Source of the DNA: Paludibacteraceae bacterium
Lineage (GTDB): Bacteria; Bacteroidota; Bacteroidia; Bacteroidales; Paludibacteraceae
DNA length: 64,000 nt
Direction: 5' to 3'
Assembly: GCA_024401555.1 (NCBI GenBank)
Contig: JAKSKV010000001.1
Span: 1-64,000 of the forward strand
How positions within the stretch are numbered: the first letter of the stretch is position 1; the number at the start of each line of letters is the position of its first letter. This document shows positions 1-64,000 of this stretch, in pieces. The notes under the pieces are model-generated. The model was not told the DNA's origin. It searched no databases and saw nothing but the letters and a program-made list of their open reading frames with translations. A program made the translations under genes and the position numbers.

Positions 1-1
1 C

Positions 2-55
2 ATCGAGGAGATCAACCGCCAGTTCGTCGGACACTTCACGCTGATCAGAAGATAA
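2..55 (+). CDS. C-terminal end of a probable T9SS type B sorting-domain protein (partial)
   Basis: Only the last 17 codons are in the window; the frame ends with FVGHFTLIRR and a TAA stop. A terminal GHFTLIR-like beta strand is typical of the gliding-motility-associated (CHU_C, T9SS type B) sorting domain, and such proteins are often encoded just upstream of a PorP/SprF gene, as here. The family call is inferred from this short tail and the neighbour, so it stays tentative. A strong terminator follows directly. Confidence 0.45.
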   Translation: MEEINRQFVGHFTLIRR

Positions 56-84
56 CCTCCGGATCGACATAAACGACATACTCG

Positions 85-122
85 AAAGAGCCTCCCGATT
101 GTCCGGGAGGCTCTTTTTTTTT
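85..122 (+). terminator. Rho-independent terminator after the partial gene
   Basis: A 10-bp perfect stem (GAGCCTCCCG with CGGGAGGCTC, loop ATTGTC), extended by AAA/TTT pairs, is followed by a run of T. It separates the truncated upstream gene from the porP operon. Confidence 0.9.
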
Positions 123-278
123 GCGGGTATGGGGTGATACTTGAATCATATCCGAAGTGAAAGACTATGAATTGAGTATGTTTCTCTCCTTTCGGTGGAT
201 GATTATTGTCTTTTTTTTGCATATTGTTGATGCTTTCTCGCCCAAAGCTTTTTTTCTTGGAAAAAACTGATGATTTCT

Positions 279-311
279 TTTGCTATAGTTTTTTGTTTTT
301 TATTATCTTTG
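279..311 (+). promoter_or_regulatory. Candidate promoter of the porP-cysE-birA-aroQ-xerD operon
   Basis: TTTG at 279-282 and TATCTTTG at 304-311 match the Bacteroidota -33/-7 elements with a spacer of 21 bases. This would leave a leader of about 100 bases before the ATG at 417. Nothing else was recognised between 123 and 416. Confidence 0.45.
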
Positions 312-416
312 AAATCTAGTTGAGATAGGAAAGTTAGATTTATACAATGATATGTCGATGAGCACGCAGATTTTAATGTAGTTAGGTGGCAAGGCATATC
401 TCTTAAATTTTTGCTT

Positions 417-1403
417 ATGAAAAAGATGTTTAGATACATAATTGCGACGTTGATGGCATCGTTTGTCTTCACGACGATGCAAGCCGCTGAGGATATTGTG
501 GTTAACCAATACCACTTCAACTACTATTTGGTGAACCCTGCCGTGGCAGGAGCGGAGCGTTGTCACAACTTGATGCTCACAGGTCGATTCGACTTTGCCG
601 GTGTTGAGGGCCATCCGATGACACAGACCTTGAGTTACCGTACCCGTATTTTGAAGAACGTGGGTGTCGGTGTTTACGCCTATAATGATAAGAACGGATC
701 GTCCTACCGTCAGGGAGGTGAGGTGACGTTCGCCTACCATATTCCATTGTCGGAGAACAACCACTATATGATGAAGTCGCAATCCATCGACCGTCAGTTG
801 TCGTTCGGTTTGTCATTGATGTTGAACCACTATAACTTCGACAAGAAGTTGTTCGACAAATATGCCTCCGAGGATGGTGTCTTCGGAAACGGAGGTACCA
901 ACAAGGGTATGTACTTGAATGCCAATGCCGGAGTTTACTTCTTGTGGGATAATTTCTTCGCCGGATTCTCCGCAAAGGATATCATCCCTTCCGAGATGAT
1001 CGAGTTGGGACTTGACGAGCCAAAGCGTCCGCTCTCCTTCTTCGGATTCGCGGGCTATGACTTCGACTTGGTGAACAACATCACCATCGAGCCAGCTGTG
1101 ATGTTCAAGGCCGACAACCAGAAGAACAGACAGTTGGATATCAACTTGAAGTTTATGCAGACCTTGCCAGACAATAAGGACTTCTCTTACTGGTTGCAAG
1201 GATCATACCGCCACACATTGGATAAGAACGAACACAACCCATCTCCTTTGTGTCTCTTCATCTTGGGAGGCGCAAGATACAAGGGATTCCACTTGGGTTA
1301 CGGATACCGTCTCGGATTGACCGATTTCCAACGTAAGAATGGAGGAGGTCACGAGGTGATGTTGGGTTACACTTGGTGCGTAACGAAACACTTCTGTAGA
1401 TAA
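417..1403 (+). CDS. PorP/SprF family type IX secretion outer-membrane protein
   Basis: This is a 328-residue protein starting MKKMFRY, with a signal peptide ending near MQAAED. The mature N-terminus has the family's NPAVAGA signature (YYLVNPAVAGAERCH), followed by alternating aromatic/glycine beta strands (GVGVYAYND, LSFGLSLMLNHY, FHLGYGYRLG) that fit an outer-membrane barrel. PorP/SprF proteins act with T9SS; many paralogues accompany one large type B cargo protein, which fits the truncated gene upstream. A TTG two codons upstream is possible but the ATG is preferred. The stop overlaps the next start by one base, so cysE is probably cotranscribed. Confidence 0.88.
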   Translation: MKKMFRYIIATLMASFVFTTMQAAEDIVVNQYHFNYYLVNPAVAGAERCHNLMLTGRFDFAGVEGHPMTQTLSYRTRILKNVGVGVYAYNDKNGSSYRQGGEVTFAYHIPLSENNHYMMKSQSIDRQLSFGLSLMLNHYNFDKKLFDKYASEDGVFGNGGTNKGMYLNANAGVYFLWDNFFAGFSAKDIIPSEMIELGLDEPKRPLSFFGFAGYDFDLVNNITIEPAVMFKADNQKNRQLDINLKFMQTLPDNKDFSYWLQGSYRHTLDKNEHNPSPLCLFILGGARYKGFHLGYGYRLGLTDFQRKNGGGHEVMLGYTWCVTKHFCR

Positions 1404-2272
1404 TGAACGATCTTGTTAAGCGATTGTCTGATTATGATACGCTGAAAAAGGTGTATCACATAAGCGGTGCGGAGCTCTCTTATCCATCTTCTGCCGCTTT
1501 GAGGGAGATTGTGGACATTACCCGTTCCATCATCTTCCCAGGATATTTCGGTTCTCCCTCTTTCGACCTTCAGACGCTCTCTTACCATATTGGTGTCAAT
1601 ATCGAAAAGTTGAGATGCCTTTTGAATAAGCAGATCTTTGCGGCTCTCTCTTTTGATTTCTGTGAAGGAGAAAAGCCTTGTGATGATCTCTTGAAAGATA
1701 AATCGAATACGATAGCGGAGGCCTTTATCGATCGTCTGCCTACTATGCGTGAAACATTGGTGACGGATGTGGAGGCGGCCTATTTGGGTGATCCTGCGGC
1801 CAAAAGTTATGCCGAGATCATTCTATGTTATCCTGCAATCAAGGCGATATCCAATTATCGTATCGCCCACGAACTTTTGGTGTTGGGTGTTCCTTTGATT
1901 CCAAGAATGATTGGCGAGATGGCCCATTCTGAAACGGGAATTGATATTCATCCAGGAGCCACTATCGGAAAATATTTTACGATCGATCACGGAACTGGTG
2001 TGGTCATCGGTGAAACCACTATCATAGGTGATCATGTGAAGTTGTACCAGGGCGTGACGCTTGGTGCTAAGAGTTTCCCTTTGGACGAGAATGGAAACCC
2101 GATCAAGAATCTTCCAAGACACCCTATCATTGAAGACAATGTTGTCATCTATTCCAACGCTACCGTATTGGGCCGAATCACAGTGGGTGAGAATGCCGTG
2201 ATCGGAGGAAATATTTGGGTGACGAACGATGTTGAGAAAGGTGCTAAAATTGTACAATATAAGCGCAATTAA
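1403..2272 (+). CDS. cysE: Serine O-acetyltransferase
   Basis: A 289-residue enzyme that acetylates L-serine with acetyl-CoA to O-acetylserine, the first step of cysteine synthesis. An N-terminal helical region is followed by a left-handed beta-helix of hexapeptide repeats from about residue 185 (IHPGATIGKYFTIDHGTGVVIGET, shown here in its parts IHPGATIG, FTIDHGTG and VVIGET; then VKLYQGVTLGA, VIYSNATVLG). The DHGTGVVIGE segment carries the catalytic histidine region of the family, and the RHP loop is present. It overlaps porP by one base and shares one base with the birA start, so it sits in the middle of the operon. Confidence 0.93.
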   Translation: MNDLVKRLSDYDTLKKVYHISGAELSYPSSAALREIVDITRSIIFPGYFGSPSFDLQTLSYHIGVNIEKLRCLLNKQIFAALSFDFCEGEKPCDDLLKDKSNTIAEAFIDRLPTMRETLVTDVEAAYLGDPAAKSYAEIILCYPAIKAISNYRIAHELLVLGVPLIPRMIGEMAHSETGIDIHPGATIGKYFTIDHGTGVVIGETTIIGDHVKLYQGVTLGAKSFPLDENGNPIKNLPRHPIIEDNVVIYSNATVLGRITVGENAVIGGNIWVTNDVEKGAKIVQYKRN

Positions 2273-3024
2273 TGAGAGAAAATCTTATTCATCTTACATC
2301 TACTTCTTCCACAAACGAATATTTGTATGATCTCATCTCCAGAGATGATTCGTTGACCGAAGGTCTCGTGGTTTGGTCGGATTTCCAAACTTCGGGCAAG
2401 GGTCAATTGTCTAACGTTTGGGAGTCGGAGGAGGGTATGAATCTTACGTTCAGTATGCTCTTTTTCCCCTCTTTTTTGCCGATTCAATCGCAGTTTCTCC
2501 TTTCGCAGTTTGTCTCATTGGGTATCGTCGATTATTTGTCCAATGAGGTGGGTATGAAGGATGTGACCGTGAAGTGGCCCAATGACATCTATTGGAAGAA
2601 CAAGAAGATTGCAGGTGTCCTGATCGAGAATCTCTTGATGGGTAACTCCATTTCTCATACAATCGTTGGCGTGGGGCTGAATGTGAATCAGAAGAAGTTC
2701 CTTTCGGATGCGCCTAATCCGGTCTCTATGGCTACGGCGACGAGGCGACAATTTAATTTGGACGAGGAACTGCAAAAGTTGGTGAGTGCCATTAAGTTTA
2801 GGTATCTGCAATTGATAAAAGGCGATTTCTCATCGCTTAGAGCGCAATATTTCAAAGCATTGTACCGTGCGGATAATTTCTACTATTACCAAGACGAAAA
2901 TGGCTCATTCGCCGCTAAAATCGATTCGGTGGGTGATGACGGTATCCTTTCGTTGCGTCTGGTGGATGGAGAGATCCGTAAATATGCTTTCAAAGAGGTT
3001 TCTTTTATTATTTCAAATAAATAG
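2272..3024 (+). CDS. birA: Biotin--[acetyl-CoA-carboxylase] ligase, short form
   Basis: A 250-residue biotin protein ligase that activates biotin with ATP and attaches it to carboxylase subunits. It has SGKGQLSNVW (the biotinyl-AMP loop, usually GRGQRGNxW), KWPNDIYW and KKIAGVLIE motifs and a small C-terminal SH3-like domain. It lacks the N-terminal DNA-binding domain of E. coli BirA, so it is probably an enzyme only. The Lys in place of the usual first Arg of the GRGQ loop is a mild deviation. It starts on the last base of cysE and ends 2 bases before aroQ. Confidence 0.92.
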   Translation: MRENLIHLTSTSSTNEYLYDLISRDDSLTEGLVVWSDFQTSGKGQLSNVWESEEGMNLTFSMLFFPSFLPIQSQFLLSQFVSLGIVDYLSNEVGMKDVTVKWPNDIYWKNKKIAGVLIENLLMGNSISHTIVGVGLNVNQKKFLSDAPNPVSMATATRRQFNLDEELQKLVSAIKFRYLQLIKGDFSSLRAQYFKALYRADNFYYYQDENGSFAAKIDSVGDDGILSLRLVDGEIRKYAFKEVSFIISNK

Positions 3025-3026
3025 TT

Positions 3027-3470
3027 ATGAATATCATCATTATCAATGGTCCCAATTTGAACCTGCTCGGTAAGAGGGAACCAGGCATTTATGGCAGTCA
3101 ATCTTTTGAGGATTATTTGGAAGAGTTGCAAGAGAGATTCCCTGATGTCACGATATCTTATTACCAATCCAATATTGAGGGTGAACTGATTAACACTATC
3201 CAGGAGACGGGCTTCATTTGCGACGGCATCGTTTTGAATGCGGGAGCCTATACCCATACTTCAGTGGCGATCGCCGATGCGATCCGTGCCATCAAGTGTC
3301 CTGTGGTAGAGGTTCATATCTCCAATGTCCATAAGCGTGAGGAGTTCCGTCATCACTCCTATCTTTCTCCAGTCTGTTTGGGTGTCATCGCCGGATTTGG
3401 AATGGATTCCTACCGTTTGGCGATTGAGTCATTGATTGGTTTGAATAAGGAGAAGGAAGATGAACATTGA
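3027..3470 (+). CDS. aroQ: Type II 3-dehydroquinate dehydratase
   Basis: A 147-residue shikimate-pathway enzyme converting 3-dehydroquinate to 3-dehydroshikimate. It has the family start INGPNLNLLGKREPGIYG with the catalytic tyrosine, the NAGAYTHTSVAI loop, and the EVHISN motif with the catalytic histidine. Length is normal for the small dodecameric type II enzymes. Its end overlaps the xerD start by 11 bases. An aroQ-xerD pairing is common in Bacteroidota. Confidence 0.96.
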   Translation: MNIIIINGPNLNLLGKREPGIYGSQSFEDYLEELQERFPDVTISYYQSNIEGELINTIQETGFICDGIVLNAGAYTHTSVAIADAIRAIKCPVVEVHISNVHKREEFRHHSYLSPVCLGVIAGFGMDSYRLAIESLIGLNKEKEDEH

Positions 3471-4371
3471 TCCGTATCTGTCAGATCGGACGATCGCAAG
3501 TTACCGTACATACCTTATGTTGGAAAGGGCTTTGTCTGATAACACCTTGTGTGCTTATCTGGAAGACCTTTCCAAATTTTTAGATTATCTGAAACCTACC
3601 CGTACCGACTACTGCCATATTGATAAGGAAGTCTTGTCCAATTTCTTGGTTGACCTCTCCGAATTAGGTATATCCAACCGTTCGCAGGCTCGTATCATAT
3701 CTGGTTTGAAATCCTTTTATCATTTTCTTATGTTGGAGGAGATGATAGAGGAGGATCCCACCTTTTTGCTTGAAACCCCTAAAATCGGTCTGAAATTGCC
3801 GGAGGTCTTGACCTTGGAGGAGATTGATAGTATCTTGGGTGTGATAGATGTCTCGACGCCGTTGGGCCAACGCAATAGGGCGATGCTGGAGATGTTATAT
3901 AGTTGTGGCCTTCGTGTCTCCGAATTGGTCAATTTGGAGCTCTCTAACCTCTTTTTGAGTGATGAGTATATATCAGTCATAGGCAAGGGGAATAAACAGC
4001 GTCTGGTGCCCATTTCGCAACGTGCCATAAAAGAGATTGGCTACTGGATGGAGTTTAGGGGAGAGTTTCCTCCCAAGAAGGGGGAGGAGGATATCCTTTT
4101 CTTAAATCGTAGGGGCGCCAGACTGACCCGTGTGATGGTCTTCCAACTGGTAAAGGAGTATGCCGAGGCGGCGGGAATCAAGAAGAGCATCAGTCCCCAT
4201 ACCTTCCGCCATTCGTTCGCCACTCATCTATTGGAAGGTGGCGCCAATCTTCGTGCCATTCAAGAGATGTTAGGCCATCAATCCATTTTGACCACAGAGA
4301 TTTATACGCATGTGGATATGAAATTGTTGCGGGATCAGGTCAACCGTTTCCATCCCCGTAACCAAAAGTGA
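3460..4371 (+). CDS. xerD: Site-specific tyrosine recombinase XerD
   Basis: A 303-residue recombinase resolving chromosome dimers at dif during division. The N-terminal SAM-like core-binding domain covers about residues 10-95. The catalytic domain keeps all family residues: Arg152 (CGLRVSEL), Lys176 (GKGNKQR), His247 and Arg250 (HTFRHSFATHLL), His273 (LGHQSI) and nucleophile Tyr282 (IYTHV). The end HPR matches XerD. It is the last gene of the operon and faces the minus-strand gene at 4411. No dif site was recognised in the window. Confidence 0.94.
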   Translation: MNIDPYLSDRTIASYRTYLMLERALSDNTLCAYLEDLSKFLDYLKPTRTDYCHIDKEVLSNFLVDLSELGISNRSQARIISGLKSFYHFLMLEEMIEEDPTFLLETPKIGLKLPEVLTLEEIDSILGVIDVSTPLGQRNRAMLEMLYSCGLRVSELVNLELSNLFLSDEYISVIGKGNKQRLVPISQRAIKEIGYWMEFRGEFPPKKGEEDILFLNRRGARLTRVMVFQLVKEYAEAAGIKKSISPHTFRHSFATHLLEGGANLRAIQEMLGHQSILTTEIYTHVDMKLLRDQVNRFHPRNQK

Positions 4372-4410
4372 AATAGACAAAAGTGGTTCAGATGAACCTC
4401 TTGTCGTTCG

Positions 4411-6075
4411 TTATTCGTGAATGTTCTTGGCTCCGAATCTGCCTGTCTCCAAATCGTTTCCTTCTATGACACTCGCTCCGGAGTTGCCGTCTGTCGGACG
4501 CATGTTGGTGGCGCCTGAATTACCATCTGTCTCTTTGCTCTTGATGACACTGGCGCCAGACTGACCATCCGTCGCATTGTTTCTGACGTCGCTACCAGCT
4601 TGTACCAACTCCTTGTTCCAAATGACGTCGTAGAAGTCCGATTCGTTGAATTTAACCCCCGAATTGGCGAATTCTATCATGTTGTACACCTTCAGACGCT
4701 TGTGATCTGTCTGAGGATCTTTATGAGGCAATTGGAAGGGTTTGGTACACTTTCCTGTGCTATCCATGTGGGAGATGTAGGCTCTGCCGTAGTTGCCATC
4801 TTCTCTTCTGGAGTAGAAGACAAACCAGTTGGAACGGGTGGAAAAATCGTGGTAACTCTCTGCCTCTTGGCTGTTGGCCGCTTCGCAGTTAAACACCTCT
4901 TTGGTCTCCAAATTCATTGCGAATAGGTCTCCATCCGGATGGGTGTGTGGAGAGGCTCCGAATTCTGAGATGACGACCAACAGGAATTTTCCGTCTGGTG
5001 AGATGCGGGGGAAGGTGGCACTCTTGCCCTCTTTAGTCACGTTCCATACGATTTCAGGTTTGCTGAAACTCTTGGTCGCTGGATCGAATTTTGTCCGCGC
5101 GATGTCGTATTTGAGTTTTGGATATTCAAACTCTGGCATCACGTTGGGGGTCATAAGTGAATCTGAGAGGGCGAAATAGACATATTCTCCGTCTGGACTC
5201 CAAGTTGGGTTGGTCTCTAACTGAACGCTGGGGTTGATGATGAAAATTTCGTTCTTCTCGATGTCAAATAGAATCAAATCCGTCCTTCTGTCGTAGAATT
5301 CGGTCTTTCCCTTTCTGATGGTTGGAAAGTCTTGCAATACGTCGTTGGATGAAAACACGATGTAAGGCAGAGTCGGGTGCCATGCGGGATAGGTGGTTCC
5401 GCTGAACATGCCTTGTACCTTTGTGTTAATCTTTGTGATTTTCCCGTTATAGGTTAAAAGTAGGCCTCCGTTCTCTCCACGGTAGTAGAACATCTTATTG
5501 TTTGGATTTCCCTTTTGTGCGCTGTGGCAGTTGACGCAGCTCTGTTCGTGGTTCTTATCAACTGTGATGTTTTGGCATCTGCGTATGATAGTCTTCTCCT
5601 CGCCCGATGTCAGATTGAATTGGTATAAGCCAATATCTCCGGTACTCATAAAGGATGGCTCGATGAGTCGGTAGGTGACGAACGAGTCGATGGGTTCGTC
5701 GAGAATATTGATGCCGAAGCTGTTGTACTTCTCCCACTGTTTGTCGTTGTAGAGGTAGGGGGTGCATTGAAGTGATGTGCTTCCTTGGGTCAGCGAGCTC
5801 CACTCCTTGCGGTCGAAGATGATCTCGTTCCTGCTATTGGTGGCGATGACCACCTCTTTCCCTTCGCTGTTTTTTACGGAGAGAATTGCCTTCTCGCAAG
5901 GTGACTCGATGATGAAGTTGAGCGGAGCGATTCCTTGTGGTATGGTCACCTCCTGGAAATCAGGATAGGTGACGACATCCTTCTTCATCTCTTTCGCCTC
6001 GTGAGGTACTTGTGTGGTACAACCCGCTAACAAGCAGATGGCCGTGATGGTCCAATATAGTAAATGTCCTTTCAT
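4411..6075 (-). CDS. Lipoprotein with CxxCH haem-type motif and PD40 propeller repeats
   Basis: A 554-residue protein with a lipobox (LLAGC, Cys19), so probably a membrane-anchored periplasmic or surface protein. Residues 180-184 read CVNCH, a covalent haem c motif. Later segments PAWHPTLPYIVFSS, TWSPDGEYVYFA and RISPDGKFLLVV are PD40/TolB-type beta-propeller repeats. The last 60 residues hold a degenerate repeat built on TDGNSGA, of unknown role. Its start overlaps the stop of the upstream membrane gene by 4 bases, so the two are translationally coupled. Similar Bacteroidota genes have been called cytochrome c biogenesis-related, but function is unproven; haem binding is inferred from one motif. 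Confidence 0.75.
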   Translation of the reverse strand: MKGHLLYWTITAICLLAGCTTQVPHEAKEMKKDVVTYPDFQEVTIPQGIAPLNFIIESPCEKAILSVKNSEGKEVVIATNSRNEIIFDRKEWSSLTQGSTSLQCTPYLYNDKQWEKYNSFGINILDEPIDSFVTYRLIEPSFMSTGDIGLYQFNLTSGEEKTIIRRCQNITVDKNHEQSCVNCHSAQKGNPNNKMFYYRGENGGLLLTYNGKITKINTKVQGMFSGTTYPAWHPTLPYIVFSSNDVLQDFPTIRKGKTEFYDRRTDLILFDIEKNEIFIINPSVQLETNPTWSPDGEYVYFALSDSLMTPNVMPEFEYPKLKYDIARTKFDPATKSFSKPEIVWNVTKEGKSATFPRISPDGKFLLVVISEFGASPHTHPDGDLFAMNLETKEVFNCEAANSQEAESYHDFSTRSNWFVFYSRREDGNYGRAYISHMDSTGKCTKPFQLPHKDPQTDHKRLKVYNMIEFANSGVKFNESDFYDVIWNKELVQAGSDVRNNATDGQSGASVIKSKETDGNSGATNMRPTDGNSGASVIEGNDLETGRFGAKNIHE

Positions 6076-7886
6076 TTTGTTCCCTTTTTGTTGATTGGTT
6101 TCGCACCTACGCCGAAGGTGAAATAGTGGCAGTATGAGTAGCCGAATTTCTCCTTCATTTGGATCGCAAGATCGTCGTCGTCGTGGTGGACTTTATAGTA
6201 ATTAATGAATCTTTCCACATAGTCGAATTCCGATTTGTCTATCGGGAAGTTTCGTAGTATGGAGTTGTCTTGTGTCATGAATGCCTTTAGTATCAGACCT
6301 TGTTGCATGCATCTTGGCAATCCCTTCTTCATAAATGGAGATAGTCTGACCTCCTTTTGGAATTGATCCAGATTCCTCCTGTAGAGTAGGGTGAGCAATT
6401 TTCTCTCCGCGCTGATGTTCGGCAATGCTGGATACCTGTCGTAGATAGTGACGGCTCCTCTGACGATACCGGTGGTCTCGATGAATGGACGTCCCTTGAT
6501 GACGTTTTTCAGCTCGGGATACTTTTCGATGTATTTGTCCGGCTTGTCGAGACAAGAGAGCATCTCTTCCGCCCAGGTGTCGTAGAATAGGGAGGATTTC
6601 AGTAGGTTGAGATATCGTCTTGCCAAATCGTACTCCTCGTTGGTGAAGGCGCACAAAGCCATGATGCGAAGGATGCCCATACTGATTTGCCCGTCGGTCA
6701 ATACCTCCATGCACCATCTGTAAGAGACCTGTGGAAAGGAGTTGTAGAGCATCAATTCCGGGTAGTAAATCATCTCCTCGTTGTATTTGTAGAAGCCCGG
6801 ATGCGAATAGCTGTAGTGGTAGTTGAAAACCTTTTTGCTTAGTTGTTCGGTGTTGTTGAGCGCGATCACGCGGTAGGCGGCGATCACACGGCTGGAAGCC
6901 TCCATTTCCCCCATCTCCTTGACCATCTGTTTCCACTCAGATTTGTGAGCGAGGTGTTGCAGACGCAATTCCTCTTTGAGTACGAAGGGGAATCTACATA
7001 GATAGATGGTTATTAGGACGAAGAGAAGGCTCATCGCGATGTTAGCCGATAGCTCGAATCGTTCTGGAATCTGTTTCTCCTTGTAGAATGTGTGTGTGGT
7101 CAGCACCAATGTCGCCACGATATGCGCCACGAGGTTGGTGATAAAGATTCCGTGGAAAAATGGTGTTGGCCACGGATGAAAGAGTGAATAACTCCAGAAG
7201 GCTGGCATGACATGGTAGGAGGCGTAATTCATGCAGAAATAGCTGCAAAGTGCGCCCAAGGTGAGTGTGATGGCTCCTGGAATGAATCGCTTGCGGAACA
7301 AAGCGTCGGTGCCTATCATCAGTAGTGCCACAAGGGCGCATGGTCCCATCCAGATAAATGAGATAGCCGTCGCTATGGTTAGGATCACGGTGGCGATGAT
7401 GCTGTTTTCTAATTTTCTGTAAAGGAAGAATAGAAGCAGCGCATAGTAAAAACCGATGATTACGGCAGCGGGGAATGAGGTCTCGAATTGGTCGTACATC
7501 TCATAAGTGACCGAGCAAAAGGCGACCAAAAGCGCAAGACAAGGGAGAAAGCCGATGAAGAACCATCTCTTGCCGATGTTGAATAGTTTTGAAGCGATCA
7601 GCTCTATGCCTGATATCAGTGCCGCAACGATGGCGGCGCCCAAGAGAGGATAGTAGCTGAATTGTAGAATGAACCTGGCCATTAAGATGATCATCCACGA
7701 CTTTTTTGTCATAAGATGCTCGACAAATTGGTGGTCGTAGATGAAGTAGAAAGAGTCTTGGAGCTTGAAAAGGTAGTCGCCTTTGTAGATGCCCAAGTAG
7801 AGCCATACGAATAGGAAGAAGAGGATTCGGAATCCCCATCTGGTCATATCTGTCTTATCAAGACTCTTCAAGGATGCTATGCTCAT
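6072..7886 (-). CDS. DUF6057-type polytopic membrane protein
   Basis: The protein has 604 residues when begun at MSIASLKSLDK. An upstream in-frame ATG at 7937 would run into proB and is less likely. The N-terminal half has about eight to ten hydrophobic helices (for example FRILFFLFVWLYLGIY); the C-terminal half is soluble and helical, TPR-like in character (ALNNTEQLSKKVFNYHYSY). The gene lies 19 bases after proB and overlaps the haem-motif lipoprotein by 4 bases. The last two proteins probably work together at the envelope. The DUF assignment is from memory of family features; molecular role unknown. Confidence 0.7.
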   Translation of the reverse strand: MSIASLKSLDKTDMTRWGFRILFFLFVWLYLGIYKGDYLFKLQDSFYFIYDHQFVEHLMTKKSWMIILMARFILQFSYYPLLGAAIVAALISGIELIASKLFNIGKRWFFIGFLPCLALLVAFCSVTYEMYDQFETSFPAAVIIGFYYALLLFFLYRKLENSIIATVILTIATAISFIWMGPCALVALLMIGTDALFRKRFIPGAITLTLGALCSYFCMNYASYHVMPAFWSYSLFHPWPTPFFHGIFITNLVAHIVATLVLTTHTFYKEKQIPERFELSANIAMSLLFVLITIYLCRFPFVLKEELRLQHLAHKSEWKQMVKEMGEMEASSRVIAAYRVIALNNTEQLSKKVFNYHYSYSHPGFYKYNEEMIYYPELMLYNSFPQVSYRWCMEVLTDGQISMGILRIMALCAFTNEEYDLARRYLNLLKSSLFYDTWAEEMLSCLDKPDKYIEKYPELKNVIKGRPFIETTGIVRGAVTIYDRYPALPNISAERKLLTLLYRRNLDQFQKEVRLSPFMKKGLPRCMQQGLILKAFMTQDNSILRNFPIDKSEFDYVERFINYYKVHHDDDDLAIQMKEKFGYSYCHYFTFGVGAKPINKKGTK

Positions 7887-7905
7887 TTTACAGTTGTATT
7901 TCAGA

Positions 7906-8985
7906 TTAGAAAAGATACATGTAGTCGTAGTGGACAATAGGTTTCTTGCCCTTTTTGCCGATTAATTTCTTGGCGTCTTCGCTTGCGTATTGCGTTTTGC
8001 CGACACCCAACTGATGGTTGTTCACATCGAATATCTTGACAATGTCATCTTTCTCGAAGTTGCCGATGATTTCCGTGACACCTACCATGAGTACGGAGCT
8101 GGCCGTCTCCTCGTCCATAAGCGCTTCGGCCGCCTTTGCGTCGATGTGGATCTCGCCCTTAGCGAATCCTTCGCTGTGTGCGATCCATTTTTTCACGCTG
8201 GTCGCTGGCTCTTCAGACGGGAGGAATCGGGTGCAGATTACCTCATCATGGGATGTCAGCAATTTCAGTAGGATATCATCCTTTTTGCCGTTGGCGATGA
8301 TAACTTCCAATCCCTCGTCCGCCACTTTGCTGGCGATGTTGGTCTTGGTCTGCATGCCGCCTCGTCCGAACGATGATTTGGATGTCTGGATATAGGCGGA
8401 TAGATCTCTCTTGCCAGGGAATACCTCGCGGATGACGGAAGAGGTCGGCTCTGACGGATTGCCGTCGTAGATGCCGTCGATGTTGCTCAAAATGATGAGT
8501 CGGGAGGCGTCCATCATGGTGGCCACCATGCCGGAAAGTTCGTCATTGTCGGTAAACATCAACTCGGTTACGGATATGGTGTCGTTCTCGTTGACGATAG
8601 GCACGACGCCGTGTTGAAGCATCACCTCCATGCAGTTCCTTTGGTTGAGGTAGTGGGAGCGGGTACCCAAGCTCTCTTTGGTGGTCAATACCTGTCCGCA
8701 GATGATGCCTTGCTCCTTGAAGAAATCGTAGTAGTGGTTGATGAGCTTGGCCTGTCCGATAGCGGAGAAGAGTTGTCGTGCGGAGACCGCATCCAATTTG
8801 TCGTCCGTGATTTGTGATCTGCCGGCTGCCACCGCACCTGATGAGATGAGGATGATTTCGAATCCCTTCTTGTGAAGCGTGGAAATCTGTGAAACCAATT
8901 GCTTGATTCTGTCTAAATCAAGTCCACCCTCTTTGGCAGCCAAAACATTACTGCCTATCTTGATTGCAATTCTTTTTTCTTGCAT
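7906..8985 (-). CDS. proB: Glutamate 5-kinase
   Basis: A 359-residue enzyme phosphorylating L-glutamate to gamma-glutamyl phosphate, the first step of proline synthesis. The amino-acid kinase domain shows IAIKIGSNVLA, ILISSGAVAAG, VPIVNENDT and the DGIYDGNPS region; a PUA domain occupies about residues 275-350 (KGEIHIDAKAAEAL, VGVTEIIGNFEKDDIV). Length is normal. A -7-like element (TATCTTTG on the minus strand, 9045-9052) lies about 60 bases upstream and may be its promoter. proA is not adjacent; proC is 2.5 kb away on the same strand. Confidence 0.95.
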   Translation of the reverse strand: MQEKRIAIKIGSNVLAAKEGGLDLDRIKQLVSQISTLHKKGFEIILISSGAVAAGRSQITDDKLDAVSARQLFSAIGQAKLINHYYDFFKEQGIICGQVLTTKESLGTRSHYLNQRNCMEVMLQHGVVPIVNENDTISVTELMFTDNDELSGMVATMMDASRLIILSNIDGIYDGNPSEPTSSVIREVFPGKRDLSAYIQTSKSSFGRGGMQTKTNIASKVADEGLEVIIANGKKDDILLKLLTSHDEVICTRFLPSEEPATSVKKWIAHSEGFAKGEIHIDAKAAEALMDEETASSVLMVGVTEIIGNFEKDDIVKIFDVNNHQLGVGKTQYASEDAKKLIGKKGKKPIVHYDYMYLF

Positions 8986-9125
8986 TTCCTTTTGTCGTTA
9001 TTATTCAATTCATTGGGGAGGTTTCGCCCCTTGAAATCAATGTGCAAAGATAAGTTTTTTCTCGCAAGTACGGAAGGGGATGAACTTATAAAATGGTGAT
9101 ATGTCGTGACACGGAAGTATATCAA

Positions 9126-9162
9126 TAAAAAAGAGACGGAACCATTCTCGATTCCGTCTCTT
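9126..9162 (-). terminator. Terminator of the acyl-CoA synthetase gene
   Basis: An 11-bp perfect stem (AAGAGACGGAA with TTCCGTCTCTT) is followed on the minus strand by six or more T, 20 bases after the acyl-CoA synthetase stop. It separates that gene from proB. Confidence 0.9.
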
Positions 9163-9182
9163 CTATGTTGAAAAGGAGTGGC

Positions 9183-10835
9183 TTATTTTTGACCATCCTT
9201 TCTGATGTCAGTTCTCTTGATCTTACCACTGATGGTCTTTGGAAGTTCATCCACAAACTCCACCACGCGTGGGTACTTGTATGGAGCGGTGGTCTTCTTC
9301 ACGTGGTCTTGAATCTCCTTGATCAATTCCTCGCCAGCGCGGGATTTGTACTCCTTGGAAAGTACGATGGTAGCCTTTACGACTTGACCACGTACCTCAT
9401 CAGGCACACCTGTGATGGCGCATTCCACAACGGCAGGGTGAGTCATCAAGGCGCTCTCCACCTCGAATGGGCCGATACGGTAACCGGAACTCTTGATCAC
9501 ATCGTCGGTTCTACCAACGAACCACATGTAACCATCCTCGTCACGCCATGCCACATCACCTGTGTGGTAGATGTTGTCGTGGAATACCTCTTCGGTCTTC
9601 TTTGGATCACGGTAATACTCCTTGAACAAACCAACTGGTCTCCATTTGTCGGTACGAAGAACGATCTCACCGTGCTCACCATCCTCTACGGAGTGTCCGT
9701 CTGGTGCGATGAGGTCCATATCGTATGCTGGGTTGAATATACCCATTGATCCTGGCTTAGGTTCCATCCAAGGGAAAGTTCCGATGGTGATGGTAGTCTC
9801 TGTTTGGCCGAATCCCTCCATCAACTTGATACCTGTCTCTTGCAAGAAGGTCTCATATACGGACGGGTTCAAAGGCTCGCCGGCGATGGTGCAATATTTC
9901 AACGACTTCAAGTTGTATTTCTTCAAATCCTCGCGGATCATGAAGCGGAATACAGTCGGAGGCGCGCAGAAAGAGGTGATTTGGTATTTCTCGATCATGG
10001 CCAACATATCGGCAGGGGTGAACTTCTCGTGGTCGTAAACGAAAACGGTAGCCTCGGAGAACCATTGTCCGTAGAGTTTACCCCAAGCGGCTTTACCCCA
10101 ACCTGTGTCCGCTACGGTCAAGTGAAGACTGTTCTCGTTCAAGTTGTGCCAATACTTACCAGTGGCGATGTGTCCCAATGGATAGGTGAATGAGTGAGCC
10201 ACCATCTTAGGGTTACCAGTTGTACCAGAGGTGAAGTACATCAACATGATGTCATCGTTGCTGTTCTTAGCGGGACGTACAAACGGAGCTGCCGATTCGA
10301 TTCCCTTGTGGAAATCCTCCCATCCGGCAGGAATGCTTGGTCCGACGGAGATGCATTTCTTTACGGAAGGAGACTCTGGAAGGGCGTCGTTGACGTGTCC
10401 GATAATCAAGTCGTCACCTACTGCGACGATGGCTTTGATGTCAGCTGCGGTAGCGCGGTAAACGATATCTTTCTTGGTCAACAAGTGGGTGGCTGGAATG
10501 ACAACCGCACCAATCTTGTGAAGAGCCAAAACGGAGAACCAGAACTCGTAGCGACGTTTCAAAATCAACATCACCATATCGCCCTTGCCAATACCCAATG
10601 ATTGGAAATATGAGGCGGTCTTGTCGGTTTCTCTCTTTAAATCAGCGAATGTGAATCTGATCTCTTCTCCTTTGTCGTTTGTCCAAAGAAGAGCCAATTT
10701 GTTTGGTTTCAAGGCTGCCCATTCATCCATCACGTCGTATGCGAAGTTGAAGTTTTCGGGCACCTTAACCTTAAAATTCTTTTTGAAGTCCTCTAAGTTC
10801 TCAAATTGAACTTTTTCGAGAAATCTTTCTAACAT
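9183..10835 (-). CDS. AMP-forming acyl-CoA synthetase (medium-chain/acetyl-type)
   Basis: A 550-residue ANL-superfamily enzyme. It has the P-loop-like motif MYFTSGTTGNPKMVAHS, the A5 motif EGFGQTET, YHTGDVAW and the A8/A10 motifs GRTDDVIKSSGYRIGPFE and PKTISGKIKR with the catalytic lysine. The organisation resembles medium-chain acyl-CoA synthetases. It makes an acyl-adenylate and then an acyl-CoA; the acid substrate cannot be read from the sequence. The gene follows an HTH-cupin regulator by 31 bases, an arrangement repeated in Bacteroidota, suggesting that the regulator controls or senses the same metabolism. Confidence 0.88.
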   Translation of the reverse strand: MLERFLEKVQFENLEDFKKNFKVKVPENFNFAYDVMDEWAALKPNKLALLWTNDKGEEIRFTFADLKRETDKTASYFQSLGIGKGDMVMLILKRRYEFWFSVLALHKIGAVVIPATHLLTKKDIVYRATAADIKAIVAVGDDLIIGHVNDALPESPSVKKCISVGPSIPAGWEDFHKGIESAAPFVRPAKNSNDDIMLMYFTSGTTGNPKMVAHSFTYPLGHIATGKYWHNLNENSLHLTVADTGWGKAAWGKLYGQWFSEATVFVYDHEKFTPADMLAMIEKYQITSFCAPPTVFRFMIREDLKKYNLKSLKYCTIAGEPLNPSVYETFLQETGIKLMEGFGQTETTITIGTFPWMEPKPGSMGIFNPAYDMDLIAPDGHSVEDGEHGEIVLRTDKWRPVGLFKEYYRDPKKTEEVFHDNIYHTGDVAWRDEDGYMWFVGRTDDVIKSSGYRIGPFEVESALMTHPAVVECAITGVPDEVRGQVVKATIVLSKEYKSRAGEELIKEIQDHVKKTTAPYKYPRVVEFVDELPKTISGKIKRTDIRKDGQK

Positions 10836-10866
10836 TGTTATTATGATTTAGGATTAATTGCGATGA

Positions 10867-11418
10867 TTAAAGGATAACGGCAAGGAATTTCACTGGCTTG
10901 TTGTTCAATGCCTTCATGCCGTGAAGCTTGTTGGAGTCGAAATAGATGCTATCTCCCTCGTTCAAGGTGAGCTCTTTGCCATTGATGCTAAGCAACATGC
11001 TTCCCTCCAACACCATGTTGAACTCCTGTCCTGGATGTGAGTTGAGGTGGATTGGCGCATCGTTTGGCTCTACCGCCACAACGAATGGATCTGCCTTGCG
11101 GTCGATGAATCCAGCCGCCAATGATTGGTACTTATACGCCTTGGTACGCTCCATGGCAGTTCCTTCTCCCTTGCGGGTGAGGTAGTAGGTCTTCATGTGG
11201 GGATCCTCTCCGAAAAGAAGGGAGGTCATCTCGATGTCGCACTTTTGTGAGATGCAGTGGAGGATGCTGACAGGAATATCCTTTTCTCCGCTCTCGTATG
11301 CCGCATACTCCTCTTGTGATACGGCGCAGATCTCTGCCATTTGTCCTAACGACATTTCAAGGTCTTCGCGAAGGCCCTTCATGCGCATGGCGATCTGTTT
11401 GATTTGTTCGTTTACCAT
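10867..11418 (-). CDS. XRE-type helix-turn-helix regulator with C-terminal cupin domain
   Basis: A 183-residue regulator. Residues 8-65 form an XRE HTH (MKGLREDLEMSLGQMAEI, EEYAAYESGEKDIP), and residues 110-180 a cupin (HPGQEFNMVLEGSM, LNEGDSIYFDSNKLHGMKAL). This architecture (XRE-cupin, as in PuuR- or SutR-like regulators) binds a small metabolite in the cupin pocket. It lies between proC, 38 bases upstream, and the acyl-CoA synthetase 31 bases downstream, so it probably shares a transcript with the latter. The ligand is unknown. Confidence 0.87.
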   Translation of the reverse strand: MVNEQIKQIAMRMKGLREDLEMSLGQMAEICAVSQEEYAAYESGEKDIPVSILHCISQKCDIEMTSLLFGEDPHMKTYYLTRKGEGTAMERTKAYKYQSLAAGFIDRKADPFVVAVEPNDAPIHLNSHPGQEFNMVLEGSMLLSINGKELTLNEGDSIYFDSNKLHGMKALNNKPVKFLAVIL

Positions 11419-11456
11419 AAATGTTTAGTCAATTAAGGTGAAACCTATTTTGTTGA

Positions 11457-12233
11457 TTAATTATTTGCTTTGATACCTTTGATCACGGCATTGGTGAATC
11501 CGTGCTCCTCCATGGCGTTGAGTCCCTTGATGGTCCATCCTCCAGGGGTGGTCACCTTGTCGATCTCGTGCTCGGCGTTGGTCTTGTTTTTGAGGATCAA
11601 CTCCGCTGCGCCAATCATGGTCTGTGCGATCACCTCTTGTGCGATGTCTGGACGGATGCCCAACTCGACCGCACCCTCGGTAGCGGCGCGCAAGTAGCGT
11701 AAAGCGTAAGCGATACCGCAAGACGAGACGTTGGTGAAGGCGCTCATCTGCTTCTCAGGAATGGTGATGGCTCTTCCCAATTTGTTGAATAGCCCAAGAA
11801 CGACCTCCTCTTGCTCCTTGCTGGCGTTCAATGAACTAACGAAGTTCATGCCTGCAAGCAGTGCGACTGCGGTATTAGGCAATACGCGGAAAAGCGTGTA
11901 CTCCTTTCCGACCATATCGGCGATGTGGCTCAAATCGACGCCAGCCGCGATGGAGATGATGGTTTGTTTCGGATTGATGACGGACTTGATGCCCTCCACC
12001 ACAGTATCCACCAACCAAGGCTTTACAGCGATCACAATGTAGTCCGCCCTTTTTGCCGCCTCACGGTTGTCGGTGGTAGTAAAGATGTTTTTACTGATTT
12101 TCGAAATGTTTTTCAGTGTCTCTTCGCTGGCGTCAGCAACGAAAAGTTCATCCGCTTTGCAGGCTCTGCTGACATAAAGTCCCTTAACGATGGCGCCACC
12201 CATGTTTCCTGCGCCGATAAATGCTATTTTCAT
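11457..12233 (-). CDS. proC: Pyrroline-5-carboxylate reductase
   Basis: A 258-residue enzyme reducing pyrroline-5-carboxylate to L-proline with NAD(P)H. The Rossmann start IAFIGAGNMGGAIVKGL, the VIAVKPW segment, FRVLPNTAV, and the C-terminal EHEIDKVTTPGGWTIKGL signature are all present. A TAACTTTG element about 35 bases upstream on the minus strand is a candidate -7 box. With proB at 7.9 kb this provides two of the three proline steps; proA is not in the window. Confidence 0.95.
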   Translation of the reverse strand: MKIAFIGAGNMGGAIVKGLYVSRACKADELFVADASEETLKNISKISKNIFTTTDNREAAKRADYIVIAVKPWLVDTVVEGIKSVINPKQTIISIAAGVDLSHIADMVGKEYTLFRVLPNTAVALLAGMNFVSSLNASKEQEEVVLGLFNKLGRAITIPEKQMSAFTNVSSCGIAYALRYLRAATEGAVELGIRPDIAQEVIAQTMIGAAELILKNKTNAEHEIDKVTTPGGWTIKGLNAMEEHGFTNAVIKGIKANN

Positions 12234-12337
12234 GATGTTATATTTTTACAAATCTATCTTTTAAGAAATGACAAAGTTAGCAAATATCCAACATTATTTC
12301 GTAATTTCGCACTGCATAATTCGGATAGAATGAGCTA

Positions 12338-12375
12338 ATTGCTATTTAAAAAGGATATTGCTATTTAAAAAGGAT
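12338..12375. repeat. Perfect tandem duplication of a 19-base unit
   Basis: The unit ATTGCTATTTAAAAAGGAT occurs twice in direct succession (12338-12356 and 12357-12375) in the divergent region between proC and the S4-domain gene. It may sit in the leader of the S4 gene; role unknown. Confidence 0.9.
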
Positions 12376-12429
12376 ATTAGATTTTGAATTTATTAACATT
12401 TTTCCGGGAATGGAGCCCGTTGGAATCTG

Positions 12430-12651
12430 ATGAATAAGATAGCGTTTACATTGAGAGAGGGCGAGACCTTTATCCCTTTGATTCAGTTGTTGAAGGCAAC
12501 CCATGTGGTCTATTCCGGCAGCGAGGCGCAGAATGTGGTCGTGGAGGGAATGGTGGAGCGAAATGGCGAGGTCGAGTTGAGAAAGCGTGCCAAGATTGTC
12601 GCAGGCGATGTGATCCGTTTCGCTGATTTCGAAATTACCGTCCAGGAGTAA
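12430..12651 (+). CDS. Small S4-domain RNA-binding protein
   Basis: A 73-residue protein made of a single S4 fold: PLIQLLKATHVVYSGSEAQ, then VVEGMVERNGEVELRKRAK and IVAGDVIRF. The pattern (leucine-rich helix, S-G-x-A-K/Q, N-G-E-V-E-x-R, K-x-x-x-G-D) matches the YbcJ/YaaA group of small S4 proteins, which bind structured RNA. It is a single-gene unit ending in a strong terminator. A specific RNA partner cannot be inferred. Confidence 0.85.
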   Translation: MNKIAFTLREGETFIPLIQLLKATHVVYSGSEAQNVVVEGMVERNGEVELRKRAKIVAGDVIRFADFEITVQE

Positions 12652-12750
12652 TCTTGCCGTTGGCGCACGGGCGCTTGAATCTTTCGGTGGCGTCTGACTG
12701 ATAGGCTCGTGTCCTGCTTTTTCGCAAAGCAAAAGCAAGGAGTGCCCCAC

Positions 12751-12789
12751 AAAAAAGGCGTCGTTTCGTATGGAAGCGACGCCTTTTTT
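12751..12789. terminator. Bidirectional terminator between S4 gene and small membrane protein gene
   Basis: AAAAAAGGCGTCG (12751-12763) pairs with CGACGCCTTTTTT (12777-12789), giving T-runs on both strands. It can end both the + S4 transcript and the minus-strand small gene at 12812. Confidence 0.9.
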
Positions 12790-12811
12790 ATCTCTCTGTC
12801 GTGGATAATGA

Positions 12812-12985
12812 TTATTCTTCCAATCGTTTGTTGCAGAAGATGTGTGCACCCAAACCTACAACGAAAAGGATTGCAGCTACCACCAATGAACCGTTGCCTT
12901 TGATGACGTCCAAGTGGTGTAAACCTAAGAACAAAACACCCAAAAGGATGATGATTATGCCAGCGTAACCTAAAATCTTATTCAT
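12812..12985 (-). CDS. 57-residue two-helix membrane protein
   Basis: A short gene reading MNKILGYAGIIIILLG at the start and ending CNKRLEE. Two hydrophobic helices (about residues 5-22 and 33-50) are joined by a short polar turn (HHLDVIKGNGS), so the protein is a small inner-membrane hairpin. It has clean start and stop codons, normal codon use and its own downstream terminator, which supports it as a real gene. Similar small proteins are frequent in Bacteroidales; function unknown. Confidence 0.7.
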   Translation of the reverse strand: MNKILGYAGIIIILLGVLFLGLHHLDVIKGNGSLVVAAILFVVGLGAHIFCNKRLEE

Positions 12986-13079
12986 TTTGAACTCTATTTT
13001 TCAGTTAATATTCTCTTGTTTCTGAATGCAAATTAAATGTATTTTTTTCGTTTTTGAAATTTTTTCAGACGAAAAAGCA

Positions 13080-13108
13080 CAAAAAAACCTCAATATTTCT
13101 ATTGAGGT
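13080..13108 (-). terminator. Terminator of the tRNA-fMet gene
   Basis: The 8-bp stem ACCTCAAT/ATTGAGGT with loop ATTTCT is followed by at least seven T on the minus strand, immediately after the tRNA 3' end. Confidence 0.85.
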
Positions 13109-13112
13109 CGCT

Positions 13113-13188
13113 TGGTTGCGGGAACAAGACTCGAACTTGTGACCTTTGGGTTATGAGCCCAACGAGCTGCCAACTGCTCCATCCCGCA
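13113..13188 (-). tRNA. Initiator tRNA-Met (CAU)
   Basis: A full cloverleaf can be drawn: acceptor TGCGGGA/TCCCGCA, D stem GAGC/GCTC, anticodon stem TTGGG/CCCAA with loop CTCATAA, and T stem ACAAG/CTTGT with TTCGAGT. The three consecutive G-C pairs next to the anticodon loop and the GGAGCAG D-arm are the marks of an initiator tRNA. CCA is encoded (TGG on the + strand at 13113-13115). Confidence 0.95.
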
Positions 13189-13229
13189 TATAGCCGATAT
13201 GCTCGGAACGTTCTTCCGAAATCGTGGTG

Positions 13230-13261
13230 CAAAGGTACTGCCTCTTTTCTTTAAAACCAAA
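13230..13261 (-). promoter_or_regulatory. Promoter of tRNA-fMet
   Basis: On the minus strand TTTG (13258-13261) is followed after 20 bases by TACCTTTG (13230-13237), the Bacteroidota -33/-7 pattern, with the tRNA starting about 42 bases downstream. Confidence 0.65.
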
Positions 13262-13402
13262 TATTTGTTTGATTATTTTGTTAAAAAAAGCAAAACACAC
13301 TGGCATGAGGTTGTTTATGAATTGTTGGGAAGCCTATTTCTTCTTCTTGCATTCTTCTTCTTCCTACATTCTTTTTCCTATATTTGCCGAAAATAATCGT
13401 CG

Positions 13403-16400
13403 ATGAAAGATTTTGTGAAGCGAGTGTACGACTACTTTGTGTCGCGTCATTCGATGTTAAAAGTGATATTGTTTCTCGTTGTCTCCCTCATGGCGCTCCT
13501 CCTTACCAGGATACGCTTTGCGGAAGATATCAGTAAATTCCTGCCCGCTAACCATTCGGATGAGCGAGTGAACCAGGCGTTCCAACGATTCAGTTCGTCG
13601 AATCGGGTAATGGTCTATTTCTCCATGCGGGATACGGCTTCGGAGCCTGACTTTGAACTGCTGGAAAGTGCGGCTGGCGGCTTTGCGGAGTCGTTGCGTG
13701 CGACCGATTCCGACCAACTCACTTCGGAGATCTTTCTGAAAAGCGACGGAGATCAGGTGGTGGAGACGATGAATTTTGTGCTGGAAAATCTGCCGTACTA
13801 CCTCTCCGATGCGGACTACCAACGCTTGGATTCCTTGTGGAACGAAAGCGCAATGGACTCTGTGATGAGGGGCAATGTGATGATGATGTACTCCCAGATG
13901 AGTGGTTTCATGAAGGAGGTGGTGGTGCGTGACCCGCTTCACTTGGCCAACCCAGTGCTGAAAAAACTCGGTGAGCTACGACCTTCCGAGGGGGAGCATA
14001 TGCGGGATGGTTACTTGCTGGACAAGGAGGAACGTGCCATTATGGTGCCGATCTCTTCGCTTGTGCCGTCGAGTGAGACGCGACAGAATAAAGTATGGGT
14101 GTCTTCGATAGAGCAGGCGGCCAATCAAGTGATGGAGCAATATGGCGTGAAGGTGACCTATATCGGACCTGCCGTGATCTCCATTGGAAATGCGGAGCAG
14201 ATCAAGTGGGATACGATCTGGACCACGGCGGTTGCCCTGACACTGATCGTACTGTTGCTGTTCGCCTTTTACCGTGATGTGCGGGCGATCCTCTTGATTC
14301 TCTTCTCCATTGCCTTCGGACTCCTCTTCGCAATGGCCTTTTTGGCGCTCTTCAAAGATCATGTTTCCGTCATTGCGGTAGGCATCGGATCCATTATTGT
14401 GGGCATTGCAGTGAATTACCCGCTTCATTTCTTGGCGCATATCAAGGATGGGCACACCCATTCGGAGGCGATCCGCGACATTGTTTCTCCGCTTGTTACG
14501 GGTAATGTCACGACGGTGGGCGCCTTTTTGAGCCTTCTTTTCATCAGTTCCGAGGCGATGCGTGACATGGGACTCTTTTCCGCCCTGTTGCTGGTCGGCA
14601 CTATTTGCTTTGTACTCTTCTTCCTGCCGCACCTCTTTGCGGACAAACTTTTCAAGGGGAAAAAGGAGCATCCTTTGATGTTCGGCAAAATTGCCGGGTG
14701 GCAGTTGGAGAAAAACCGGGTAGTGGTGGCTTTGGTGCTGTTGCTGACGATTCCGTTGTGCTATTATAGTTTGAAACCTACCTTTGAAACCAATATGAGC
14801 GCCATTAACTATATGACGCCCGATCAGCGTCTTCGTATGGCGAAACTGACGGAGGAGACCGAGTCTGGTGAGGCGAAGAGTTTCTGTGTGGTGCAAGGGA
14901 AAACGTTGGATGATGCTTTGCGTCATTATGAGGATGCGGCTCCCCATTTGGATGGGTTGCTACAAAGCGGTGCGGCGACGAAATTGTCAGGTATAAGCAT
15001 TTTCTTTCCTTCCAAGGAGCGACAGGCGGAGCGTGCTGCGAAATGGAACAGCTATTGGCGCTCCCATCCTGAAGCGTTGGCGGTGATTCAAAAGGCGGCG
15101 GTGGCAAGCGGATTCGGTAGCGAATCTTTCGCTCCATTCTATGCCATGGTGGAGCGTGAGTATGGTGTCGCGGCGGAACACCACTTCGATCCTTTGATCC
15201 AACGCCTCGCCAAGAATTATGTGATGGAAGAGGCTGGAAATTGGTATATCTATGCCATATTGGAACATCCAGCCGACCATGCGGATCAGGTGATGGCTGC
15301 GTTGAACGGAGTGGACGAACACCTCTTCTCTTTCGATGGCCGTTCGATGCTGAACCGTTTGGTAGATTCCCTCTCCGACGACTTCAACCGTGTCCTATAT
15401 ATATGCGGTTGCATCGTATTCCTCTTCTTGCTGATCTCATTCGGCAAGGTGGAGCTGGCGTTGCTCTCCTTTGTGCCGCTGACGGTGGCGTGGATTTGGA
15501 TCCTTGGCCTGATGGGCTTTATGGATATGAAATTCAATATCGTGAATATCATCCTTGCGACCTTCATTTTCGGTCAGGGAGACGATTATACCATCTTTGT
15601 GACGGAGGGATTGATGCACGAATATGCCTATGGCAAGAAGGTGTTGGCCTCTTATAAGAATTCGGTGATGCTCTCCGCCTTGATTATGTTCATCGGTATT
15701 GGCGTGCTGATTTTCGCGAAGCATCCCGCCATGCGCTCTTTGGCGGAGGTGACCATTGTGGGTATGTTCTCCGTCATCCTGATGGCCTATTTCTTTCCGC
15801 CGTTGCTTTTTAATTGGTTGACCAAGTCGAAAGGGGAGCATCGTTTGATGCCGATTACCCTGAAAAATTTATTGTTGACGATCCTCAGTTTTATGGTCTT
15901 CTTCGCGGGGACGATTTATATGTCTCTGTTGGGATTTGTCGTCTTGACGATAGGTGGTAAGAGCGAGAAACACAAGGCCTTTTACCACAAAAGGTTGTGT
16001 GCGGTGTTCCAACTTTTGGCGAAGTTGATGCCTGGTGTGACGTTCCACGTGGACAATGCGGTGGGAGAGCGTTTCGACCGTCCGGGCATCATTGTCTGCA
16101 ACCACCAGTCTCACTTGGATTTGCTCTATACGTTGGCCCTGAACCCTAAGATTGTCTGTCTGACCAATAAGTGGGTGTGGAACTGTCCATTCTATGGCTG
16201 GATCATCCGTTACGCCGATTTCTTGCCGGTTTCCGATGGCTTGGAGCAGCATGAGGCGGAACTCAAAGATGCGTTGGATCGAGGCTATTCCATCTTGATT
16301 TTCCCGGAAGGCACCCGTTCGGCGGATTGCTCGATACTCAGATTCCATAAGGGCGCTTTCCATTTGGCGGAGAAATTTGGCGTGGATATCATTCCGATGA

Positions 16401-16894
16401 TGATCCATGGCATTGGCCACTTCTTCCCTAAAAAGGAGTTTTTGTTGCGGAAGGGTAGGGTGGATGTGCGGATCTTCCCGCGTATTACTCCTGACCATGC
16501 CTTCAGGAAGGATGTGAAATCGTTGAAGAGCGCTCAACTGGTGCAGCACTTCTATGAGCGAGAGTATCTCCGTCTGTCGGAGGAGGTGGAGACGCCAGCC
16601 TATTTCAGAGATTTGGTTTGGCACAATTACATCTACAAGGGCCGAGAGGTGGAACAGGCGGCGAGCCTTGCGTTGAAGCCGATGGAGGAGATTTCCGCCC
16701 GCATCGCCGCATTGCCGGATGAGGGAGAGGTGCGTATTCAGGAGCAGGGACAAGGTGAGTTTTCTCTCTTGGCCGCTTTGTCAAAGAAACGTCTCTCCAT
16801 AGTTGCGGAGATGACGGATGAGGAGCGTTTCTTGTTGGCTGACCATTGCGCATCGAAACCTGGCAACTTGAAGTTTGAGTTGCGCAAGGTGTGA
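13403..16894 (+). CDS. MMPL/RND-type transporter fused to a PlsC-type lysophospholipid acyltransferase
   Basis: A 1163-residue two-part protein. Residues 1 to about 830 are an RND/MMPL exporter: a first helix (LKVILFLVVSLMALLL), a large periplasmic loop, a helix bundle with GIGSIIVGIAVNYPLHFL, then a second half with FGQGDDYTIFV. Residues about 870-1075 are a PlsC/AGPAT acyltransferase with NHQSHLD (about 899-905) and FPEGTRS (about 967-973). A C-terminal soluble tail of about 90 residues follows. MMPL proteins export lipids; the fused acyltransferase suggests acylation of the exported lipid. This fusion exists in other Bacteroidota. A TATATTTG element ends 16 bases upstream of the ATG. The substrate is unknown. 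Confidence 0.87.
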   Translation: MKDFVKRVYDYFVSRHSMLKVILFLVVSLMALLLTRIRFAEDISKFLPANHSDERVNQAFQRFSSSNRVMVYFSMRDTASEPDFELLESAAGGFAESLRATDSDQLTSEIFLKSDGDQVVETMNFVLENLPYYLSDADYQRLDSLWNESAMDSVMRGNVMMMYSQMSGFMKEVVVRDPLHLANPVLKKLGELRPSEGEHMRDGYLLDKEERAIMVPISSLVPSSETRQNKVWVSSIEQAANQVMEQYGVKVTYIGPAVISIGNAEQIKWDTIWTTAVALTLIVLLLFAFYRDVRAILLILFSIAFGLLFAMAFLALFKDHVSVIAVGIGSIIVGIAVNYPLHFLAHIKDGHTHSEAIRDIVSPLVTGNVTTVGAFLSLLFISSEAMRDMGLFSALLLVGTICFVLFFLPHLFADKLFKGKKEHPLMFGKIAGWQLEKNRVVVALVLLLTIPLCYYSLKPTFETNMSAINYMTPDQRLRMAKLTEETESGEAKSFCVVQGKTLDDALRHYEDAAPHLDGLLQSGAATKLSGISIFFPSKERQAERAAKWNSYWRSHPEALAVIQKAAVASGFGSESFAPFYAMVEREYGVAAEHHFDPLIQRLAKNYVMEEAGNWYIYAILEHPADHADQVMAALNGVDEHLFSFDGRSMLNRLVDSLSDDFNRVLYICGCIVFLFLLISFGKVELALLSFVPLTVAWIWILGLMGFMDMKFNIVNIILATFIFGQGDDYTIFVTEGLMHEYAYGKKVLASYKNSVMLSALIMFIGIGVLIFAKHPAMRSLAEVTIVGMFSVILMAYFFPPLLFNWLTKSKGEHRLMPITLKNLLLTILSFMVFFAGTIYMSLLGFVVLTIGGKSEKHKAFYHKRLCAVFQLLAKLMPGVTFHVDNAVGERFDRPGIIVCNHQSHLDLLYTLALNPKIVCLTNKWVWNCPFYGWIIRYADFLPVSDGLEQHEAELKDALDRGYSILIFPEGTRSADCSILRFHKGAFHLAEKFGVDIIPMMIHGIGHFFPKKEFLLRKGRVDVRIFPRITPDHAFRKDVKSLKSAQLVQHFYEREYLRLSEEVETPAYFRDLVWHNYIYKGREVEQAASLALKPMEEISARIAALPDEGEVRIQEQGQGEFSLLAALSKKRLSIVAEMTDEERFLLADHCASKPGNLKFELRKV

Positions 16895-16961
16895 AATTTG
16901 TTAGAAATAGTCTGATTTTATATTAAAAAACATAATAATGAAGAAAAAATCTTCAATATAT

Positions 16962-16992
16962 TTTGAGGATATAAATTTATGTGCTACATTTG
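16962..16992 (+). promoter_or_regulatory. Promoter of tRNA-Cys
   Basis: TTTG at 16962-16965, a 19-base spacer, and TACATTTG at 16985-16992 form a textbook Bacteroidota promoter. The tRNA starts at 17008. Confidence 0.8.
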
Positions 16993-17007
16993 CACCCGTA
17001 AAAACAA

Positions 17008-17078
17008 GGTTCCTTGGCCGAGTGGTTAGGTACCGGTCTGCAAAACCGTTTACAGCAGTTCGAATCTGCTAGGAACCT
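17008..17078 (+). tRNA. tRNA-Cys (GCA)
   Basis: The acceptor GGTTCCT/AGGAACC, anticodon stem and loop CGGTCTGCAAAACCG with anticodon GCA, T arm CAGCAGTTCGAATCTGCT and discriminator T are all visible. U73 is a tRNA-Cys identity base. CCA is not encoded. Confidence 0.95.
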
Positions 17079-17085
17079 CAAATAC

Positions 17086-17115
17086 AAGCGTAACCGAAAG
17101 GCTACGCTTTTTTTT
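17086..17115 (+). terminator. Terminator of tRNA-Cys
   Basis: AAGCGTAACC-GAAA-GGCTACGCTT forms a 10-bp stem with one mismatch and a GAAA tetraloop, followed by a T-run. Confidence 0.85.
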
Positions 17116-17137
17116 GTTTCGGGTGGAGATGATTCGT

Positions 17138-19396
17138 ATGTTTAACTTAAAGTGGTTGGTTAGCACCTTGCTCTTTGTCGCTCCTGCTTTCTCCTTTGCG
17201 AATGGTGTGGAGAGTGAGATGGAGTACCTTGAAGAGGTGGAGGTGGTGACGGACGTGAAGCGTTCGAAACCCGTCGAGGAGTTGCCTGTGTCAGCCAATT
17301 CGTTCAATATGACGAAACTGGAGTCAAGTGGACTCTCCTCTTCCAAGGATGTGGCCGTTTTTGTTCCGAACTTTCATCTGCCTGATTATGGTTCCCAAAT
17401 GACCTCTTCGATCTATGTCCGCGGTTTCGGTGCCCGTATCGAGCAACCGGTAGTCGGTATGCTGGTGGACAATGTGCCTGTGTTGAACAAAAATGGTTTC
17501 GATATGGATCTCTTTGATGTGCAACGCATGGAGTTCCTTCGTGGGCCACAAGGCACGCTCTATGGTAGAAACACGATGTGCGGCTTGATCAACCTCTTCA
17601 CTTTGAATCCATTTTCCTATCAAGGTACCCGCCTCTTTGTTGAGGGTGCCAAAGGTCAGGAGCTGAAACTGAAGGCCTCCACCTATCATAAAATATCTGA
17701 TAAGTTCGCCTTTTCTATGGCGGCTAATACGCAGCATAGGAAGGGACTCTTCCGTAATGTTTATGACGATTCGTGGTGTGATCCCTCCAATGGGTTGACG
17801 CTTCGCAGCCGACAGATGTGGCGTCCGAAGACGCGTCTCTCTTTGGAGAACAGTGTCACTTTCGGTCTTCTGAAACAGGGCGGCTACGCCTATGGATTGG
17901 TGACCGACGAGGGCAGACAACCCGTCAATTATAATGATGAATGTCGCTACAACCGTGTCACGCTCAGCGATGGCTTCGTGCTGAAATATGAAATGGAAAG
18001 GTTGGACATCTCTTCCATTACCAGTTACCAGTGGTTGAAGGATGATATGTTGCTCGATCAGGATTTCCAACCGCAGCCGATCTTCACGCTGAACCAACGT
18101 CAGAATGAGCATGCCTTCACGGAGGAGATCGTCTTTCAGTCGAAACGCAAGGAGAAGGTTTGGAATTGGAAATCGGGAGCGTCGGGTTTCTACAAACACA
18201 ATGACATGAAGGCTCCGGTTGTTTTCAAACGGGGTGGCATCGACCAACTGATTCTGCAGAACGCCAATGCCGGCATACAAAGTGTGTTCCCGACTGAGCG
18301 TCTTGATATCTCAGAGGAGGAATTCCCGATTTTCAGTGAGTTTGTTTTGCCGACCTTCGGGTTGGCCGCTTACCACCAATCGGAGTTCAAAGTGGGTGGT
18401 TGGACCTTTGCGGCTGGAATCCGCGTCGACTACGAACATGTTCGGATGGATTACCGCAATGGAGCGGATATCCACTATATTTTCACCTATCTCATGAAGG
18501 ATTACAAGTTGCTCCAGAGCCGTATGGAGGGCAAAGCGGAGAAATCCTTCTTTGAGTTGTTGCCAAAAATCTCCGTGCAATACGACTTTGATCGGAAGAA
18601 CAATCTATACGCCTATGCGGCGAAGGGTTACAAGGCGGGCGGCTTCAATACGCAGATCTTCTCAGACCTGCTTCAGGCGCAGTTGAAAGGCGACATCATG
18701 GCTGATATGGGCATGAAGTTCGATGGTATGAACGATACGCCGTATGACACGGGAGAGGCGACCTCCTACGATCCCGAATATAGTTGGACCTACGAGATGG
18801 GTGGCCATTTCTCCTATGCGAAGAACCATTTGAATACCAATTTCTCTCTTTTCTATATTGACTGTCGTGATCAGCAACTTACGGTCTTCCCGGCGGGAAA
18901 GAGTACGGGCCGCATGATGACCAACGCAGGAAAGAGCAGAAGCATCGGTGGCGAATTTTCCACTACCTTCACCTATGAGAATTTCTCGCTGACGGGTACT
19001 TATGGTTACACCAATGCGAAATTTGTCGATTTTTATGATGGCATCAACCGATATGATGGTAACTTTGTGACCTATTCACCGATGCACACCGCTTCGTTGT
19101 GGGCGCAATACATTTTTTGCGTCAACCGTCGGGTGTTGGACAAAGTGATACTTGCCGCCGACTGGCGCGGTACCGGCCGCATCTATTGGGATGAGGCCAA
19201 TACGGTCAGCCAACCCTTCTATTCGCTTTTTGACGCCTATGTGACATTCCAGAAAAAGAATTTCCAGCTGAAGGGGTGGTGCCGAAACATTGGCGATACG
19301 CTCTATGACACCTTCTATTTTGTCTCTGTGGGAAATCGTTTCTGCCAGGCGGGAAGACCTCGGCAGATAGGTGTCGGGCTTAGTTATGAGTTTTAA
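17138..19396 (+). CDS. TonB-dependent outer-membrane receptor
   Basis: About 752 residues with a signal peptide (MFNLKWLVSTLLFVAPAFSFA). A plug domain covers about residues 40-160 (SSIYVRGFGARIEQ, VQRMEFLRGPQGTLYGRNT), followed by a 22-stranded barrel (NNLYAYAAKGYKAGGFNTQ, YGYTNAKFVDFYDG) ending in an aromatic residue (LSYEF). The plug and FLRGPQGTLYG motif match siderophore- or cofactor-type receptors, not SusC; there is no SusD partner and no carboxypeptidase-like extension. A GGTGGAG element 9 bases before 17138 supports this start; 17129 is an alternative. A small lipoprotein gene follows by 35 bases. The ligand is unknown. Confidence 0.9.
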   Translation: MFNLKWLVSTLLFVAPAFSFANGVESEMEYLEEVEVVTDVKRSKPVEELPVSANSFNMTKLESSGLSSSKDVAVFVPNFHLPDYGSQMTSSIYVRGFGARIEQPVVGMLVDNVPVLNKNGFDMDLFDVQRMEFLRGPQGTLYGRNTMCGLINLFTLNPFSYQGTRLFVEGAKGQELKLKASTYHKISDKFAFSMAANTQHRKGLFRNVYDDSWCDPSNGLTLRSRQMWRPKTRLSLENSVTFGLLKQGGYAYGLVTDEGRQPVNYNDECRYNRVTLSDGFVLKYEMERLDISSITSYQWLKDDMLLDQDFQPQPIFTLNQRQNEHAFTEEIVFQSKRKEKVWNWKSGASGFYKHNDMKAPVVFKRGGIDQLILQNANAGIQSVFPTERLDISEEEFPIFSEFVLPTFGLAAYHQSEFKVGGWTFAAGIRVDYEHVRMDYRNGADIHYIFTYLMKDYKLLQSRMEGKAEKSFFELLPKISVQYDFDRKNNLYAYAAKGYKAGGFNTQIFSDLLQAQLKGDIMADMGMKFDGMNDTPYDTGEATSYDPEYSWTYEMGGHFSYAKNHLNTNFSLFYIDCRDQQLTVFPAGKSTGRMMTNAGKSRSIGGEFSTTFTYENFSLTGTYGYTNAKFVDFYDGINRYDGNFVTYSPMHTASLWAQYIFCVNRRVLDKVILAADWRGTGRIYWDEANTVSQPFYSLFDAYVTFQKKNFQLKGWCRNIGDTLYDTFYFVSVGNRFCQAGRPRQIGVGLSYEF

Positions 19397-19431
19397 TTGG
19401 TCGAAAGTAGATTATAGAAAAATAGAATAAG

Positions 19432-19932
19432 ATGAAGAAAAAATTTTTATTGTTATCAGTGTTGGCACTTTTGTGCGGCGGATTCACCTCTTGTGAAGAG
19501 GATGAGAAGGAACCTGCCCAAAACGGAAATGTGGTGGAGAATCCTGTTGTGAAGAGCGCCCTCGGAACGCTTACCGTTCAGTTTATGGGCCAGGAGATCG
19601 TCACGGAGAATGTGGCGAGTGAGTTCTTTACGGAGAAGGACGGAACCATGACTTTGTCCCTCATCGAGATGAAATTTGTGCCCCAAATGCCTATTAGCAT
19701 TACTCCTGTGGTGAGTGGCATCTCGCAACAAGTTTCGGAGGCAGACCAGCATGTCACTCTCTTGTCGGGTGATGGTATCGTCCCTACCTTTGGCGGAAAC
19801 CCTAAGGAGGATTATGTCGTGACCGATTTCAAGGGCACCCTTGCCTCTGGTGACGCTGAGGAGCTCTCTTTCAGCTGTAAGTTCGGTAATTATCCTACCA
19901 CATATAAGGCGAAAGTCGCATCGGTTCGTTGA
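19432..19932 (+). CDS. Calycin-like lipoprotein paired with the TonB receptor
   Basis: A 166-residue lipoprotein with lipobox region GGFTSCEED (Cys about 21). The mature part has a repeated beta-strand pattern (GTLTVQFMGQEI, DGTMTLSLIEMKF, GTLASGDAEELSFSCKFGNYP) like the calycin-like lipoproteins of Bacteroides. The gene starts 35 bases after the receptor stop, so it probably shares its transcript and may help ligand capture at the surface. The family call is by resemblance and is moderate. Confidence 0.6.
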   Translation: MKKKFLLLSVLALLCGGFTSCEEDEKEPAQNGNVVENPVVKSALGTLTVQFMGQEIVTENVASEFFTEKDGTMTLSLIEMKFVPQMPISITPVVSGISQQVSEADQHVTLLSGDGIVPTFGGNPKEDYVVTDFKGTLASGDAEELSFSCKFGNYPTTYKAKVASVR

Positions 19933-20040
19933 TAGGGCCGTTTGTTTTGTAAATTTATTGTATCTTCGCGTCAGTCAGTTATTTGAGCATTTGACAAAGC
20001 ACTAAAATGGTGTCTGCGGGCGCCGAAGATCGAGGAAGGT

Positions 20041-20943
20041 ATGAAAAAGATTGTAATGATATTTGCGGCGATGACCGCACCATTATGGGCGTTCTCCCAA
20101 GAGGAGGCGATGGATACGCCTCAATTGACCACAGATTCGTTGATGGTGGATGATGAGACAGCGGAGGGAGATCTCTCCTCCGATTCTCTGAATGTCGATT
20201 GGAACAGCGAGAAGTTTGTCTTCAACGACTCCATCCCTTGCGACTCCATGTACCATGCCATTTGGGATTCCGTCCGTGTCAATCCTTACCGTATCTCCAT
20301 CGACTCGGTGCCAGATTCCTTCTTGGTCGATTGTCGCGGCTTTTATCCGCCGAACATCAATGTTGTCACCTCCGAGTGTGGTGAGCGTTGGGGAAGATTC
20401 CATGCGGGAACTGATATGCGTTTGGCGATTGGCGACACGATTCGTGCCGCGTTTGACGGAAAGGTGCGCGTTACCCGTTCCACCATGCGGAAGAAGGGGT
20501 ATGGATATTTTGTGATGATCCGTCATTATAATGGTTTGGAAACCCTGTATGGCCATCTGTCTAAGGTTTTGACCAAGACCAACCAAGAGGTGAAGGCGGG
20601 CGATGTGATCGGATTGGGTGGAAATACGGGCCGTTCGACGGGACCTCACTTGCACTTTGAGTTCCGCTATTTAGGCAATCCAATCAATCCGCGTAAGATA
20701 TTGGATATCACCGATAGTACGATGGCTGTCAAGGCGGATACCTATTTGGTGGAGAAGAAGAGTTCGTTTAAGGAGTTCTATGACTTCTTGCATTCGCCGA
20801 TTAAATATTATAAGATTAAGCCTGGCGACAATTTGGGTAGGATCGCGAAGAAGTATCATACGACGGTTTCCCGTCTTTGCAAGTTGAATAAGATAAAGAG
20901 TACGACGATTTTGAGAGTTGGAAGAAGAATCAGGGTTTCGTAA
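20041..20943 (+). CDS. M23-family peptidoglycan endopeptidase with C-terminal LysM
   Basis: A 300-residue secreted protein with signal peptide ending near WAFSQEE. The LytM/M23 zinc site is complete: HAGTDMRL (HxxxD) and the HLHFEFRYL (HxH) motif; the domain covers about residues 110-230. The C-terminal LysM (residues about 257-300, YYKIKPGDNLGRIAKKY, TILRVGRRIRVS) binds glycan strands. It probably cleaves peptide cross-links in the periplasm during growth or division. It ends at a long terminator shared with the micropeptide genes on the other strand. Confidence 0.9.
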   Translation: MKKIVMIFAAMTAPLWAFSQEEAMDTPQLTTDSLMVDDETAEGDLSSDSLNVDWNSEKFVFNDSIPCDSMYHAIWDSVRVNPYRISIDSVPDSFLVDCRGFYPPNINVVTSECGERWGRFHAGTDMRLAIGDTIRAAFDGKVRVTRSTMRKKGYGYFVMIRHYNGLETLYGHLSKVLTKTNQEVKAGDVIGLGGNTGRSTGPHLHFEFRYLGNPINPRKILDITDSTMAVKADTYLVEKKSSFKEFYDFLHSPIKYYKIKPGDNLGRIAKKYHTTVSRLCKLNKIKSTTILRVGRRIRVS

Positions 20944-20981
20944 GTGGATCTGATTTTGAATGTGAGGGAAAGATAGGAAAT

Positions 20982-21022
20982 AAAAAAGCCTCAATGTTCG
21001 TTACGAATATTGAGGCTTTTAA
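20982..21022. terminator. Long bidirectional terminator between M23 gene and micropeptide genes
   Basis: AAAAGCCTCAAT (20984-20995) pairs with ATTGAGGCTTTT (21009-21020), and an inner TTCG/CGAA pair extends the hairpin. T-runs occur on both sides, so it can stop the + M23 transcript and the minus micropeptide transcript. Confidence 0.9.
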
Positions 21023-21048
21023 TTTTGATTGTCTGTCTGATCCATGAC

Positions 21049-21138
21049 TTACATCTTCTTTAGTGATTTTGACTCCATATAGATTCTTGTCGCTGTTGTT
21101 GCTACTATTGTTGCTGAAATAATGAAACCTGTTACCAT
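21049..21138 (-). CDS. Micropeptide 2 of a tandem paralogous pair (29 aa)
   Basis: The reading frame starts MVTGFIISATIVATTATRIY and ends KSLKKM before TAA. It shares the pattern M-V-x-G-x-I-I-S-x-T, then A-x-R-I-Y-M-E, with the 25-residue peptide encoded just upstream, so both are likely translated. A hydrophobic stretch (residues 3-16) followed by Arg suggests one short membrane helix with a charged C-terminal tail. The 5' flank TTTAAAACATTACGA before the start is also shared. Lacking a database, I do not recognise a family; see findings. Confidence 0.6.
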   Translation of the reverse strand: MVTGFIISATIVATTATRIYMESKSLKKM

Positions 21139-21186
21139 AGTCGTAATGTTTTAAAGTTAATAACTGATTTGTCTGTGATTTGTCGC

Positions 21187-21264
21187 TTAGTCCGCGAGCT
21201 CCATGTAAATTCTGGCTGCAACTGAAATTGTTACTGTGCCTGAAATAATTAATCCTAGTACCAT
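21187..21264 (-). CDS. Micropeptide 1 of a tandem paralogous pair (25 aa)
   Basis: The frame reads MVLGLIISGTVTISVAARIY and then MELAD before TAA. It aligns without gaps to the 29-residue peptide downstream through the RIYME motif. The start is preceded by TTTAAAACATTACGA-like sequence (ATTAAAACATTACGATT), conserved at the other copy, and by a promoter at 21315-21345 giving a leader of about 45 bases. No classical Shine-Dalgarno is seen, as usual for Bacteroidota. Likely a small membrane peptide; function unknown. Confidence 0.6.
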   Translation of the reverse strand: MVLGLIISGTVTISVAARIYMELAD

Positions 21265-21314
21265 AATCGTAATGTTTTAATGTTTTACTTCTCTTTTTGT
21301 CCTCATTGACAATG

Positions 21315-21345
21315 CAAATATATATACAATTTTCATAATGGCAAA
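21315..21345 (-). promoter_or_regulatory. Promoter of the micropeptide pair
   Basis: On the minus strand TTTG (21342-21345), exactly 19 bases, and TATATTTG (21315-21322) match the Bacteroidota promoter as well as the tRNA promoters do. It reads toward the two micropeptide frames. From 21346 to 21576 nothing else was recognised; that stretch is AT-rich. Confidence 0.7.
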
Positions 21346-21576
21346 TGTTTTGACCAAAAAATTTAAAATATTTTCTAAAAATAGTGGATGTAGTAGCAAA
21401 ATGTCAGAATAATAGGTTAAATACAAGCAAAATGACATATCTCAAATGATTATTCGCTATATATATTCTTTAAAAATGCATAAATATTGCATAAATTATG
21501 TATAATGTATGTTTGCGCGGAATGTGAGGCGAGTAGGGGTGTGATGGTCTCTCGTGAAAAATATTTCTCTTAAAAA

Positions 21577-21607
21577 TTTGCATATACGGAAAAAAGCGGT
21601 ATCTTTG
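21577..21607 (+). promoter_or_regulatory. Promoter of tRNA-Lys
   Basis: TTTG at 21577-21580, a 19-base spacer and TATCTTTG at 21600-21607; the tRNA begins 33 bases after the -7 element. Confidence 0.8.
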
Positions 21608-21639
21608 CACCGCCTTTGAGATATAAGGCGACTGAGGGA

Positions 21640-21715
21640 GAGCTAGTAGCTCAGCAGGTAGAGCACATCCCTTTTAAGGATGGGGTCTTGGGTTCGAGCC
21701 CCAACTGGCTCACCA
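21640..21715 (+). tRNA. tRNA-Lys (UUU)
   Basis: Acceptor GAGCTAG/CTGGCTC, D stem GCTC/GAGC, anticodon stem CATCC/GGATG with loop CTTTTAA (anticodon TTT), T stem TTGGG/CCCAA, discriminator A and an encoded CCA. Confidence 0.95.
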
Positions 21716-21716
21716 A

Positions 21717-21749
21717 AAGCGATCAAGAAATTCTTGGTCGCTTTTTTTA
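21717..21749 (+). terminator. Terminator of tRNA-Lys
   Basis: AAGCGATCAAGAA pairs with TTCTTGGTCGCTT (one G-T wobble) around a single-base centre and is followed by a run of T. Confidence 0.85.
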
Positions 21750-21847
21750 TTTATATGTTCAGGTGAAATACCTATCTGTGGGGATTTAAATAAGCCTTCC
21801 CATTCCTCTTATCTTTCTGAATTTTATATATTTTTGTACTCAAAATA

Positions 21848-23062
21848 ATGAATATGAAATACTTGATCATATTGGGCGATGGTATGGCCGATGAGCCTAT
21901 TGCCGCCCTCGGAAATAAGACCATTCTTCAAGCGGCCAACACCCCTACGATGGATTTGTTGGCAAGCAAGGGCCGTAACGGACTCTTGGCGACTGTTCCT
22001 GTCGGATTCCATCCGGGAAGTGAAATTGCTAACCTTACCGTTTTGGGTTATGATGTGAGGAAGGTTTTTGAAGGACGCGGTTCTTTGGAGGCGGCCAGCA
22101 TGGGGATCGATATCGAGCCAGGAGAGATGGCGATGCGTTGCAACATCATCTGTGTGCAGGATGGAAAGATTAAAAACCACTCTGCGGGCCACATCTCCAA
22201 CGAGGAGGCCTATCAACTCATTAATTACCTCAACGAAGAGTTGGGTGATGATAAGGTGCGATTCTTCCCTGGTATCTCCTATCGCCACTTGTTGAAGATT
22301 AGGGGCGGTAACAAGCATGTCTCCTGTACGCCACCGCACGATGTGCCTGGTACACCTACCAAGGATGTGATGGTGAAGGCGGATTGCCCGGAGGCGGAGC
22401 CCACCGCACAACTTTTGAATGATTTGATTCTCCGTAGTATGGAGATCCTCCCTAAGCATCCTGTGAACATCAAGCGCGTGGCCGAGGGTAAGGATCCTGC
22501 TAATAGTATTTGGCCATGGTCGGCAGGCTACAAGCCAGAGATGAAGACATTGATGGAGACCTACGGTTTGAAGAATGGCGCGGTGATTTCCGCTGTCGAT
22601 TTGATTCGTGGAATCGGTGCCTATGCGGGTTTGAAGTCCATCGAAGTGGAGGGTGCGACAGGATTGTATGATACCAATTACGAGGGCAAGACGCAGGCGA
22701 CCATTGACGCTTTGAAGGAGAACGATTTGGTTTATCTCCATATCGAGGCTTCTGATGAGGCTGGTCACGAGGGAGATGTCGATTTGAAGTTGAAGACTGT
22801 GGAATATTTGGAGAACCGTGTGGTGAAGCCTATTTATGAAGAGGTCTCCAAGTGGGATGAACCTGTGGCGATCGCTATTTTGCCGGATCATCCGACCCCT
22901 TGCCGGTTGAAGACACATATTTCGGCGCCTATTCCCTTCTTAATCTACTATCCAGGCATAGAGCCTGACAACGTCCAAAAGTATGATGAGGAGTCTGCAA
23001 AGGCAGGCGCTTATGGTGTTTTGGAAGGCGATGAGTTCATTAAGGCGTTGCTGGGAAGATAA
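21848..23062 (+). CDS. Cofactor-independent phosphoglycerate mutase, ApgM type (possible homoserine kinase)
   Basis: A 404-residue alkaline-phosphatase-superfamily protein: IILGDGMADEPI (metal-binding Asp), GFHPGSEIANLTVLGYD with the catalytic serine region, FFPGISYRHLL, HIEASDEAGHEGD and AILPDHPTP metal ligands. ApgM-type enzymes interconvert 3- and 2-phosphoglycerate. A Bacteroidales subgroup of this family has been proposed to act as homoserine kinase when encoded in the threonine operon; here no thrA or thrC is adjacent, so either role is open. The second ATG at 21854 is an equally good start. TATTTTTG at 21829-21836 may be its -7 element. Confidence 0.85.
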   Translation: MNMKYLIILGDGMADEPIAALGNKTILQAANTPTMDLLASKGRNGLLATVPVGFHPGSEIANLTVLGYDVRKVFEGRGSLEAASMGIDIEPGEMAMRCNIICVQDGKIKNHSAGHISNEEAYQLINYLNEELGDDKVRFFPGISYRHLLKIRGGNKHVSCTPPHDVPGTPTKDVMVKADCPEAEPTAQLLNDLILRSMEILPKHPVNIKRVAEGKDPANSIWPWSAGYKPEMKTLMETYGLKNGAVISAVDLIRGIGAYAGLKSIEVEGATGLYDTNYEGKTQATIDALKENDLVYLHIEASDEAGHEGDVDLKLKTVEYLENRVVKPIYEEVSKWDEPVAIAILPDHPTPCRLKTHISAPIPFLIYYPGIEPDNVQKYDEESAKAGAYGVLEGDEFIKALLGR

Positions 23063-23132
23063 GAAACGATGGTCAACGAAGTCTATTAAGAGTTATAGGA
23101 AATGTCAGTTTGACACTTAAAATATGTTTGGT

Positions 23133-23474
23133 ATGAAGAAATTTTTCGCTTTTGCCATTTTGGCGCTTTTTATGGTCTCTTGCAATACCCCTTCTAAGGT
23201 AGCGGAGAAATTCTCAGTCGCTATTGCGCATGGCAAGGTAGATGAGGCTAAAAAATATTGTACGGAGAATACTGCGAAGATCTTGGATTTCTCCTCTTCG
23301 TTGGGCGGTATGAGTAAGATTGATCCCAACTATAAGATCCACATCTTGCGCGACTCTGTGGTGGATAACATCGCCTATGTGTTCTATACCGAGAACGACA
23401 GTCCTCGTGAACACAAGATGACGCTCTACAAGATTGATGGAGAGTGGAAGGTGAATATGGATCAGAAGAAATAA
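23133..23474 (+). CDS. DUF4878-like lipoprotein
   Basis: A 113-residue lipoprotein beginning MKKFFAFAILALFMVSCNT (Cys17 lipobox). The mature part (PSKVAEKFSVAIAHGKVDEAKKYC, here in parts PSKVAEKF and GKVDEAKKYC; then MTLYKIDGEWKVNM) has the short cystatin/NTF2-like layout of DUF4878 proteins. An ATG three codons upstream (23124) is less likely. Its TAA overlaps the next ATG by one base, which couples it to the YiiX-like protein. Function unknown; envelope location is inferred from the lipobox. Confidence 0.7.
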   Translation: MKKFFAFAILALFMVSCNTPSKVAEKFSVAIAHGKVDEAKKYCTENTAKILDFSSSLGGMSKIDPNYKIHILRDSVVDNIAYVFYTENDSPREHKMTLYKIDGEWKVNMDQKK

Positions 23475-24088
23475 TGAATCCTAAGGTAAAGAGGGTGATT
23501 GAGGCTGCCTTCGGTTGGACGATGTGTGGCGCCTTGTTTAGTGTTGTCCCCTCTTGCGCAGGTCCGTCCGGTGATTCGTCATCGAACGGACTTGTTGTTT
23601 ATATCGGGGACTCGCTGCGAAGCGGTGATTTGGTCTGCCGTATGGGCGATGGCTTCTTTTCGGACGTTTTCAGGCGTTATTCGGGTGGCGATGAACGCTT
23701 CTCCCATATCGGGGTGGTTCATCGCGAGGATTCGCTTCTTTTTGTGGTTCATGCGGAGGCAAGTGAGCTGACTGGTGTTGGTAGCGTGCGGATGGATCCG
23801 TTAAGTGATTTTTTGGACCATGCGTCTGATTATGCCTTTTACTCGGTCAAGGAGGATTCCATCCGTCTTCGCATCGATTCGTTTGCCTCTGATTACGCCT
23901 TGCGAAATACTCCTTTCGATATCTCTTTCGACCTTGCGTCGGATTCTGCCCTCTACTGTACCGAACTGGTGGCCACCTGCATCAATCGGGCTGCTGGGGA
24001 TTCCTCTTTGGTGCCGGCCTATCCTTTGCGGAGTGGGTTCAGTTACTATCGGATCGATGATATATTGCGGAGCGGGGTGGTGGAGTGA
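23474..24088 (+). CDS. YiiX/YebB-like permuted papain-fold lipoprotein hydrolase
   Basis: A 204-residue protein with a probable lipobox (SVVPSC, Cys about 28). The order of catalytic residues is that of permuted NlpC/P60 (YiiX) proteins: His in RFSHIGVVHR, followed later by Cys in ALYCTELVATC. The leading GDLVCRMGDGFFSDVFRRYS resembles the family's gating motif. Such enzymes are thought to act on amide or thioester bonds of lipids or peptides at the envelope. The start overlaps the DUF4878 stop by one base. The next gene encodes another permuted papain-fold protein. Confidence 0.8.
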   Translation: MNPKVKRVIEAAFGWTMCGALFSVVPSCAGPSGDSSSNGLVVYIGDSLRSGDLVCRMGDGFFSDVFRRYSGGDERFSHIGVVHREDSLLFVVHAEASELTGVGSVRMDPLSDFLDHASDYAFYSVKEDSIRLRIDSFASDYALRNTPFDISFDLASDSALYCTELVATCINRAAGDSSLVPAYPLRSGFSYYRIDDILRSGVVE

Positions 24089-24191
24089 ACGATAGGATTC
24101 TTGGCTCGACCTAATGTGTATGGTGTTTGGTATGGTATTACAAAATGGTTTGCATGGGTGATAGCTCCTTTAACTTTCTTTGAAATTCCTC

Positions 24192-24221
24192 TTTGTTCTC
24201 TCCTGAGGTGCATTACATTTG
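24192..24221 (+). promoter_or_regulatory. Promoter of the LRAT-like gene
   Basis: TTTG (24192-24195), an 18-base spacer and TACATTTG (24214-24221). A start site near 24228 rules out the upstream ATG at 24193 and supports 24253 as the start codon. Confidence 0.6.
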
Positions 24222-24252
24222 CAATGTAAATTCTAAAATCTACGATGTTGAT

Positions 24253-24735
24253 ATGGCACGTATCGAATTCCTTCCAGGTTCCGTTTTGCGGGCTTATCGC
24301 GGCCTCTATTTCCACTATGGCGTTTATGTCGGAGGAGGCAAGGTGGTCCATTTCTCTTCCAAGGGAAAGGGAGAAATGAATGCTGCCACCGCCGATATTA
24401 TCCTCACATCGTTTAAGGCTTTCTCCAAGGGGGATGTGGTAAGTTTGGACACGAAAGAGGAGGCGACTTTCCCACCGGAGGTGATTGTCCAAAGAGCGAT
24501 TTCCGCCATTGGTAGCAAGAGGGGAACTTATAACTTGGTCAGCAATAATTGCGAACACTTCGCGAACTGGTGCAGGTGCGGGAAACTCGTTTCTCATCAA
24601 AAGGAGACGGTGAACGAAGTGCTTGATCTGTTTTTGGGGGAATTCCCTGTCGGACGGGTGTTTAGGGATGTGATTCGTGAAGTCAGTTCTGTACAAGAGC
24701 GTAAGGCTCGATGGTTGTATGAGGGCGCGAGGTAG
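24253..24735 (+). CDS. LRAT-domain (lecithin retinol acyltransferase-like) protein
   Basis: A 160-residue protein starting MARIEFLPGSVLRAYRG. The LRAT/HRASLS core is clear: FHYGVYVGGGKVVHFSS with the first catalytic His, and NNCEHFANWCRCGK with the nucleophile Cys in the NCEHF motif. Bacterial LRAT proteins are thiol acyltransferases or hydrolases of uncertain substrate. No signal peptide is seen, so it is probably cytoplasmic. The gene has its own promoter and follows the YiiX-like gene by 164 bases; both share the permuted NlpC/P60 fold. Confidence 0.85.
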   Translation: MARIEFLPGSVLRAYRGLYFHYGVYVGGGKVVHFSSKGKGEMNAATADIILTSFKAFSKGDVVSLDTKEEATFPPEVIVQRAISAIGSKRGTYNLVSNNCEHFANWCRCGKLVSHQKETVNEVLDLFLGEFPVGRVFRDVIREVSSVQERKARWLYEGAR

Positions 24736-24805
24736 AAAAACCGTGAAGAATCAAAAGAATTGGGTCAATAAGAATTGGGTAAGGTAATAGCAAGGAGGAA
24801 TGCGT

Positions 24806-25087
24806 ATGGAAAAGAGAGAGGACGAGAGAGAAGATATGAAGAATATGGACAAGGGTGTGAGCGCCGATGCGGATCTCCCAAAGAGGACGGAAAGAAGAGT
24901 GAGTGGAGAAAGCGGCTGTGGCGTATATTCGTTAGTATTCTTCCTGGATATCGTCAAGGTGATCTATTATATTGCAAAGGATGATATTCCGTGGGGACTA
25001 AGTGTCGGCGGATATATTCTCTTAAATATAGGCTGTTTTATCTTATTCGTCATTGTTTGGGGGCTTTTTTCAGAGTCGAAACATTGA
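24806..25087 (+). CDS. Orphan 93-residue membrane protein with a strong Shine-Dalgarno
   Basis: AAGGAGG at 24792-24798 lies 7 bases before the ATG at 24806, a spacing that picks this codon over the ATG at 24800. The N-terminal 35 residues are highly charged (MEKREDEREDMKNMDKG), then two hydrophobic helices follow (about 41-57, SLVFFLDIVKVIYYI, and 66-86, YILLNIGCFILFVIVWGLF). A terminator follows 35 bases after the stop. No family recognised; it may be a small inner-membrane protein. Confidence 0.55.
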   Translation: MEKREDEREDMKNMDKGVSADADLPKRTERRVSGESGCGVYSLVFFLDIVKVIYYIAKDDIPWGLSVGGYILLNIGCFILFVIVWGLFSESKH

Positions 25088-25118
25088 GAGAAGGCTCGAT
25101 TTAAGAAACTTAACATAA

Positions 25119-25153
25119 AAAGAAATAGGCTGCCCATTGGACAGCCTATTTTG
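25119..25153. terminator. Bidirectional terminator between orphan gene and argG
   Basis: AAATAGGCTG (25123-25132) pairs with CAGCCTATTT (25142-25151), with A- and T-rich flanks. It can end the + orphan transcript and the minus argR-GNAT-argG transcript. Confidence 0.8.
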
Positions 25154-25173
25154 CTATTTGTCGAGTTGGTTGA

Positions 25174-26382
25174 TTAGATGTCTTTGCCCTCGTCCTTGTG
25201 GTTAGCGTAGTAAACGCGGAGTGGAGTGGAAGTAACCTTGATGAAGCCCTTAGCCTCCTCTGAAGTCCATCCCTTGTTCATCTCGCCGTACTCGCCGAAC
25301 TTAGTCTTCACCAAGTCGTCCTTAGAATCAACACCAACAGTTGAGAATGAGAGAGGACGAAGCTCCAACTTCACCTCACCGTTCACATTGCGTTGAGACT
25401 CTGACAACATCGCCTCGATGTCTCTCATCACTGGCTCAAGGTATTGTGACTCGTGAAGGAACATTCCGTACCAGTTAGCCACTTGGTCTTTCCAATATTG
25501 TTGCCACTTAGAAAGGGTGTATTTCTCCAAGAACTTGTGAGCGCCGATGATCAACATTGGAGCTGCTGCCTCGAAACCTACACGACCCTTGATACCGATG
25601 ATGGTGTCACCCACGTGCATGTCACGGCCGATACCGTAAGCGGCACCGATCTCCTCGATGGCTTGGATGCAAGCGATCTTATCGTCATATTTCTTTCCGT
25701 TTACGGAGCAGATCTCACCCTTTTCGAATCCGAGTGTCAAGATCTCGCTTCCGTTCTTCTTGACTTGCTTCAAGTAGGCGCTCTCTGGCAATCCCTCGCG
25801 TGAGTCGAGGATCTCTCCACCGCAGATAGAGGTTCCCCAGATACCTACGTTGTAAGAGTACTTCAACTTGGTCCAGTCTGCTGAGAATCCGTGCTCGTTT
25901 AGGTAGTCGATCTCGTATTGGCGGGTAAGCGCCATGTCGCGGGTCAAGGTGATGATCTCCACGCCAGGAGCCATTACCAAGAAGGTCATATCGAAACGTA
26001 CTTGGTCGTTTCCTGCGCCTGTTGAACCGTGTGCGATAGCGTCTGCGCCGATCTCGTTGGCGTAACGGGCGATCGCCATACCTTGGAAGATACGCTCTGA
26101 AGATACGGAGATAGGGTAAGTACCGTTTCTGAGCACGTTACCGAACACCATGTATTTCAAACTCTTCTCGTAATACTCTTTGGTCACGTCCAAAGTGACA
26201 TATTTCACAGCGCCCAACTTGTAGGCGTTCTCCTCGTTTTGCTTCAATTGCTCAGGGCTGAATCCACCCGTGTTCGCACAAGCGGCGTAAACATCGTAAC
26301 CCTTCTCCTTCGCCAAGTACATTACAGTGAATGAGGTATCAAGACCTCCGCTGAATGCCACTACAACTTTCTTGTTAGCCAT
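25174..26382 (-). CDS. argG: Argininosuccinate synthase
   Basis: A 402-residue enzyme joining citrulline and aspartate with ATP. The N-terminal PP-loop AFSGGLDTSFTVMYL, GSTGAGNDQVRFD, and YSYNVGIWGTSI motifs are present, and the length is normal. It is the last gene of an argR - GNAT - argG run (14-base gap to the acetyltransferase gene). In many Bacteroidota argC and argD follow, but here a terminator follows instead. Confidence 0.96.
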   Translation of the reverse strand: MANKKVVVAFSGGLDTSFTVMYLAKEKGYDVYAACANTGGFSPEQLKQNEENAYKLGAVKYVTLDVTKEYYEKSLKYMVFGNVLRNGTYPISVSSERIFQGMAIARYANEIGADAIAHGSTGAGNDQVRFDMTFLVMAPGVEIITLTRDMALTRQYEIDYLNEHGFSADWTKLKYSYNVGIWGTSICGGEILDSREGLPESAYLKQVKKNGSEILTLGFEKGEICSVNGKKYDDKIACIQAIEEIGAAYGIGRDMHVGDTIIGIKGRVGFEAAAPMLIIGAHKFLEKYTLSKWQQYWKDQVANWYGMFLHESQYLEPVMRDIEAMLSESQRNVNGEVKLELRPLSFSTVGVDSKDDLVKTKFGEYGEMNKGWTSEEAKGFIKVTSTPLRVYYANHKDEGKDI

Positions 26383-26396
26383 ATCTAAAAAAATAA

Positions 26397-26996
26397 TCAG
26401 TTAAACAATTTGATGTTTGGATCTTTTGCAAGTTCCCTCTCCGCCATTTCCACGCTCATAGGCTCGTGTGGATCGAACAACATGCCTGTGCAGATGCAGT
26501 AGCGTCTGCCGGTGCGTTGTAATACGTCGTAATTGACGCAACCTTGGCATCCTTTCCAGAATGTGTCGTCTTCTGTGAGGTCGGCGAATGTGACTGGAAG
26601 ATAACCCAATTGGGTGTTGAGCTTCATAACAGCCGCACCGGATGTGAGGCTGAAAATCTTAGCCTCTGGCCATCTGTGGCGAGCCAATGTGAAGGTATGG
26701 TGCTTGATGCGACGTGCCAAGCCTCTGCCACGGTACTTCTCTGGCACGATAAGGCCGGAAGTGGTGACATATTTCTTGTCTTCCCACGTCTCAATGTAGC
26801 TGAATCCTGCGAAATCATCACCACAAAGAGCGATGATCGCTTTCCCTTCACGTATCTTTTGCTTTACGTACTCGGGGTCGCGCTTCGCTATTCCTGTTCC
26901 ACGTACTTTGGCTGCTGCCTCTATTGTATCAAGGATAGTGGTAACATATCCGAGATGCCTTTCATCGGCAACCATGATTTCAATTTCCTGATCCAT
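26397..26996 (-). CDS. GNAT-family N-acetyltransferase of the arginine cluster
   Basis: About 199 residues from MDQEIEIMVADERH; an upstream ATG would add 15 residues. A GNAT fold with the acetyl-CoA loop VPEKYRGRGLARRIK is visible at about residues 88-105, and a cysteine-rich tail (CQGCVNYD, RRYCICTGM) follows. The neighbours argR and argG suggest an acetylation step of arginine synthesis, possibly on glutamate, but this is inference. GAGGAA just before the chosen start supports it. Confidence 0.8.
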   Translation of the reverse strand: MDQEIEIMVADERHLGYVTTILDTIEAAAKVRGTGIAKRDPEYVKQKIREGKAIIALCGDDFAGFSYIETWEDKKYVTTSGLIVPEKYRGRGLARRIKHHTFTLARHRWPEAKIFSLTSGAAVMKLNTQLGYLPVTFADLTEDDTFWKGCQGCVNYDVLQRTGRRYCICTGMLFDPHEPMSVEMAERELAKDPNIKLFN

Positions 26997-27075
26997 TTCC
27001 TCTTTTTGAAATACGGTTGAATTGTATAATTTATTAGTCAAACAATGTCCTCTCGAAGCTTTCTCCGAAGAGGTT

Positions 27076-27546
27076 TCATCTTAAAGAAGGGATGATCTGT
27101 GACAATGCCAACTTCACATCCTCTCTGGTTTTGCTCTCTTTGATTACCGCGATAATGGTGTCCTCACCCGCAACGGTACCGATGATGGTATCTTTCGCCA
27201 CCTCGTCGATCTCGTAAGCGAGACTGCTGGCATAGCCGGGACGTGTGTGTACCACCAGGATGTTGCCGGAGAATTCTGTCGAGATCACCGCGTTTCCTCT
27301 TGAGAAATCGCCCCCATGAATCTTCTCCTCCTCTTGTATTCCTCTCGTAGGGAGTTGGTAAATATACTCACCCTTGGAGTTGGTGGTTTTGGACACCTTC
27401 AGTTGTTTTAGGTCGCGCGACAAGGTGGCTTGTGTCAATTCGAAGCCTTGTTCGGCGAGCTTTTGTAAAAGTTCCTCTTGGCTTCCTACCACTGTCGTTG
27501 AGATAATCTCCTGAATAGCGACAAATCTTTTAACCTTGTTTTTCAC
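27076..27546 (-). CDS. argR: Arginine repressor ArgR
   Basis: A 156-residue protein with an N-terminal winged HTH (VGSQEELLQKL, FELTQATLSRDLKQLKVSK) and a C-terminal oligomerisation and arginine-binding domain (VVHTRPGYASSLAYEID, IIGTVAGEDTIIAVI with GEDT and the Asp pair region). Arginine binding makes it repress its targets. A promoter with overlapping ARG-like palindromes at 27608-27634 just upstream suggests autoregulation of the whole argR-GNAT-argG operon. Confidence 0.93.
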   Translation of the reverse strand: MKNKVKRFVAIQEIISTTVVGSQEELLQKLAEQGFELTQATLSRDLKQLKVSKTTNSKGEYIYQLPTRGIQEEEKIHGGDFSRGNAVISTEFSGNILVVHTRPGYASSLAYEIDEVAKDTIIGTVAGEDTIIAVIKESKTREDVKLALSQIIPSLR

Positions 27547-27607
27547 TTTACTACCTCTTTATTTGCATTCGTAATGGATAACTATCGGAATAATTATCCG
27601 TTGGTGG

Positions 27608-27639
27608 TGCAAAATTATGCAAAAAATATGAATAACAAG
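27608..27639 (-). promoter_or_regulatory. Candidate ArgR operator overlapping the argR promoter
   Basis: Two overlapping ARG-like half-palindromes occur: TGCAAAATTATGCA (27608-27621) and ATGCAAAAAATATGAATA (27617-27634). On the minus strand a TAATTTTG -7 element (27610-27617) lies inside the first, with CTTG 18 bases upstream. ArgR bound here would cover the -7 element. Confidence 0.5.
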
Positions 27640-27721
27640 TGTTTTATTGTATAAAAACAAATCGAACCGTTAAAAATATACAACGATTCGTATCTTTATG
27701 CTTAGAATATCCAATTATTTG

Positions 27722-27979
27722 TCAAGGAACCGGGTCGTAGCCGCTGCCCCCCCCTGGTCGGCACCTTGAGATCCTTTTTATGGTCAGCCACCCTCCTTTG
27801 AACACGCCATGCTTTTGGATGGCCTCCACCGCATAGGCGGAGCAGGTGGGTGTGAATCGGCAGCAGGGTGGGAATAGCGGGGAGATACATCTCCGATAGA
27901 AGAAGACTGGTAAGAGAAAAAGGGTCCTGATCGCTCTTCTGATCTGGCCCACCTCCTTGTCACTCTTTTCGTTTCCCAT
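27722..27979 (-). CDS. yidD: Membrane protein insertion efficiency factor YidD
   Basis: An 85-residue protein with the HAF-type motif [21 protein letters not shown] (in parts [10 protein letters not shown] and [15 protein letters not shown]), the conserved cysteines and the family end [10 protein letters not shown]. It aids YidC-mediated insertion of inner-membrane proteins. It overlaps the 3' end of rnpA by 20 bases, the common order in bacteria. A run of eight G in the gene (27746-27755 region) encodes PGGG near the C-terminus; a slip there would change only the last residues. Confidence 0.92.
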
Positions 27980-28364
27980 CTGTTTTCTGCCCTTTCGCGA
28001 TTCGGTCCAAAGCCTGTGTCATCCGTTTCTCGACGAACGCTTGAGACTCGATCTTGTCTGATATGTAGCTGAATGCGATCAGCATAGTCGCCTCTTCCGC
28101 CATCATCTTCTCAAACAACGTGTGTTTGTTCTTGCGGTATGCCTCGCGCATCAATCTTTTCAATCGGTTGCGGTCAACCGCATGCTTGAATTTGCGCTTG
28201 GGCGCGTTGACCAGGCATTTGACGGGTACCGCTTCTTTTTCCACTTGTTGATAGACTGCTCGGAACGGGTATAGAAAGAAACTCTCTCCCACTTTGTAGA
28301 GTTCATCCACTGTGGTCTTCCCACAAAGATGCTCCTCCTTTCCAAATGTGTTTCTGCGTTCCAT
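27960..28364 (-). CDS. rnpA: Ribonuclease P protein component
   Basis: A 134-residue protein with the RNR motif ([18 protein letters not shown]) that binds the RNase P RNA and helps 5' maturation of tRNA. The start [16 protein letters not shown] resembles Bacteroidota RnpA. It lies downstream of hemD with a 42-base gap and overlaps yidD. rnpB was not seen. Confidence 0.93.
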
Positions 28365-28406
28365 CGCTCTTCGGTTAGTGGTATGTATGCTGGATGAATC
28401 CAGAAT

Positions 28407-29192
28407 TTACTTCTTCTTGTTGCACTCCTTCAAGAAGAGATCCAATGCTGCCGGCATGGATGGCGCTTCTGGTGTAGGGGCCTCGACATTGACGGTGAGC
28501 CCCGCATCTTTAGCGGCTTTTACGGCAGTCGGACCGAAACATCCGATGCAGATATCTCCCTGCTCGAAGTTAGGGAAGTTCTTGTAGAGGGAGGTGATAC
28601 CTGATGGGCTGAAGAATACGAACATGTCGTAATTGAAGTCCGGATCATTGGTGAAGTCAGTGCTGACGGTCTTGTACATGACACCTTTGGTGCAGTTCGC
28701 TCCAGCCTTCTCCATCATGGCGATGATATCATCCTTGTGGTCCTCTGACACTTGCTTGTTGGCCTCGTAAACGTCGGCAACCGATACCAAGAACTTTTCG
28801 TCAAGGTGCTTGGCTACCACCGGAATCAAATCCTCCAATTTATTGGAAGTTCCGAAGAATACTTTGCGTTTGCGGTATTGGATGTACTTCTGTAGGTAGA
28901 GGGCCACCGACTCTGAAACGCAAAAATATTTCATGGTCTCAGGAACGTTCACTCTCATCTCGGTACACAACCTAAAGAAATGGTCGATCGCAGCCTTGGC
29001 GGTGAATACGATCGCGGTGTAGTCCAAAATAGCGATCTTCTGTTGACGAAACTCCTTCGCTAAAATGGGTTCCACCTTGATGAATGGTTTGAAGTCAATT
29101 TTTACACTATATTTTGCCTCCAAATCGAAGTAAGGCGACTTTTCTGTCGTCGGCCTAGGTTGGGAAACCAAGATACGTTTAATTCTTGCCAT
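28407..29192 (-). CDS. hemD: Uroporphyrinogen-III synthase
   Basis: A 261-residue HemD-fold protein that cyclises hydroxymethylbilane to uroporphyrinogen III. Two alternating Rossmann-like halves are visible: AILDYTAIVFTAKAAIDHFF and MFVFFSPSGITSLYKNFP, followed by CIGCFGPTAVKAAKDAG, the characteristic C-terminal GPxTAxA segment. The order hemD-rnpA-yidD is conserved in Bacteroidales. A TACCTTTG element (minus strand, 29275-29282) inside the end of DUF4271 could be an extra promoter. Confidence 0.88.
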   Translation of the reverse strand: MARIKRILVSQPRPTTEKSPYFDLEAKYSVKIDFKPFIKVEPILAKEFRQQKIAILDYTAIVFTAKAAIDHFFRLCTEMRVNVPETMKYFCVSESVALYLQKYIQYRKRKVFFGTSNKLEDLIPVVAKHLDEKFLVSVADVYEANKQVSEDHKDDIIAMMEKAGANCTKGVMYKTVSTDFTNDPDFNYDMFVFFSPSGITSLYKNFPNFEQGDICIGCFGPTAVKAAKDAGLTVNVEAPTPEAPSMPAALDLFLKECNKKK

Positions 29193-29222
29193 TTTTTATT
29201 CCTTATGTGTTAAATTTTTTGC

Positions 29223-30140
29223 CTATCCTAAAAGCAATCCCACAAGGGCTGCGATAGGTAAAATTTCTAGGGTGCAAAGGTACAAAATCAAATAGAATAT
29301 AGATGTCAAACCATTGAAAAAAATGGATAAGATTTTATATAAATATAGTAAAATCGCTATGCCGCAGATGCCGCAGCCCGCAATCAATGCGTATCTGGCG
29401 ATCATAGGGGCTGTGAACGAGGCGATTAAGACAATCGGGAAGAGGATGGTGTTGAGCGCGAATACCAGTGTGGCGTAGGAGTGGCGTACGGTACTATAGG
29501 TGCTCCTGTCGAAGAATACGTTGCATAGATAGAGCGACGTTAGGAGTTTGAAGCTCACGAATCCGATCAAAATCAGCAAGATTTGAAGGCTGGCGCGAAG
29601 CCCCTCGTGTCCGCTCAGGTGGAAAAGGTTGGTCATCGCCAGCTGGCAGAAGATGGTGATGGTGCAGAGGGAGAGGACGGTCATCGCCGATTTGAAACCG
29701 AACTCGTCCGTGATGCGGTCGGAAAAGACATTGCTTCTGCTTTTGGGGTAGAAGAATTCCCTTGTTGCTTGCACGATGTAGTAGAAGCGGGAGGTGAGCA
29801 CCATTCCGAATCCCCAGAAGAGAATGAACATCAGGGGAACAAACCAGACCTCTTGTTGGAGGGAAGGGGGCAAGGCGATGCCCTCTTTACGGGGTACCTC
29901 TTGCCAGAATTGCTTGGTGATGCGGCGTGGTCGGGCGTTGATCTCCTCCATCAATTTTTGGTGGAGCTGGTCGGGTGTCGGGATTAGTCCCAAATCAGAC
30001 TCTTCCAAGCTCTTTTGGGTTGCTTCATTCGATCTCTTTTCCCACTCTTTCAGAGATGTAACCATAAAGGTGGAAGCCTCCTGTCTGGAAGCCTCCACCT
30101 TTGTATTGCCATTTGAAATAGTCAGAAGAAAATCTTCCAT
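29223..30140 (-). CDS. DUF4271-like integral membrane protein
   Basis: A 305-residue protein. The first 100 residues are soluble (IPTPDQLHQKLMEEINARP), then about six hydrophobic helices follow, including VWFVPLMFILFWGFGMVL, SLCTITIFCQLAMTNLF and FVLITI-like segments. A neighbour of hemD in many Bacteroidales genomes carries DUF4271, which fits. The first 25 residues contain a strong hairpin in the DNA (30068-30104), so the true start may be Met26 at 30065. The function of the family is unknown. Confidence 0.7.
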   Translation of the reverse strand: MEDFLLTISNGNTKVEASRQEASTFMVTSLKEWEKRSNEATQKSLEESDLGLIPTPDQLHQKLMEEINARPRRITKQFWQEVPRKEGIALPPSLQQEVWFVPLMFILFWGFGMVLTSRFYYIVQATREFFYPKSRSNVFSDRITDEFGFKSAMTVLSLCTITIFCQLAMTNLFHLSGHEGLRASLQILLILIGFVSFKLLTSLYLCNVFFDRSTYSTVRHSYATLVFALNTILFPIVLIASFTAPMIARYALIAGCGICGIAILLYLYKILSIFFNGLTSIFYLILYLCTLEILPIAALVGLLLG

Positions 30141-30188
30141 GTGACCCTTGCCTGCTATTTAGACTCCCGTCGGGAGTTTGGTACATAA

Positions 30189-30578
30189 TTATAAATTCGC
30201 TCTGATAGAAGCGGCGATTTGCTCCATCTCCTCTGGAGAGACTTGTTGCTTCTCCTTGAAGTTGAAGTCCTTCTCCGTGCTGATTGGAACGAGGTGCATA
30301 TGGGTGTGCGGAACCTCCAAACCGAGCACCGCCACGGAGATGCGGCTGCATGGAACGGCCTTCTCTATGGCCTTTGCCACCTTCTTGGCAAACACCATCA
30401 GTCCGGCAACCTTCTCGTCGTCCATGCTGAAAATGTAGTCACCCTCCTCCTTGGGAATGACCAGTGTGTGCCCCTTTTGTACAGGGTTGATATCCAAGAA
30501 GGCGAAGTAGTTCTCGTCTTCAGCGATCTTGTAGCATGGGATCTCTCCCTTGATGATTCTGGTGAATATCGTAGCCAT
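30189..30578 (-). CDS. HIT-family nucleotide hydrolase
   Basis: A 129-residue protein. TIFTRIIKGEIPCYKI at the N-terminus and the triad VPHTHMHLVPI (HxHxH) near residue 96 place it in the Hint/HIT branch, which hydrolyses purine nucleoside phosphoramidates. Start 20 bases after greA, likely the same transcript. Confidence 0.92.
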   Translation of the reverse strand: MATIFTRIIKGEIPCYKIAEDENYFAFLDINPVQKGHTLVIPKEEGDYIFSMDDEKVAGLMVFAKKVAKAIEKAVPCSRISVAVLGLEVPHTHMHLVPISTEKDFNFKEKQQVSPEEMEQIAASIRANL

Positions 30579-30598
30579 TTTGTCTCTGTGATTTTAGG

Positions 30599-31072
30599 TT
30601 AGAAAGAGATGCTTACCACCTCGAACGGAATCTTTCCCGCAGGAACGGTTACCTCCACAACATCACCCACCTTCTTGCCAAGCAAGGCTTGTGCGATAGG
30701 GGTGTTGACCGCCAATTTGCCCTCTTTGAGGTTCGCCTCGTGCTCAGACACCAAAGTGTAGGTCATTGTGGCGCCATTCTTTTGGTTCTTGATTTGGACT
30801 TTGTTCAACAATTGAATCACATCGGTGTTCAATCTTGAAGCGTCGATGATCTTGGCGTTGAGGATCTTCTCCTTGAGAAGGGAGATCTTCGCCTCCAAAA
30901 GACCTTGCGCCTCTTTTGCCGCATCGTATTCCGCATTCTCGGAGAGGTCACCCTTGTCGCGCGCCTCAGCGATTTGTTTGGAGATATTTGGACGTTCAAC
31001 AGTCTCGAGTTGTTTCAACTCGTCCATCATCTTGTTGTATCCTTCTTCGGTAACATAAGAAACTGCTGCCAT
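30599..31072 (-). CDS. greA: Transcription elongation factor GreA
   Basis: A 157-residue protein: N-terminal coiled coil (TEEGYNKMMDELKQLE, ISKQIAEARDKGDLSENAEYD with the acidic tip DLSENAEYD) and a C-terminal FKBP-like domain (TPIAQALLGKKVGDVVEVT). It restarts backtracked RNA polymerase by stimulating transcript cleavage. A promoter lies at 31216-31247. It heads a minus run greA - HIT - DUF4271 - hemD - rnpA - yidD. Confidence 0.96.
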   Translation of the reverse strand: MAAVSYVTEEGYNKMMDELKQLETVERPNISKQIAEARDKGDLSENAEYDAAKEAQGLLEAKISLLKEKILNAKIIDASRLNTDVIQLLNKVQIKNQKNGATMTYTLVSEHEANLKEGKLAVNTPIAQALLGKKVGDVVEVTVPAGKIPFEVVSISF

Positions 31073-31215
31073 GATATAACTATTTAAAGGTTCAATTTAT
31101 CAATTTTCGACTCTCATTTTCGACTGAAAAGGTGGGTGGTGACAGACAAAAAATAAAAGAATCCCGATCAGCACCGGAACTCCTTAATCTTTTTCGTACC
31201 CCATTTCAGACAAAG

Positions 31216-31247
31216 CAAAGGTAATTCATCTTTTTTACTTTTCCAAA
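31216..31247 (-). promoter_or_regulatory. Promoter of the greA run
   Basis: On the minus strand TTTG (31244-31247), 20 bases, and TACCTTTG (31216-31223), leaving a leader of about 135 bases before greA. No riboswitch fold was recognised in that leader. Confidence 0.65.
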
Positions 31248-31348
31248 TATATCGTTTTTTTGCGGAAAAAATCTCAGCCGAATAGTTTTGATTGATTTTT
31301 GTGGTGAGATTGGGTTGATTCATCTATATTCGCGGAAAACATTGCAGT

Positions 31349-32176
31349 GTGATCGAGAAAGCGTTGAAAACCTATACGAAACTCCTGGGTGCGTGGGATT
31401 CTGTCTTGCGTATGGGGTTGAAATTGCCCTTCTCCAGGGTGGACAAGGAGCGCTATCTACGCCGTGTTTTCAAATCAAAGGTGAAGAGCGAAGAGGAGAT
31501 GCGGCTTCTGATTGCGGAGAAACCCTCCGTCCTCTTTTCGGAGAAGGTGATAGAGGAGATGACTTCCAAGGAGATTCGTAAACATGCCTTGTGTGTGACC
31601 ATTCTCTCCATCTTGTGTGCCTTGCCTCCCGATGGGTGGTTGATGTGGCTCTTGATTGCGGTCGATTTTATCCAGTTCCAGATCTTTGTCTTTATCATCT
31701 TGCAAAAGATGCTCTACCTCTACGGCTGTCGTGACCTTTTTGAGCGAGAAGAGGGAAATGAAGAGAAATCGATGACTATGATGCTGCTGATTATCTCTGT
31801 GGTGATGATTGGCAAGCATCAAGTGGTACGCTTGGCGAAATCGGCGATGGGTATGGCGGTGAAGCAGGTGATACAACGCTTTGCGGTACGTCTGATGACT
31901 CGAATGGTGGTGCTGAACCTTCTGCGTCAGTTGGCCAAGTGGTTTGGTATCGTCTTGACGAAGGAGATGGTGGTGGCCAGTTTGGCGGTGATCATTCCTC
32001 TGATATGCGCTGTGATTTCAGGCCTTATCTCCCTTTGGTTGTTTATGCCGATGGTGAAACGTCTCCACTCGCATCTACAGGATCTCTCCCGGGAGGGGAA
32101 GGATCCCGTGGAGATCGTTATGGAACAGACGGGAGGTGAAGATGCCCTAAATGCCTCGGAATTGTCAGAAAGTTAA
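31349..32176 (+). CDS. Membrane protein of unknown family (possibly EcsC-like)
   Basis: A 275-residue protein with a GTG start at 31349; the first ATG (31412) would drop 21 residues. Two helical hairpins are evident: LILCALPPDGWLMWLLIAVDF-type (residues about 90-125, here ILCALPPDGWLMWLLI) and LTKEMVVASLAVIIPLICAVI near 205-235. The region resembles EcsC-like proteins (a bacterial family of uncertain role) but the match is weak, so no function is given. Its 3' end overlaps the dsrE-like gene by 12 bases in convergent orientation. Confidence 0.6.
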   Translation: MIEKALKTYTKLLGAWDSVLRMGLKLPFSRVDKERYLRRVFKSKVKSEEEMRLLIAEKPSVLFSEKVIEEMTSKEIRKHALCVTILSILCALPPDGWLMWLLIAVDFIQFQIFVFIILQKMLYLYGCRDLFEREEGNEEKSMTMMLLIISVVMIGKHQVVRLAKSAMGMAVKQVIQRFAVRLMTRMVVLNLLRQLAKWFGIVLTKEMVVASLAVIIPLICAVISGLISLWLFMPMVKRLHSHLQDLSREGKDPVEIVMEQTGGEDALNASELSES

Positions 32177-32605
32177 TACGATCTGGTTCTTCTTTACGAC
32201 GTTGTAAAGATCCTCGATGCAGGTGACTCTGCAGATTTTGGACTCGGACTTCTCCCTGTTTTGCAAGCAAGTCTTGCATCCCATGATGACGCCCCCTTGG
32301 TCGATGAACTTATCCACTTGTTCCTTTACGTCCTTGTTCTCTTCCATCAGTTTCTCGGTCTCCACACCTTTGCCTAGGAGGAAGATCTCCACCTTGTTGT
32401 CCCACTCCTGCGCATAATTGGCGAAGCGGAAGGCGTTGAATACCGTCTCTGGGTCATTGGAGTACATCACGATGCCGATGCTCTTGGGCTCTTGCGGGTC
32501 ATTGTATTTAACCTCCTGCTTCCAGATTTGGGCGGAGGCGAAATGGTATCCTGAAAGCAGCAGGAAAAGGGAGAAAAGTATCTTTTTTATTGTTGTAAAT
32601 TCCAT
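32165..32605 (-). CDS. Secreted DsrE/DsrF-like protein
   Basis: A 146-residue protein with a signal peptide ending near HFASAQ. The mature part has a DsrE-like Rossmann-type fold: SIGIVMYSNDPETVFNAFRFA, VEIFLLGKGVETE, and a cysteine motif CKTCLQNRE / ICRVTC that could carry persulfide or a redox pair. The export signal separates it from the usual cytoplasmic DsrE sulfur-transfer proteins. It lies just downstream of an AraC regulator (17 bases), suggesting cotranscription. Confidence 0.75.
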   Translation of the reverse strand: MEFTTIKKILFSLFLLLSGYHFASAQIWKQEVKYNDPQEPKSIGIVMYSNDPETVFNAFRFANYAQEWDNKVEIFLLGKGVETEKLMEENKDVKEQVDKFIDQGGVIMGCKTCLQNREKSESKICRVTCIEDLYNVVKKNQIVLTF

Positions 32606-32622
32606 TATCTAATATTATAGGG

Positions 32623-33507
32623 TTAAACTGATTTTGTGCGGTATTCAATGGGGGAGACACCCACATATTTCCTGAAATAGCGGCAGAAAAAGGATGGGTT
32701 TTGAAAGTTGAGTTCGTTGGAGATCTGCTTGATGGTCATATTGGTGTTTTTGAGTAGCACCTTCGCCTCTTGGATCAGAAATCCTTGGATGGTCTCACTT
32801 GGGGTTTTATCGACCGCCTGTTTCACCGCCATAGATAGGTATTTGGGTGAGATGCAAAGTTTGTCGGCGTAAAAGGCAACTGAATGCTCCTCTTTGAAGT
32901 GTTGGCTGGCGAGTTGGAAGAAGTTCTGGAAGATTTGCATCTCCCTGGATAGGTATGATTCGGGCGAATCCGCCTTGACGCAGGCGTTGCAGAGGTCGTG
33001 TAGGAAGGAGCCGATCTGCATCTTGATGATCTCCCTGCGGAATTTGTTGCTGGCGTCGTTGCAGTAGTCGGAGAGACGTTTGATGTAGGAGAGGATCATC
33101 AATCCCTCCTTCTCGGTCACCTTGTGGTTGACGGATCGCATCATCATCTCCAGTGAACTCCAGATCGAAGGACAAAGGGTGGTCACCTCTTTGCCGTAGC
33201 TCTGCGAGAATACGAGGAAGGTGGCCTTGGGCTCATCCATTTCGTTGATGTTCAAGACGCACTCCGGTGGCAGCAACATCACGTTGTTGGCTGAGATGTC
33301 GTAACTGATCGTATTGATGGTGATCCGCGCTGTGCCGGAGATGCAGAACGCCACGACAAAATTCTTCAGACGCACAGGGTACGAAGGTTGCGGGATATGG
33401 TATATGTCGCTGTTGTTCACCACCATCACATCCTCATCCAAAAATGACAGTGTGGGGATCTTCTTGAAATCTTGAATGGTGATAATGTTCAAATTTTCTT
33501 GTTTCAT
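32623..33507 (-). CDS. AraC-family transcriptional regulator
   Basis: A 294-residue protein. The N-terminal about 190 residues form a cupin-like sensor (VRLKNFVVAFCISGTARITI); the C-terminus has two HTH motifs (IKQISNELNFQNPSFFCRYFRKYVGVSPIEY is the second, given here as NFQNPSFFCRYFRKYVGV). It starts divergently 169 bases from the acyl carrier protein gene; a TATTTTTG -7 element at 33532-33539 (minus) may be its promoter. The target may be the ACP gene, the dsrE-like gene or itself; no direct evidence. Confidence 0.87.
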   Translation of the reverse strand: MKQENLNIITIQDFKKIPTLSFLDEDVMVVNNSDIYHIPQPSYPVRLKNFVVAFCISGTARITINTISYDISANNVMLLPPECVLNINEMDEPKATFLVFSQSYGKEVTTLCPSIWSSLEMMMRSVNHKVTEKEGLMILSYIKRLSDYCNDASNKFRREIIKMQIGSFLHDLCNACVKADSPESYLSREMQIFQNFFQLASQHFKEEHSVAFYADKLCISPKYLSMAVKQAVDKTPSETIQGFLIQEAKVLLKNTNMTIKQISNELNFQNPSFFCRYFRKYVGVSPIEYRTKSV

Positions 33508-33604
33508 TGGGCAAATCTCCTAGATATGACGCAAAAATAGTCAATTTTTTCTCTTTTGGGGTATAGAAATTGAAATATGTGTCATAAACATTGAATAATG
33601 TGGC

Positions 33605-33635
33605 TTTGTTTTTTCGGATTTTAAGGAGAAATTTG
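33605..33635 (+). promoter_or_regulatory. Candidate promoter of the acyl carrier protein gene
   Basis: TTTG (33605-33608), exactly 19 bases, and GAAATTTG (33628-33635), one mismatch to the -7 consensus, giving a leader of about 35 bases. Confidence 0.5.
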
Positions 33636-33676
33636 CAGTGTCTAATTTAGAAGTTTAATTAATTTACATAAGAAGA

Positions 33677-33916
33677 ATGGATAAGAACGAGTTAATTGAA
33701 AAAGTGAATACGGTTTTGGCCGATGAGTTCGAGGTAGAGGTTTCTGATATCGCTGCTGACAAGAGCATCAAGGAGACTTTGAATTTGGATAGTTTGAGTT
33801 TGGTTGACTTGGTCGCATTGATCGAGGAGGAATTCAGCGTAAAGATCCAAGGTTCTGAGATGTCTTCTATCCAAACATTCGGAGACTTGTACAACTACCT
33901 TGCTGACAAAGCCTAA
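33677..33916 (+). CDS. Free-standing acyl carrier protein
   Basis: A 79-residue acyl carrier protein. The phosphopantetheine attachment site is Ser39 in LNLDSLSLVDLVAL, and a four-helix layout with helix II (SLSLVDLVALIEEEF) and helix III (SIQTFGDLYNYL) fits. It is not beside other fatty acid genes (fabF, fabH), so it may serve a specialised acylation path; partners cannot be inferred. A strong terminator follows the gene, which looks monocistronic. Confidence 0.9.
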   Translation: MDKNELIEKVNTVLADEFEVEVSDIAADKSIKETLNLDSLSLVDLVALIEEEFSVKIQGSEMSSIQTFGDLYNYLADKA

Positions 33917-33955
33917 AACGCATAGAATGATCTAAACATAACTAATAGTTTATGT

Positions 33956-33984
33956 AAGGCGTCGGAGATCCGACGCCTTTTTTT
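33956..33984 (+). terminator. Terminator of the acyl carrier protein gene
   Basis: GGCGTCGG and CCGACGCC with an AGAT loop make a perfect stem, extended by AA/TT, followed by seven T. Confidence 0.92.
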
Positions 33985-34014
33985 GTTCTACATCCTTTCG
34001 TTTCGAACATCTTT

Positions 34015-37000
34015 TTACTTTACCTCAACACTATCTAGTTCAGTCCAGCCCTTGATGGCATCCAGCATCACCATCTTCTCCGTGCACGTCTGGTTCTTAC
34101 GTCCGTAGTCGCGGTAGGTGGTGACACGTACAATGACAGGCTGCAACATCCGTTGGCTGGTGGTGCCATAGTAGTTCACATAGATTTTGTAAGTGCCCGG
34201 TATCGCCTTCTTCAGCGTAAACGCCTCCGGTCCGTAACCTCTGGTGAAATCATGCGTAATGTGTCCACCAATATTTGTGTTGTGGTTTTTGTATCCACAA
34301 GCATCATCGGTTGGGTCCACCACCCACAAGTCCATGTCACAATTGTCTGTGTTCCAAGAGATCACGACACGCAAGTCATACCCGAAATCTTTATTGTTTT
34401 CCAACTCCTTTGAAGAGCGTGAATTCGGATGTTGCACAGCTAGTTCCGCCAATTCATCAGCCGACACCTCTTTTATTTCGCTAAAACGCTCCCACTTACC
34501 ATTCGTGACTGTGTCCATCAAGGAATAGGCCTCTTCGTAATTACCCACAGCTTCGTAGGCCAAGGCCAAGTCACGGTAGCTTTGAGGCTCCTCTTCGCGC
34601 ATGTTCACTACATCCTTATAGGTTTCAACGGCCAATTCATACTCACCGTACTCCATCAGTTTCCCACCCAAGGAACGTATCACCTCAGAATCCTCTAACT
34701 TCAGTTCTGCTATGTTGGAAAGAATGCGCAATGCAATCTCCTTTTCGCCTATCGATCTGAAGTAATCGGCCATATCCAAGAAGAAGATCACCTCTTTGTG
34801 CTCTTTCTTCATCTGCAAGTATTTGGCGTATGCCTTCTCCTTAGAGACTCTCTTTATCTCCTTCAAATACTCAGGGGCGTTCTTTCTTGCATCCGTAAAA
34901 TGGCTTGTTGGCAAACGGAATACGTTTCTCCCTTTTATTTGAGTCGCAGGTATAGTCGGTCTCGACTCATTGACACTATTGGATGTCATGTTTGTTCCCG
35001 ATTCGGAGGAATCGTTACCCGTTAGTCGGAATAAGACAGGAAGATTAACCCAAGAGCGAACAACTTTTCCTCCATTCTCAGCAGGAATCCAATTCGGCAT
35101 ACCACGCACCACACGGAGCGTCTCCTCGTCCAGCAAAGGATCAACACCACGAACCACCTCCGCATGGGTAACACGGCCATCTTCCTCCACACAGAAACGA
35201 ACGATGACACGACCTTGTAGAGAAATTTCCAAAGCCGATTGTGGGTATCGAATGTGTGTTTCCAGATAATTTCTAAGTGCGCTCATTCCTCCAGGGAACT
35301 CGGCTCTCTTTTCCACTCTGGAGAAAATCATCTGCTCATCCTCGTCGTCATCGGCTCTTCCCTCAGCAACGGAAGTCTCATCATCCTCAACATCAAGAAT
35401 ATCACGTGTCATATTCCTACTGTCTTCGGCCACTGCAATCTCACGAGCTTCATCATTTTCTACCATCATAGGGACAGGGGCAGGCGGTACTGGCGATTCA
35501 GGAGACTCTTCCAGCCTCTCCTCACCCCAGTCATCAGCAATCGATTCTGACAGTGGGAGACGCAACAGTTGTTCATACTCTTCACGCAACCGTTCATACT
35601 CCTCACGCAGGTCTGCTGGCGGTTCAATTTCATAAAGAATGTAATCCAGAACATTTTCCAATACGATTAGGGAGGTGTAGTCGCTCACCAAGCCATACTT
35701 CAGCGCGAGTTTTTTGATCTCCGCCTGATTGACCTTCGAATTTAACTCTAACGATGCTAGTTTCTTCTGCGCCCATATTTTATCCAACTCAGGTGTGTTA
35801 GTTCCAAAAGATTTCACCTCGTAGGTGTATGCTTCCTTCTCTCCATTCGGGTTCAGGATGTTCAGGATAATCTTCGAATTATCAGCAACCGTTTTACCAA
35901 ACACTGCAAAATTTTCATCGACAATCGTTCCATTTTGAGGAAAGATATCTTTCGGATCTGCACCTTTGCATTCTACGCTCAGCAATCGAGGGTAACGGGA
36001 AGAGAGATGTTCCAAGACCTCCATATCCGTCATCTCATTCAGATTCAGATAATCACCCTGCGCACCTGTCAATCTCCGTAAATTGGCATAGTCCGCCACC
36101 ACACTTGAATTGATGGCATACAAAGGGATGGTTGGAACAGGGGCCTCTTTCGCTCCAAAATTAGAGAGACCATCAGAGAAAAGCAGGATCTCATCCTCCT
36201 TAAACGAAGCGAAATCCAGGAGCCCCATCTGTGTGCCTCCATCCAATGGGTATTTCTTAATCAGCTTTTCCACCTCAGCATATTTAGCATGCGGCAATTT
36301 CTGGTCCAGCATTATTTTGTTGTTGAAAATCACCAATCGGATATCCGCACCATCCGCCATCTTCATATAGTTTTGAAGCAAGGAGAGCTCCCTCTCTATG
36401 TTTCTATTTTCCGCGGAACCAGATGCGTCAAAGACAACTGCGATACTCTTCGGTTTCTCCTTTGAAACCTTCTCAAAGGAGAGATTAGGCATCAGATAAA
36501 AATATAGATACTCCTTGTCATTGGTAGTCAAAAGACTATTTTCTTCCTGAATGGGTACCTCAATGGATAGGAAATCCTTCAGTACCACTTTCTCCTCTTC
36601 CAAAGAGATGAGGTCATACGCATTGGCATCGCTTGTCTTGAAATTATGGAAAGATGATTTCACAATAGGTTGAGCCTTTTGCTTCAACACCTTTACATTC
36701 AAAGAAAATTTATCTAGTAGTTCGTTGGAGTAGAATGGCAATGAATAGGTTTGTTTGCCTTCTGATACTCTAATCTCTTGGTTATATGTTATGCGCACAT
36801 GTCTTGGATGCCCCTTTGTCAACGGATAGACACGTGTTTTAAAGTTATTGCCCTTTGTCTTTTCCACGAGTCCTGGATCAATACCACGACGTACGATGTT
36901 CTCAAATGTTTTACGAGCCTTGGCCTTATCCACTACCACGCCCTCGCGCATCTTGCCATCCACATCCAGGGCATAGCCGGAAACCGTCTGTCCGTCACCC

Positions 37001-37314
37001 AAAGGAAATTCCAGTTCCCCCTCCAATGTGCGACTGCTATTACTTTCGAAGATCATATCATAGGTTGTGGTGACGATTCTTCCATTCACCTCCGCCGTAA
37101 CCGTCAATTCCGTCATTCGCACGCTGCGTTTTTCCTCCTCCGACTCACTTTTTACTGATATAAAGGGAAGCGGAGCATGGTTCACGTTAGACAAACTTGA
37201 ATCAGATTGTAGGATGATTGAGGATGTTGACATCGTGTTACTATCCGTAATCCCTTCACACGAGCAACATGCAACCAATAAATAGATTAGGGCTAAAATA
37301 GAATAAAACCTCAT
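34015..37314 (-). CDS. VIT / VWA / TonB-C / TPR / DUF2135 multidomain lipoprotein
   Basis: A 1099-residue protein from MRFYSILALIYLLVAC, with a lipobox-like ACC. Domains in order: VIT (about residues 66-190), VWA (about 290-450, MIDAS DASGSAENRN), a variable region rich in Pro and Glu with a proline-rich linker, a TonB C-terminal-like domain (about 670-760, with YPQSALEISLQGRVIVRF and VVRGVDPLLDEETLRVV), TPR-like helices (about 855-940), and a DUF2135/YfaP domain (about 970-1098, CDMDLWVVDPTDDACGY). VIT-VWA proteins in Bacteroidetes often bind extracellular partners. The combination suggests a large surface scaffold. The 1131-residue upstream start would lack a signal peptide, so 37314 is preferred. 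Confidence 0.83.
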   Translation of the reverse strand: MRFYSILALIYLLVACCSCEGITDSNTMSTSSIILQSDSSLSNVNHAPLPFISVKSESEEEKRSVRMTELTVTAEVNGRIVTTTYDMIFESNSSRTLEGELEFPLGDGQTVSGYALDVDGKMREGVVVDKAKARKTFENIVRRGIDPGLVEKTKGNNFKTRVYPLTKGHPRHVRITYNQEIRVSEGKQTYSLPFYSNELLDKFSLNVKVLKQKAQPIVKSSFHNFKTSDANAYDLISLEEEKVVLKDFLSIEVPIQEENSLLTTNDKEYLYFYLMPNLSFEKVSKEKPKSIAVVFDASGSAENRNIERELSLLQNYMKMADGADIRLVIFNNKIMLDQKLPHAKYAEVEKLIKKYPLDGGTQMGLLDFASFKEDEILLFSDGLSNFGAKEAPVPTIPLYAINSSVVADYANLRRLTGAQGDYLNLNEMTDMEVLEHLSSRYPRLLSVECKGADPKDIFPQNGTIVDENFAVFGKTVADNSKIILNILNPNGEKEAYTYEVKSFGTNTPELDKIWAQKKLASLELNSKVNQAEIKKLALKYGLVSDYTSLIVLENVLDYILYEIEPPADLREEYERLREEYEQLLRLPLSESIADDWGEERLEESPESPVPPAPVPMMVENDEAREIAVAEDSRNMTRDILDVEDDETSVAEGRADDDEDEQMIFSRVEKRAEFPGGMSALRNYLETHIRYPQSALEISLQGRVIVRFCVEEDGRVTHAEVVRGVDPLLDEETLRVVRGMPNWIPAENGGKVVRSWVNLPVLFRLTGNDSSESGTNMTSNSVNESRPTIPATQIKGRNVFRLPTSHFTDARKNAPEYLKEIKRVSKEKAYAKYLQMKKEHKEVIFFLDMADYFRSIGEKEIALRILSNIAELKLEDSEVIRSLGGKLMEYGEYELAVETYKDVVNMREEEPQSYRDLALAYEAVGNYEEAYSLMDTVTNGKWERFSEIKEVSADELAELAVQHPNSRSSKELENNKDFGYDLRVVISWNTDNCDMDLWVVDPTDDACGYKNHNTNIGGHITHDFTRGYGPEAFTLKKAIPGTYKIYVNYYGTTSQRMLQPVIVRVTTYRDYGRKNQTCTEKMVMLDAIKGWTELDSVEVK

Positions 37315-37430
37315 ACTCAAATAATTATATAGAATCAAAATCTTCCCCTGATCGGGGAATTTCCCCAACACTGTATTTGCGAATGTAAAAAGAATATAGA
37401 CAAATAGCAAGTGAAAACGGCAGTTTGTTC

Positions 37431-40400
37431 CTATTTGTTCTGCACCTGTGATGGTAGATAACCGAAGAAGTCACGGAACTTCTTGGTGAAGTAGGATGGA
37501 TCATTGAATCCCACACTATAGGCCACATCCGCTACATTGTCGTCTGAACTACTGTCTTGAAGTAGTCGTAATGCATGGTTGAGGCGGTATTCGTTGAGCA
37601 CCTCCAATGGTGTCTTCCCCGTTAGGGAACGGATCTTTCGGTTGAGGGTAGGTTGGCTCACCGCCATGGCTTGGGCCAAATCCTCAATAGTGATCTGGCT
37701 CTCCACGTGTTTCTTCTCCACGACCTCTAGGAAGGTTTTGAGGAATGGATTGATCTTCTCCTCTTGTTCGCTCTCCTGTTCTCTCCGCTCTCCCTTGATC
37801 ATCATATCTGCGAGCAGTCGTTTCTGTTGCTCCTTCCTGATGTTTAATAGATTATAGATCTTCAGGAGTAACTCCGATTGGCTGAAAGGCTTGGCGATGT
37901 AGTCGATGGCGCCGCTGAGCAGCCCGGTGAGTCGGTCGCTCTCTTCGTTGTTGGCGGAGATGAAGAGGATAGGGATGTGTCTCGTGTTCGGAGAATCCGC
38001 AAGTTTCTTGCTCATTTCGATGCCGTTTAAGATAGGCATATCAACATCGCTGAGGATTAGGTCTGGTTGGCTCTTCTCTGCCAACTCCGCGCCCTCTTGT
38101 CCATCTTTCGCCACCAATGTCTGCACATATTCGGAAAGGATGTTCTTGATGTTGTTGCAGATAAGTGGATCATCATCTACAATAAGGATCGTATTGCCCT
38201 CTAGGACACTTCTGTCGATATTGATTTGAGTCGTATCTTGGGGTTGAGGCGCGCCTTCCGTTATCTCTTTATTGGAAGCGGGTAGGGTGATGTGTACGGT
38301 AGTGCCCTTCCCTTTCTCGCTGGAGAGGAGGATGGTTCCATTGTTCCGCTGAATATAGTCTTGGCAGATGCGGAATCCAAGTCCAGTGCCCTTCTCGTTC
38401 TCCGTGCCGACGGTGGAGGTGATCTCCTCGCCGGCGTTGAGGCGGTCGATTAGTTGTTGTTCCATGCCTATACCCGAATCGATGATCTCCAATATAATCG
38501 TATCTTCCTCTTGATGGCTACGGATCTCTATCTTGCCATTCTTGGGTGTGAATTTGATGGCGTTGCTCAAAAGATTGCGCACGACGGTACCTATCATGCG
38601 GGAATCCGCAAAGGCGTAGTGCGATAGGTTATGGCTTTGGACCAAGGTGATTTTCTTGTCCTCCATCATGCCTTTTAGGAGCAACACGACGTTGTTTACC
38701 ACGTATTTGAGATCTATCTCCTTCGGATGGCAGATGATGTCGTCACGCTTGGATTTCGCCCAATCGAGCAGGTTCAACATTTCGCGTTGGAGCGTGATGG
38801 AGGAGTCGTAGGTTTCCTGCACCAATTGCGCCTTTTCGTCTTCTCCCAACTCGTTGCCTTTGTTCTTCCATGTCTCCAAAGCTCCCACAATGGCGAACAT
38901 CGGATTTTTTAGGTCGTGGGCAATGACGGAGATCAGTCGGTCTTTGTCTTGAAGCGCCTCTTGGAGTTCGGAGGTGCGCTCGTCCACCCGTTTTTGAAGG
39001 ATGACCTGCTCCTTCTCCAATTTTTGCAATCTTCTGCGGAAAAGAAAGGATAGCCCCACCAGCGCAAGTATCGCGATGAGTGTCCTGAACCACCAAGTGC
39101 TCCACCAGGGAGGAAGAACGGTGATTTTTAGGGAGATGCTCTTCTCGCAGTTGTTGAGGAGCGGACGGAAGGCCTCCACTTCCAAGGTGTAATCGCCTGT
39201 GGGAATGTGGCTAAAATTGATTTGCCTTTGCGTGCCGATGTCGATCCAATCATCTTGCATGCCTACCAAACGGTAGCGGATTTTCGCCTTGTTGAACTTG
39301 GCGTGGTCGATTACATCCACTACGATGGAGATGTCCGTCATGCCATGTCGGAGCGTCAGCTGATTCAATTCAGAAAGACGGCCATCCGCCAAGACGGAGG
39401 TGCCTGGTTCCATCTTCTTTCGGGTGATGAAGAGTTCTGCGAAAGCCAGGTGGTGGATGCTCATGTCGGGATCCACATGGTTAGGGTCGAAGGTGTAGAA
39501 ACCTCCGTTGGTGCCGAAATAGATTCTGCCTTTTGAGTCGCGGAAACTGGACTTGATGTAGAAGAATGATTTCGCGATATCCTCATAGTCGCCGGGCAAG
39601 TGCGCAAACGTTTTGCCCTTGTAGTCAAAATGGATGATACCGTCAAAGGAGGCGGTCCAAAATTGTCCGTTCAGGTCACGTTTGATGATGCGTTGCGAAT
39701 AGTTGGGTAGAAAATCGAGGTGTTCCACCGTTAGCCCATCTTTGCTGTATCGGTAAACGCCATGGTTGCTGGTGGTGAAGAGGTTGCCCTCCTCGTCGCA
39801 ATCCGCATCGAATACGAAGAGTGGATCGTTGGGTTGTTCGTTGTACAATTCGGGGTGGATCGCATGGATTTCTCCCTCGTTGATCAACCATAGCATATTG
39901 GTGGCGAGCACCCAGAAGGTGTTTTCCCCGATTGGTATGATTTTGGATGTCCATTTGCTGCCGATGTCTGGGAAGGAGTTATCCCGAAGTGCCAATTTTC
40001 GCCAGTTTTCTTCTTGGATGTACTTGATGTATAGATCGTCGTTGGCCGTGCAAGCCCATCTCATACTATGAGAAGCCCCCACGCTGAAATACATTGGAAC
40101 CGGTTGGTCGATGCCTTGTGGCTTGATAGGTGTGGCCTTGCCTGTTTGTATGTCAAAATCTAACAATCCTGCACCCCAAGTGGAAGTGAGGAGATGGTTG
40201 CCTTGTCGGTTGAGTCCCGTGATGTTGTTGCCCGGAAGGTTGTAGTGGGTGATTTCCCTCCTGTCGGGTGAGATGGCGTATAGCCCGTTTCCGTCTGTAC
40301 CTACATAGAGGGTGCCATCTTCGCCCTCCTCAAAAGAGGAACATACCTCGGTCGGAAGACCAATGTCTCCGGAGAAGATGACGCATTCGTCGCTATGTCG

Positions 40401-41402
40401 ATTGTAGTGCCAGATGCCGGAATTCTGTGTGCCGAACCAAATGCCGCCATTGATTCCCTCCTTCAGCGTGTAGATTTTCTTCATCTCCGCTTGCAGCTCG
40501 CCATAAGGAACGAGACTTTTGAAGCGTGCGGTAGGGGAGATGGAATCGTCGGTGAACCATAGTCCATCACCATCCGTAGCGAACCAGTATCTGCCGTCGG
40601 ATGTCCGCAACATACTCATCACGGTATTGAACGGTAGGGTGATTTTTTGCTGGATGGTTGGGATGGGACTTTGCGTCTCCAATATCCATAATTGGTTGCT
40701 CTGAAAGGCAATCGCCACCCTGTCTGATGAGATGGGTAGAATGCTTGTGACGTAGTCACAATTATCCGCTTGGCTGAAATCCTTGATTTTATGCCCCTTT
40801 TCGTCTATGATGTATAGATGGTTGATGGAACCGATCCAGTACCGTTTTTGACCGTCAATGAATAGGGTGTTGATGAAATTGATTTTCAGCGAGTCGTGGG
40901 CTGGGAAGTTTGCGTCGTATTGGTCTGTTTCCGCATCATAGCGGAAGATGCCTCCGTTGGCGAACATGAAGCGTTCTCCGTCCGTGGTGGTATGGATTCC
41001 TTTGATTTGGATGAAGGCTATGGAATCTAACTCCGCGGGCATTTTACTGGCGAAGTCATCCTTTGCCTTGTCATACTCGATAAAGACACCGTAAGGGCCA
41101 GCCGCAAGGATCTGGTCGTTGCCGAAGTGTTCGACATACATGATTTCATTGCGCTTCATCTTGGGGTAATCCCTCTTCTGATAGTGTTTGAAGTTGATGC
41201 CGTCGAAGCGGTCTAAACCGAAGTCAGTAGCGATCCATACAAACCCGGAGGAGTCTTGCGCAAGGGAGAATACTCGGTTGGAGGAGAGTCCTTCCCGTGT
41301 GGTGAAATGTTCGAAACGGGCATACTCCTTGTCTCCATCGGATATCGCGAATCCGAGGAGTGTGTTCAGTAGTAGCGCTATGATGGGTAATACCCGTTTC
41401 AT
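37431..41402 (-). CDS. Hybrid two-component system regulator (sensor, receiver, AraC)
   Basis: A 1323-residue one-protein signalling system. A signal peptide is followed by a two-component-regulator propeller (residues about 25-680), a Y_Y_Y domain (about 700-770), a transmembrane helix (FRTLIAILALVGLSFLFRRR), a HisKA domain (phosphoacceptor His in VIAHDLKNPM near 829), an HATPase (NLLSNAIKF, GTGLGFRI), a receiver (ILIVDDDPL, phosphoacceptor Asp in LILSDVDMP) and an AraC HTH at the C-terminus (VADVAYSVGFNDPSYFTKKF). Such regulators sense periplasmic oligosaccharides in polysaccharide utilisation loci. The GH43 enzymes downstream are a plausible target; the ligand is unknown. Confidence 0.93.
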   Translation of the reverse strand: MKRVLPIIALLLNTLLGFAISDGDKEYARFEHFTTREGLSSNRVFSLAQDSSGFVWIATDFGLDRFDGINFKHYQKRDYPKMKRNEIMYVEHFGNDQILAAGPYGVFIEYDKAKDDFASKMPAELDSIAFIQIKGIHTTTDGERFMFANGGIFRYDAETDQYDANFPAHDSLKINFINTLFIDGQKRYWIGSINHLYIIDEKGHKIKDFSQADNCDYVTSILPISSDRVAIAFQSNQLWILETQSPIPTIQQKITLPFNTVMSMLRTSDGRYWFATDGDGLWFTDDSISPTARFKSLVPYGELQAEMKKIYTLKEGINGGIWFGTQNSGIWHYNRHSDECVIFSGDIGLPTEVCSSFEEGEDGTLYVGTDGNGLYAISPDRREITHYNLPGNNITGLNRQGNHLLTSTWGAGLLDFDIQTGKATPIKPQGIDQPVPMYFSVGASHSMRWACTANDDLYIKYIQEENWRKLALRDNSFPDIGSKWTSKIIPIGENTFWVLATNMLWLINEGEIHAIHPELYNEQPNDPLFVFDADCDEEGNLFTTSNHGVYRYSKDGLTVEHLDFLPNYSQRIIKRDLNGQFWTASFDGIIHFDYKGKTFAHLPGDYEDIAKSFFYIKSSFRDSKGRIYFGTNGGFYTFDPNHVDPDMSIHHLAFAELFITRKKMEPGTSVLADGRLSELNQLTLRHGMTDISIVVDVIDHAKFNKAKIRYRLVGMQDDWIDIGTQRQINFSHIPTGDYTLEVEAFRPLLNNCEKSISLKITVLPPWWSTWWFRTLIAILALVGLSFLFRRRLQKLEKEQVILQKRVDERTSELQEALQDKDRLISVIAHDLKNPMFAIVGALETWKNKGNELGEDEKAQLVQETYDSSITLQREMLNLLDWAKSKRDDIICHPKEIDLKYVVNNVVLLLKGMMEDKKITLVQSHNLSHYAFADSRMIGTVVRNLLSNAIKFTPKNGKIEIRSHQEEDTIILEIIDSGIGMEQQLIDRLNAGEEITSTVGTENEKGTGLGFRICQDYIQRNNGTILLSSEKGKGTTVHITLPASNKEITEGAPQPQDTTQINIDRSVLEGNTILIVDDDPLICNNIKNILSEYVQTLVAKDGQEGAELAEKSQPDLILSDVDMPILNGIEMSKKLADSPNTRHIPILFISANNEESDRLTGLLSGAIDYIAKPFSQSELLLKIYNLLNIRKEQQKRLLADMMIKGERREQESEQEEKINPFLKTFLEVVEKKHVESQITIEDLAQAMAVSQPTLNRKIRSLTGKTPLEVLNEYRLNHALRLLQDSSSDDNVADVAYSVGFNDPSYFTKKFRDFFGYLPSQVQNK

Positions 41403-41426
41403 CTTATCATGTGATGTTTGTGATTA

Positions 41427-43766
41427 TCAATTCAGAAAGATAATGAAGAGTCCCAATAGGATAATGACGAATATGACTGCCACGATGATGCCTATTACCT
41501 TAAGAATTTTTGTGAAAGAAGTAGTTTCTAACTTGGAAAGGAGATTTCCCCAGCCATATTCCTTATGGATGAAGAGGCCTGCAGCTAATAGTGCGAGTAA
41601 CCAGAAAATGGACCATCCGCAATCTCTTATGAAGTCTAAGAGTGCGGTCTGGAAACTTTTGCCGAAAGCATCCCTATGCATCTGGACATTATCGCCCATC
41701 TTTGGCATTCTGAGTTGTGGACATCCCTCGAAAGCCATTGCCTCAATCTCTTTTAAGGCGGCTGGAAGATGGATCTCTTTTAGATGATTGCAACCAGCGA
41801 ATGTGTATTCCCGAATGGTTGTCAGCGAGTCTGGAAGCTTGACGGAAACGAGACTGTCGCAGTTGAGGAACGCCTCGCTCCCTATCTCGGTGATGTCATC
41901 GCCTATCTCAAGGTTCTGTAATTTTGAACAACCGTTGAAGGCTTCCCTTTCTATGGTTTTTACCCCTTGGGGAATGGTGACGGAGGTGAGGCCATGGCAA
42001 TCTTTAAAGGCACTATTCTTGACCTTTTGGACTCCTTGAGGAATGTGAACTTGAGTGATCTCGTCACATCCTCTGAATGCCATTATGCCGATCTCTTTGA
42101 GTGAGTCTGGCAGTTGGTTGAGCTTTAGTTTGCTACAATAAGCGAACGCCTCCTCCTTAATCTGTCTTACCGATGGCGGCATGGTGATGCTACTCAAATC
42201 ATAACAACTTTTGAAAGCCCTCTCCTCGATTGTCTCCAATCCGTCGGGAAGAATAATGCATTTCAAGGATCCAAGGTGGCTAAATGCTTGTTCGTCAATG
42301 ATCTTGACACCTGCTGGTATGATGAGCGTGTCGGGGCATCCCTCACCTATCCATCCCAAACATTTTTTGCCATCGGCGTAGAGGAATAATCCTGAAATGG
42401 CGTCAGGGTAATCGGTCTGGTAGTCGTATTTCCAAACATCAGGGGCAATGTATTGGACGTGAAAGAGATGGGTGATCTCTTTTAGAAATTTACACTCTAA
42501 AAATGCTAGGCTGGAGATGGTGTCCAGACTTTTGGGGAGCTCGACTCTTTTCAGGTGGTAGCACTCACGGAAAGCCTCTTCTCCTATTTTTACACATCCC
42601 TCCGGAATAATCACCTCTTTCAATTGTGGGTGATGGTTAAATGCCCTCGGATCGATGAATTTCACTCCTTGCGGAATGGTAATGGAGGCCGGGATGGAAT
42701 CTTTCTGACCTACCCATCCATAGCATTTGGTGCCGTTCGCATAGACAACCACCTTGTTGTACGGTTGTTTATCAAGTACCCCTTCACCGATATAGGTGAG
42801 CGAGGCGGGAATGCGGTCGATTCGGGTATATTTTGAGCCATATTTGCCAAACGCATCCTCTCCAAGGTATTCCAAATGGTCAGGTAACTCGATCTTTTGA
42901 AGTTCGTCGCAGTTGTAGAATGCGTGTTTGCCGATCTTTTTCAGGCTTTGAGGAAGTTGAACCTTCTGAATTTGTCCTTGCCCTTCAAATGCGTACGGAT
43001 CAATCGATTCAACCCCTTCTGGAATGATGATCTCGTCTGGCGTGTCTGACCCTGGCCATCCAAGGCAACAGCGTCCCTTGTTGTAACAGAGAAGTCGATT
43101 GAGTTTAGAACAAAAGTTAAATGCCCTAAATCTTATTGAGTCAACATTTTCGATTCCTTTGACCTCTTTTAAGTTGCAGCAGCCACGGAAGGCATCCATT
43201 TCAATTCTCTTCAGCGTGGATGGTAATATGATTTCTTGGATTCTGTAGTTGTCCATAAACAAGCTATTGTCAATGATCTCCACTCCTTCCGGAACGGTTA
43301 CGCTTGTCGGTATGGAATCCTCGTTGCCCAGCCAAACGATTTTTTTGCCATTGTCGTAGGTTACAAATTGATGGATGGAGGTGTTGCGGAATGCTTGGGG
43401 GCTGATCCGCTTTACGGAATTCGGAATCTTGATGGAATCCAATTCCCAACATGAGTTAAAGGCGTCGTCATCAATGTATTTAAGTGAATCGGGAAGTTGG
43501 ACGGAGGTTAGCGCTTCGTATTCTTCGAATGCTTCGTGTCCTATACGTTTAAGGGAGGAGGGAAGTTGGATGTTTTTGATCCTTTTTTTGTTGACGCCAA
43601 TCAGGTCGTAGTAATCTATTTCTTCGACTCCTTCGTTGATGATCAATGTGTTGCCCTCTGTCGTATAGACCTTCTCTCTGTTCTTCCTTGCTGTCATTGC
43701 AATGAGGCATAAGATCGAAAGCAGTAGAAAGATGGCCACTTCTATGATGATTCTTCTTTTTTTCAT
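41427..43766 (-). CDS. BspA-type leucine-rich-repeat membrane protein
   Basis: A 779-residue protein with an N-terminal membrane anchor (IIIEVAIFLLLSILCLIAM) and a long array of LRR_5 repeats, each built on a pattern such as LPDSLKEIGIMAFRGCDEI or LPSTLKRIEMDAFRGCCNL. Two C-terminal hydrophobic segments (IFWLLALLAAGLFI and VIGIIVAVIFVIILLGLFIIF) suggest extra membrane helices. BspA-type LRR domains mediate binding to host or polymer ligands. It starts the pair with the hybrid regulator (24-base gap), an unusual arrangement that may couple recognition with sensing. Confidence 0.85.
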   Translation of the reverse strand: MKKRRIIIEVAIFLLLSILCLIAMTARKNREKVYTTEGNTLIINEGVEEIDYYDLIGVNKKRIKNIQLPSSLKRIGHEAFEEYEALTSVQLPDSLKYIDDDAFNSCWELDSIKIPNSVKRISPQAFRNTSIHQFVTYDNGKKIVWLGNEDSIPTSVTVPEGVEIIDNSLFMDNYRIQEIILPSTLKRIEMDAFRGCCNLKEVKGIENVDSIRFRAFNFCSKLNRLLCYNKGRCCLGWPGSDTPDEIIIPEGVESIDPYAFEGQGQIQKVQLPQSLKKIGKHAFYNCDELQKIELPDHLEYLGEDAFGKYGSKYTRIDRIPASLTYIGEGVLDKQPYNKVVVYANGTKCYGWVGQKDSIPASITIPQGVKFIDPRAFNHHPQLKEVIIPEGCVKIGEEAFRECYHLKRVELPKSLDTISSLAFLECKFLKEITHLFHVQYIAPDVWKYDYQTDYPDAISGLFLYADGKKCLGWIGEGCPDTLIIPAGVKIIDEQAFSHLGSLKCIILPDGLETIEERAFKSCYDLSSITMPPSVRQIKEEAFAYCSKLKLNQLPDSLKEIGIMAFRGCDEITQVHIPQGVQKVKNSAFKDCHGLTSVTIPQGVKTIEREAFNGCSKLQNLEIGDDITEIGSEAFLNCDSLVSVKLPDSLTTIREYTFAGCNHLKEIHLPAALKEIEAMAFEGCPQLRMPKMGDNVQMHRDAFGKSFQTALLDFIRDCGWSIFWLLALLAAGLFIHKEYGWGNLLSKLETTSFTKILKVIGIIVAVIFVIILLGLFIIFLN

Positions 43767-43835
43767 ATTGTTTTGTCTTTTCTATGAGTGACAAAGATAA
43801 ATAAATGTGTGAAAATTGGATGAATAAAAGCCATA

Positions 43836-43870
43836 AAATAGCAAAGGCGCGAAATCCATCGCGCCTCTGC
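43836..43870 (-). terminator. Terminator-like hairpin after the esterase gene
   Basis: GGCGCGA (43846-43852) pairs with TCGCGCC (43859-43865); GCA/TGC pairs extend it. On the minus strand it is followed by TTTGCTATTTTATGG, a weak T-run, 33 bases after the esterase stop. Confidence 0.6.
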
Positions 43871-43902
43871 CCACCACTATAAGCAAATAAATTAGAAAAC
43901 CC

Positions 43903-45150
43903 TTATTTGATGAATTTTATTGATGAACCATTGTTTGTACGTACAATGTATGCTCCCTTGCTCAATTCAGAGATGCTTACTCCATTGGCGTCTAATTGGC
44001 CTTGCATCAAGATCTTTCCGGAGATGTCGGAAAGGGTGAATGTGCATGGTTCAGCCTCGCTGTCGCAGAGATAGAGCGTCTCGTCGCTGACGCAGATGCT
44101 TTGCGTCACTGCATTGACCGCCTCCACGATGGTAGGATCAACCACTTGAGCGGCAGCCTTCTTCTCTCTGATGCCCTTGAAGAAGTCGATCATCTTGTCG
44201 GTATATTCGGCAGCTACGCCGTGGCCGCCTCCGTGAGGGTAGTACACGCACTCTACGCCGGCCTTTTGCAAGTTGTCGAAGAACATCTTGCCCTCGCATT
44301 GAGGAACGATGTTGTCGGTAGACCCGTGGCATACCATGGTGGGTGCGTCGGTCTCGTCGATAAAGGTGTTGGCGCCCAACAAAGCGTGCTTGTCAGGGCA
44401 TTGTTGGTCATTGCAGCCGCCCACCATATCGTTCTCCGGTGCCATTGGAATAGGGTTACCGCAATTCTTGTAGCGGCAATCCACTGGTCCTGACCAGTCG
44501 CAAACCGCATCTACCCAGCTGCTTTCGTTGGTGTATTTACCAAGGTTGCCCTCGATGTCCATTGTAGCGGACCCTACCGTATAGCTACCCTTTACGTTAC
44601 GGGTGGTGCCCATCAATGATGCCAAGTGACCTCCTGATGAGAATCCTGAGATGGCGATGAATGATGTATCGATACCCAACTCTTCTGCATTGCCTCTCAA
44701 GTATCGAACAACGGCTTTGATGTCGTTGATTTGCGCAGGATATTGTGCATCGTTGTAGGTGCGGTGGTTAGGTGTTACTAGAATGTATCCTGCTTGAAGC
44801 GCTGCGACACCCACTGTTCCCAAATCGGCGGAGCCTTTGGAGTTATTGCTTCCCCAAGCGCTACCGTAAATATGGATTACCACATTGTGCTTGCCTTCTC
44901 CCTTTGGAAAGTAGACGTCCATCTTGTGGCCAATATGGTTGTCTCCCACGTAGTCGATGTCCTTCTTAGATTGATAGTCTCCGATGTTACCGGAGTTGCC
45001 GCTACCTTCGCCGCCGAAGATGTCTCCACCTCCACCACCGAAGCCGCCTCCGCCGAAGCCACCGCCCCAGCCACCGCCGCCCCAATCTCCCCATTGGGCG
45101 AACGCACTCAAACTAACAAAACTCAATGCAAGTAATAAAACTCGTTTCAT
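43903..45150 (-). CDS. Secreted alpha/beta-hydrolase esterase with T9SS sorting tail
   Basis: A 415-residue protein. A signal peptide is followed by a glycine-rich stretch (GGGGWGGGFGGGGFGGGGG) after WGDWG, then an alpha/beta-hydrolase from about residue 70: IAISGFSSGGHLA with the nucleophile Ser, DNIVP near the Asp, and HGGGHG with the His. The oxyanion motif HGGG is replaced by HIYGSAWG. The C-terminus (LMQGQLDANGVSISELSKGAY, given here as MQGQLDANG and ELSKGAYIV) resembles a T9SS type A sorting domain. The fold matches acetylxylan or feruloyl-type esterases; the substrate is inferred from the GH43 neighbours. Confidence 0.82.
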   Translation of the reverse strand: MKRVLLLALSFVSLSAFAQWGDWGGGGWGGGFGGGGFGGGGGDIFGGEGSGNSGNIGDYQSKKDIDYVGDNHIGHKMDVYFPKGEGKHNVVIHIYGSAWGSNNSKGSADLGTVGVAALQAGYILVTPNHRTYNDAQYPAQINDIKAVVRYLRGNAEELGIDTSFIAISGFSSGGHLASLMGTTRNVKGSYTVGSATMDIEGNLGKYTNESSWVDAVCDWSGPVDCRYKNCGNPIPMAPENDMVGGCNDQQCPDKHALLGANTFIDETDAPTMVCHGSTDNIVPQCEGKMFFDNLQKAGVECVYYPHGGGHGVAAEYTDKMIDFFKGIREKKAAAQVVDPTIVEAVNAVTQSICVSDETLYLCDSEAEPCTFTLSDISGKILMQGQLDANGVSISELSKGAYIVRTNNGSSIKFIK

Positions 45151-45391
45151 GGTAATAATTTTAAATAAAAACTAATGATTGAATTGTAATAATGTTGTTT
45201 TTCTCTCTAGAAATCCACATCGCAAATGTATCCTAAGTTGTGCCATTTCTTTGGTAATTTATAATCATATAGTAGCAAAATCCGATTATGATCCGCTTGT
45301 TAAAGGTGATGAATTAATCCTATTATTATGATTAAATAACTGATAATTAGATTGGTAATTTGCTGGAATGCTTCGTCGATAGAAATTGACC

Positions 45392-45438
45392 ATAAAAAAA
45401 CGTGCCACTCCAGAATTGGAATGACACGTTTTTTCAAT
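45392..45438 (-). terminator. Terminator of the Rpn-family gene (repeat copy A)
   Basis: On the minus strand CGTGTCATTCCA-ATTC-TGGAGTGGCACG pairs (one mismatch) and is followed by seven T. The 37 bases 45392-45428 are identical to 46372-46408. Confidence 0.9.
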
Positions 45439-45451
45439 TGTGACTGGAATC

Positions 45452-46261
45452 TTATTTCAAAGACTCGATTTCGTCTTTTGAGAGATTGAGTCTTTCGCTT
45501 ATTTCGGATATAGGCATACCGCTTGCGATTAGAAGTTGTATGGCTCTCTCAAAACCGTGTTGTTCCATGTTGATTTCATCTTCTAATCGTTTCATACTGG
45601 CCTCATAGAGATCGTACTCCTCTTCCGTAAGGGCGTTTGTCTCTGCTTTTTTTAGTAGTTTAAGCAATCCCTCATCTGCTCGTTCGTATACTGATGGATC
45701 TATTTTATCCATGTTTCCTAGATTTTTAAAGAGTTCCATCCAAATTCCTTTGGTTGTAATGTTTGCTTTGTCGAATTTGAAGTGTGTCAAAGATATAAAA
45801 AACTTGTGAATTCTATCCCATGATTCTGTCAACTCATCTCTGTCGTACTCACTTGTCCTTGTTATTGCCTTATGAAACTCTCCATTGCATTCTCCCAAGA
45901 TGAATATTCCAATGATTCGGGATATGTCTCTTTTCATGTTACTCCACTTTACACCTCGTTTGATCTGTCTACGCATTAAGCTGTAAGTGTAAAAGGCCGC
46001 TCTGGTTTTAAAGAATCTTTGTGCCGCGTTTTGCATCTCCACTAAAATTGTCTCTCCTTTTTCTGTGGTGCATAGTAGGTCAAAACAGACACCGCGCTCT
46101 CCTTTGTTTTCCCTCGGCATCTCTACATTTTCGTATTTGACGCTTGTGATCAGATCGGTTTCTCCCTCTAAGATCGCATTTAAAAAAGATCTCATAATGA
46201 CTTCATCTTGCATACAATATTTAAAGGCAAAGTCGCATTTTAGGTCTATGTATTTACCCAT
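45452..46261 (-). CDS. Rpn-family PD-(D/E)xK nuclease/transposase-like protein
   Basis: A 269-residue protein starting MGKYIDLKCDFAFKYCMQDE; an upstream ATG adds 21 residues and is less likely. The N-terminal part carries the Rpn/PDDEXK_2 hallmarks: FKYCM, FLNAIL, and CFDLLCTTEKGETILVEMQ (here CFDLLCTT and ILVEMQNA), with the D and E/Q of the nuclease core. The C-terminal part is helical (LKKAETNALTEEEYDLY). Rpn proteins promote recombination and act as nucleases. The gene is flanked by two copies of the same 37-base terminator, suggesting it was inserted as a cassette. Confidence 0.87.
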   Translation of the reverse strand: MGKYIDLKCDFAFKYCMQDEVIMRSFLNAILEGETDLITSVKYENVEMPRENKGERGVCFDLLCTTEKGETILVEMQNAAQRFFKTRAAFYTYSLMRRQIKRGVKWSNMKRDISRIIGIFILGECNGEFHKAITRTSEYDRDELTESWDRIHKFFISLTHFKFDKANITTKGIWMELFKNLGNMDKIDPSVYERADEGLLKLLKKAETNALTEEEYDLYEASMKRLEDEINMEQHGFERAIQLLIASGMPISEISERLNLSKDEIESLK

Positions 46262-46371
46262 TGCTTGAAATTTAATAGTGAAACAAACGATAGAAAATAT
46301 TCTCCAGGAAGATTTTCTATGCAAATATAGAAAATGTGTTTAATATACACTAATATTAGTGTAGTTTTTTG

Positions 46372-46408
46372 ATAAAAAAACGTGCCACTCCAGAATTGGA
46401 ATGACACG
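46372..46408 (-). terminator. Terminator of the first GH43 gene (repeat copy B)
   Basis: The same stem-loop and T-run as at 45392, 48 bases after the GH43 stop. The two copies are exactly 980 bases apart. Confidence 0.88.
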
Positions 46409-46455
46409 CTGTAAAACAGGTAGTGGGGTTTTATTGTACTGAACTAATAAGAATC

Positions 46456-49041
46456 TTATTTGACAATGATCTTTTGTGTCATTGTGCCATCGGCGGTAAT
46501 GACTCTGAGAAGGTAGTCGCCTGCCTTTCCGCTTGGCAAATCCATCTCGTCGCTCTTGGAAGTAGCGACCAAAGCGCCGTTGAGGTTGTAGAGTTCCAGC
46601 CCGATAAGCTTCTCCGCACCTGTCACCTTCACATATTGGGTGGCTGGGTTCGGATAGATCATCACATTGTCAGAAGAGAGGTCTGTAACGCCTACTGTCG
46701 ATTTCTCTAGGATAGTGACATTTATGCTCTCCGCCAAAAGGATGGTCTCGGTCTTCTTTGCGCCCTTCTCTAAGTAGATAGGCGAATTGACGTTTTTACC
46801 AATCTTGAAGAAGTCAAAATCAGCGTATCCATCGGTGCTTTTGGTTCCGAAAGAGAATAGTCCGTAGCGGTAGCCCATGAAGTGCGACAACTCATATCTC
46901 ATCTTCACCTCGTTACCGATCTTTCTCCAGTTGCTTCCATCGGTACTGTAGTAGAAGGTTGCCTTGTCCGCTTGGTTTTGAACGTTCATATCGATTCTCA
47001 AATAGACATCCTCTTGATTCAAAGCGGCGCTCTCGATGATGGTTCCCTTGTTGGACATGACAACCGTCTTGTTGCCGTTCTCATATCTCACGCCAACAAA
47101 TCCGTAGTACTCTTGAAGCGCTACCAAACCTGCGTAATCACCATCTTTCATACCCTTGGTGCTCAACTTGGTCCAACCTGTACTGGTAGGTCCGAACGAT
47201 CTTTGGGTAAGGGTATTCTTGGTGCTGACCACATCCTTGTCGGTGCGGCTATTCCTCAAGCGAAGCACGCCATTGGTGAGTTGCCAGTTCCTGCTGTCAG
47301 GATTGTGGTTCCATTGCCACTCCAATGGTAGTTTGCTGTCGTTGAAATCATCGGAGGTGACGATGCCGTAACCATCCTCTTGTGCCGCAGGCATGTTGAA
47401 TGTGGCGGATGGCTTGCCCAAAACGGGCCAATCGTTGCTCCAAGAGCAATCCACGATGTAAGGGATACGTCCCACGCCTCCGCTATCACGGAAGAAGATA
47501 CCGTACCACTTGCCCTCTGGGGTGTCTACGATGCAGCCTTGCGCCACACCATTGTCTTGCAAAAGAACTCTTCCTTCCCAACCGCCGTTCAAAGATTTGC
47601 TGCGATGGCAGATGACCGAACGACAGGAGCCGTTAGGCCAAGAGATGAGGAACACATAGTAGTAGCCCCCCTTCTTAATGACTTGCGTACCCTCGCACTC
47701 CACGATGTATCCGCCGGCGTTGGTGACGGATGCGGGTTTTTGTAGCATCAGACGAGGGTTGCCAATTGGTGCTTTGGTGTTAGGATTCAACTCTACGATG
47801 CTGATGTTTCCTGAGCCATAGATCACATACATTCTGCCATCGTCATCCAAGAGTAGGGATGGGTCGTGGTAGAATGGCATGGTGGTGGATTCCCACTTGC
47901 CGCTCATGATGTCGTTGGTCCAGAAAAGGTGGGTCCTGTTGGTCGTGTAGGATGGTGTAAGTACATACCAAGTGCCATTCTTGTAGCGGATGCAACTTGC
48001 CCAAGAACCTTTTCCGTATGCGTTTTGACCGTTGTCCATGTTCAATTTCGCACCGTTGTCCAATGCTTGGTGGGCGTAATTGATGGTTCTCCAGCGTACC
48101 AAGTCCTTGGATGCCATGATAGGCACACCAGGGTTCATGTGCATGGTGGTGCTGGCCATATAGTAGGTGTCGTCGACTCTGGTGAATGAGACATCCGGAA
48201 CGTCCGCCCAGATGAGCGGGTTGGATACTGTATGGCTTTTGCCATCGAAATTGTCAGGGATGAATCCTCCAGAAGTTTTCTTCTGTGACAAAGTATAGTG
48301 GCCAGATTCGTTGAGCATTTGCTCTGGAATGACGGCTGTGTAACTGCCTTGGTTGTAGACATCCTCCTTGATCAAAGTGGTGTCTCCGTTAGCGTTTACC
48401 CAGTATAGGTTGTAAAGTTCCGAACTGAATTCGTTGGTCTCCCAAGCCACCGTGAAAGGGGAACCAGCTCTCATCGGAGAACTCTCTGATGGAGAGGTGA
48501 AGGTGGTCTTCGCAGGTTCGTCAGCAGGACGGAACAAGATTTTGTCGATGTTGCAATAATCCGACACGATGGTGAGTCGCAACGTATGCTTGCCCTCTTT
48601 GATGGTAGAGGTCTTGCCGGAAATGGCCTTGTAAGTGGTCCAACTGCCGGTGTTTGGAACGGCTATGGTGGAGGTGATCGCCTCTCCGTCGATGGATAGG
48701 CTGAAAGAGGATCCCTCAAGACCAGAAGCGACAAGTGCGGAGTAGGTGTAGGTGGCGCTCTTCTTCACGTCGATGGTGTACTCCATCCACTCCCCCTTTT
48801 TGGTCCAACCAATCACATATCCGCCATTCTCGCAAGTGTCGATATCCACACCTACATCGAGGCGATATACGCCACCTTGGTTCTCCTCATCCTCGTCGTG
48901 GTAAGTCTTTCCCTCAACACCCTCATCGAAGTCTTCGACCTCAATGGTGCCTGGAATGGTCAATGCTGATCCGTTGAGGCTATATGCGCAGGCGAAAAGC
49001 AGTGCGCATAATGATTTATAGTATGTTTTTGTTTCTTTCAT
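46456..49041 (-). CDS. Secreted GH43 glycosidase with N-terminal CBM6 and T9SS tail
   Basis: An 861-residue protein. Domains in order: signal peptide, CBM6-like module (about residues 30-160, GTIEVEDFDEGVEGKTYHDE, GEWMEYTIDVK), a linker/immunoglobulin-like segment, a GH43 catalytic propeller (about 270-560, WADVPDVSFTRVDDTYYMAS with the base Asp, YHDPSLLLDDDG, VECEGTQVIKKG with the acid Glu), a beta-sandwich typical of beta-xylosidase C-termini, and a T9SS type A tail (MIYPNPATQYVKV, IGLELYNLNGALV, DYLLRVIT). The GH43 subgroup resembles arabinofuranosidases/xylosidases. Cargo export by T9SS is inferred from the tail. Confidence 0.88.
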   Translation of the reverse strand: MKETKTYYKSLCALLFACAYSLNGSALTIPGTIEVEDFDEGVEGKTYHDEDEENQGGVYRLDVGVDIDTCENGGYVIGWTKKGEWMEYTIDVKKSATYTYSALVASGLEGSSFSLSIDGEAITSTIAVPNTGSWTTYKAISGKTSTIKEGKHTLRLTIVSDYCNIDKILFRPADEPAKTTFTSPSESSPMRAGSPFTVAWETNEFSSELYNLYWVNANGDTTLIKEDVYNQGSYTAVIPEQMLNESGHYTLSQKKTSGGFIPDNFDGKSHTVSNPLIWADVPDVSFTRVDDTYYMASTTMHMNPGVPIMASKDLVRWRTINYAHQALDNGAKLNMDNGQNAYGKGSWASCIRYKNGTWYVLTPSYTTNRTHLFWTNDIMSGKWESTTMPFYHDPSLLLDDDGRMYVIYGSGNISIVELNPNTKAPIGNPRLMLQKPASVTNAGGYIVECEGTQVIKKGGYYYVFLISWPNGSCRSVICHRSKSLNGGWEGRVLLQDNGVAQGCIVDTPEGKWYGIFFRDSGGVGRIPYIVDCSWSNDWPVLGKPSATFNMPAAQEDGYGIVTSDDFNDSKLPLEWQWNHNPDSRNWQLTNGVLRLRNSRTDKDVVSTKNTLTQRSFGPTSTGWTKLSTKGMKDGDYAGLVALQEYYGFVGVRYENGNKTVVMSNKGTIIESAALNQEDVYLRIDMNVQNQADKATFYYSTDGSNWRKIGNEVKMRYELSHFMGYRYGLFSFGTKSTDGYADFDFFKIGKNVNSPIYLEKGAKKTETILLAESINVTILEKSTVGVTDLSSDNVMIYPNPATQYVKVTGAEKLIGLELYNLNGALVATSKSDEMDLPSGKAGDYLLRVITADGTMTQKIIVK

Positions 49042-49106
49042 ATTGTGCTTAATTAATACTTAGATTCCGTAGTTAAGGTCGTATGCTTTTGACAATCGTT
49101 TATAAA

Positions 49107-49143
49107 TTAAAAAAAAGGAAGATGTGGCGTGAACCACATCTCC
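49107..49143 (-). terminator. Terminator of the second GH43 gene
   Basis: AGATGTGG (49120-49127) pairs with CCACATCT (49134-49141), extended by GGA/TCC, followed by at least eight T on the minus strand, 11 bases after the stop at 49154. Confidence 0.9.
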
Positions 49144-49153
49144 CTACAACACT

Positions 49154-51586
49154 TTATTTGACTATGACAATTTTAGTAGTTTCGTCGTTTGCTCCCTTCA
49201 CAATGTATGGGCCTGCCGCATAGTTGTTATCTTTAAGGGTGGCAGAAAGCGCCGTCGCATTGGCGGTGATTTCGCCGATTTTGATGCCGCTTAATGTGTA
49301 AACATCATATTGAGCAGCCTCTGCCTCGATATCTTCGATACCTGTCTCGATGTGGTTCTTCGCCTTGAAGTCGATGTAGTCGATGTTGATGTAATCGCTT
49401 TCGATGGTCAATTTCAAGATGTGCTTGCCAGCGGTAAGCTTGGAAGTCTCACCCTCGACAGTGGTGTATGTAGTCCAATCCTCGCCCTTAGGAGCGGTGA
49501 TCTTGCCACCAGTGATGTCCTTGCCGTCGATCGACAAACTGAATCCTGAGTTCTCTACACCTGAAGCGACCTTAGCGATGAAGGTGTACTCGTCGTCATA
49601 CTTCACGTCAACGGTGTACTCCAACCACTCGCCCTTAGCGGTCCAACCAAGAACATATCCGCCTTCGCCGTTCTCGTCCAAGTCAACGCCTTCGTCGTTG
49701 CGGAATACCTTGCCTTCGTTCACGTCATCCTTGTCCTCGTATGCGTAACCTGCGCCACCGACATCATAACGCTCTGCCTCCAAACGACCAGGAATCTCTT
49801 GTGCGACACCCTCGTAAGGACCTTGTGCCAAGCGAGCTTTTACAGTAGCGGTTGGTGTTTCAAATGTCTTTCCTGAATTGTTGGTCAAGATGGCGTGGAA
49901 CTCGTAGCTTCCTGGCTCGGAAATTTCGTATTTGAATGTGAAAGGTGAGTTGGTTTCACTACCGATCAATTTATTGCCCAAGTAGTAATCCGCCTTGGTG
50001 ATGCCTTGCTCAGAGGTCTTGATAGACATGGTGATGTCGGCAGGAGCCTCAACATCAGTCTCTGATACATTCAAAGTGACGTCAGCCTTCTTGAACATCC
50101 AGTAGTCGAACTCGAATCCACCTGAATAGACGAAGAACAAATCTGTCACGCCAGAGATGGCCTTTGAAAGGGTGGTGGTTACCTCTTTGAGTTGTCCATT
50201 GGTGTTTGGTACCGCCAAGTAGCCAACCACCTCACCGTCTGGTTTGCCCTTTACGATCTTGATGGCACCGTTGGTGGTGGATTTAACGCATGCGGTGAAT
50301 ACGGTAGCGCCTTGTCCGAAGTTGACACCAGCCAAACCGGTCCAGTCTCCCTTGTCGATCTTGGTCACCAACATGTTGGAACCTCCGTACTCAGTCTCGA
50401 TACCACCCATCCAAGCCATGGTCTCTGCCTCAGTCTTCTCAAATGGATCGAGGTATCCTACCTGGTCCACACCTTTCGCCGAACCGGAAGAGCGGGTGAT
50501 GCTACCTGTTTGTGTGTTGACGTTCACATAGTCAACGTGAGAGGAACGATAGTCACCTTTCTGTCCTTTCGCGTTTTGCAAAACTCTTGCGTGGTAGGTC
50601 ATGTACCACTTGCCTTTGAACTCGAACATGGCGTGGTGGTTGTTACCGCCGTTGTTTCCATACTCTCCTTTAAGGAAGTCAGCTTGGTTGTTGTAAGCGA
50701 TACCGCTATAGGTGAAAGGTCCCATAGGGTTGTTGGAGGTCATATAGCAGATTTGCGCATTGCTCATCGGGTTACCTGTACAGTTCCAGTTGGAGCAGTA
50801 GCTATAGACATATTTACCTGCGATTTTATTGGCACCCGCGTCCTCGAAGAGGTAAGGAGGATTGATGGTAGCCGGTGTTCCGTTGATACTGATGAAGTCG
50901 CTGTTCAACTTAGCGACACGCGCTGTACCTGGGTCGGCTTGTTTTCCATTAGGAACGCCACCTCCGAAGTAAATGTAGCCAGTGCCATCGTCGTCAACTA
51001 ATACGGCAGGGTCGAACAACCATGTCACGTTGTTACAGTTAGGCGTGCTACGGGAAATCAACTCTTTGCCAATTGGATCTGTCCAAGGTCCCCAAGGAGA
51101 ATCACTGGTGACGACTCCGATACCACTACCATTGTTGGCGAAGTAAAGGAAGAATTTTTCTTTGCCGTTTATCTTTTTGTGACAAGCGGTTGGTGCCCAA
51201 GAACAAGATGCCCAGCTTGCGGGACCTGATCCTCTTTTGGCTACTTTCATTACACCATGGTCTGTCCAGTTTACCAAATCTTTGGAGGAGATACAGTTGA
51301 TGGTGTTGATGTTGCCATAAGAGTTATCACTGTTAGGATGTACATCATACTCTTGTTGATCGTTGGTCATATAGATGTAGACCTCGTCGTTATAGATCAT
51401 TGCGTATGGATCCGCACCGTAACGTTGTGTATAACATGGGTTGTGATTGCTTAATGATTTGTAGCCTTTAGCGAGCGTTGCGCCGCTAAAATAGCTTTCC
51501 AAATTTCCTTGTGCGTAGGTTGAGCCGGCGATAGCCAAGCAGGAACATGCCGCAACAAAAGTTCTTTTCAATAATGTGCTCTTCAT
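49154..51586 (-). CDS. Secreted GH43 glycosidase with two CBM6-like modules
   Basis: An 810-residue protein. Domains: signal peptide, GH43 propeller (about residues 45-400, GADPYAMIYNDEVYIYM with the base Asp, FDPAVLVDDDGTGYIYFG, HHAMFEFKGKWYMTYHA with the acid Glu region), a CBM6-like module (about 400-510, FEFDYWMFKKAD), an Ig-like segment (about 515-600), a second CBM6 (about 610-740, GEWLEYTVDVKYDDEYTFIAK, FSLSIDGKDITGG), and a C-terminal sorting tail (YTLSGIKIGEITA, IVKGANDETTKIVIVK). The GH43-CBM6 layout resembles arabinoxylan arabinofuranohydrolases. It is likely a T9SS cargo. The CBM6 is related to that of the other GH43 but sits at the other end. Confidence 0.88.
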   Translation of the reverse strand: MKSTLLKRTFVAACSCLAIAGSTYAQGNLESYFSGATLAKGYKSLSNHNPCYTQRYGADPYAMIYNDEVYIYMTNDQQEYDVHPNSDNSYGNINTINCISSKDLVNWTDHGVMKVAKRGSGPASWASCSWAPTACHKKINGKEKFFLYFANNGSGIGVVTSDSPWGPWTDPIGKELISRSTPNCNNVTWLFDPAVLVDDDGTGYIYFGGGVPNGKQADPGTARVAKLNSDFISINGTPATINPPYLFEDAGANKIAGKYVYSYCSNWNCTGNPMSNAQICYMTSNNPMGPFTYSGIAYNNQADFLKGEYGNNGGNNHHAMFEFKGKWYMTYHARVLQNAKGQKGDYRSSHVDYVNVNTQTGSITRSSGSAKGVDQVGYLDPFEKTEAETMAWMGGIETEYGGSNMLVTKIDKGDWTGLAGVNFGQGATVFTACVKSTTNGAIKIVKGKPDGEVVGYLAVPNTNGQLKEVTTTLSKAISGVTDLFFVYSGGFEFDYWMFKKADVTLNVSETDVEAPADITMSIKTSEQGITKADYYLGNKLIGSETNSPFTFKYEISEPGSYEFHAILTNNSGKTFETPTATVKARLAQGPYEGVAQEIPGRLEAERYDVGGAGYAYEDKDDVNEGKVFRNDEGVDLDENGEGGYVLGWTAKGEWLEYTVDVKYDDEYTFIAKVASGVENSGFSLSIDGKDITGGKITAPKGEDWTTYTTVEGETSKLTAGKHILKLTIESDYINIDYIDFKAKNHIETGIEDIEAEAAQYDVYTLSGIKIGEITANATALSATLKDNNYAAGPYIVKGANDETTKIVIVK

Positions 51587-51937
51587 GACGTTTGGTTTTA
51601 ATTATTTTCAGTTTTCAATATCCCCACAATGAATTTTTCATCGATGCAAAAATAGATTTGAATGTCTCACTAATGTGTGAATATAGTTCCAAATGATAGG
51701 AAAATTGTTCCAAAGGGAACTCTCTGCTCAAATCTTATAATGTTTAGTTCAATTCGTTGTAAATCAAAAGAATATATTATTCCTTGCAGTGGAAAAGTAT
51801 ATCTTTTCTGCTCCTATTGACATAAAATTATAAAAAAAGGAGGGTAAGAGCAAACGGTGATAGATAGGAGATGAAAGACTGTGGTAAATTTCTTTTTTTC
51901 GGTGAAATCAACGATTTTTTCAATTAGTGGTGGAATG
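51587..51937. other. AT-rich intergenic stretch between GH43 and folK
   Basis: No gene of convincing length was seen. On the minus strand TATTTTTG near 51644-51651 could serve the GH43 gene as a -7 box, but no -33 TTTG is placed correctly. Confidence 0.4.
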
Positions 51938-52405
51938 CTATGATTTAGCGAGTAGTTTCTCCAATAGGGTACTCATTTTTTCGCCCAATACTGGGTGGAT
52001 GAAGTCTGGTGCGATTTCCGCCATTGGTTTTAATACGAAATCCCTTTGCGGAATGAGGGGGTGGGGAATGGTCAGTTTCTCACTCTCGATGATTTGGTCG
52101 TCGTAAAAGAGTAGGTCCACATCAATGATGCGGTCTTCGTATCCCTTCTTGGTGTGGACCCTACCCATCTCTCTCTCAATCGCTTGGGCGATCTCCAAAC
52201 ATTTCATCGGCTCAATCTCGGTCTCTACCAATATCACGGCATTGAGGAACTTGTTCTCGGACTCATACCCCCAAGGTTCCGTCTCGTAAAGAGAGGAGAG
52301 GGTACAGATATCTCCCAATATAGAACCGATGATGATGGTCGCATTGGTGATGTTCTTTTTCTTGTTTCCGATGTTTGTTCCTAGACCGATATAGAGTTGA
52401 GCCAT
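51938..52405 (-). CDS. folK: 6-hydroxymethyl-7,8-dihydropterin pyrophosphokinase
   Basis: A 155-residue enzyme of folate synthesis that transfers pyrophosphate from ATP to hydroxymethyldihydropterin. The start YIGLGTNIGNKKKNI, the ETEPWGYESENKFLNAV loop and the RIIDVDLLFYDDQII signature are intact, and the length is normal. purE lies 7 bases upstream in the same direction. Confidence 0.95.
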   Translation of the reverse strand: MAQLYIGLGTNIGNKKKNITNATIIIGSILGDICTLSSLYETEPWGYESENKFLNAVILVETEIEPMKCLEIAQAIEREMGRVHTKKGYEDRIIDVDLLFYDDQIIESEKLTIPHPLIPQRDFVLKPMAEIAPDFIHPVLGEKMSTLLEKLLAKS

Positions 52406-52411
52406 AGTGGA

Positions 52412-52918
52412 TTAGTTGGTTTTGAACTTGTACTTAACCTCTGAAAGGTCTTTGTTCGCCTTGACGATCTTATCTTTCAAGCCACTCTTGTAGGTGGCCA
52501 ATTTCTCTGCCAACTTCTCGTCGCTGAGTGCCATCATCTCTACGGCAAGAATCGCCGCGTTTTGTGCGCCGTTCACACCCATGGTGGCAACAGGGATGCC
52601 TGGAGGCATTTGGATGATGGAGAGCATGGCGTCCAATCCATCCAACATACCGTTGATCGGCACACCGATTACTGGAAGGGTAGTGCTTGCGGCGATGACA
52701 CCAGGAAGAGCGGCTGCCATACCTGCGCCGGCGATGATTACCTTGATGCCTCTGGATTTGGCACCTTTCGCGAATTCCTCCACCTCGTTAGGTGTTCTGT
52801 GGGCGGAGAGGGCGTTCATCTCGAAAGGAACCTCCATCTCGTCCAAAAATTTGGCTGCCTTCTCCATGACCGGAAGGTCTGAAGTGCTGCCCATGATAAT
52901 GCTGACTAATGCGTTCAT
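52412..52918 (-). CDS. purE: N5-carboxyaminoimidazole ribonucleotide mutase
   Basis: A 168-residue purine-pathway enzyme (class I PurE). It has SIIMGSTSDLPVMEKAA, the catalytic-loop SAHRTPNEV with the active His, and GAGMAAALPGVIA; length normal. It lies between folK and the SUMF1-like gene, 28 bases from the latter. Confidence 0.95.
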   Translation of the reverse strand: MNALVSIIMGSTSDLPVMEKAAKFLDEMEVPFEMNALSAHRTPNEVEEFAKGAKSRGIKVIIAGAGMAAALPGVIAASTTLPVIGVPINGMLDGLDAMLSIIQMPPGIPVATMGVNGAQNAAILAVEMMALSDEKLAEKLATYKSGLKDKIVKANKDLSEVKYKFKTN

Positions 52919-52946
52919 ATTGTATTAAATGTTGATTATCAAAATA

Positions 52947-53795
52947 TTATTCCTCTCCGGTGCGCTCTTCCACGAGGCGTAATCCGATGATGCTGGAGGA
53001 GTAGGTCGGTTCGCTCTTGTTGCGGCAAGAGACACGACAGAAGATGGCTGGACCTTCGAAATAACCGCCGCGCACCACGCGTTCTTTTCCCTCGTCGGCT
53101 CCTTGTGGATTGATGAGCTCTGTCTCCACGTCTGTCGGGTAGGGGCCGTACCAATCCGAACACCACTCCCAAACGTTACCGCTCATATCGAATATCTCCA
53201 ATTCGTTTTCTTTGCGTTTGCCGTTAGGACGAATGGTTCCGGAGTTCTCTTTGTACCATGCGACTTGGTTGATTTCGTTGCTGCCGCTATACTTGAAGTG
53301 CTCGGAATAGGTTCCTCCCCTGGCGGCGTATTCCCACTCCGCTTCGGTCGGGAGTCGGTAGTTCTTGCCCATGAATTCGTTGAGTCTTTTGATGAAGGTT
53401 TGGGCGTCGTTCCATGTGATATTGGTCACAGGAGCGTCGTCATTTTGTATTTCGCTTGGATTCTTGCCCATTACCTCTTTCCATTGGCGTTGGCTCACGC
53501 AATACTTGCAAATGGCGAAACTACCTACAAATACTGGGTGTGCTGGCCTCTCTGGCTTGAAACATTCCGACTCTTGCTCTTCCGTGCAACCCATCATGAA
53601 TGTGCCGCCCTCCACAAAGACGGTTTTGAAGTTGAGGATCGCTTTTTTTCTGGCGATTTGATCGGCGCGCCAAGCGTTTGCCTTTTGCTCTTGTGCGGCC
53701 TTTGCCGCTGCCTCTTTCTCCGCCTTGGTCGGAGCCGCGAATACGTTAAGGAGTAATCCTAACGCACATAATAGTGTGATTGTCAGTCTTTTCAT
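52947..53795 (-). CDS. Secreted formylglycine-generating-enzyme (SUMF1)-like protein
   Basis: A 282-residue protein with signal peptide (LTITLLCALGLLLNVFA). The SUMF1/FGE domain spans about residues 60-278: EGGTFMMGCTEEQ, RLPTEAEWEYAARGG, DMSGNVWEWCSDWYG, and RVVRGGYF with a C-terminal CRVSCRNKSEP cysteine region. Family members range from true FGE to copper-free domains in T9SS GldK/PorK-like proteins; the length here is shorter than GldK. No sulfatase is adjacent, so the role is open. Just 3 bases separate its start from the PepSY-like gene stop. Confidence 0.82.
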   Translation of the reverse strand: MKRLTITLLCALGLLLNVFAAPTKAEKEAAAKAAQEQKANAWRADQIARKKAILNFKTVFVEGGTFMMGCTEEQESECFKPERPAHPVFVGSFAICKYCVSQRQWKEVMGKNPSEIQNDDAPVTNITWNDAQTFIKRLNEFMGKNYRLPTEAEWEYAARGGTYSEHFKYSGSNEINQVAWYKENSGTIRPNGKRKENELEIFDMSGNVWEWCSDWYGPYPTDVETELINPQGADEGKERVVRGGYFEGPAIFCRVSCRNKSEPTYSSSIIGLRLVEERTGEE

Positions 53796-53798
53796 ATG

Positions 53799-54626
53799 TT
53801 ATTCGTTGCCAGCCTCCTCTTTGATCAAAATACCGCTCTTGGTGAAACTAAGTTCGATATCGTTGGGTTTGTTGAGTTTCAATTGGTAACCATAGCTCTT
53901 GCGCTCGATCTTCCTCACGAATTGGTCAGGGTGCTTTTCCGCCAAATATTTGTTCATGGCGGTTGGCAACTGTTTCATGAAACTCTCCGGGAGGGCTTTC
54001 TTCTTGGATTTAACGCTGATCCAGTTACCCTTTCTGTCGAATTCGATCTCCGTCTTGTCCTCCAAAAGAGCCTCGATCTCTCCGTTCACATCCGAGTTGA
54101 TGGCTGTGATCTCTACGCCATTGAATTGATTATCAATGAAATTCTTCGCCATAGAAGGCAGCCTTTGGTCTTCCGGGTTGTTGCTGATTATCTCGCCGTC
54201 CTTGGTGAAGGATAGTTCAATGTTGTTCGGTTTATTGAAACTTAATCGATAGATGAGGTTGTTTCTTCCGTAGGCCTTCTTGGTGATCTTTTTGATGCTC
54301 GCCTCTGGGTAGAATTCCGCCAAGTGGCTGGCGATTCCATTCGGAAGGGTGCTGATCAGTGAGGCAGGCGCCCCATTCTTCTTAAAGTTCACCTCTTCCC
54401 AATCACCGGTCTCGTCGAACTCGATGATGGTTCCGTTCTCCAATACCGCTGTGTACCCCATTTGTGTGATGGTGTCAACAATCTGTGATACGGGGATCTC
54501 GTTGAAGTGGTCGGTGAGGAATGCGTTTGCCTCTCGTGGCAGTTTGGATTGGTCCACGGTATTGCAACTCACCATAGCGGAGCAGATGGCTCCCAAGATA
54601 AAAACCTTCACTACTGATGTCTTCAT
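53799..54626 (-). CDS. PepSY-like (DUF2874) lipoprotein, two to three repeats
   Basis: A 275-residue lipoprotein (AICSAMVSCNT, Cys about 21). The mature part contains three similar units with the pattern FDxxGxWxxVxxK and LPxxhxxxLxxxxP, for example FDETGDWEEVNFK and FDRKGNWISVKSK, typical of PepSY-like DUF2874 domains. Such proteins are periplasmic or surface with unclear role. It is probably cotranscribed with the SUMF1-like gene. A TAACTTTG -7 element lies at 54653-54660. Confidence 0.8.
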   Translation of the reverse strand: MKTSVVKVFILGAICSAMVSCNTVDQSKLPREANAFLTDHFNEIPVSQIVDTITQMGYTAVLENGTIIEFDETGDWEEVNFKKNGAPASLISTLPNGIASHLAEFYPEASIKKITKKAYGRNNLIYRLSFNKPNNIELSFTKDGEIISNNPEDQRLPSMAKNFIDNQFNGVEITAINSDVNGEIEALLEDKTEIEFDRKGNWISVKSKKKALPESFMKQLPTAMNKYLAEKHPDQFVRKIERKSYGYQLKLNKPNDIELSFTKSGILIKEEAGNE

Positions 54627-54735
54627 AAGCGTATTAGTTAACGTTCATCCTTCAAAGTTATATTTTTTTTAGTTCCCCTCACCCAATTATGGATGAAAAA
54701 TCTATACATTTGTTATGGTTATAAAACGAGACAAT

Positions 54736-55575
54736 ATGTTTTTGATCTTTGATGCGGGTTCCACCAAGACCGATGTGCGTCTTGTAAGTGATGATGGAAC
54801 GGAATCTTCAATGGTGTTGCAAGGTATCAACCCCGTCTTTATGGAGGAGGAGACGATACAGGCGGAGTTGGCACGGGTAGTGGAAATGGCTGATCCTATG
54901 TCGGTGGGGCAGGTTTTCTATTATGGCGCTGGGTGCGTGGCTGCCTATGAGCCTCTTTTTGAACGGATTTTGGGAAACATCTTCCCGCTGGCGAAAGTGG
55001 AAGCCCACAGTGATCTCTATGCCGCATGTCGGGCTACTTTGGGTGATTCGGAAGGAATCGCCTGCATCTTGGGAACCGGTTCCAACTCTTGCCACTACAA
55101 AGAGGGAAAGATTCAAAAGAATGTCTCGCCGCTTGGTTTTATTTTAGGAGACGAGGGAAGTGGCGCCGTTTTGGGAAAACTTTTGGTGGGTGATGTCTTG
55201 AAGGGATGTGCTCCTGCGGATATTACAGAGAAGTTTTGGCAGTGGACAGAGATGGACCAAAAAGGTTTCATCGAGGCGGTGTACCGTAAACCCTTTCCGA
55301 ACCGTTTCTTGGCGACCTTTACCCGTTTCTTGGGAGAGAACATCATGCATCCTTATTGTCAAAAATTGGTGGAACGTGCTTTTGTATCCTTCTTCGAAAG
55401 GAATATCCTTCAATATGATTCTTCTGTGAAAAAAATTGGCTTTGTCGGATCGGTCGCCTTCCATTTTTCGGAGATCCTGCAAATGGTAGCGCAAAAGTAT
55501 GGTTATCAGGTGAGTGTGATCACGCAGCGTCCGATGGATGAGTTGGTGAAATACCACAGCTTACTTATGCCTTAA
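54736..55575 (+). CDS. BadF/NAGK-type sugar kinase (ASKHA ATPase)
   Basis: A 279-residue protein starting MFLIFDAGSTKTDVRL (phosphate-1 motif) with CILGTGSNSCHYK (phosphate-2/GTGS) and LGDEGSGAVLGKLLVGDV. It belongs to the BadF/N-acetylglucosamine kinase group, which phosphorylates amino sugars. A TACATTTG element at 54705-54712 places transcription near 54719, so the upstream ATG at 54715 is excluded. It converges with porX, whose stop overlaps this gene's end by 15 bases. Confidence 0.82.
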   Translation: MFLIFDAGSTKTDVRLVSDDGTESSMVLQGINPVFMEEETIQAELARVVEMADPMSVGQVFYYGAGCVAAYEPLFERILGNIFPLAKVEAHSDLYAACRATLGDSEGIACILGTGSNSCHYKEGKIQKNVSPLGFILGDEGSGAVLGKLLVGDVLKGCAPADITEKFWQWTEMDQKGFIEAVYRKPFPNRFLATFTRFLGENIMHPYCQKLVERAFVSFFERNILQYDSSVKKIGFVGSVAFHFSEILQMVAQKYGYQVSVITQRPMDELVKYHSLLMP

Positions 55576-57108
55576 CGTCACAAACGGTATGATCATCTCC
55601 TCGATCGAGATGCCTCCGTGTTGGAAAGTATCCTTGTAGTAGGAGACGTAGTAGTTGTAGTTGTTCGGATAGGCGAAGAAATCGTTGTTCCCAGCGAAAA
55701 TATAAGTCGAACTGACATTGATGATAGGCAAACCGATCTTCTCTGGTTGTTTGATCGCCATTACCTCTTTCGCATTGTAATCCAGATTTTTACCCACTTT
55801 GTAGCGTAGGTTCGTGTTGGTGTTTTTATCGCCTATCACACGGATAGCTTTGTCGGCTCGGATGGTTCCGTGGTCGGTGGTGATCATGATGCGTATGTCG
55901 TGTTGCGCCAATGCCTTGAATAGTTCCAAGATGGATGAGTGTTGGAACCAAGACTTGGTGAGCGAACGGTAGGCCGCCTCTGTGGAGGCCAGTTCGCGGA
56001 TCATTTTCGAGTCAGTGCGGGCGTGCGAGAGCATATCCACAAAGTTGAATACAGCCACGTTGAGTTGGTTGTTCAGGTACTGCGGAAGGTCAGACACCAA
56101 TTTTTCTCCAGAAGCGGGATCGCTGATCTTGTGGTAGGAGAAGCTATATTTTTTCCTGAAACGGTCGATTTGGGTTTGCAGTAACTCCTTTTCGTATAGG
56201 TTTTTACCCTCTTCGTCACCCTCCTCGATCCAGTAGTTCGGGAACATCTTCTTGATTTGGTTCGGCAAGAGGCCTGAGAAGATGGCGTTGCGGGCATATT
56301 GGGTGGCGGTTGGGAGAATGCTGCTGTATAGCTCCTCGCTCTCCACTACAAAGTCGTTGGCCAAGAGATCCTTGATGGCTCTCCATTGGTCCAATCTGAA
56401 ATTATCCAATATGATAAGGAAGACCTTCTCGCCTAAATCCAAGGTTGGGAAGATGCATTTTTTAAAGAGCTCGTGGCTCATCATCGGATGTTCCGCACCC
56501 TGTTCAAACCACTTTTCGTAATTGCGTTTGATGTATTTCACGAAGGTGGAGTTGGCCTCCTCCTTCTGCATACGGAGCAATTCTTGCATCTGGCTGTCAG
56601 CATGTTCCAATTGCAACTCCCAATAGACCAACTTTTTGTAAACTTCCGCCCAGTCTTCGAATCGGGAGGAGTCGTTGATCAACATACCGATCTTGGCGAA
56701 TTCCGAACGATAGTCGTCGGTCGTGGTAGAGGAGATGATTTCGCTCTTGTTGATGTTCTTTTTGATGGAGAGCAGGATTTGGTTCGGATTGACAGGCTTG
56801 ATGAGATAGTCGGCGATCTTCTTGCCGATGGCCTGTTCCATTAGGTTCTCCTCCTCGCTCTTGGTAATCATCACCACAGGGACGGTCGTGTCCTTCTCCT
56901 TGATGAGCGACAAAGCCTCCAATCCGCTGAGTCCTGGCATGTTTTCGTCGAGGAATATGATGTCGAAGTGTTGCTCTTCGCAACATTGCACGGCATCCTT
57001 TCCGTTATTGACGCAAACCACCTCGTATCCCTTCGATTCAAGAAAGAGCACGTGTGCCTTTAATAAATCGATCTCGTCGTCAGCCCAAAGGATTCTGTCT
57101 CTCTTCAT
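55561..57108 (-). CDS. porX: PorX: T9SS response regulator with PglZ alkaline-phosphatase-like domain
   Basis: A 515-residue protein. Residues 1-120 are a CheY receiver (ILWADDEIDLL, phosphoacceptor Asp54 in FLDENMPGLSG, conserved MITKSE), followed by a PglZ domain of the alkaline phosphatase superfamily (FLIILDNFRLDQW, MLSHARTDSKMI, MITTDHGTIR with the metal ligands). This is the architecture of PorX of Porphyromonas gingivalis (518 residues), which is needed for T9SS. It lies 4 bases downstream of porW, so the two are cotranscribed. The PorY kinase is not in the window. Confidence 0.93.
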   Translation of the reverse strand: MKRDRILWADDEIDLLKAHVLFLESKGYEVVCVNNGKDAVQCCEEQHFDIIFLDENMPGLSGLEALSLIKEKDTTVPVVMITKSEEENLMEQAIGKKIADYLIKPVNPNQILLSIKKNINKSEIISSTTTDDYRSEFAKIGMLINDSSRFEDWAEVYKKLVYWELQLEHADSQMQELLRMQKEEANSTFVKYIKRNYEKWFEQGAEHPMMSHELFKKCIFPTLDLGEKVFLIILDNFRLDQWRAIKDLLANDFVVESEELYSSILPTATQYARNAIFSGLLPNQIKKMFPNYWIEEGDEEGKNLYEKELLQTQIDRFRKKYSFSYHKISDPASGEKLVSDLPQYLNNQLNVAVFNFVDMLSHARTDSKMIRELASTEAAYRSLTKSWFQHSSILELFKALAQHDIRIMITTDHGTIRADKAIRVIGDKNTNTNLRYKVGKNLDYNAKEVMAIKQPEKIGLPIINVSSTYIFAGNNDFFAYPNNYNYYVSYYKDTFQHGGISIEEMIIPFVTLRHK

Positions 57109-57112
57109 AGCA

Positions 57113-60100
57113 CTATCGTTTTAGGTACAAGCGTTTGTAGAGCTCCATGTAAACATTGATGTTTCCGCTCTCCTTCAAAACCTGTAGGTTCTCCTTGGAG
57201 ATGATGATGTTACGGTATGGAACACTACCGAATGACTGCTTGATGTTTGCGTTCTTCACCACTTGGGTGAGGTAAGACATTCCCAATTCGGAAGATGGAA
57301 GTTCTCCCACCTCGAATATTTGAGGGAAGGCCTTTGATGTGGTGACGTTGCTCTTTAGGTTGAGCAGCGACTGACTCTTTTGGTTGTATTCGTTCAAAGC
57401 TGCCAAAACAGCTGTCTCGTCCGCTTTCCCTTGGTTGATGAGCACCACATAGTAGTGAGGTGCGGTAGGATCGTAGGTGTATAATCCCTTGTACTTTTTC
57501 AACTCCTTCTTTGGTTCCTCTTTCTTCGGTTCCTCCGCCTTTGGTGTCGCTTCGGCTTGCTCGGTTTGCTCTTTCGCTTGTTCCGTCGATTGAGGTTGGG
57601 TGGTTTCGCTTGTCTCCTTCTGGGTTGGAGCAGACGCCTCCTCTTTCTCTGTCGCTTTTGAGGTGTTCTCCGCTGGGGTAGGAGCTGCTGTCTCTTGGTT
57701 AGCGCTCTCCGCAGGAACGGTGGTCTTCGCTCCGTTCAAATCGTCGCCCTCCTTGACATCCAGTTTCTGGACAGCGGTCATCTCCTCGATCTTCTTCTCC
57801 TCGCCGACCAACTCCACGGCCGCCGTATTGGCGCGCTTGCGTTTTGCTACGATCTCCTTCTTGAAGAAATCCTCGTACTCCTCGATGGTGTAGTTGGAGC
57901 CGATCTGTTGCAGGTTCTCCTCGGTGATGAGTAGGTATTTGTATTCACTGCCCTTCAATAGAGATTGAATGTCATCGTCCGCTATGATACCGTTGATGTA
58001 CCACATCGCCTCGTCATAGTTGTCCAATCCCGATACGTAGAGGATGCCATTCTTCAGCTCCAAGTCAAAGTCCTTGATGAGGAACTTCGTGAAGTTGTAG
58101 GTGGCGGTCATATAGAGCAACTTGTTTTGGTTCACTTTGGTGGTGTCGGTCAACAACAAGAAGATGTATGGGGAGTCGTAGCTAACGGTGAAACCGTCGC
58201 TCAATACGACGCCATTCTCTTCTGCTTCCATCTTCTGTGTCTCCTGGCGGAGGGCCATCAATGCGCCGGTGGATGTTCCTTGCTCAGGGATGTTTCCTTG
58301 GTTGATGAGTGCTAAGATGTCCTTAGCCATTGAGGAGACGTCGCTGTTTGGATAACGCTCCAACAAGTTGTTGAGCGATGTGGCGAAGGTGTCTTTGCTT
58401 GCGGTCTTTCCTATGCTCAAGGAGTTGAGCAGTAAGAATTTAGGCATAAGCGAAGAGACTGGGTAATTCGCCTCCATGTGGGCGGTGTTGCTCTTCACCG
58501 TTTCGAAATCTCCTTTGAGGTAAGCGGCGTAGGTCTGCTCGTAGAGTGAATCCTGCACGCTTTGCATCTTCTCCAAACTTGCTCTGAAGTTCGGTTGGGA
58601 GAGGATCTTCGCGTATTTGCTGGTTGGATAGGCATCGGTCAACTTATCCCTGTACTGGTCGGCACGGGCCTTGTCGCTGTTTTTCTCCGCAATGCGGTAG
58701 CAGCAGTAGTAGGCGTCTGCGGCGCGAGGGTCCTCCGGATAGCGTTTGATGAATTCTTCGAAGGCGTCGTATGCCTTGTCGTAATCGCCTAATTTCTCGT
58801 CATAGACAACGCCAAGGTTAAATAGGGCGTCCGCCAATTGGGTGTGGGCTACCACTTTTTGCTCCTCTGTGAAAGGAATCTGTTTCAAGTAGTATTCCGG
58901 ACGTTTTGGATTGGCCTCGTTGCTGAGTGCCTGTGTGTTCTCTCCGTTTTCTCCGCTCTCTTCCTCGGTGGTAAAGCCATTCATATCCACCATGTCGGCC
59001 AACGACTCCTCCGAGAAGGCGGAGATCATCTTATTCTTACGGTTCCAGTTATCCTCCAATCGTCTCTGTCCGAATTTCTTTCGGAACTCCAACTTTCCCT
59101 TGTCAACGGTTGATTTGACATAGAAGTACCAGCTGGATCCCTCTGGGCCAAGGGCACGGCTATCCATTACCGCCATGTTTTCGATTTCTAACTCCAGTTG
59201 TCTTTGCTCCTCATACTCTTTCTGACGACGCTCGCGTTCCCTCTTTTCCTCTTCGATCACCTTTGTGATCTCTCGGTTGATGGCCGCTGTCAAGTCGGGT
59301 TTGGATGCAGTGGAGAGAATCAATAAACTGTCTTGAAGTTTGTAGGTGGTGTAGTTTTGCACCAGTTCGTCGAGGACAGCGGAGAGACGGCTTACGCGGA
59401 GGTAATCGTCGTGCTTGTGGTCGATGATCGATGAGGCCTCTGCAAAGCATGGCTGCGCCTGCACATAGTCAGGACGTTCGTAGAAGAGGTCTCCGAGCGT
59501 GATGAGCGATTGCGCCTTTTCTTTTCCGTGGCGGGTACTCTTTTCAATGGAGGTTTGGTAATTCTCTATCGCCTTGGCCGTGTCTTTTTTCGCCAAGTAG
59601 ATATTACCGATCGCATAGTATATCTGATCCAAGTAATCTTCGTTGTTCTTGTTCTTGGCCATCTTTTTCAGACGGGTTACCAACGATTCACTTGAATGGT
59701 TGCCGCCCACCACCTCTGTCTGTCTGATTTGGGCGTTGAACGACATTTGATACGGCGGATTAGACTTTAAGACTTTGTCGTAAAGGTCGAAGGCGGCCTC
59801 TTTGTCGCCCATCAGCTGTTTGATCTGTGCCGCCACGAAGTAGAAACGGGTGCGTTGAGTGCGGTTTTTCTCTCCCTCCGCCGCTTTGATCAAGTAGGGG
59901 AACGCTGCCACGTATTCTCGTTGCGAAACCAGCAAATCGGCCATGGCTCCGTTGTAGAGTTGTTGCAATTTAGGATTAATCTCCTCTGGATCGATGCGCT
60001 TCAGGATTTCATCTGCCTCGTAGATCCAGTCCATCTCCTTCATGGCGCGCGCTTTCCAAATGTTGGCCTCGGTGACAAGATCCTTGTCCGTAGGGAAATG

Positions 60101-60595
60101 TTTGGTCACGTATGTGAAGGTAGCCGATGCGGCCAAGTAGTCGTTGGCGTGGAACTTCGATTTACCCATGAGCATCCACACCTCATCCATGTAGGAGTTG
60201 AACTCCTCTTGGTTGTAGAAATCCGCATATTGCGGATCTCGCATCTTGTTGTATTTCTTCTTGGGTTTCTTCTGAATGGAACGCTCTTGAATGGCCGATT
60301 CACACTTCTCGACGGCACGGTTCATATCGCCCGTTCCTGTTCCCTGCGTGGAGGCGTCGCTCACGGCGAAGACGGGGATTACGTGCGAATAGTCTGGGGC
60401 GAAGGCCTCTTCGATTCGCTTGTAACCCTTTTTATAGGATTCATTCGCGTTGTAATAAACGTTGTATTTGGTGTTTAGCGCTTGGTGTTTGCGGTTAACC
60501 CAGGTGTTTTTCTTCAGGTCACAGCCCGTCAGGGTGAGGAGCGCCACCAGTCCAAACAATAGATATGTACGTTTCGATCTAAACATTCTTGCCAT
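57113..60595 (-). CDS. porW: PorW/SprE: T9SS TPR lipoprotein
   Basis: A protein of about 1160 residues beginning MARMFRSKRTYLLFG and a lipobox LTLTGCDLKKN (Cys about 22). The mature part has the family start NTWVNRKHQALNTKYNVYYN, then many TPR-like repeats (FLATAS-type, ADALFNLGVVYDEKLGDYDKAYDAF, split here as ADALFNLGVVYDEKL), and a low-complexity Glu/Thr/Pro-rich linker near residues 945-1030 before a C-terminal repeat. This matches PorW/SprE, which joins the T9SS motor to the ring complex. It has an unusually long charged linker. The start could be 60586. The porX stop-start gap is 4 bases. Confidence 0.92.
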   Translation of the reverse strand: MARMFRSKRTYLLFGLVALLTLTGCDLKKNTWVNRKHQALNTKYNVYYNANESYKKGYKRIEEAFAPDYSHVIPVFAVSDASTQGTGTGDMNRAVEKCESAIQERSIQKKPKKKYNKMRDPQYADFYNQEEFNSYMDEVWMLMGKSKFHANDYLAASATFTYVTKHFPTDKDLVTEANIWKARAMKEMDWIYEADEILKRIDPEEINPKLQQLYNGAMADLLVSQREYVAAFPYLIKAAEGEKNRTQRTRFYFVAAQIKQLMGDKEAAFDLYDKVLKSNPPYQMSFNAQIRQTEVVGGNHSSESLVTRLKKMAKNKNNEDYLDQIYYAIGNIYLAKKDTAKAIENYQTSIEKSTRHGKEKAQSLITLGDLFYERPDYVQAQPCFAEASSIIDHKHDDYLRVSRLSAVLDELVQNYTTYKLQDSLLILSTASKPDLTAAINREITKVIEEEKRERERRQKEYEEQRQLELEIENMAVMDSRALGPEGSSWYFYVKSTVDKGKLEFRKKFGQRRLEDNWNRKNKMISAFSEESLADMVDMNGFTTEEESGENGENTQALSNEANPKRPEYYLKQIPFTEEQKVVAHTQLADALFNLGVVYDEKLGDYDKAYDAFEEFIKRYPEDPRAADAYYCCYRIAEKNSDKARADQYRDKLTDAYPTSKYAKILSQPNFRASLEKMQSVQDSLYEQTYAAYLKGDFETVKSNTAHMEANYPVSSLMPKFLLLNSLSIGKTASKDTFATSLNNLLERYPNSDVSSMAKDILALINQGNIPEQGTSTGALMALRQETQKMEAEENGVVLSDGFTVSYDSPYIFLLLTDTTKVNQNKLLYMTATYNFTKFLIKDFDLELKNGILYVSGLDNYDEAMWYINGIIADDDIQSLLKGSEYKYLLITEENLQQIGSNYTIEEYEDFFKKEIVAKRKRANTAAVELVGEEKKIEEMTAVQKLDVKEGDDLNGAKTTVPAESANQETAAPTPAENTSKATEKEEASAPTQKETSETTQPQSTEQAKEQTEQAEATPKAEEPKKEEPKKELKKYKGLYTYDPTAPHYYVVLINQGKADETAVLAALNEYNQKSQSLLNLKSNVTTSKAFPQIFEVGELPSSELGMSYLTQVVKNANIKQSFGSVPYRNIIISKENLQVLKESGNINVYMELYKRLYLKR

Positions 60596-60705
60596 TTCTC
60601 TAAATATAACTGACGATCGTGTGAAAAATTGTATGGACACACTTCGCCATTTGGCAAAATTAGTGAAAATCTATGACTTATTGGTGATTATTCTTTCGTT
60701 CTTCG

Positions 60706-60738
60706 CAAAAAAATAGGGGCGAAATCGTTTCACCCCTA
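60706..60738 (-). terminator. Terminator of the FHA protein gene
   Basis: AGGGG-GAAA and TTTC-CCCCT pair around a CGA/TCG loop with one mismatch and are followed by seven T on the minus strand, 26 bases after the stop. Confidence 0.75.
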
Positions 60739-60763
60739 CAATATTTCGTTAATTGGTAAGTCT

Positions 60764-61261
60764 TTAATCTGGAGCCCCTGTTTTGAGAATGAGTGTGGTG
60801 GCGCCCAATGTGATGATTTCGCTATCATTTACGATGCGTTTCTCCTTTTTCTGCAAGATTTCATTCATCACGAATGTTCCTACCAGGCTATCGTAGTCCT
60901 CCACCTTGTGGATGATCTTCCCCTCCTTTTCCTCTACGTGGACGATGCAGTGCATTCTATCCATACTTCTGTCTCCGGTGTCAATAGGGCAGGAAATGAC
61001 AGTGCCTGGGCAACGGCGGCCAAACATGTTTTCGCCCAATTGAAGCGGAATGATTTGTTTCTCGCAGAAGACATTCTCCACTACGATGATGCAGCCATAC
61101 GTGTAATCCACTTCCTCTTTCTTCTCCTCTTTGGATTTGAAGCGGACGCTGAAACTTTTTCCGCAGCTGTCGCAGTGGAGGATAAGGGAGGCGCCTGGTT
61201 CGATACGGCTCTCTTCGAATCGGATGAACTGGTCGCATTTGGGGCATCTAATCTTTCTCAT
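60764..61261 (-). CDS. Zinc-ribbon and FHA-domain protein
   Basis: A 165-residue protein. The N-terminus carries two CxxC pairs (IRCPKCDQFIRFEE and ILHCDSCGKSF), a zinc-ribbon of MJ0042 type. The C-terminal about 95 residues form an FHA domain (LGENMFGRRCPGTVISCPI, DRSMDRMHCIVHVEEK with the Ser/His recognition residues, DSLVGTFVMNEI, EIITLGATTLIL). It would bind phosphothreonine peptides in the cytoplasm. It lies downstream of an HXXEE gene (59-base gap) and upstream of porW; no kinase is nearby. Confidence 0.83.
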   Translation of the reverse strand: MRKIRCPKCDQFIRFEESRIEPGASLILHCDSCGKSFSVRFKSKEEKKEEVDYTYGCIIVVENVFCEKQIIPLQLGENMFGRRCPGTVISCPIDTGDRSMDRMHCIVHVEEKEGKIIHKVEDYDSLVGTFVMNEILQKKEKRIVNDSEIITLGATTLILKTGAPD

Positions 61262-61320
61262 GTCGTATAATCTAAATTCAACGCGAAGTTACGAAATGTG
61301 GCGTGATGCGCCAAAATTTA

Positions 61321-61833
61321 TCATCCGCCAATCTTCTTGCCTATGAGAAGGGCGATTCGGAAGATGGCGAGCATGGTTGCTGCGCCGATTATGGCTATGA
61401 GTAGTAAGTTCCAACCGTGCCAGTGCACGAGCGAGTTGATCCCCATGCAGGCATAGGGAACTGATATGAGTACGGAGACGATGCCGGGAACATATTGTCT
61501 GGCGATGACCACTTGCGCGATGTGTACCAAAAGGTGGAGCGAAAAGCCAGTGAATAGGATGCTCCATATCAGTGTGGCCTGTGGCGCTTGGACCAGTACC
61601 AGGATAGAGCCCGGCAATATAAATATCATTTCGACGATGATGAGAGCGACAAAGCCCTTTGCGTTGAGTTCAGGGAGGTTGTGTATGGTTCCCAAAACTT
61701 GAGGGAATCGACCTTTTAGTTCGTCGTTTTGCTGACTTGCCCACCTCTTTTGGGTGAGAAACTCTTCCACCCTGTGTGCGAAGAATAGGATGGGCAGTGG
61801 AAGTACTAAGTAAAGTACGCTAAGTGCGCTCAT
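61321..61833 (-). CDS. HXXEE-domain membrane protein
   Basis: A 170-residue membrane protein with a first helix (LYLVLPLPILFFAHRVEEFL) carrying the HxxEE signature (HRVEE, residues about 20-24), and further helices (VALIIVEMIFILPGSILVL, WNLLLIAIIGAATMLAIF). HXXEE-type proteins may be metal-dependent, function unknown. It lies between the FHA and GH57 genes with an 82-base gap that holds a hairpin. Confidence 0.78.
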   Translation of the reverse strand: MSALSVLYLVLPLPILFFAHRVEEFLTQKRWASQQNDELKGRFPQVLGTIHNLPELNAKGFVALIIVEMIFILPGSILVLVQAPQATLIWSILFTGFSLHLLVHIAQVVIARQYVPGIVSVLISVPYACMGINSLVHWHGWNLLLIAIIGAATMLAIFRIALLIGKKIGG

Positions 61834-61863
61834 AGGTGTGCTTTTTATTGTTTAAAGATATCA

Positions 61864-61896
61864 AAGGGGATCTCTATGCTTGATAGAGATCCCCTT
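61864..61896 (-). terminator. Hairpin after the GH57 gene, likely terminator
   Basis: AAGGGGATCTCTAT (61864-61877) and ATAGAGATCCCCTT (61883-61896) form a 14-bp perfect stem with a 5-base loop. The T-run on the minus strand is short (TTT), so termination strength is moderate. Confidence 0.7.
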
Positions 61897-61915
61897 GTTG
61901 TTCGATTCGCTCGAA

Positions 61916-63298
61916 TTATGCCTTCTTTGCGGATTTTGAAGTGCTTTTTGGTGTAGATGTAGCCTTCTTTGTGGTTTTCGCCTCGCTCTTTGTGGCTTTG
62001 CAAGCCTTTGATGTGGAGAATCCCTGGCTCTTTTCCTCCTCCAATTGCGCAATGATTTTACCCTGTGCGTCGATGGTCTTCATGAGGGAGTTCAACTCCT
62101 CCACATCGACACCCTCTGGGAATTTCTCGCGGACACGGATCATAAAGTCGCTCAATACGTTCATGTAGTTGGTGAACGCCTCGAATGGAGTCTCGTATGG
62201 CGACATATGGTTTGGGCCTCCGGAGAAGTGCTTCGTGCTCATATAGTAGAAGTGGTCGCAGGATTGGAGATAATTCCAATCTTGCAAAATCTTACGCTCC
62301 GAGCAGAGACGGACTTTGTCGCGTATGCTGTAAAGTTTGTCGTAAGCGGATCTTTGCAATTCATTACCCAACCAAGCGGAGGTGTTGCGCTCCTCGTCCG
62401 CCCATGAGATGGTGTAAGGAACGTGGATTTGGTCGATTGGCTTCTTCTTGCTGAATAGGTTGGATGGAGTCTCGAAGTTGATGTCCGCTTGCTCCGCCAT
62501 ACGAGGCAATGCCTTTAAGAATTCGAAGATACCGGTCTCCCTGCTTTGGATTTCACCGAATGTCTCGTAGCCCATGAATAGGTTAATGACATCCTCATCC
62601 TTCGGACAGGCTGAGATCCAGTCGATCAACTTATCCGCGGTCAAAGGGAATTGATCCCAGCTCCAATCGGAGAAACGGAAGGTGATATCGTCGCTGAGCT
62701 TGGAGTTCTTCAAGAGCAATTTAAGTCTTGGGTTGCTGGCGCAGCAATATACGTAGTTAGGGCTCTTCCATCCGAGAATGTGCTTCGCACCCTCTGTGAT
62801 CATACCCTTGAAGCCCATGTTGGCCACTCTTCTACCGATGTCGTCGGAGTAGAGCAACTCGGTGTTCCTGAAAGTGGTAGGCTTGTATCCGAAGAGACTT
62901 TGGATCTTGTTGGCGTGTTGTTTCACCTGTACCTCGAACTCGTCGTTCTCCTCCTCCAAGCTGGCGAGGGAGTGGGCGAATGTCTCAGCAAGGAATTCCA
63001 CACAACCTGTTTGTGCCAACTCCTTGAAGGAGTCGATCACTTCCGGCGCATATAGCTCAAATTGTTCCAATGCCACACCCGAAATGGAGAAAGCCACCTT
63101 GAATTTACCCTCAGTCTCCTTGATCATCTGAAGGATGGTCTGGTTGGCAGGCAAATAACAGTGCTCCGCGATGCGTTGGATGACCTCTTCGTTGGTGTAA
63201 TCGTCGTAGTAGTAGTGATCCTTACCAATGTCGAAGAATTTATACTTTTTCAACCTGAATGGTTGGTGTATTTGAAAGTAAAAACAAATTGATCTCAT
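61916..63298 (-). CDS. GH57 alpha-amylase-like protein lacking the acid/base aspartate
   Basis: A 460-residue protein. GH57 conserved regions are visible: FQIHQPFR (HQP, residues 11-13), VAFSISG, FRNTELLY (nucleophile Glu147) and LFMGYETFGEIQ. In the last, active GH57 amylases have Asp where this protein has Gly243, and His where it has Ile250. The C-terminal 25 residues are a Lys/Thr/Ser-rich tail (TKSEAKTTKKATST). A glycosyltransferase gene lies 27 bases upstream, as in Bacteroidota glycogen loci. It may be a non-catalytic or altered-activity homologue. Confidence 0.85.
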   Translation of the reverse strand: MRSICFYFQIHQPFRLKKYKFFDIGKDHYYYDDYTNEEVIQRIAEHCYLPANQTILQMIKETEGKFKVAFSISGVALEQFELYAPEVIDSFKELAQTGCVEFLAETFAHSLASLEEENDEFEVQVKQHANKIQSLFGYKPTTFRNTELLYSDDIGRRVANMGFKGMITEGAKHILGWKSPNYVYCCASNPRLKLLLKNSKLSDDITFRFSDWSWDQFPLTADKLIDWISACPKDEDVINLFMGYETFGEIQSRETGIFEFLKALPRMAEQADINFETPSNLFSKKKPIDQIHVPYTISWADEERNTSAWLGNELQRSAYDKLYSIRDKVRLCSERKILQDWNYLQSCDHFYYMSTKHFSGGPNHMSPYETPFEAFTNYMNVLSDFMIRVREKFPEGVDVEELNSLMKTIDAQGKIIAQLEEEKSQGFSTSKACKATKSEAKTTKKATSTPKSTSKSAKKA

Positions 63299-63325
63299 GA
63301 TATGTCGCTTTTTTTTGTTACAATA

Positions 63326-64000
63326 TTATTTCCAACCCAATACCTTGTTGTAGATGTCTCGAACCTTCAAGGCCGCATTCTCCCAGATGATTCCATCCAC
63401 CTCTCTCTTTCCCTCCACACGGAGGTAATCGTACATGGATGGGTAGGTGATGATGGAGTAGATGGCGTTGGCCATGGCATCAATGTCCCAGTAATCTACC
63501 TTGATGGCGTTGTTGAGGATCTCCGCGCATCCTGATTGTTTGGACACGATAGTAGGAACACCCACTTGCATCGCCTCCAAAGGAGAGATACCGAATGGTT
63601 CCGAAACGGAAGGCATGATATAAACATCGCTTGATTTCAGCATCTCATATACTTGGTTGCCTTTCAAGAATCCGGTAAAATGGAATCGGTCGCCGATATT
63701 TCGGCTTGCCACGAGGCTGATCATCTTTTCCATCATATCTCCGCTTCCCGCCATCACGAAACGCACGTTGTCGGTCTTTTGCAAAACCTTGTAAGCGGCC
63801 TCTACGAAGTATTCCGGTCCCTTTTGCATGGTGATACGACCAAGGAAGGTCACCACCTTGTCTTTGGTGTTATGTTGCGCCTCGATAGCTTGAATGGCTG
63901 GGCTCAAAGGCTCCACCGCATTGTGGACGGTAGTCACCTTGCGAGGATCGATGTTATAACGGTCGATCACGGTATCCCTTGTCTTGTCGCTAACAGTGAT
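63326..64000 (-). CDS. GT4-family glycosyltransferase (partial, runs off the window)
   Basis: 225 residues of the C-terminal half are present, and the open frame continues past the window edge (upstream residues ITVSDKTRDTVID). The GT-B nucleotide-sugar binding half is clear: VVTFLGRITMQKGPEYFVEAA, FVMAGSGDMMEK, FTGFLKGNQVYEML, and PSVSEPFGISPLEAMQVGVPT with the E-x7-E motif. GT4 enzymes next to GH57 in Bacteroidota are linked with glycogen or storage-glucan synthesis. The N-terminus is missing, so no start is given. Confidence 0.9.
   Translation of the reverse strand: MTVSDKTRDTVIDRYNIDPRKVTTVHNAVEPLSPAIQAIEAQHNTKDKVVTFLGRITMQKGPEYFVEAAYKVLQKTDNVRFVMAGSGDMMEKMISLVASRNIGDRFHFTGFLKGNQVYEMLKSSDVYIMPSVSEPFGISPLEAMQVGVPTIVSKQSGCAEILNNAIKVDYWDIDAMANAIYSIITYPSMYDYLRVEGKREVDGIIWENAALKVRDIYNKVLGWK

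Follow-up and report, generated by a model that had tools for sequence, protein, structure and literature searches.

Very small genes of an apparently undescribed family in Paludibacteraceae: putative membrane micropeptides followed by an 8-19 codon frame at the terminator

Background

KdpF, AcrZ, MgtS and CydX are one-segment membrane micropeptides of ~25-50 aa that regulate a partner. Genes of such size fall below the range in which annotation usually works, and mccA is a gene of 7 codons. The genes that we describe here resemble those of the four membrane micropeptides in length and in encoding a lone hydrophobic segment with a short charged tail, but they differ in several ways: a promoter and a terminator of their own bound the unit, copies occur in tandem, no neighbour is fixed, the mRNA also carries a nano-frame, and there is no meaningful match in Pfam, NCBIfam or PDB. 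This nano-frame is a tiny frame adjoining the terminator, as is mccA, the 7 codons of which are followed by a terminator in the account of PMC6495379; however, the nano-frame in our locus has 8 codons and another sequence, lies behind membrane frames, and has its stop codon on the stem itself. It also resembles an attenuator leader, such as the his leader treated in PMC4046918, in being a short frame ahead of an intrinsic terminator and, in its basic type, in having slow or rare codons, but it often has no gene to attenuate: in 23 of 46 units the neighbour downstream is oriented towards the unit. Tandem small hydrophobic peptides are shared with type I toxins such as Ibs, Ldr, ZorO and DinQ; unlike these (the literature on which includes PMC3919570, PMC3567139 and PMC8309996), the family has no conserved antisense promoter and occurs in all 16 genomes of its host genus.

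Results and discussion

Layout of the locus

The window is the whole stretch of DNA that we analysed, 64,000 nt of contig JAKSKV010000001.1 from a Paludibacteraceae gut bacterium. On its minus strand lies a compact unit consisting, in order, of a promoter, ORF1, ORF2, a nano-ORF and a terminator, with the following features in and around it.

21437-21427, minus strand: upstream repeat 1, TGTCATTTTGC; aligned with variation upstream of 15 strict-family units, less kept than repeat 2
21406-21396, minus strand: upstream repeat 2, TGACATTTTGC; aligned upstream of strict-family units, better kept than repeat 1
21345-21315, minus strand: promoter of the Bacteroidota primary sigma type (TTTG, 19 nt, TATATTTG), from alignment and consensus
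21264-21187, minus strand: ORF1, putative membrane micropeptide of 25 aa, MVLGLIISGTVTISVAARIYMELAD; profile match, pN/pS 0.31 against ORF1 of G008
21138-21049, minus strand: ORF2, putative membrane micropeptide of 29 aa with a basic tail, MVTGFIISATIVATTATRIYMESKSLKKM; profile match, pN/pS 0.12 against ORF3 of G008
21045-21019, minus strand: nano-ORF of 8 codons, MDQTDNQN; start 3 nt past the ORF2 stop, stop codon touching the terminator stem
21018-20986, minus strand: intrinsic terminator at the end of the unit, stem AAGCCTCAATATTCG-TAA-CGAACATTGAGGCTT, then a T run
20041-20943, plus strand: M23/LysM peptidase gene, convergent to the unit and ending at 20943
21640-21715, plus strand: tRNA-Lys gene, on the other flank of the unit
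21848-23062, plus strand: phosphoglycerate mutase gene, on the same flank beyond tRNA-Lys

The two flanking protein genes were recognized in a domain scan of five window neighbours, and an Rfam scan of the window returned three tRNAs and nothing else. The promoter follows the primary-sigma consensus given for Bacteroidota in PMC7366714, and a promoter-like site lies upstream of 48 of the 50 units described below when some variants of the -33 box are allowed. The sequence-only reading of this DNA had proposed two minus-strand frames of 25 and 29 codons between a promoter and a terminator, all of which are present, and had assigned to both peptides the patterns MVxGxIISxT and AxRIYME, which a gapless alignment of ORF1 and ORF2 confirms. 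Its picture of tandem paralogous genes with one promoter and one terminator stands for this locus and is incomplete in two respects: the tandem is one form of the unit, as 26 of the 50 units have a single membrane frame (21 have two and 3 have three), and the nano-frame at 21045-21019 on the minus strand had been missed.

Both ORF1 and ORF2 encode an N-terminal hydrophobic stretch of ~17 residues, a RIY juncture and a short charged tail, and the topology of the peptides is probably N-out/C-in. The family peptides, 23-32 aa long, follow a common plan in which a hydrophobic stretch near the start leads to K/R, then to V/I (A in one genus), and then to a short tail. As the best 15-residue Kyte-Doolittle mean in six family members is 1.75-2.73, they are probably one-segment membrane micropeptides, their location being predicted from hydropathy. 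In the units beside apgM and the M23 gene (the window and G008), the last copy has a basic tail, which is absent from the first copies. In units of a third genus (L105, L116 and L182-L188), a third membrane-like frame, whose tail is long and rich in Asn/Gln, separates the nano-frame from the family frames; an example is MGITLALLCVASAVKIAYSVNDCKKLNNNNNQNQHNRI in L105.

Distribution of the family

A DNA search of 61 genomes gave matches in 21 of them, some by chance. Using profile A1 (13 members), we found 18 copies in 13 of the 16 genomes of the host genus at E <1e-12, hence the ORF pair is not a chance occurrence; weaker matches in the wider family, with E up to 0.5, are mostly chance. Profile A2, made from a more distant set, matched in 20 of 300 genomes (E 0.02). 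At an E of 0.01 or below, the combined profile A3 (36 members) matched in 29 of 300 Paludibacteraceae genomes. These belong to 4 of 33 genera, namely the host genus, with all 16 of its genomes, and three others, so that the homologues with kept frames which had been expected in related genomes do exist. Profile A3 also gave an additional host locus, G000:C138:79499-79573. In the stretch spanning this locus, L142 (G000:C138:74500-84600), the further unit of the host genome encodes, on the minus strand, MTTVFFSIAACFVAKVAMEITELNK and then the nano-frame MRNRRFEHRRRQFVPRR at the terminator. In the order-wide search 1 of 393 genomes matched, namely the host, and in the class search 2 of 295, namely the host and an incomplete genome whose one match is weak and partial. 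The genomes searched are mostly in many contigs and the named ones are metagenome-assembled, with terminators and genes called mechanically; sources of the same-genus relatives include rumen, omasum, reticulum and horse faeces. For the anatomy of the units we used 47 fetched stretches and the window, leaving out G157:C40 at a contig end, which gave 50 units with 77 profile-passing membrane frames, a number that excludes the third frames of L182-L188.

Searching the 36 members against the Pfam, NCBIfam and PHROGs models gave scattered matches only, at E 0.025 or worse and each in one or two members; a PADLOC scan of the same members and a PDB chain search at E 1 gave no match, in keeping with the earlier statement that no named family with this pattern is known. 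One 30 aa member used as query against 50,697 phage records had no match at E 1, and 14 pattern matches in viral contigs included none confirmed at E 1e-3, both being weak tests with such short queries. No description of the family was found in the open text of PMC; it may lie unnamed in a catalogue of small proteins (PMC11364881). Since the relatives keep the same layout, the unit looks like a real gene family, and on sequence comparison the pair apparently belongs to an undescribed family of very small genes. The family is an addition to the conserved genes whose size approaches the minimum for encoding a protein.

Coding selection on the membrane and acidic nano-frames

The in-frame pN/pS is 0.23 for 12 distinct single-copy membrane frames of the host genus, 0.29 for 11 membrane frames of a second genus, and 0.21 for eight acidic nano-frames of the host genus (two 9-codon acidic nano-frames of the second genus being left out), versus 0.94-1.27 in the shifted frames of the same three sets (0.94 and 1.08 for the acidic nano-frames). 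The observed values were attained by 0 of 500, 0 of 500 and 9 of 500 column shuffles, respectively. Variable columns favour third positions in three sets (p 4e-4, 5e-4 and 0.009) and, with p 0.05, in a fourth set of six close membrane frames of basic units. These comparisons of aligned codons show that the membrane frames and the acidic nano-frames are under coding selection, a conclusion confined to these two classes; the five basic nano-frames have a pN/pS of 0.63, which 110 of 500 shuffles attained. A noncoding RNA with chance frames is ruled out by the frame-shift controls, and the Rfam scan yields only the tRNAs. If the nano-frame is a peptide gene, it would in our judgement be among the smallest genes with measurable protein selection.

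The pN/pS rises to 0.41 in the strict family when tandem copies are included, and is 0.53 for five tandem copies alone and 0.67 for ORF1 versus ORF2 of the window. Selection on the protein, which the first reading had seen in the two copies, is thus supported between species, by the values against G008 listed above, and not between copies. The codon pairs GGC/GCA and GTT/ACA that it had offered as a sign of such selection were misjudged: since they replace Gly by Ala and Val by Thr, the amino acid itself changes.

The nano-frame at the terminator

In 49 of the 50 units, a hydrophilic nano-frame of 8-19 codons lies behind the last membrane frame and ends at the terminator, its stop codon being -8 to +2 nt from the stem; L181 (G134) is the exception, and four units (L153, L155, L164 and L175) have an alternative start or frame for it. 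A separate terminator finder placed a nano-frame at 46 of 48 family sites versus 11 of 150 other terminator-like sites in the same DNA. Of the long frames, 65 have a terminator-like site no more than 120 nt away; the site is at -8 to +2 nt in 6, within 8 nt in 9, and at 17-31 nt in 35. In L166 the nano-frame is 81 nt past the membrane frame, compared with 11 nt in its relatives L147 and L149, and is still at the terminator.

All 49 nano-peptides are hydrophilic (GRAVY -0.58 to -2.8), with 17 acidic, 9 near neutral and 23 basic. Asn is the C-terminal residue of 15 of the 17 acidic ones, L145 and L156 ending otherwise. An acidic and a basic unit occur together in 15 of 20 genomes of two genera, and the nano-peptides of opposite charge from the two units found in most genus genomes are possibly partners of each other. 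We also considered that each nano-peptide might pair by charge with the tail of the membrane peptide from its unit, and dropped this by eye, as related tails accompany acidic and basic types.

The basic nano-frames favour rare CGA arginine codons. Counting one DNA form of each of 15 nano-peptides from two genera, CGA makes up 40 of 58 arginine codons (43 of 65 with the four nano-peptides from the remaining two genera), versus 323 of 3254 (~10%) in long frames, some of which may not be genes; its share is 8 of 105 within stretches rich in arginine, and 1 of 21 in membrane frames. The binomial p of 5e-27 overstates independence because the nano-peptides are related.

A proposed self-contained micro-operon and its alternatives

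We give about an even chance to the reading, drawn from sequence, that the unit is a self-contained micro-operon, perhaps one whose 3' end responds to translation, and encodes membrane regulatory micropeptides and a soluble nanopeptide. One housekeeping-type promoter would drive an mRNA of ~330 nt, a length taken from the positions of promoter and terminator, that would encode two one-segment membrane micropeptides and a soluble peptide of 8 residues. ORF1 and ORF2 would be made from tandem frames with a common initiation context, and the most likely role of the membrane peptides would be to serve an inner-membrane target as small subunits, either regulatory or accessory. The nano-frame would be translated after ORF2 through coupling or reinitiation to give the soluble peptide. 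Its translation would also put ribosomes onto the terminator stem, so that how much the unit produces may be tied to the translation of its own mRNA. The frames, the family, the selection and the terminator placement can be read from the DNA, whereas topology, abundance, regulatory role and effect on termination are what we infer; the regulatory or accessory membrane role is best read as a proposal from hydropathy, conservation and analogy. Of the roles named in the sequence-only reading (membrane regulator, toxin-like peptide or signal), the regulator stays the most likely.

When a stop codon stood 5 bp ahead of a terminator in E. coli, termination fell from ~90% to <10% in the experiment reported in PMC4824070, a result that may not carry over to Bacteroidota, and at mccA the ribosome is said, in the account of PMC6495379, to induce termination, with repeated translation. 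Since these two results oppose each other, the effect of the nano-frame on termination could go either way.

It is possible, although on the doubtful side, that the nano-frame is a cis-acting device only, whose translation gates the terminator or 3' end by means of slow CGA codons in the basic type and the stop codon on the stem in all types, the peptide being inert. The position of the stop codon is kept while the charge and length of the nano-peptides vary, and both the CGA excess over long frames and the strong ribosome stalling at CGA in a bacterial his-leader assay, as given in PMC4046918, would fit such a device; however, amino acids are conserved in the acidic type (pN/pS 0.21), and arginine is absent from the acidic nano-frames listed, one excepted. 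Moreover, 23 of 46 units, that of the window among them, face a convergent frame as the first one of at least 80 aa downstream, which leaves half without a neighbouring gene to control, and in the other 23 this frame is on the same strand; ordinary attenuation of a neighbour therefore cannot be the general role, and in the window no same-strand gene follows that could be so regulated. If it is a cis device, the nano-frame would exemplify translation gating of a terminator in Bacteroidota. We put forward only tentatively, as a rather doubtful reading, that the unit is a micro-operon of an unknown kind, in which tandem membrane micropeptides are joined to an 8-codon gene whose stop codon on the stem gates the end of the transcript, slowed by CGA codons in the basic type.

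A type I toxin, in which small hydrophobic peptides depolarise the membrane and are repressed by an antisense RNA, would account for tandem peptides with charged tails, which are of the kind found in Ibs and Ldr. Such a toxin in its classical form is unlikely, since a scan for antisense promoter-like sites of the TTTG/TAnnTTTG type found them in 4 of 50 units versus 1.9 expected, the same site in four genus genomes and none in the window unit, and since the family is present in 16 of 16 genus genomes. The phage records and viral contigs, weak tests as noted, gave no confirmed match, and a toxin would leave the nano-frame unexplained. Secreted leaderless bacteriocin-like or signal peptides are very unlikely: short tandem peptides and the Asn that ends 15 of 17 acidic nano-peptides (that of the window among them), as in the microcin C precursor described in PMC6495379, would suit them, but no immunity, export or modifying gene keeps its place beside the units, the MccB/ThiF domain is absent from the five window neighbours scanned, and L145 and L156 have no terminal Asn.

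Neighbours and upstream elements

No frame among the nearest three on either side is shared in the same place by two genera, and thus the unit seems to stand alone. Neighbour families F12 and F29 are each present in two genera, but on differing sides; a conserved neighbour as a functional clue was dropped, its position not being kept across genera. In L142, L146, L152, L155, L157 and L161, the basic unit has a divergent YtxH-like gene 256-311 bp upstream of it (one of the six was scanned, and it scores under the Pfam cut-off), and shared control of the two is possible. Elsewhere in the window, positions 24193-24735 (plus strand) encode an LRAT-domain protein (PF04970, E 8.9e-25) in this Bacteroidales genome.

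The common 5' flank claimed for the two copies proved to be family-wide, with AC[GA]A[CT]T before ATG in 43 of 77 family frames versus 0 of 51 window frames of at least 150 codons, not all of which are genes. Neither confined to the family nor a general start, the same context also precedes some other genes, for example a ferredoxin-like frame in L029. For the longer form TWACGAYTATG the host genome has 10 occurrences, the ORF pair accounting for two, compared with 9 for the reversed control, and of seven inspected among the eight other places, two start long frames. A generic initiation context was not supported by this, the family flank being absent from the 51 long window frames.

Repeats like TRTCWTTTTG, ~31 bp apart, lie upstream of the promoter (21437-21396 in the window, and in strict-family units) and outdo their surroundings in conservation, which suggests that the pair is perhaps a site for a regulator. 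As an exact degenerate pattern, the pair has 7 matches in 5 of the 16 genus genomes, 5 at family loci and 2 elsewhere in the host genome; in a regulon search of the 16 genomes, these two yielded no clear second target. A stem of 6 pairs (TGATTC..GAATCA, with variants such as TAATTC..GAATTA) lies where the mRNA is predicted to begin in 12 of the 16 non-acidic genus units, namely L142, L144, L148, L150, L152, L155, L159, L161, L163, L165, L167 and L169.
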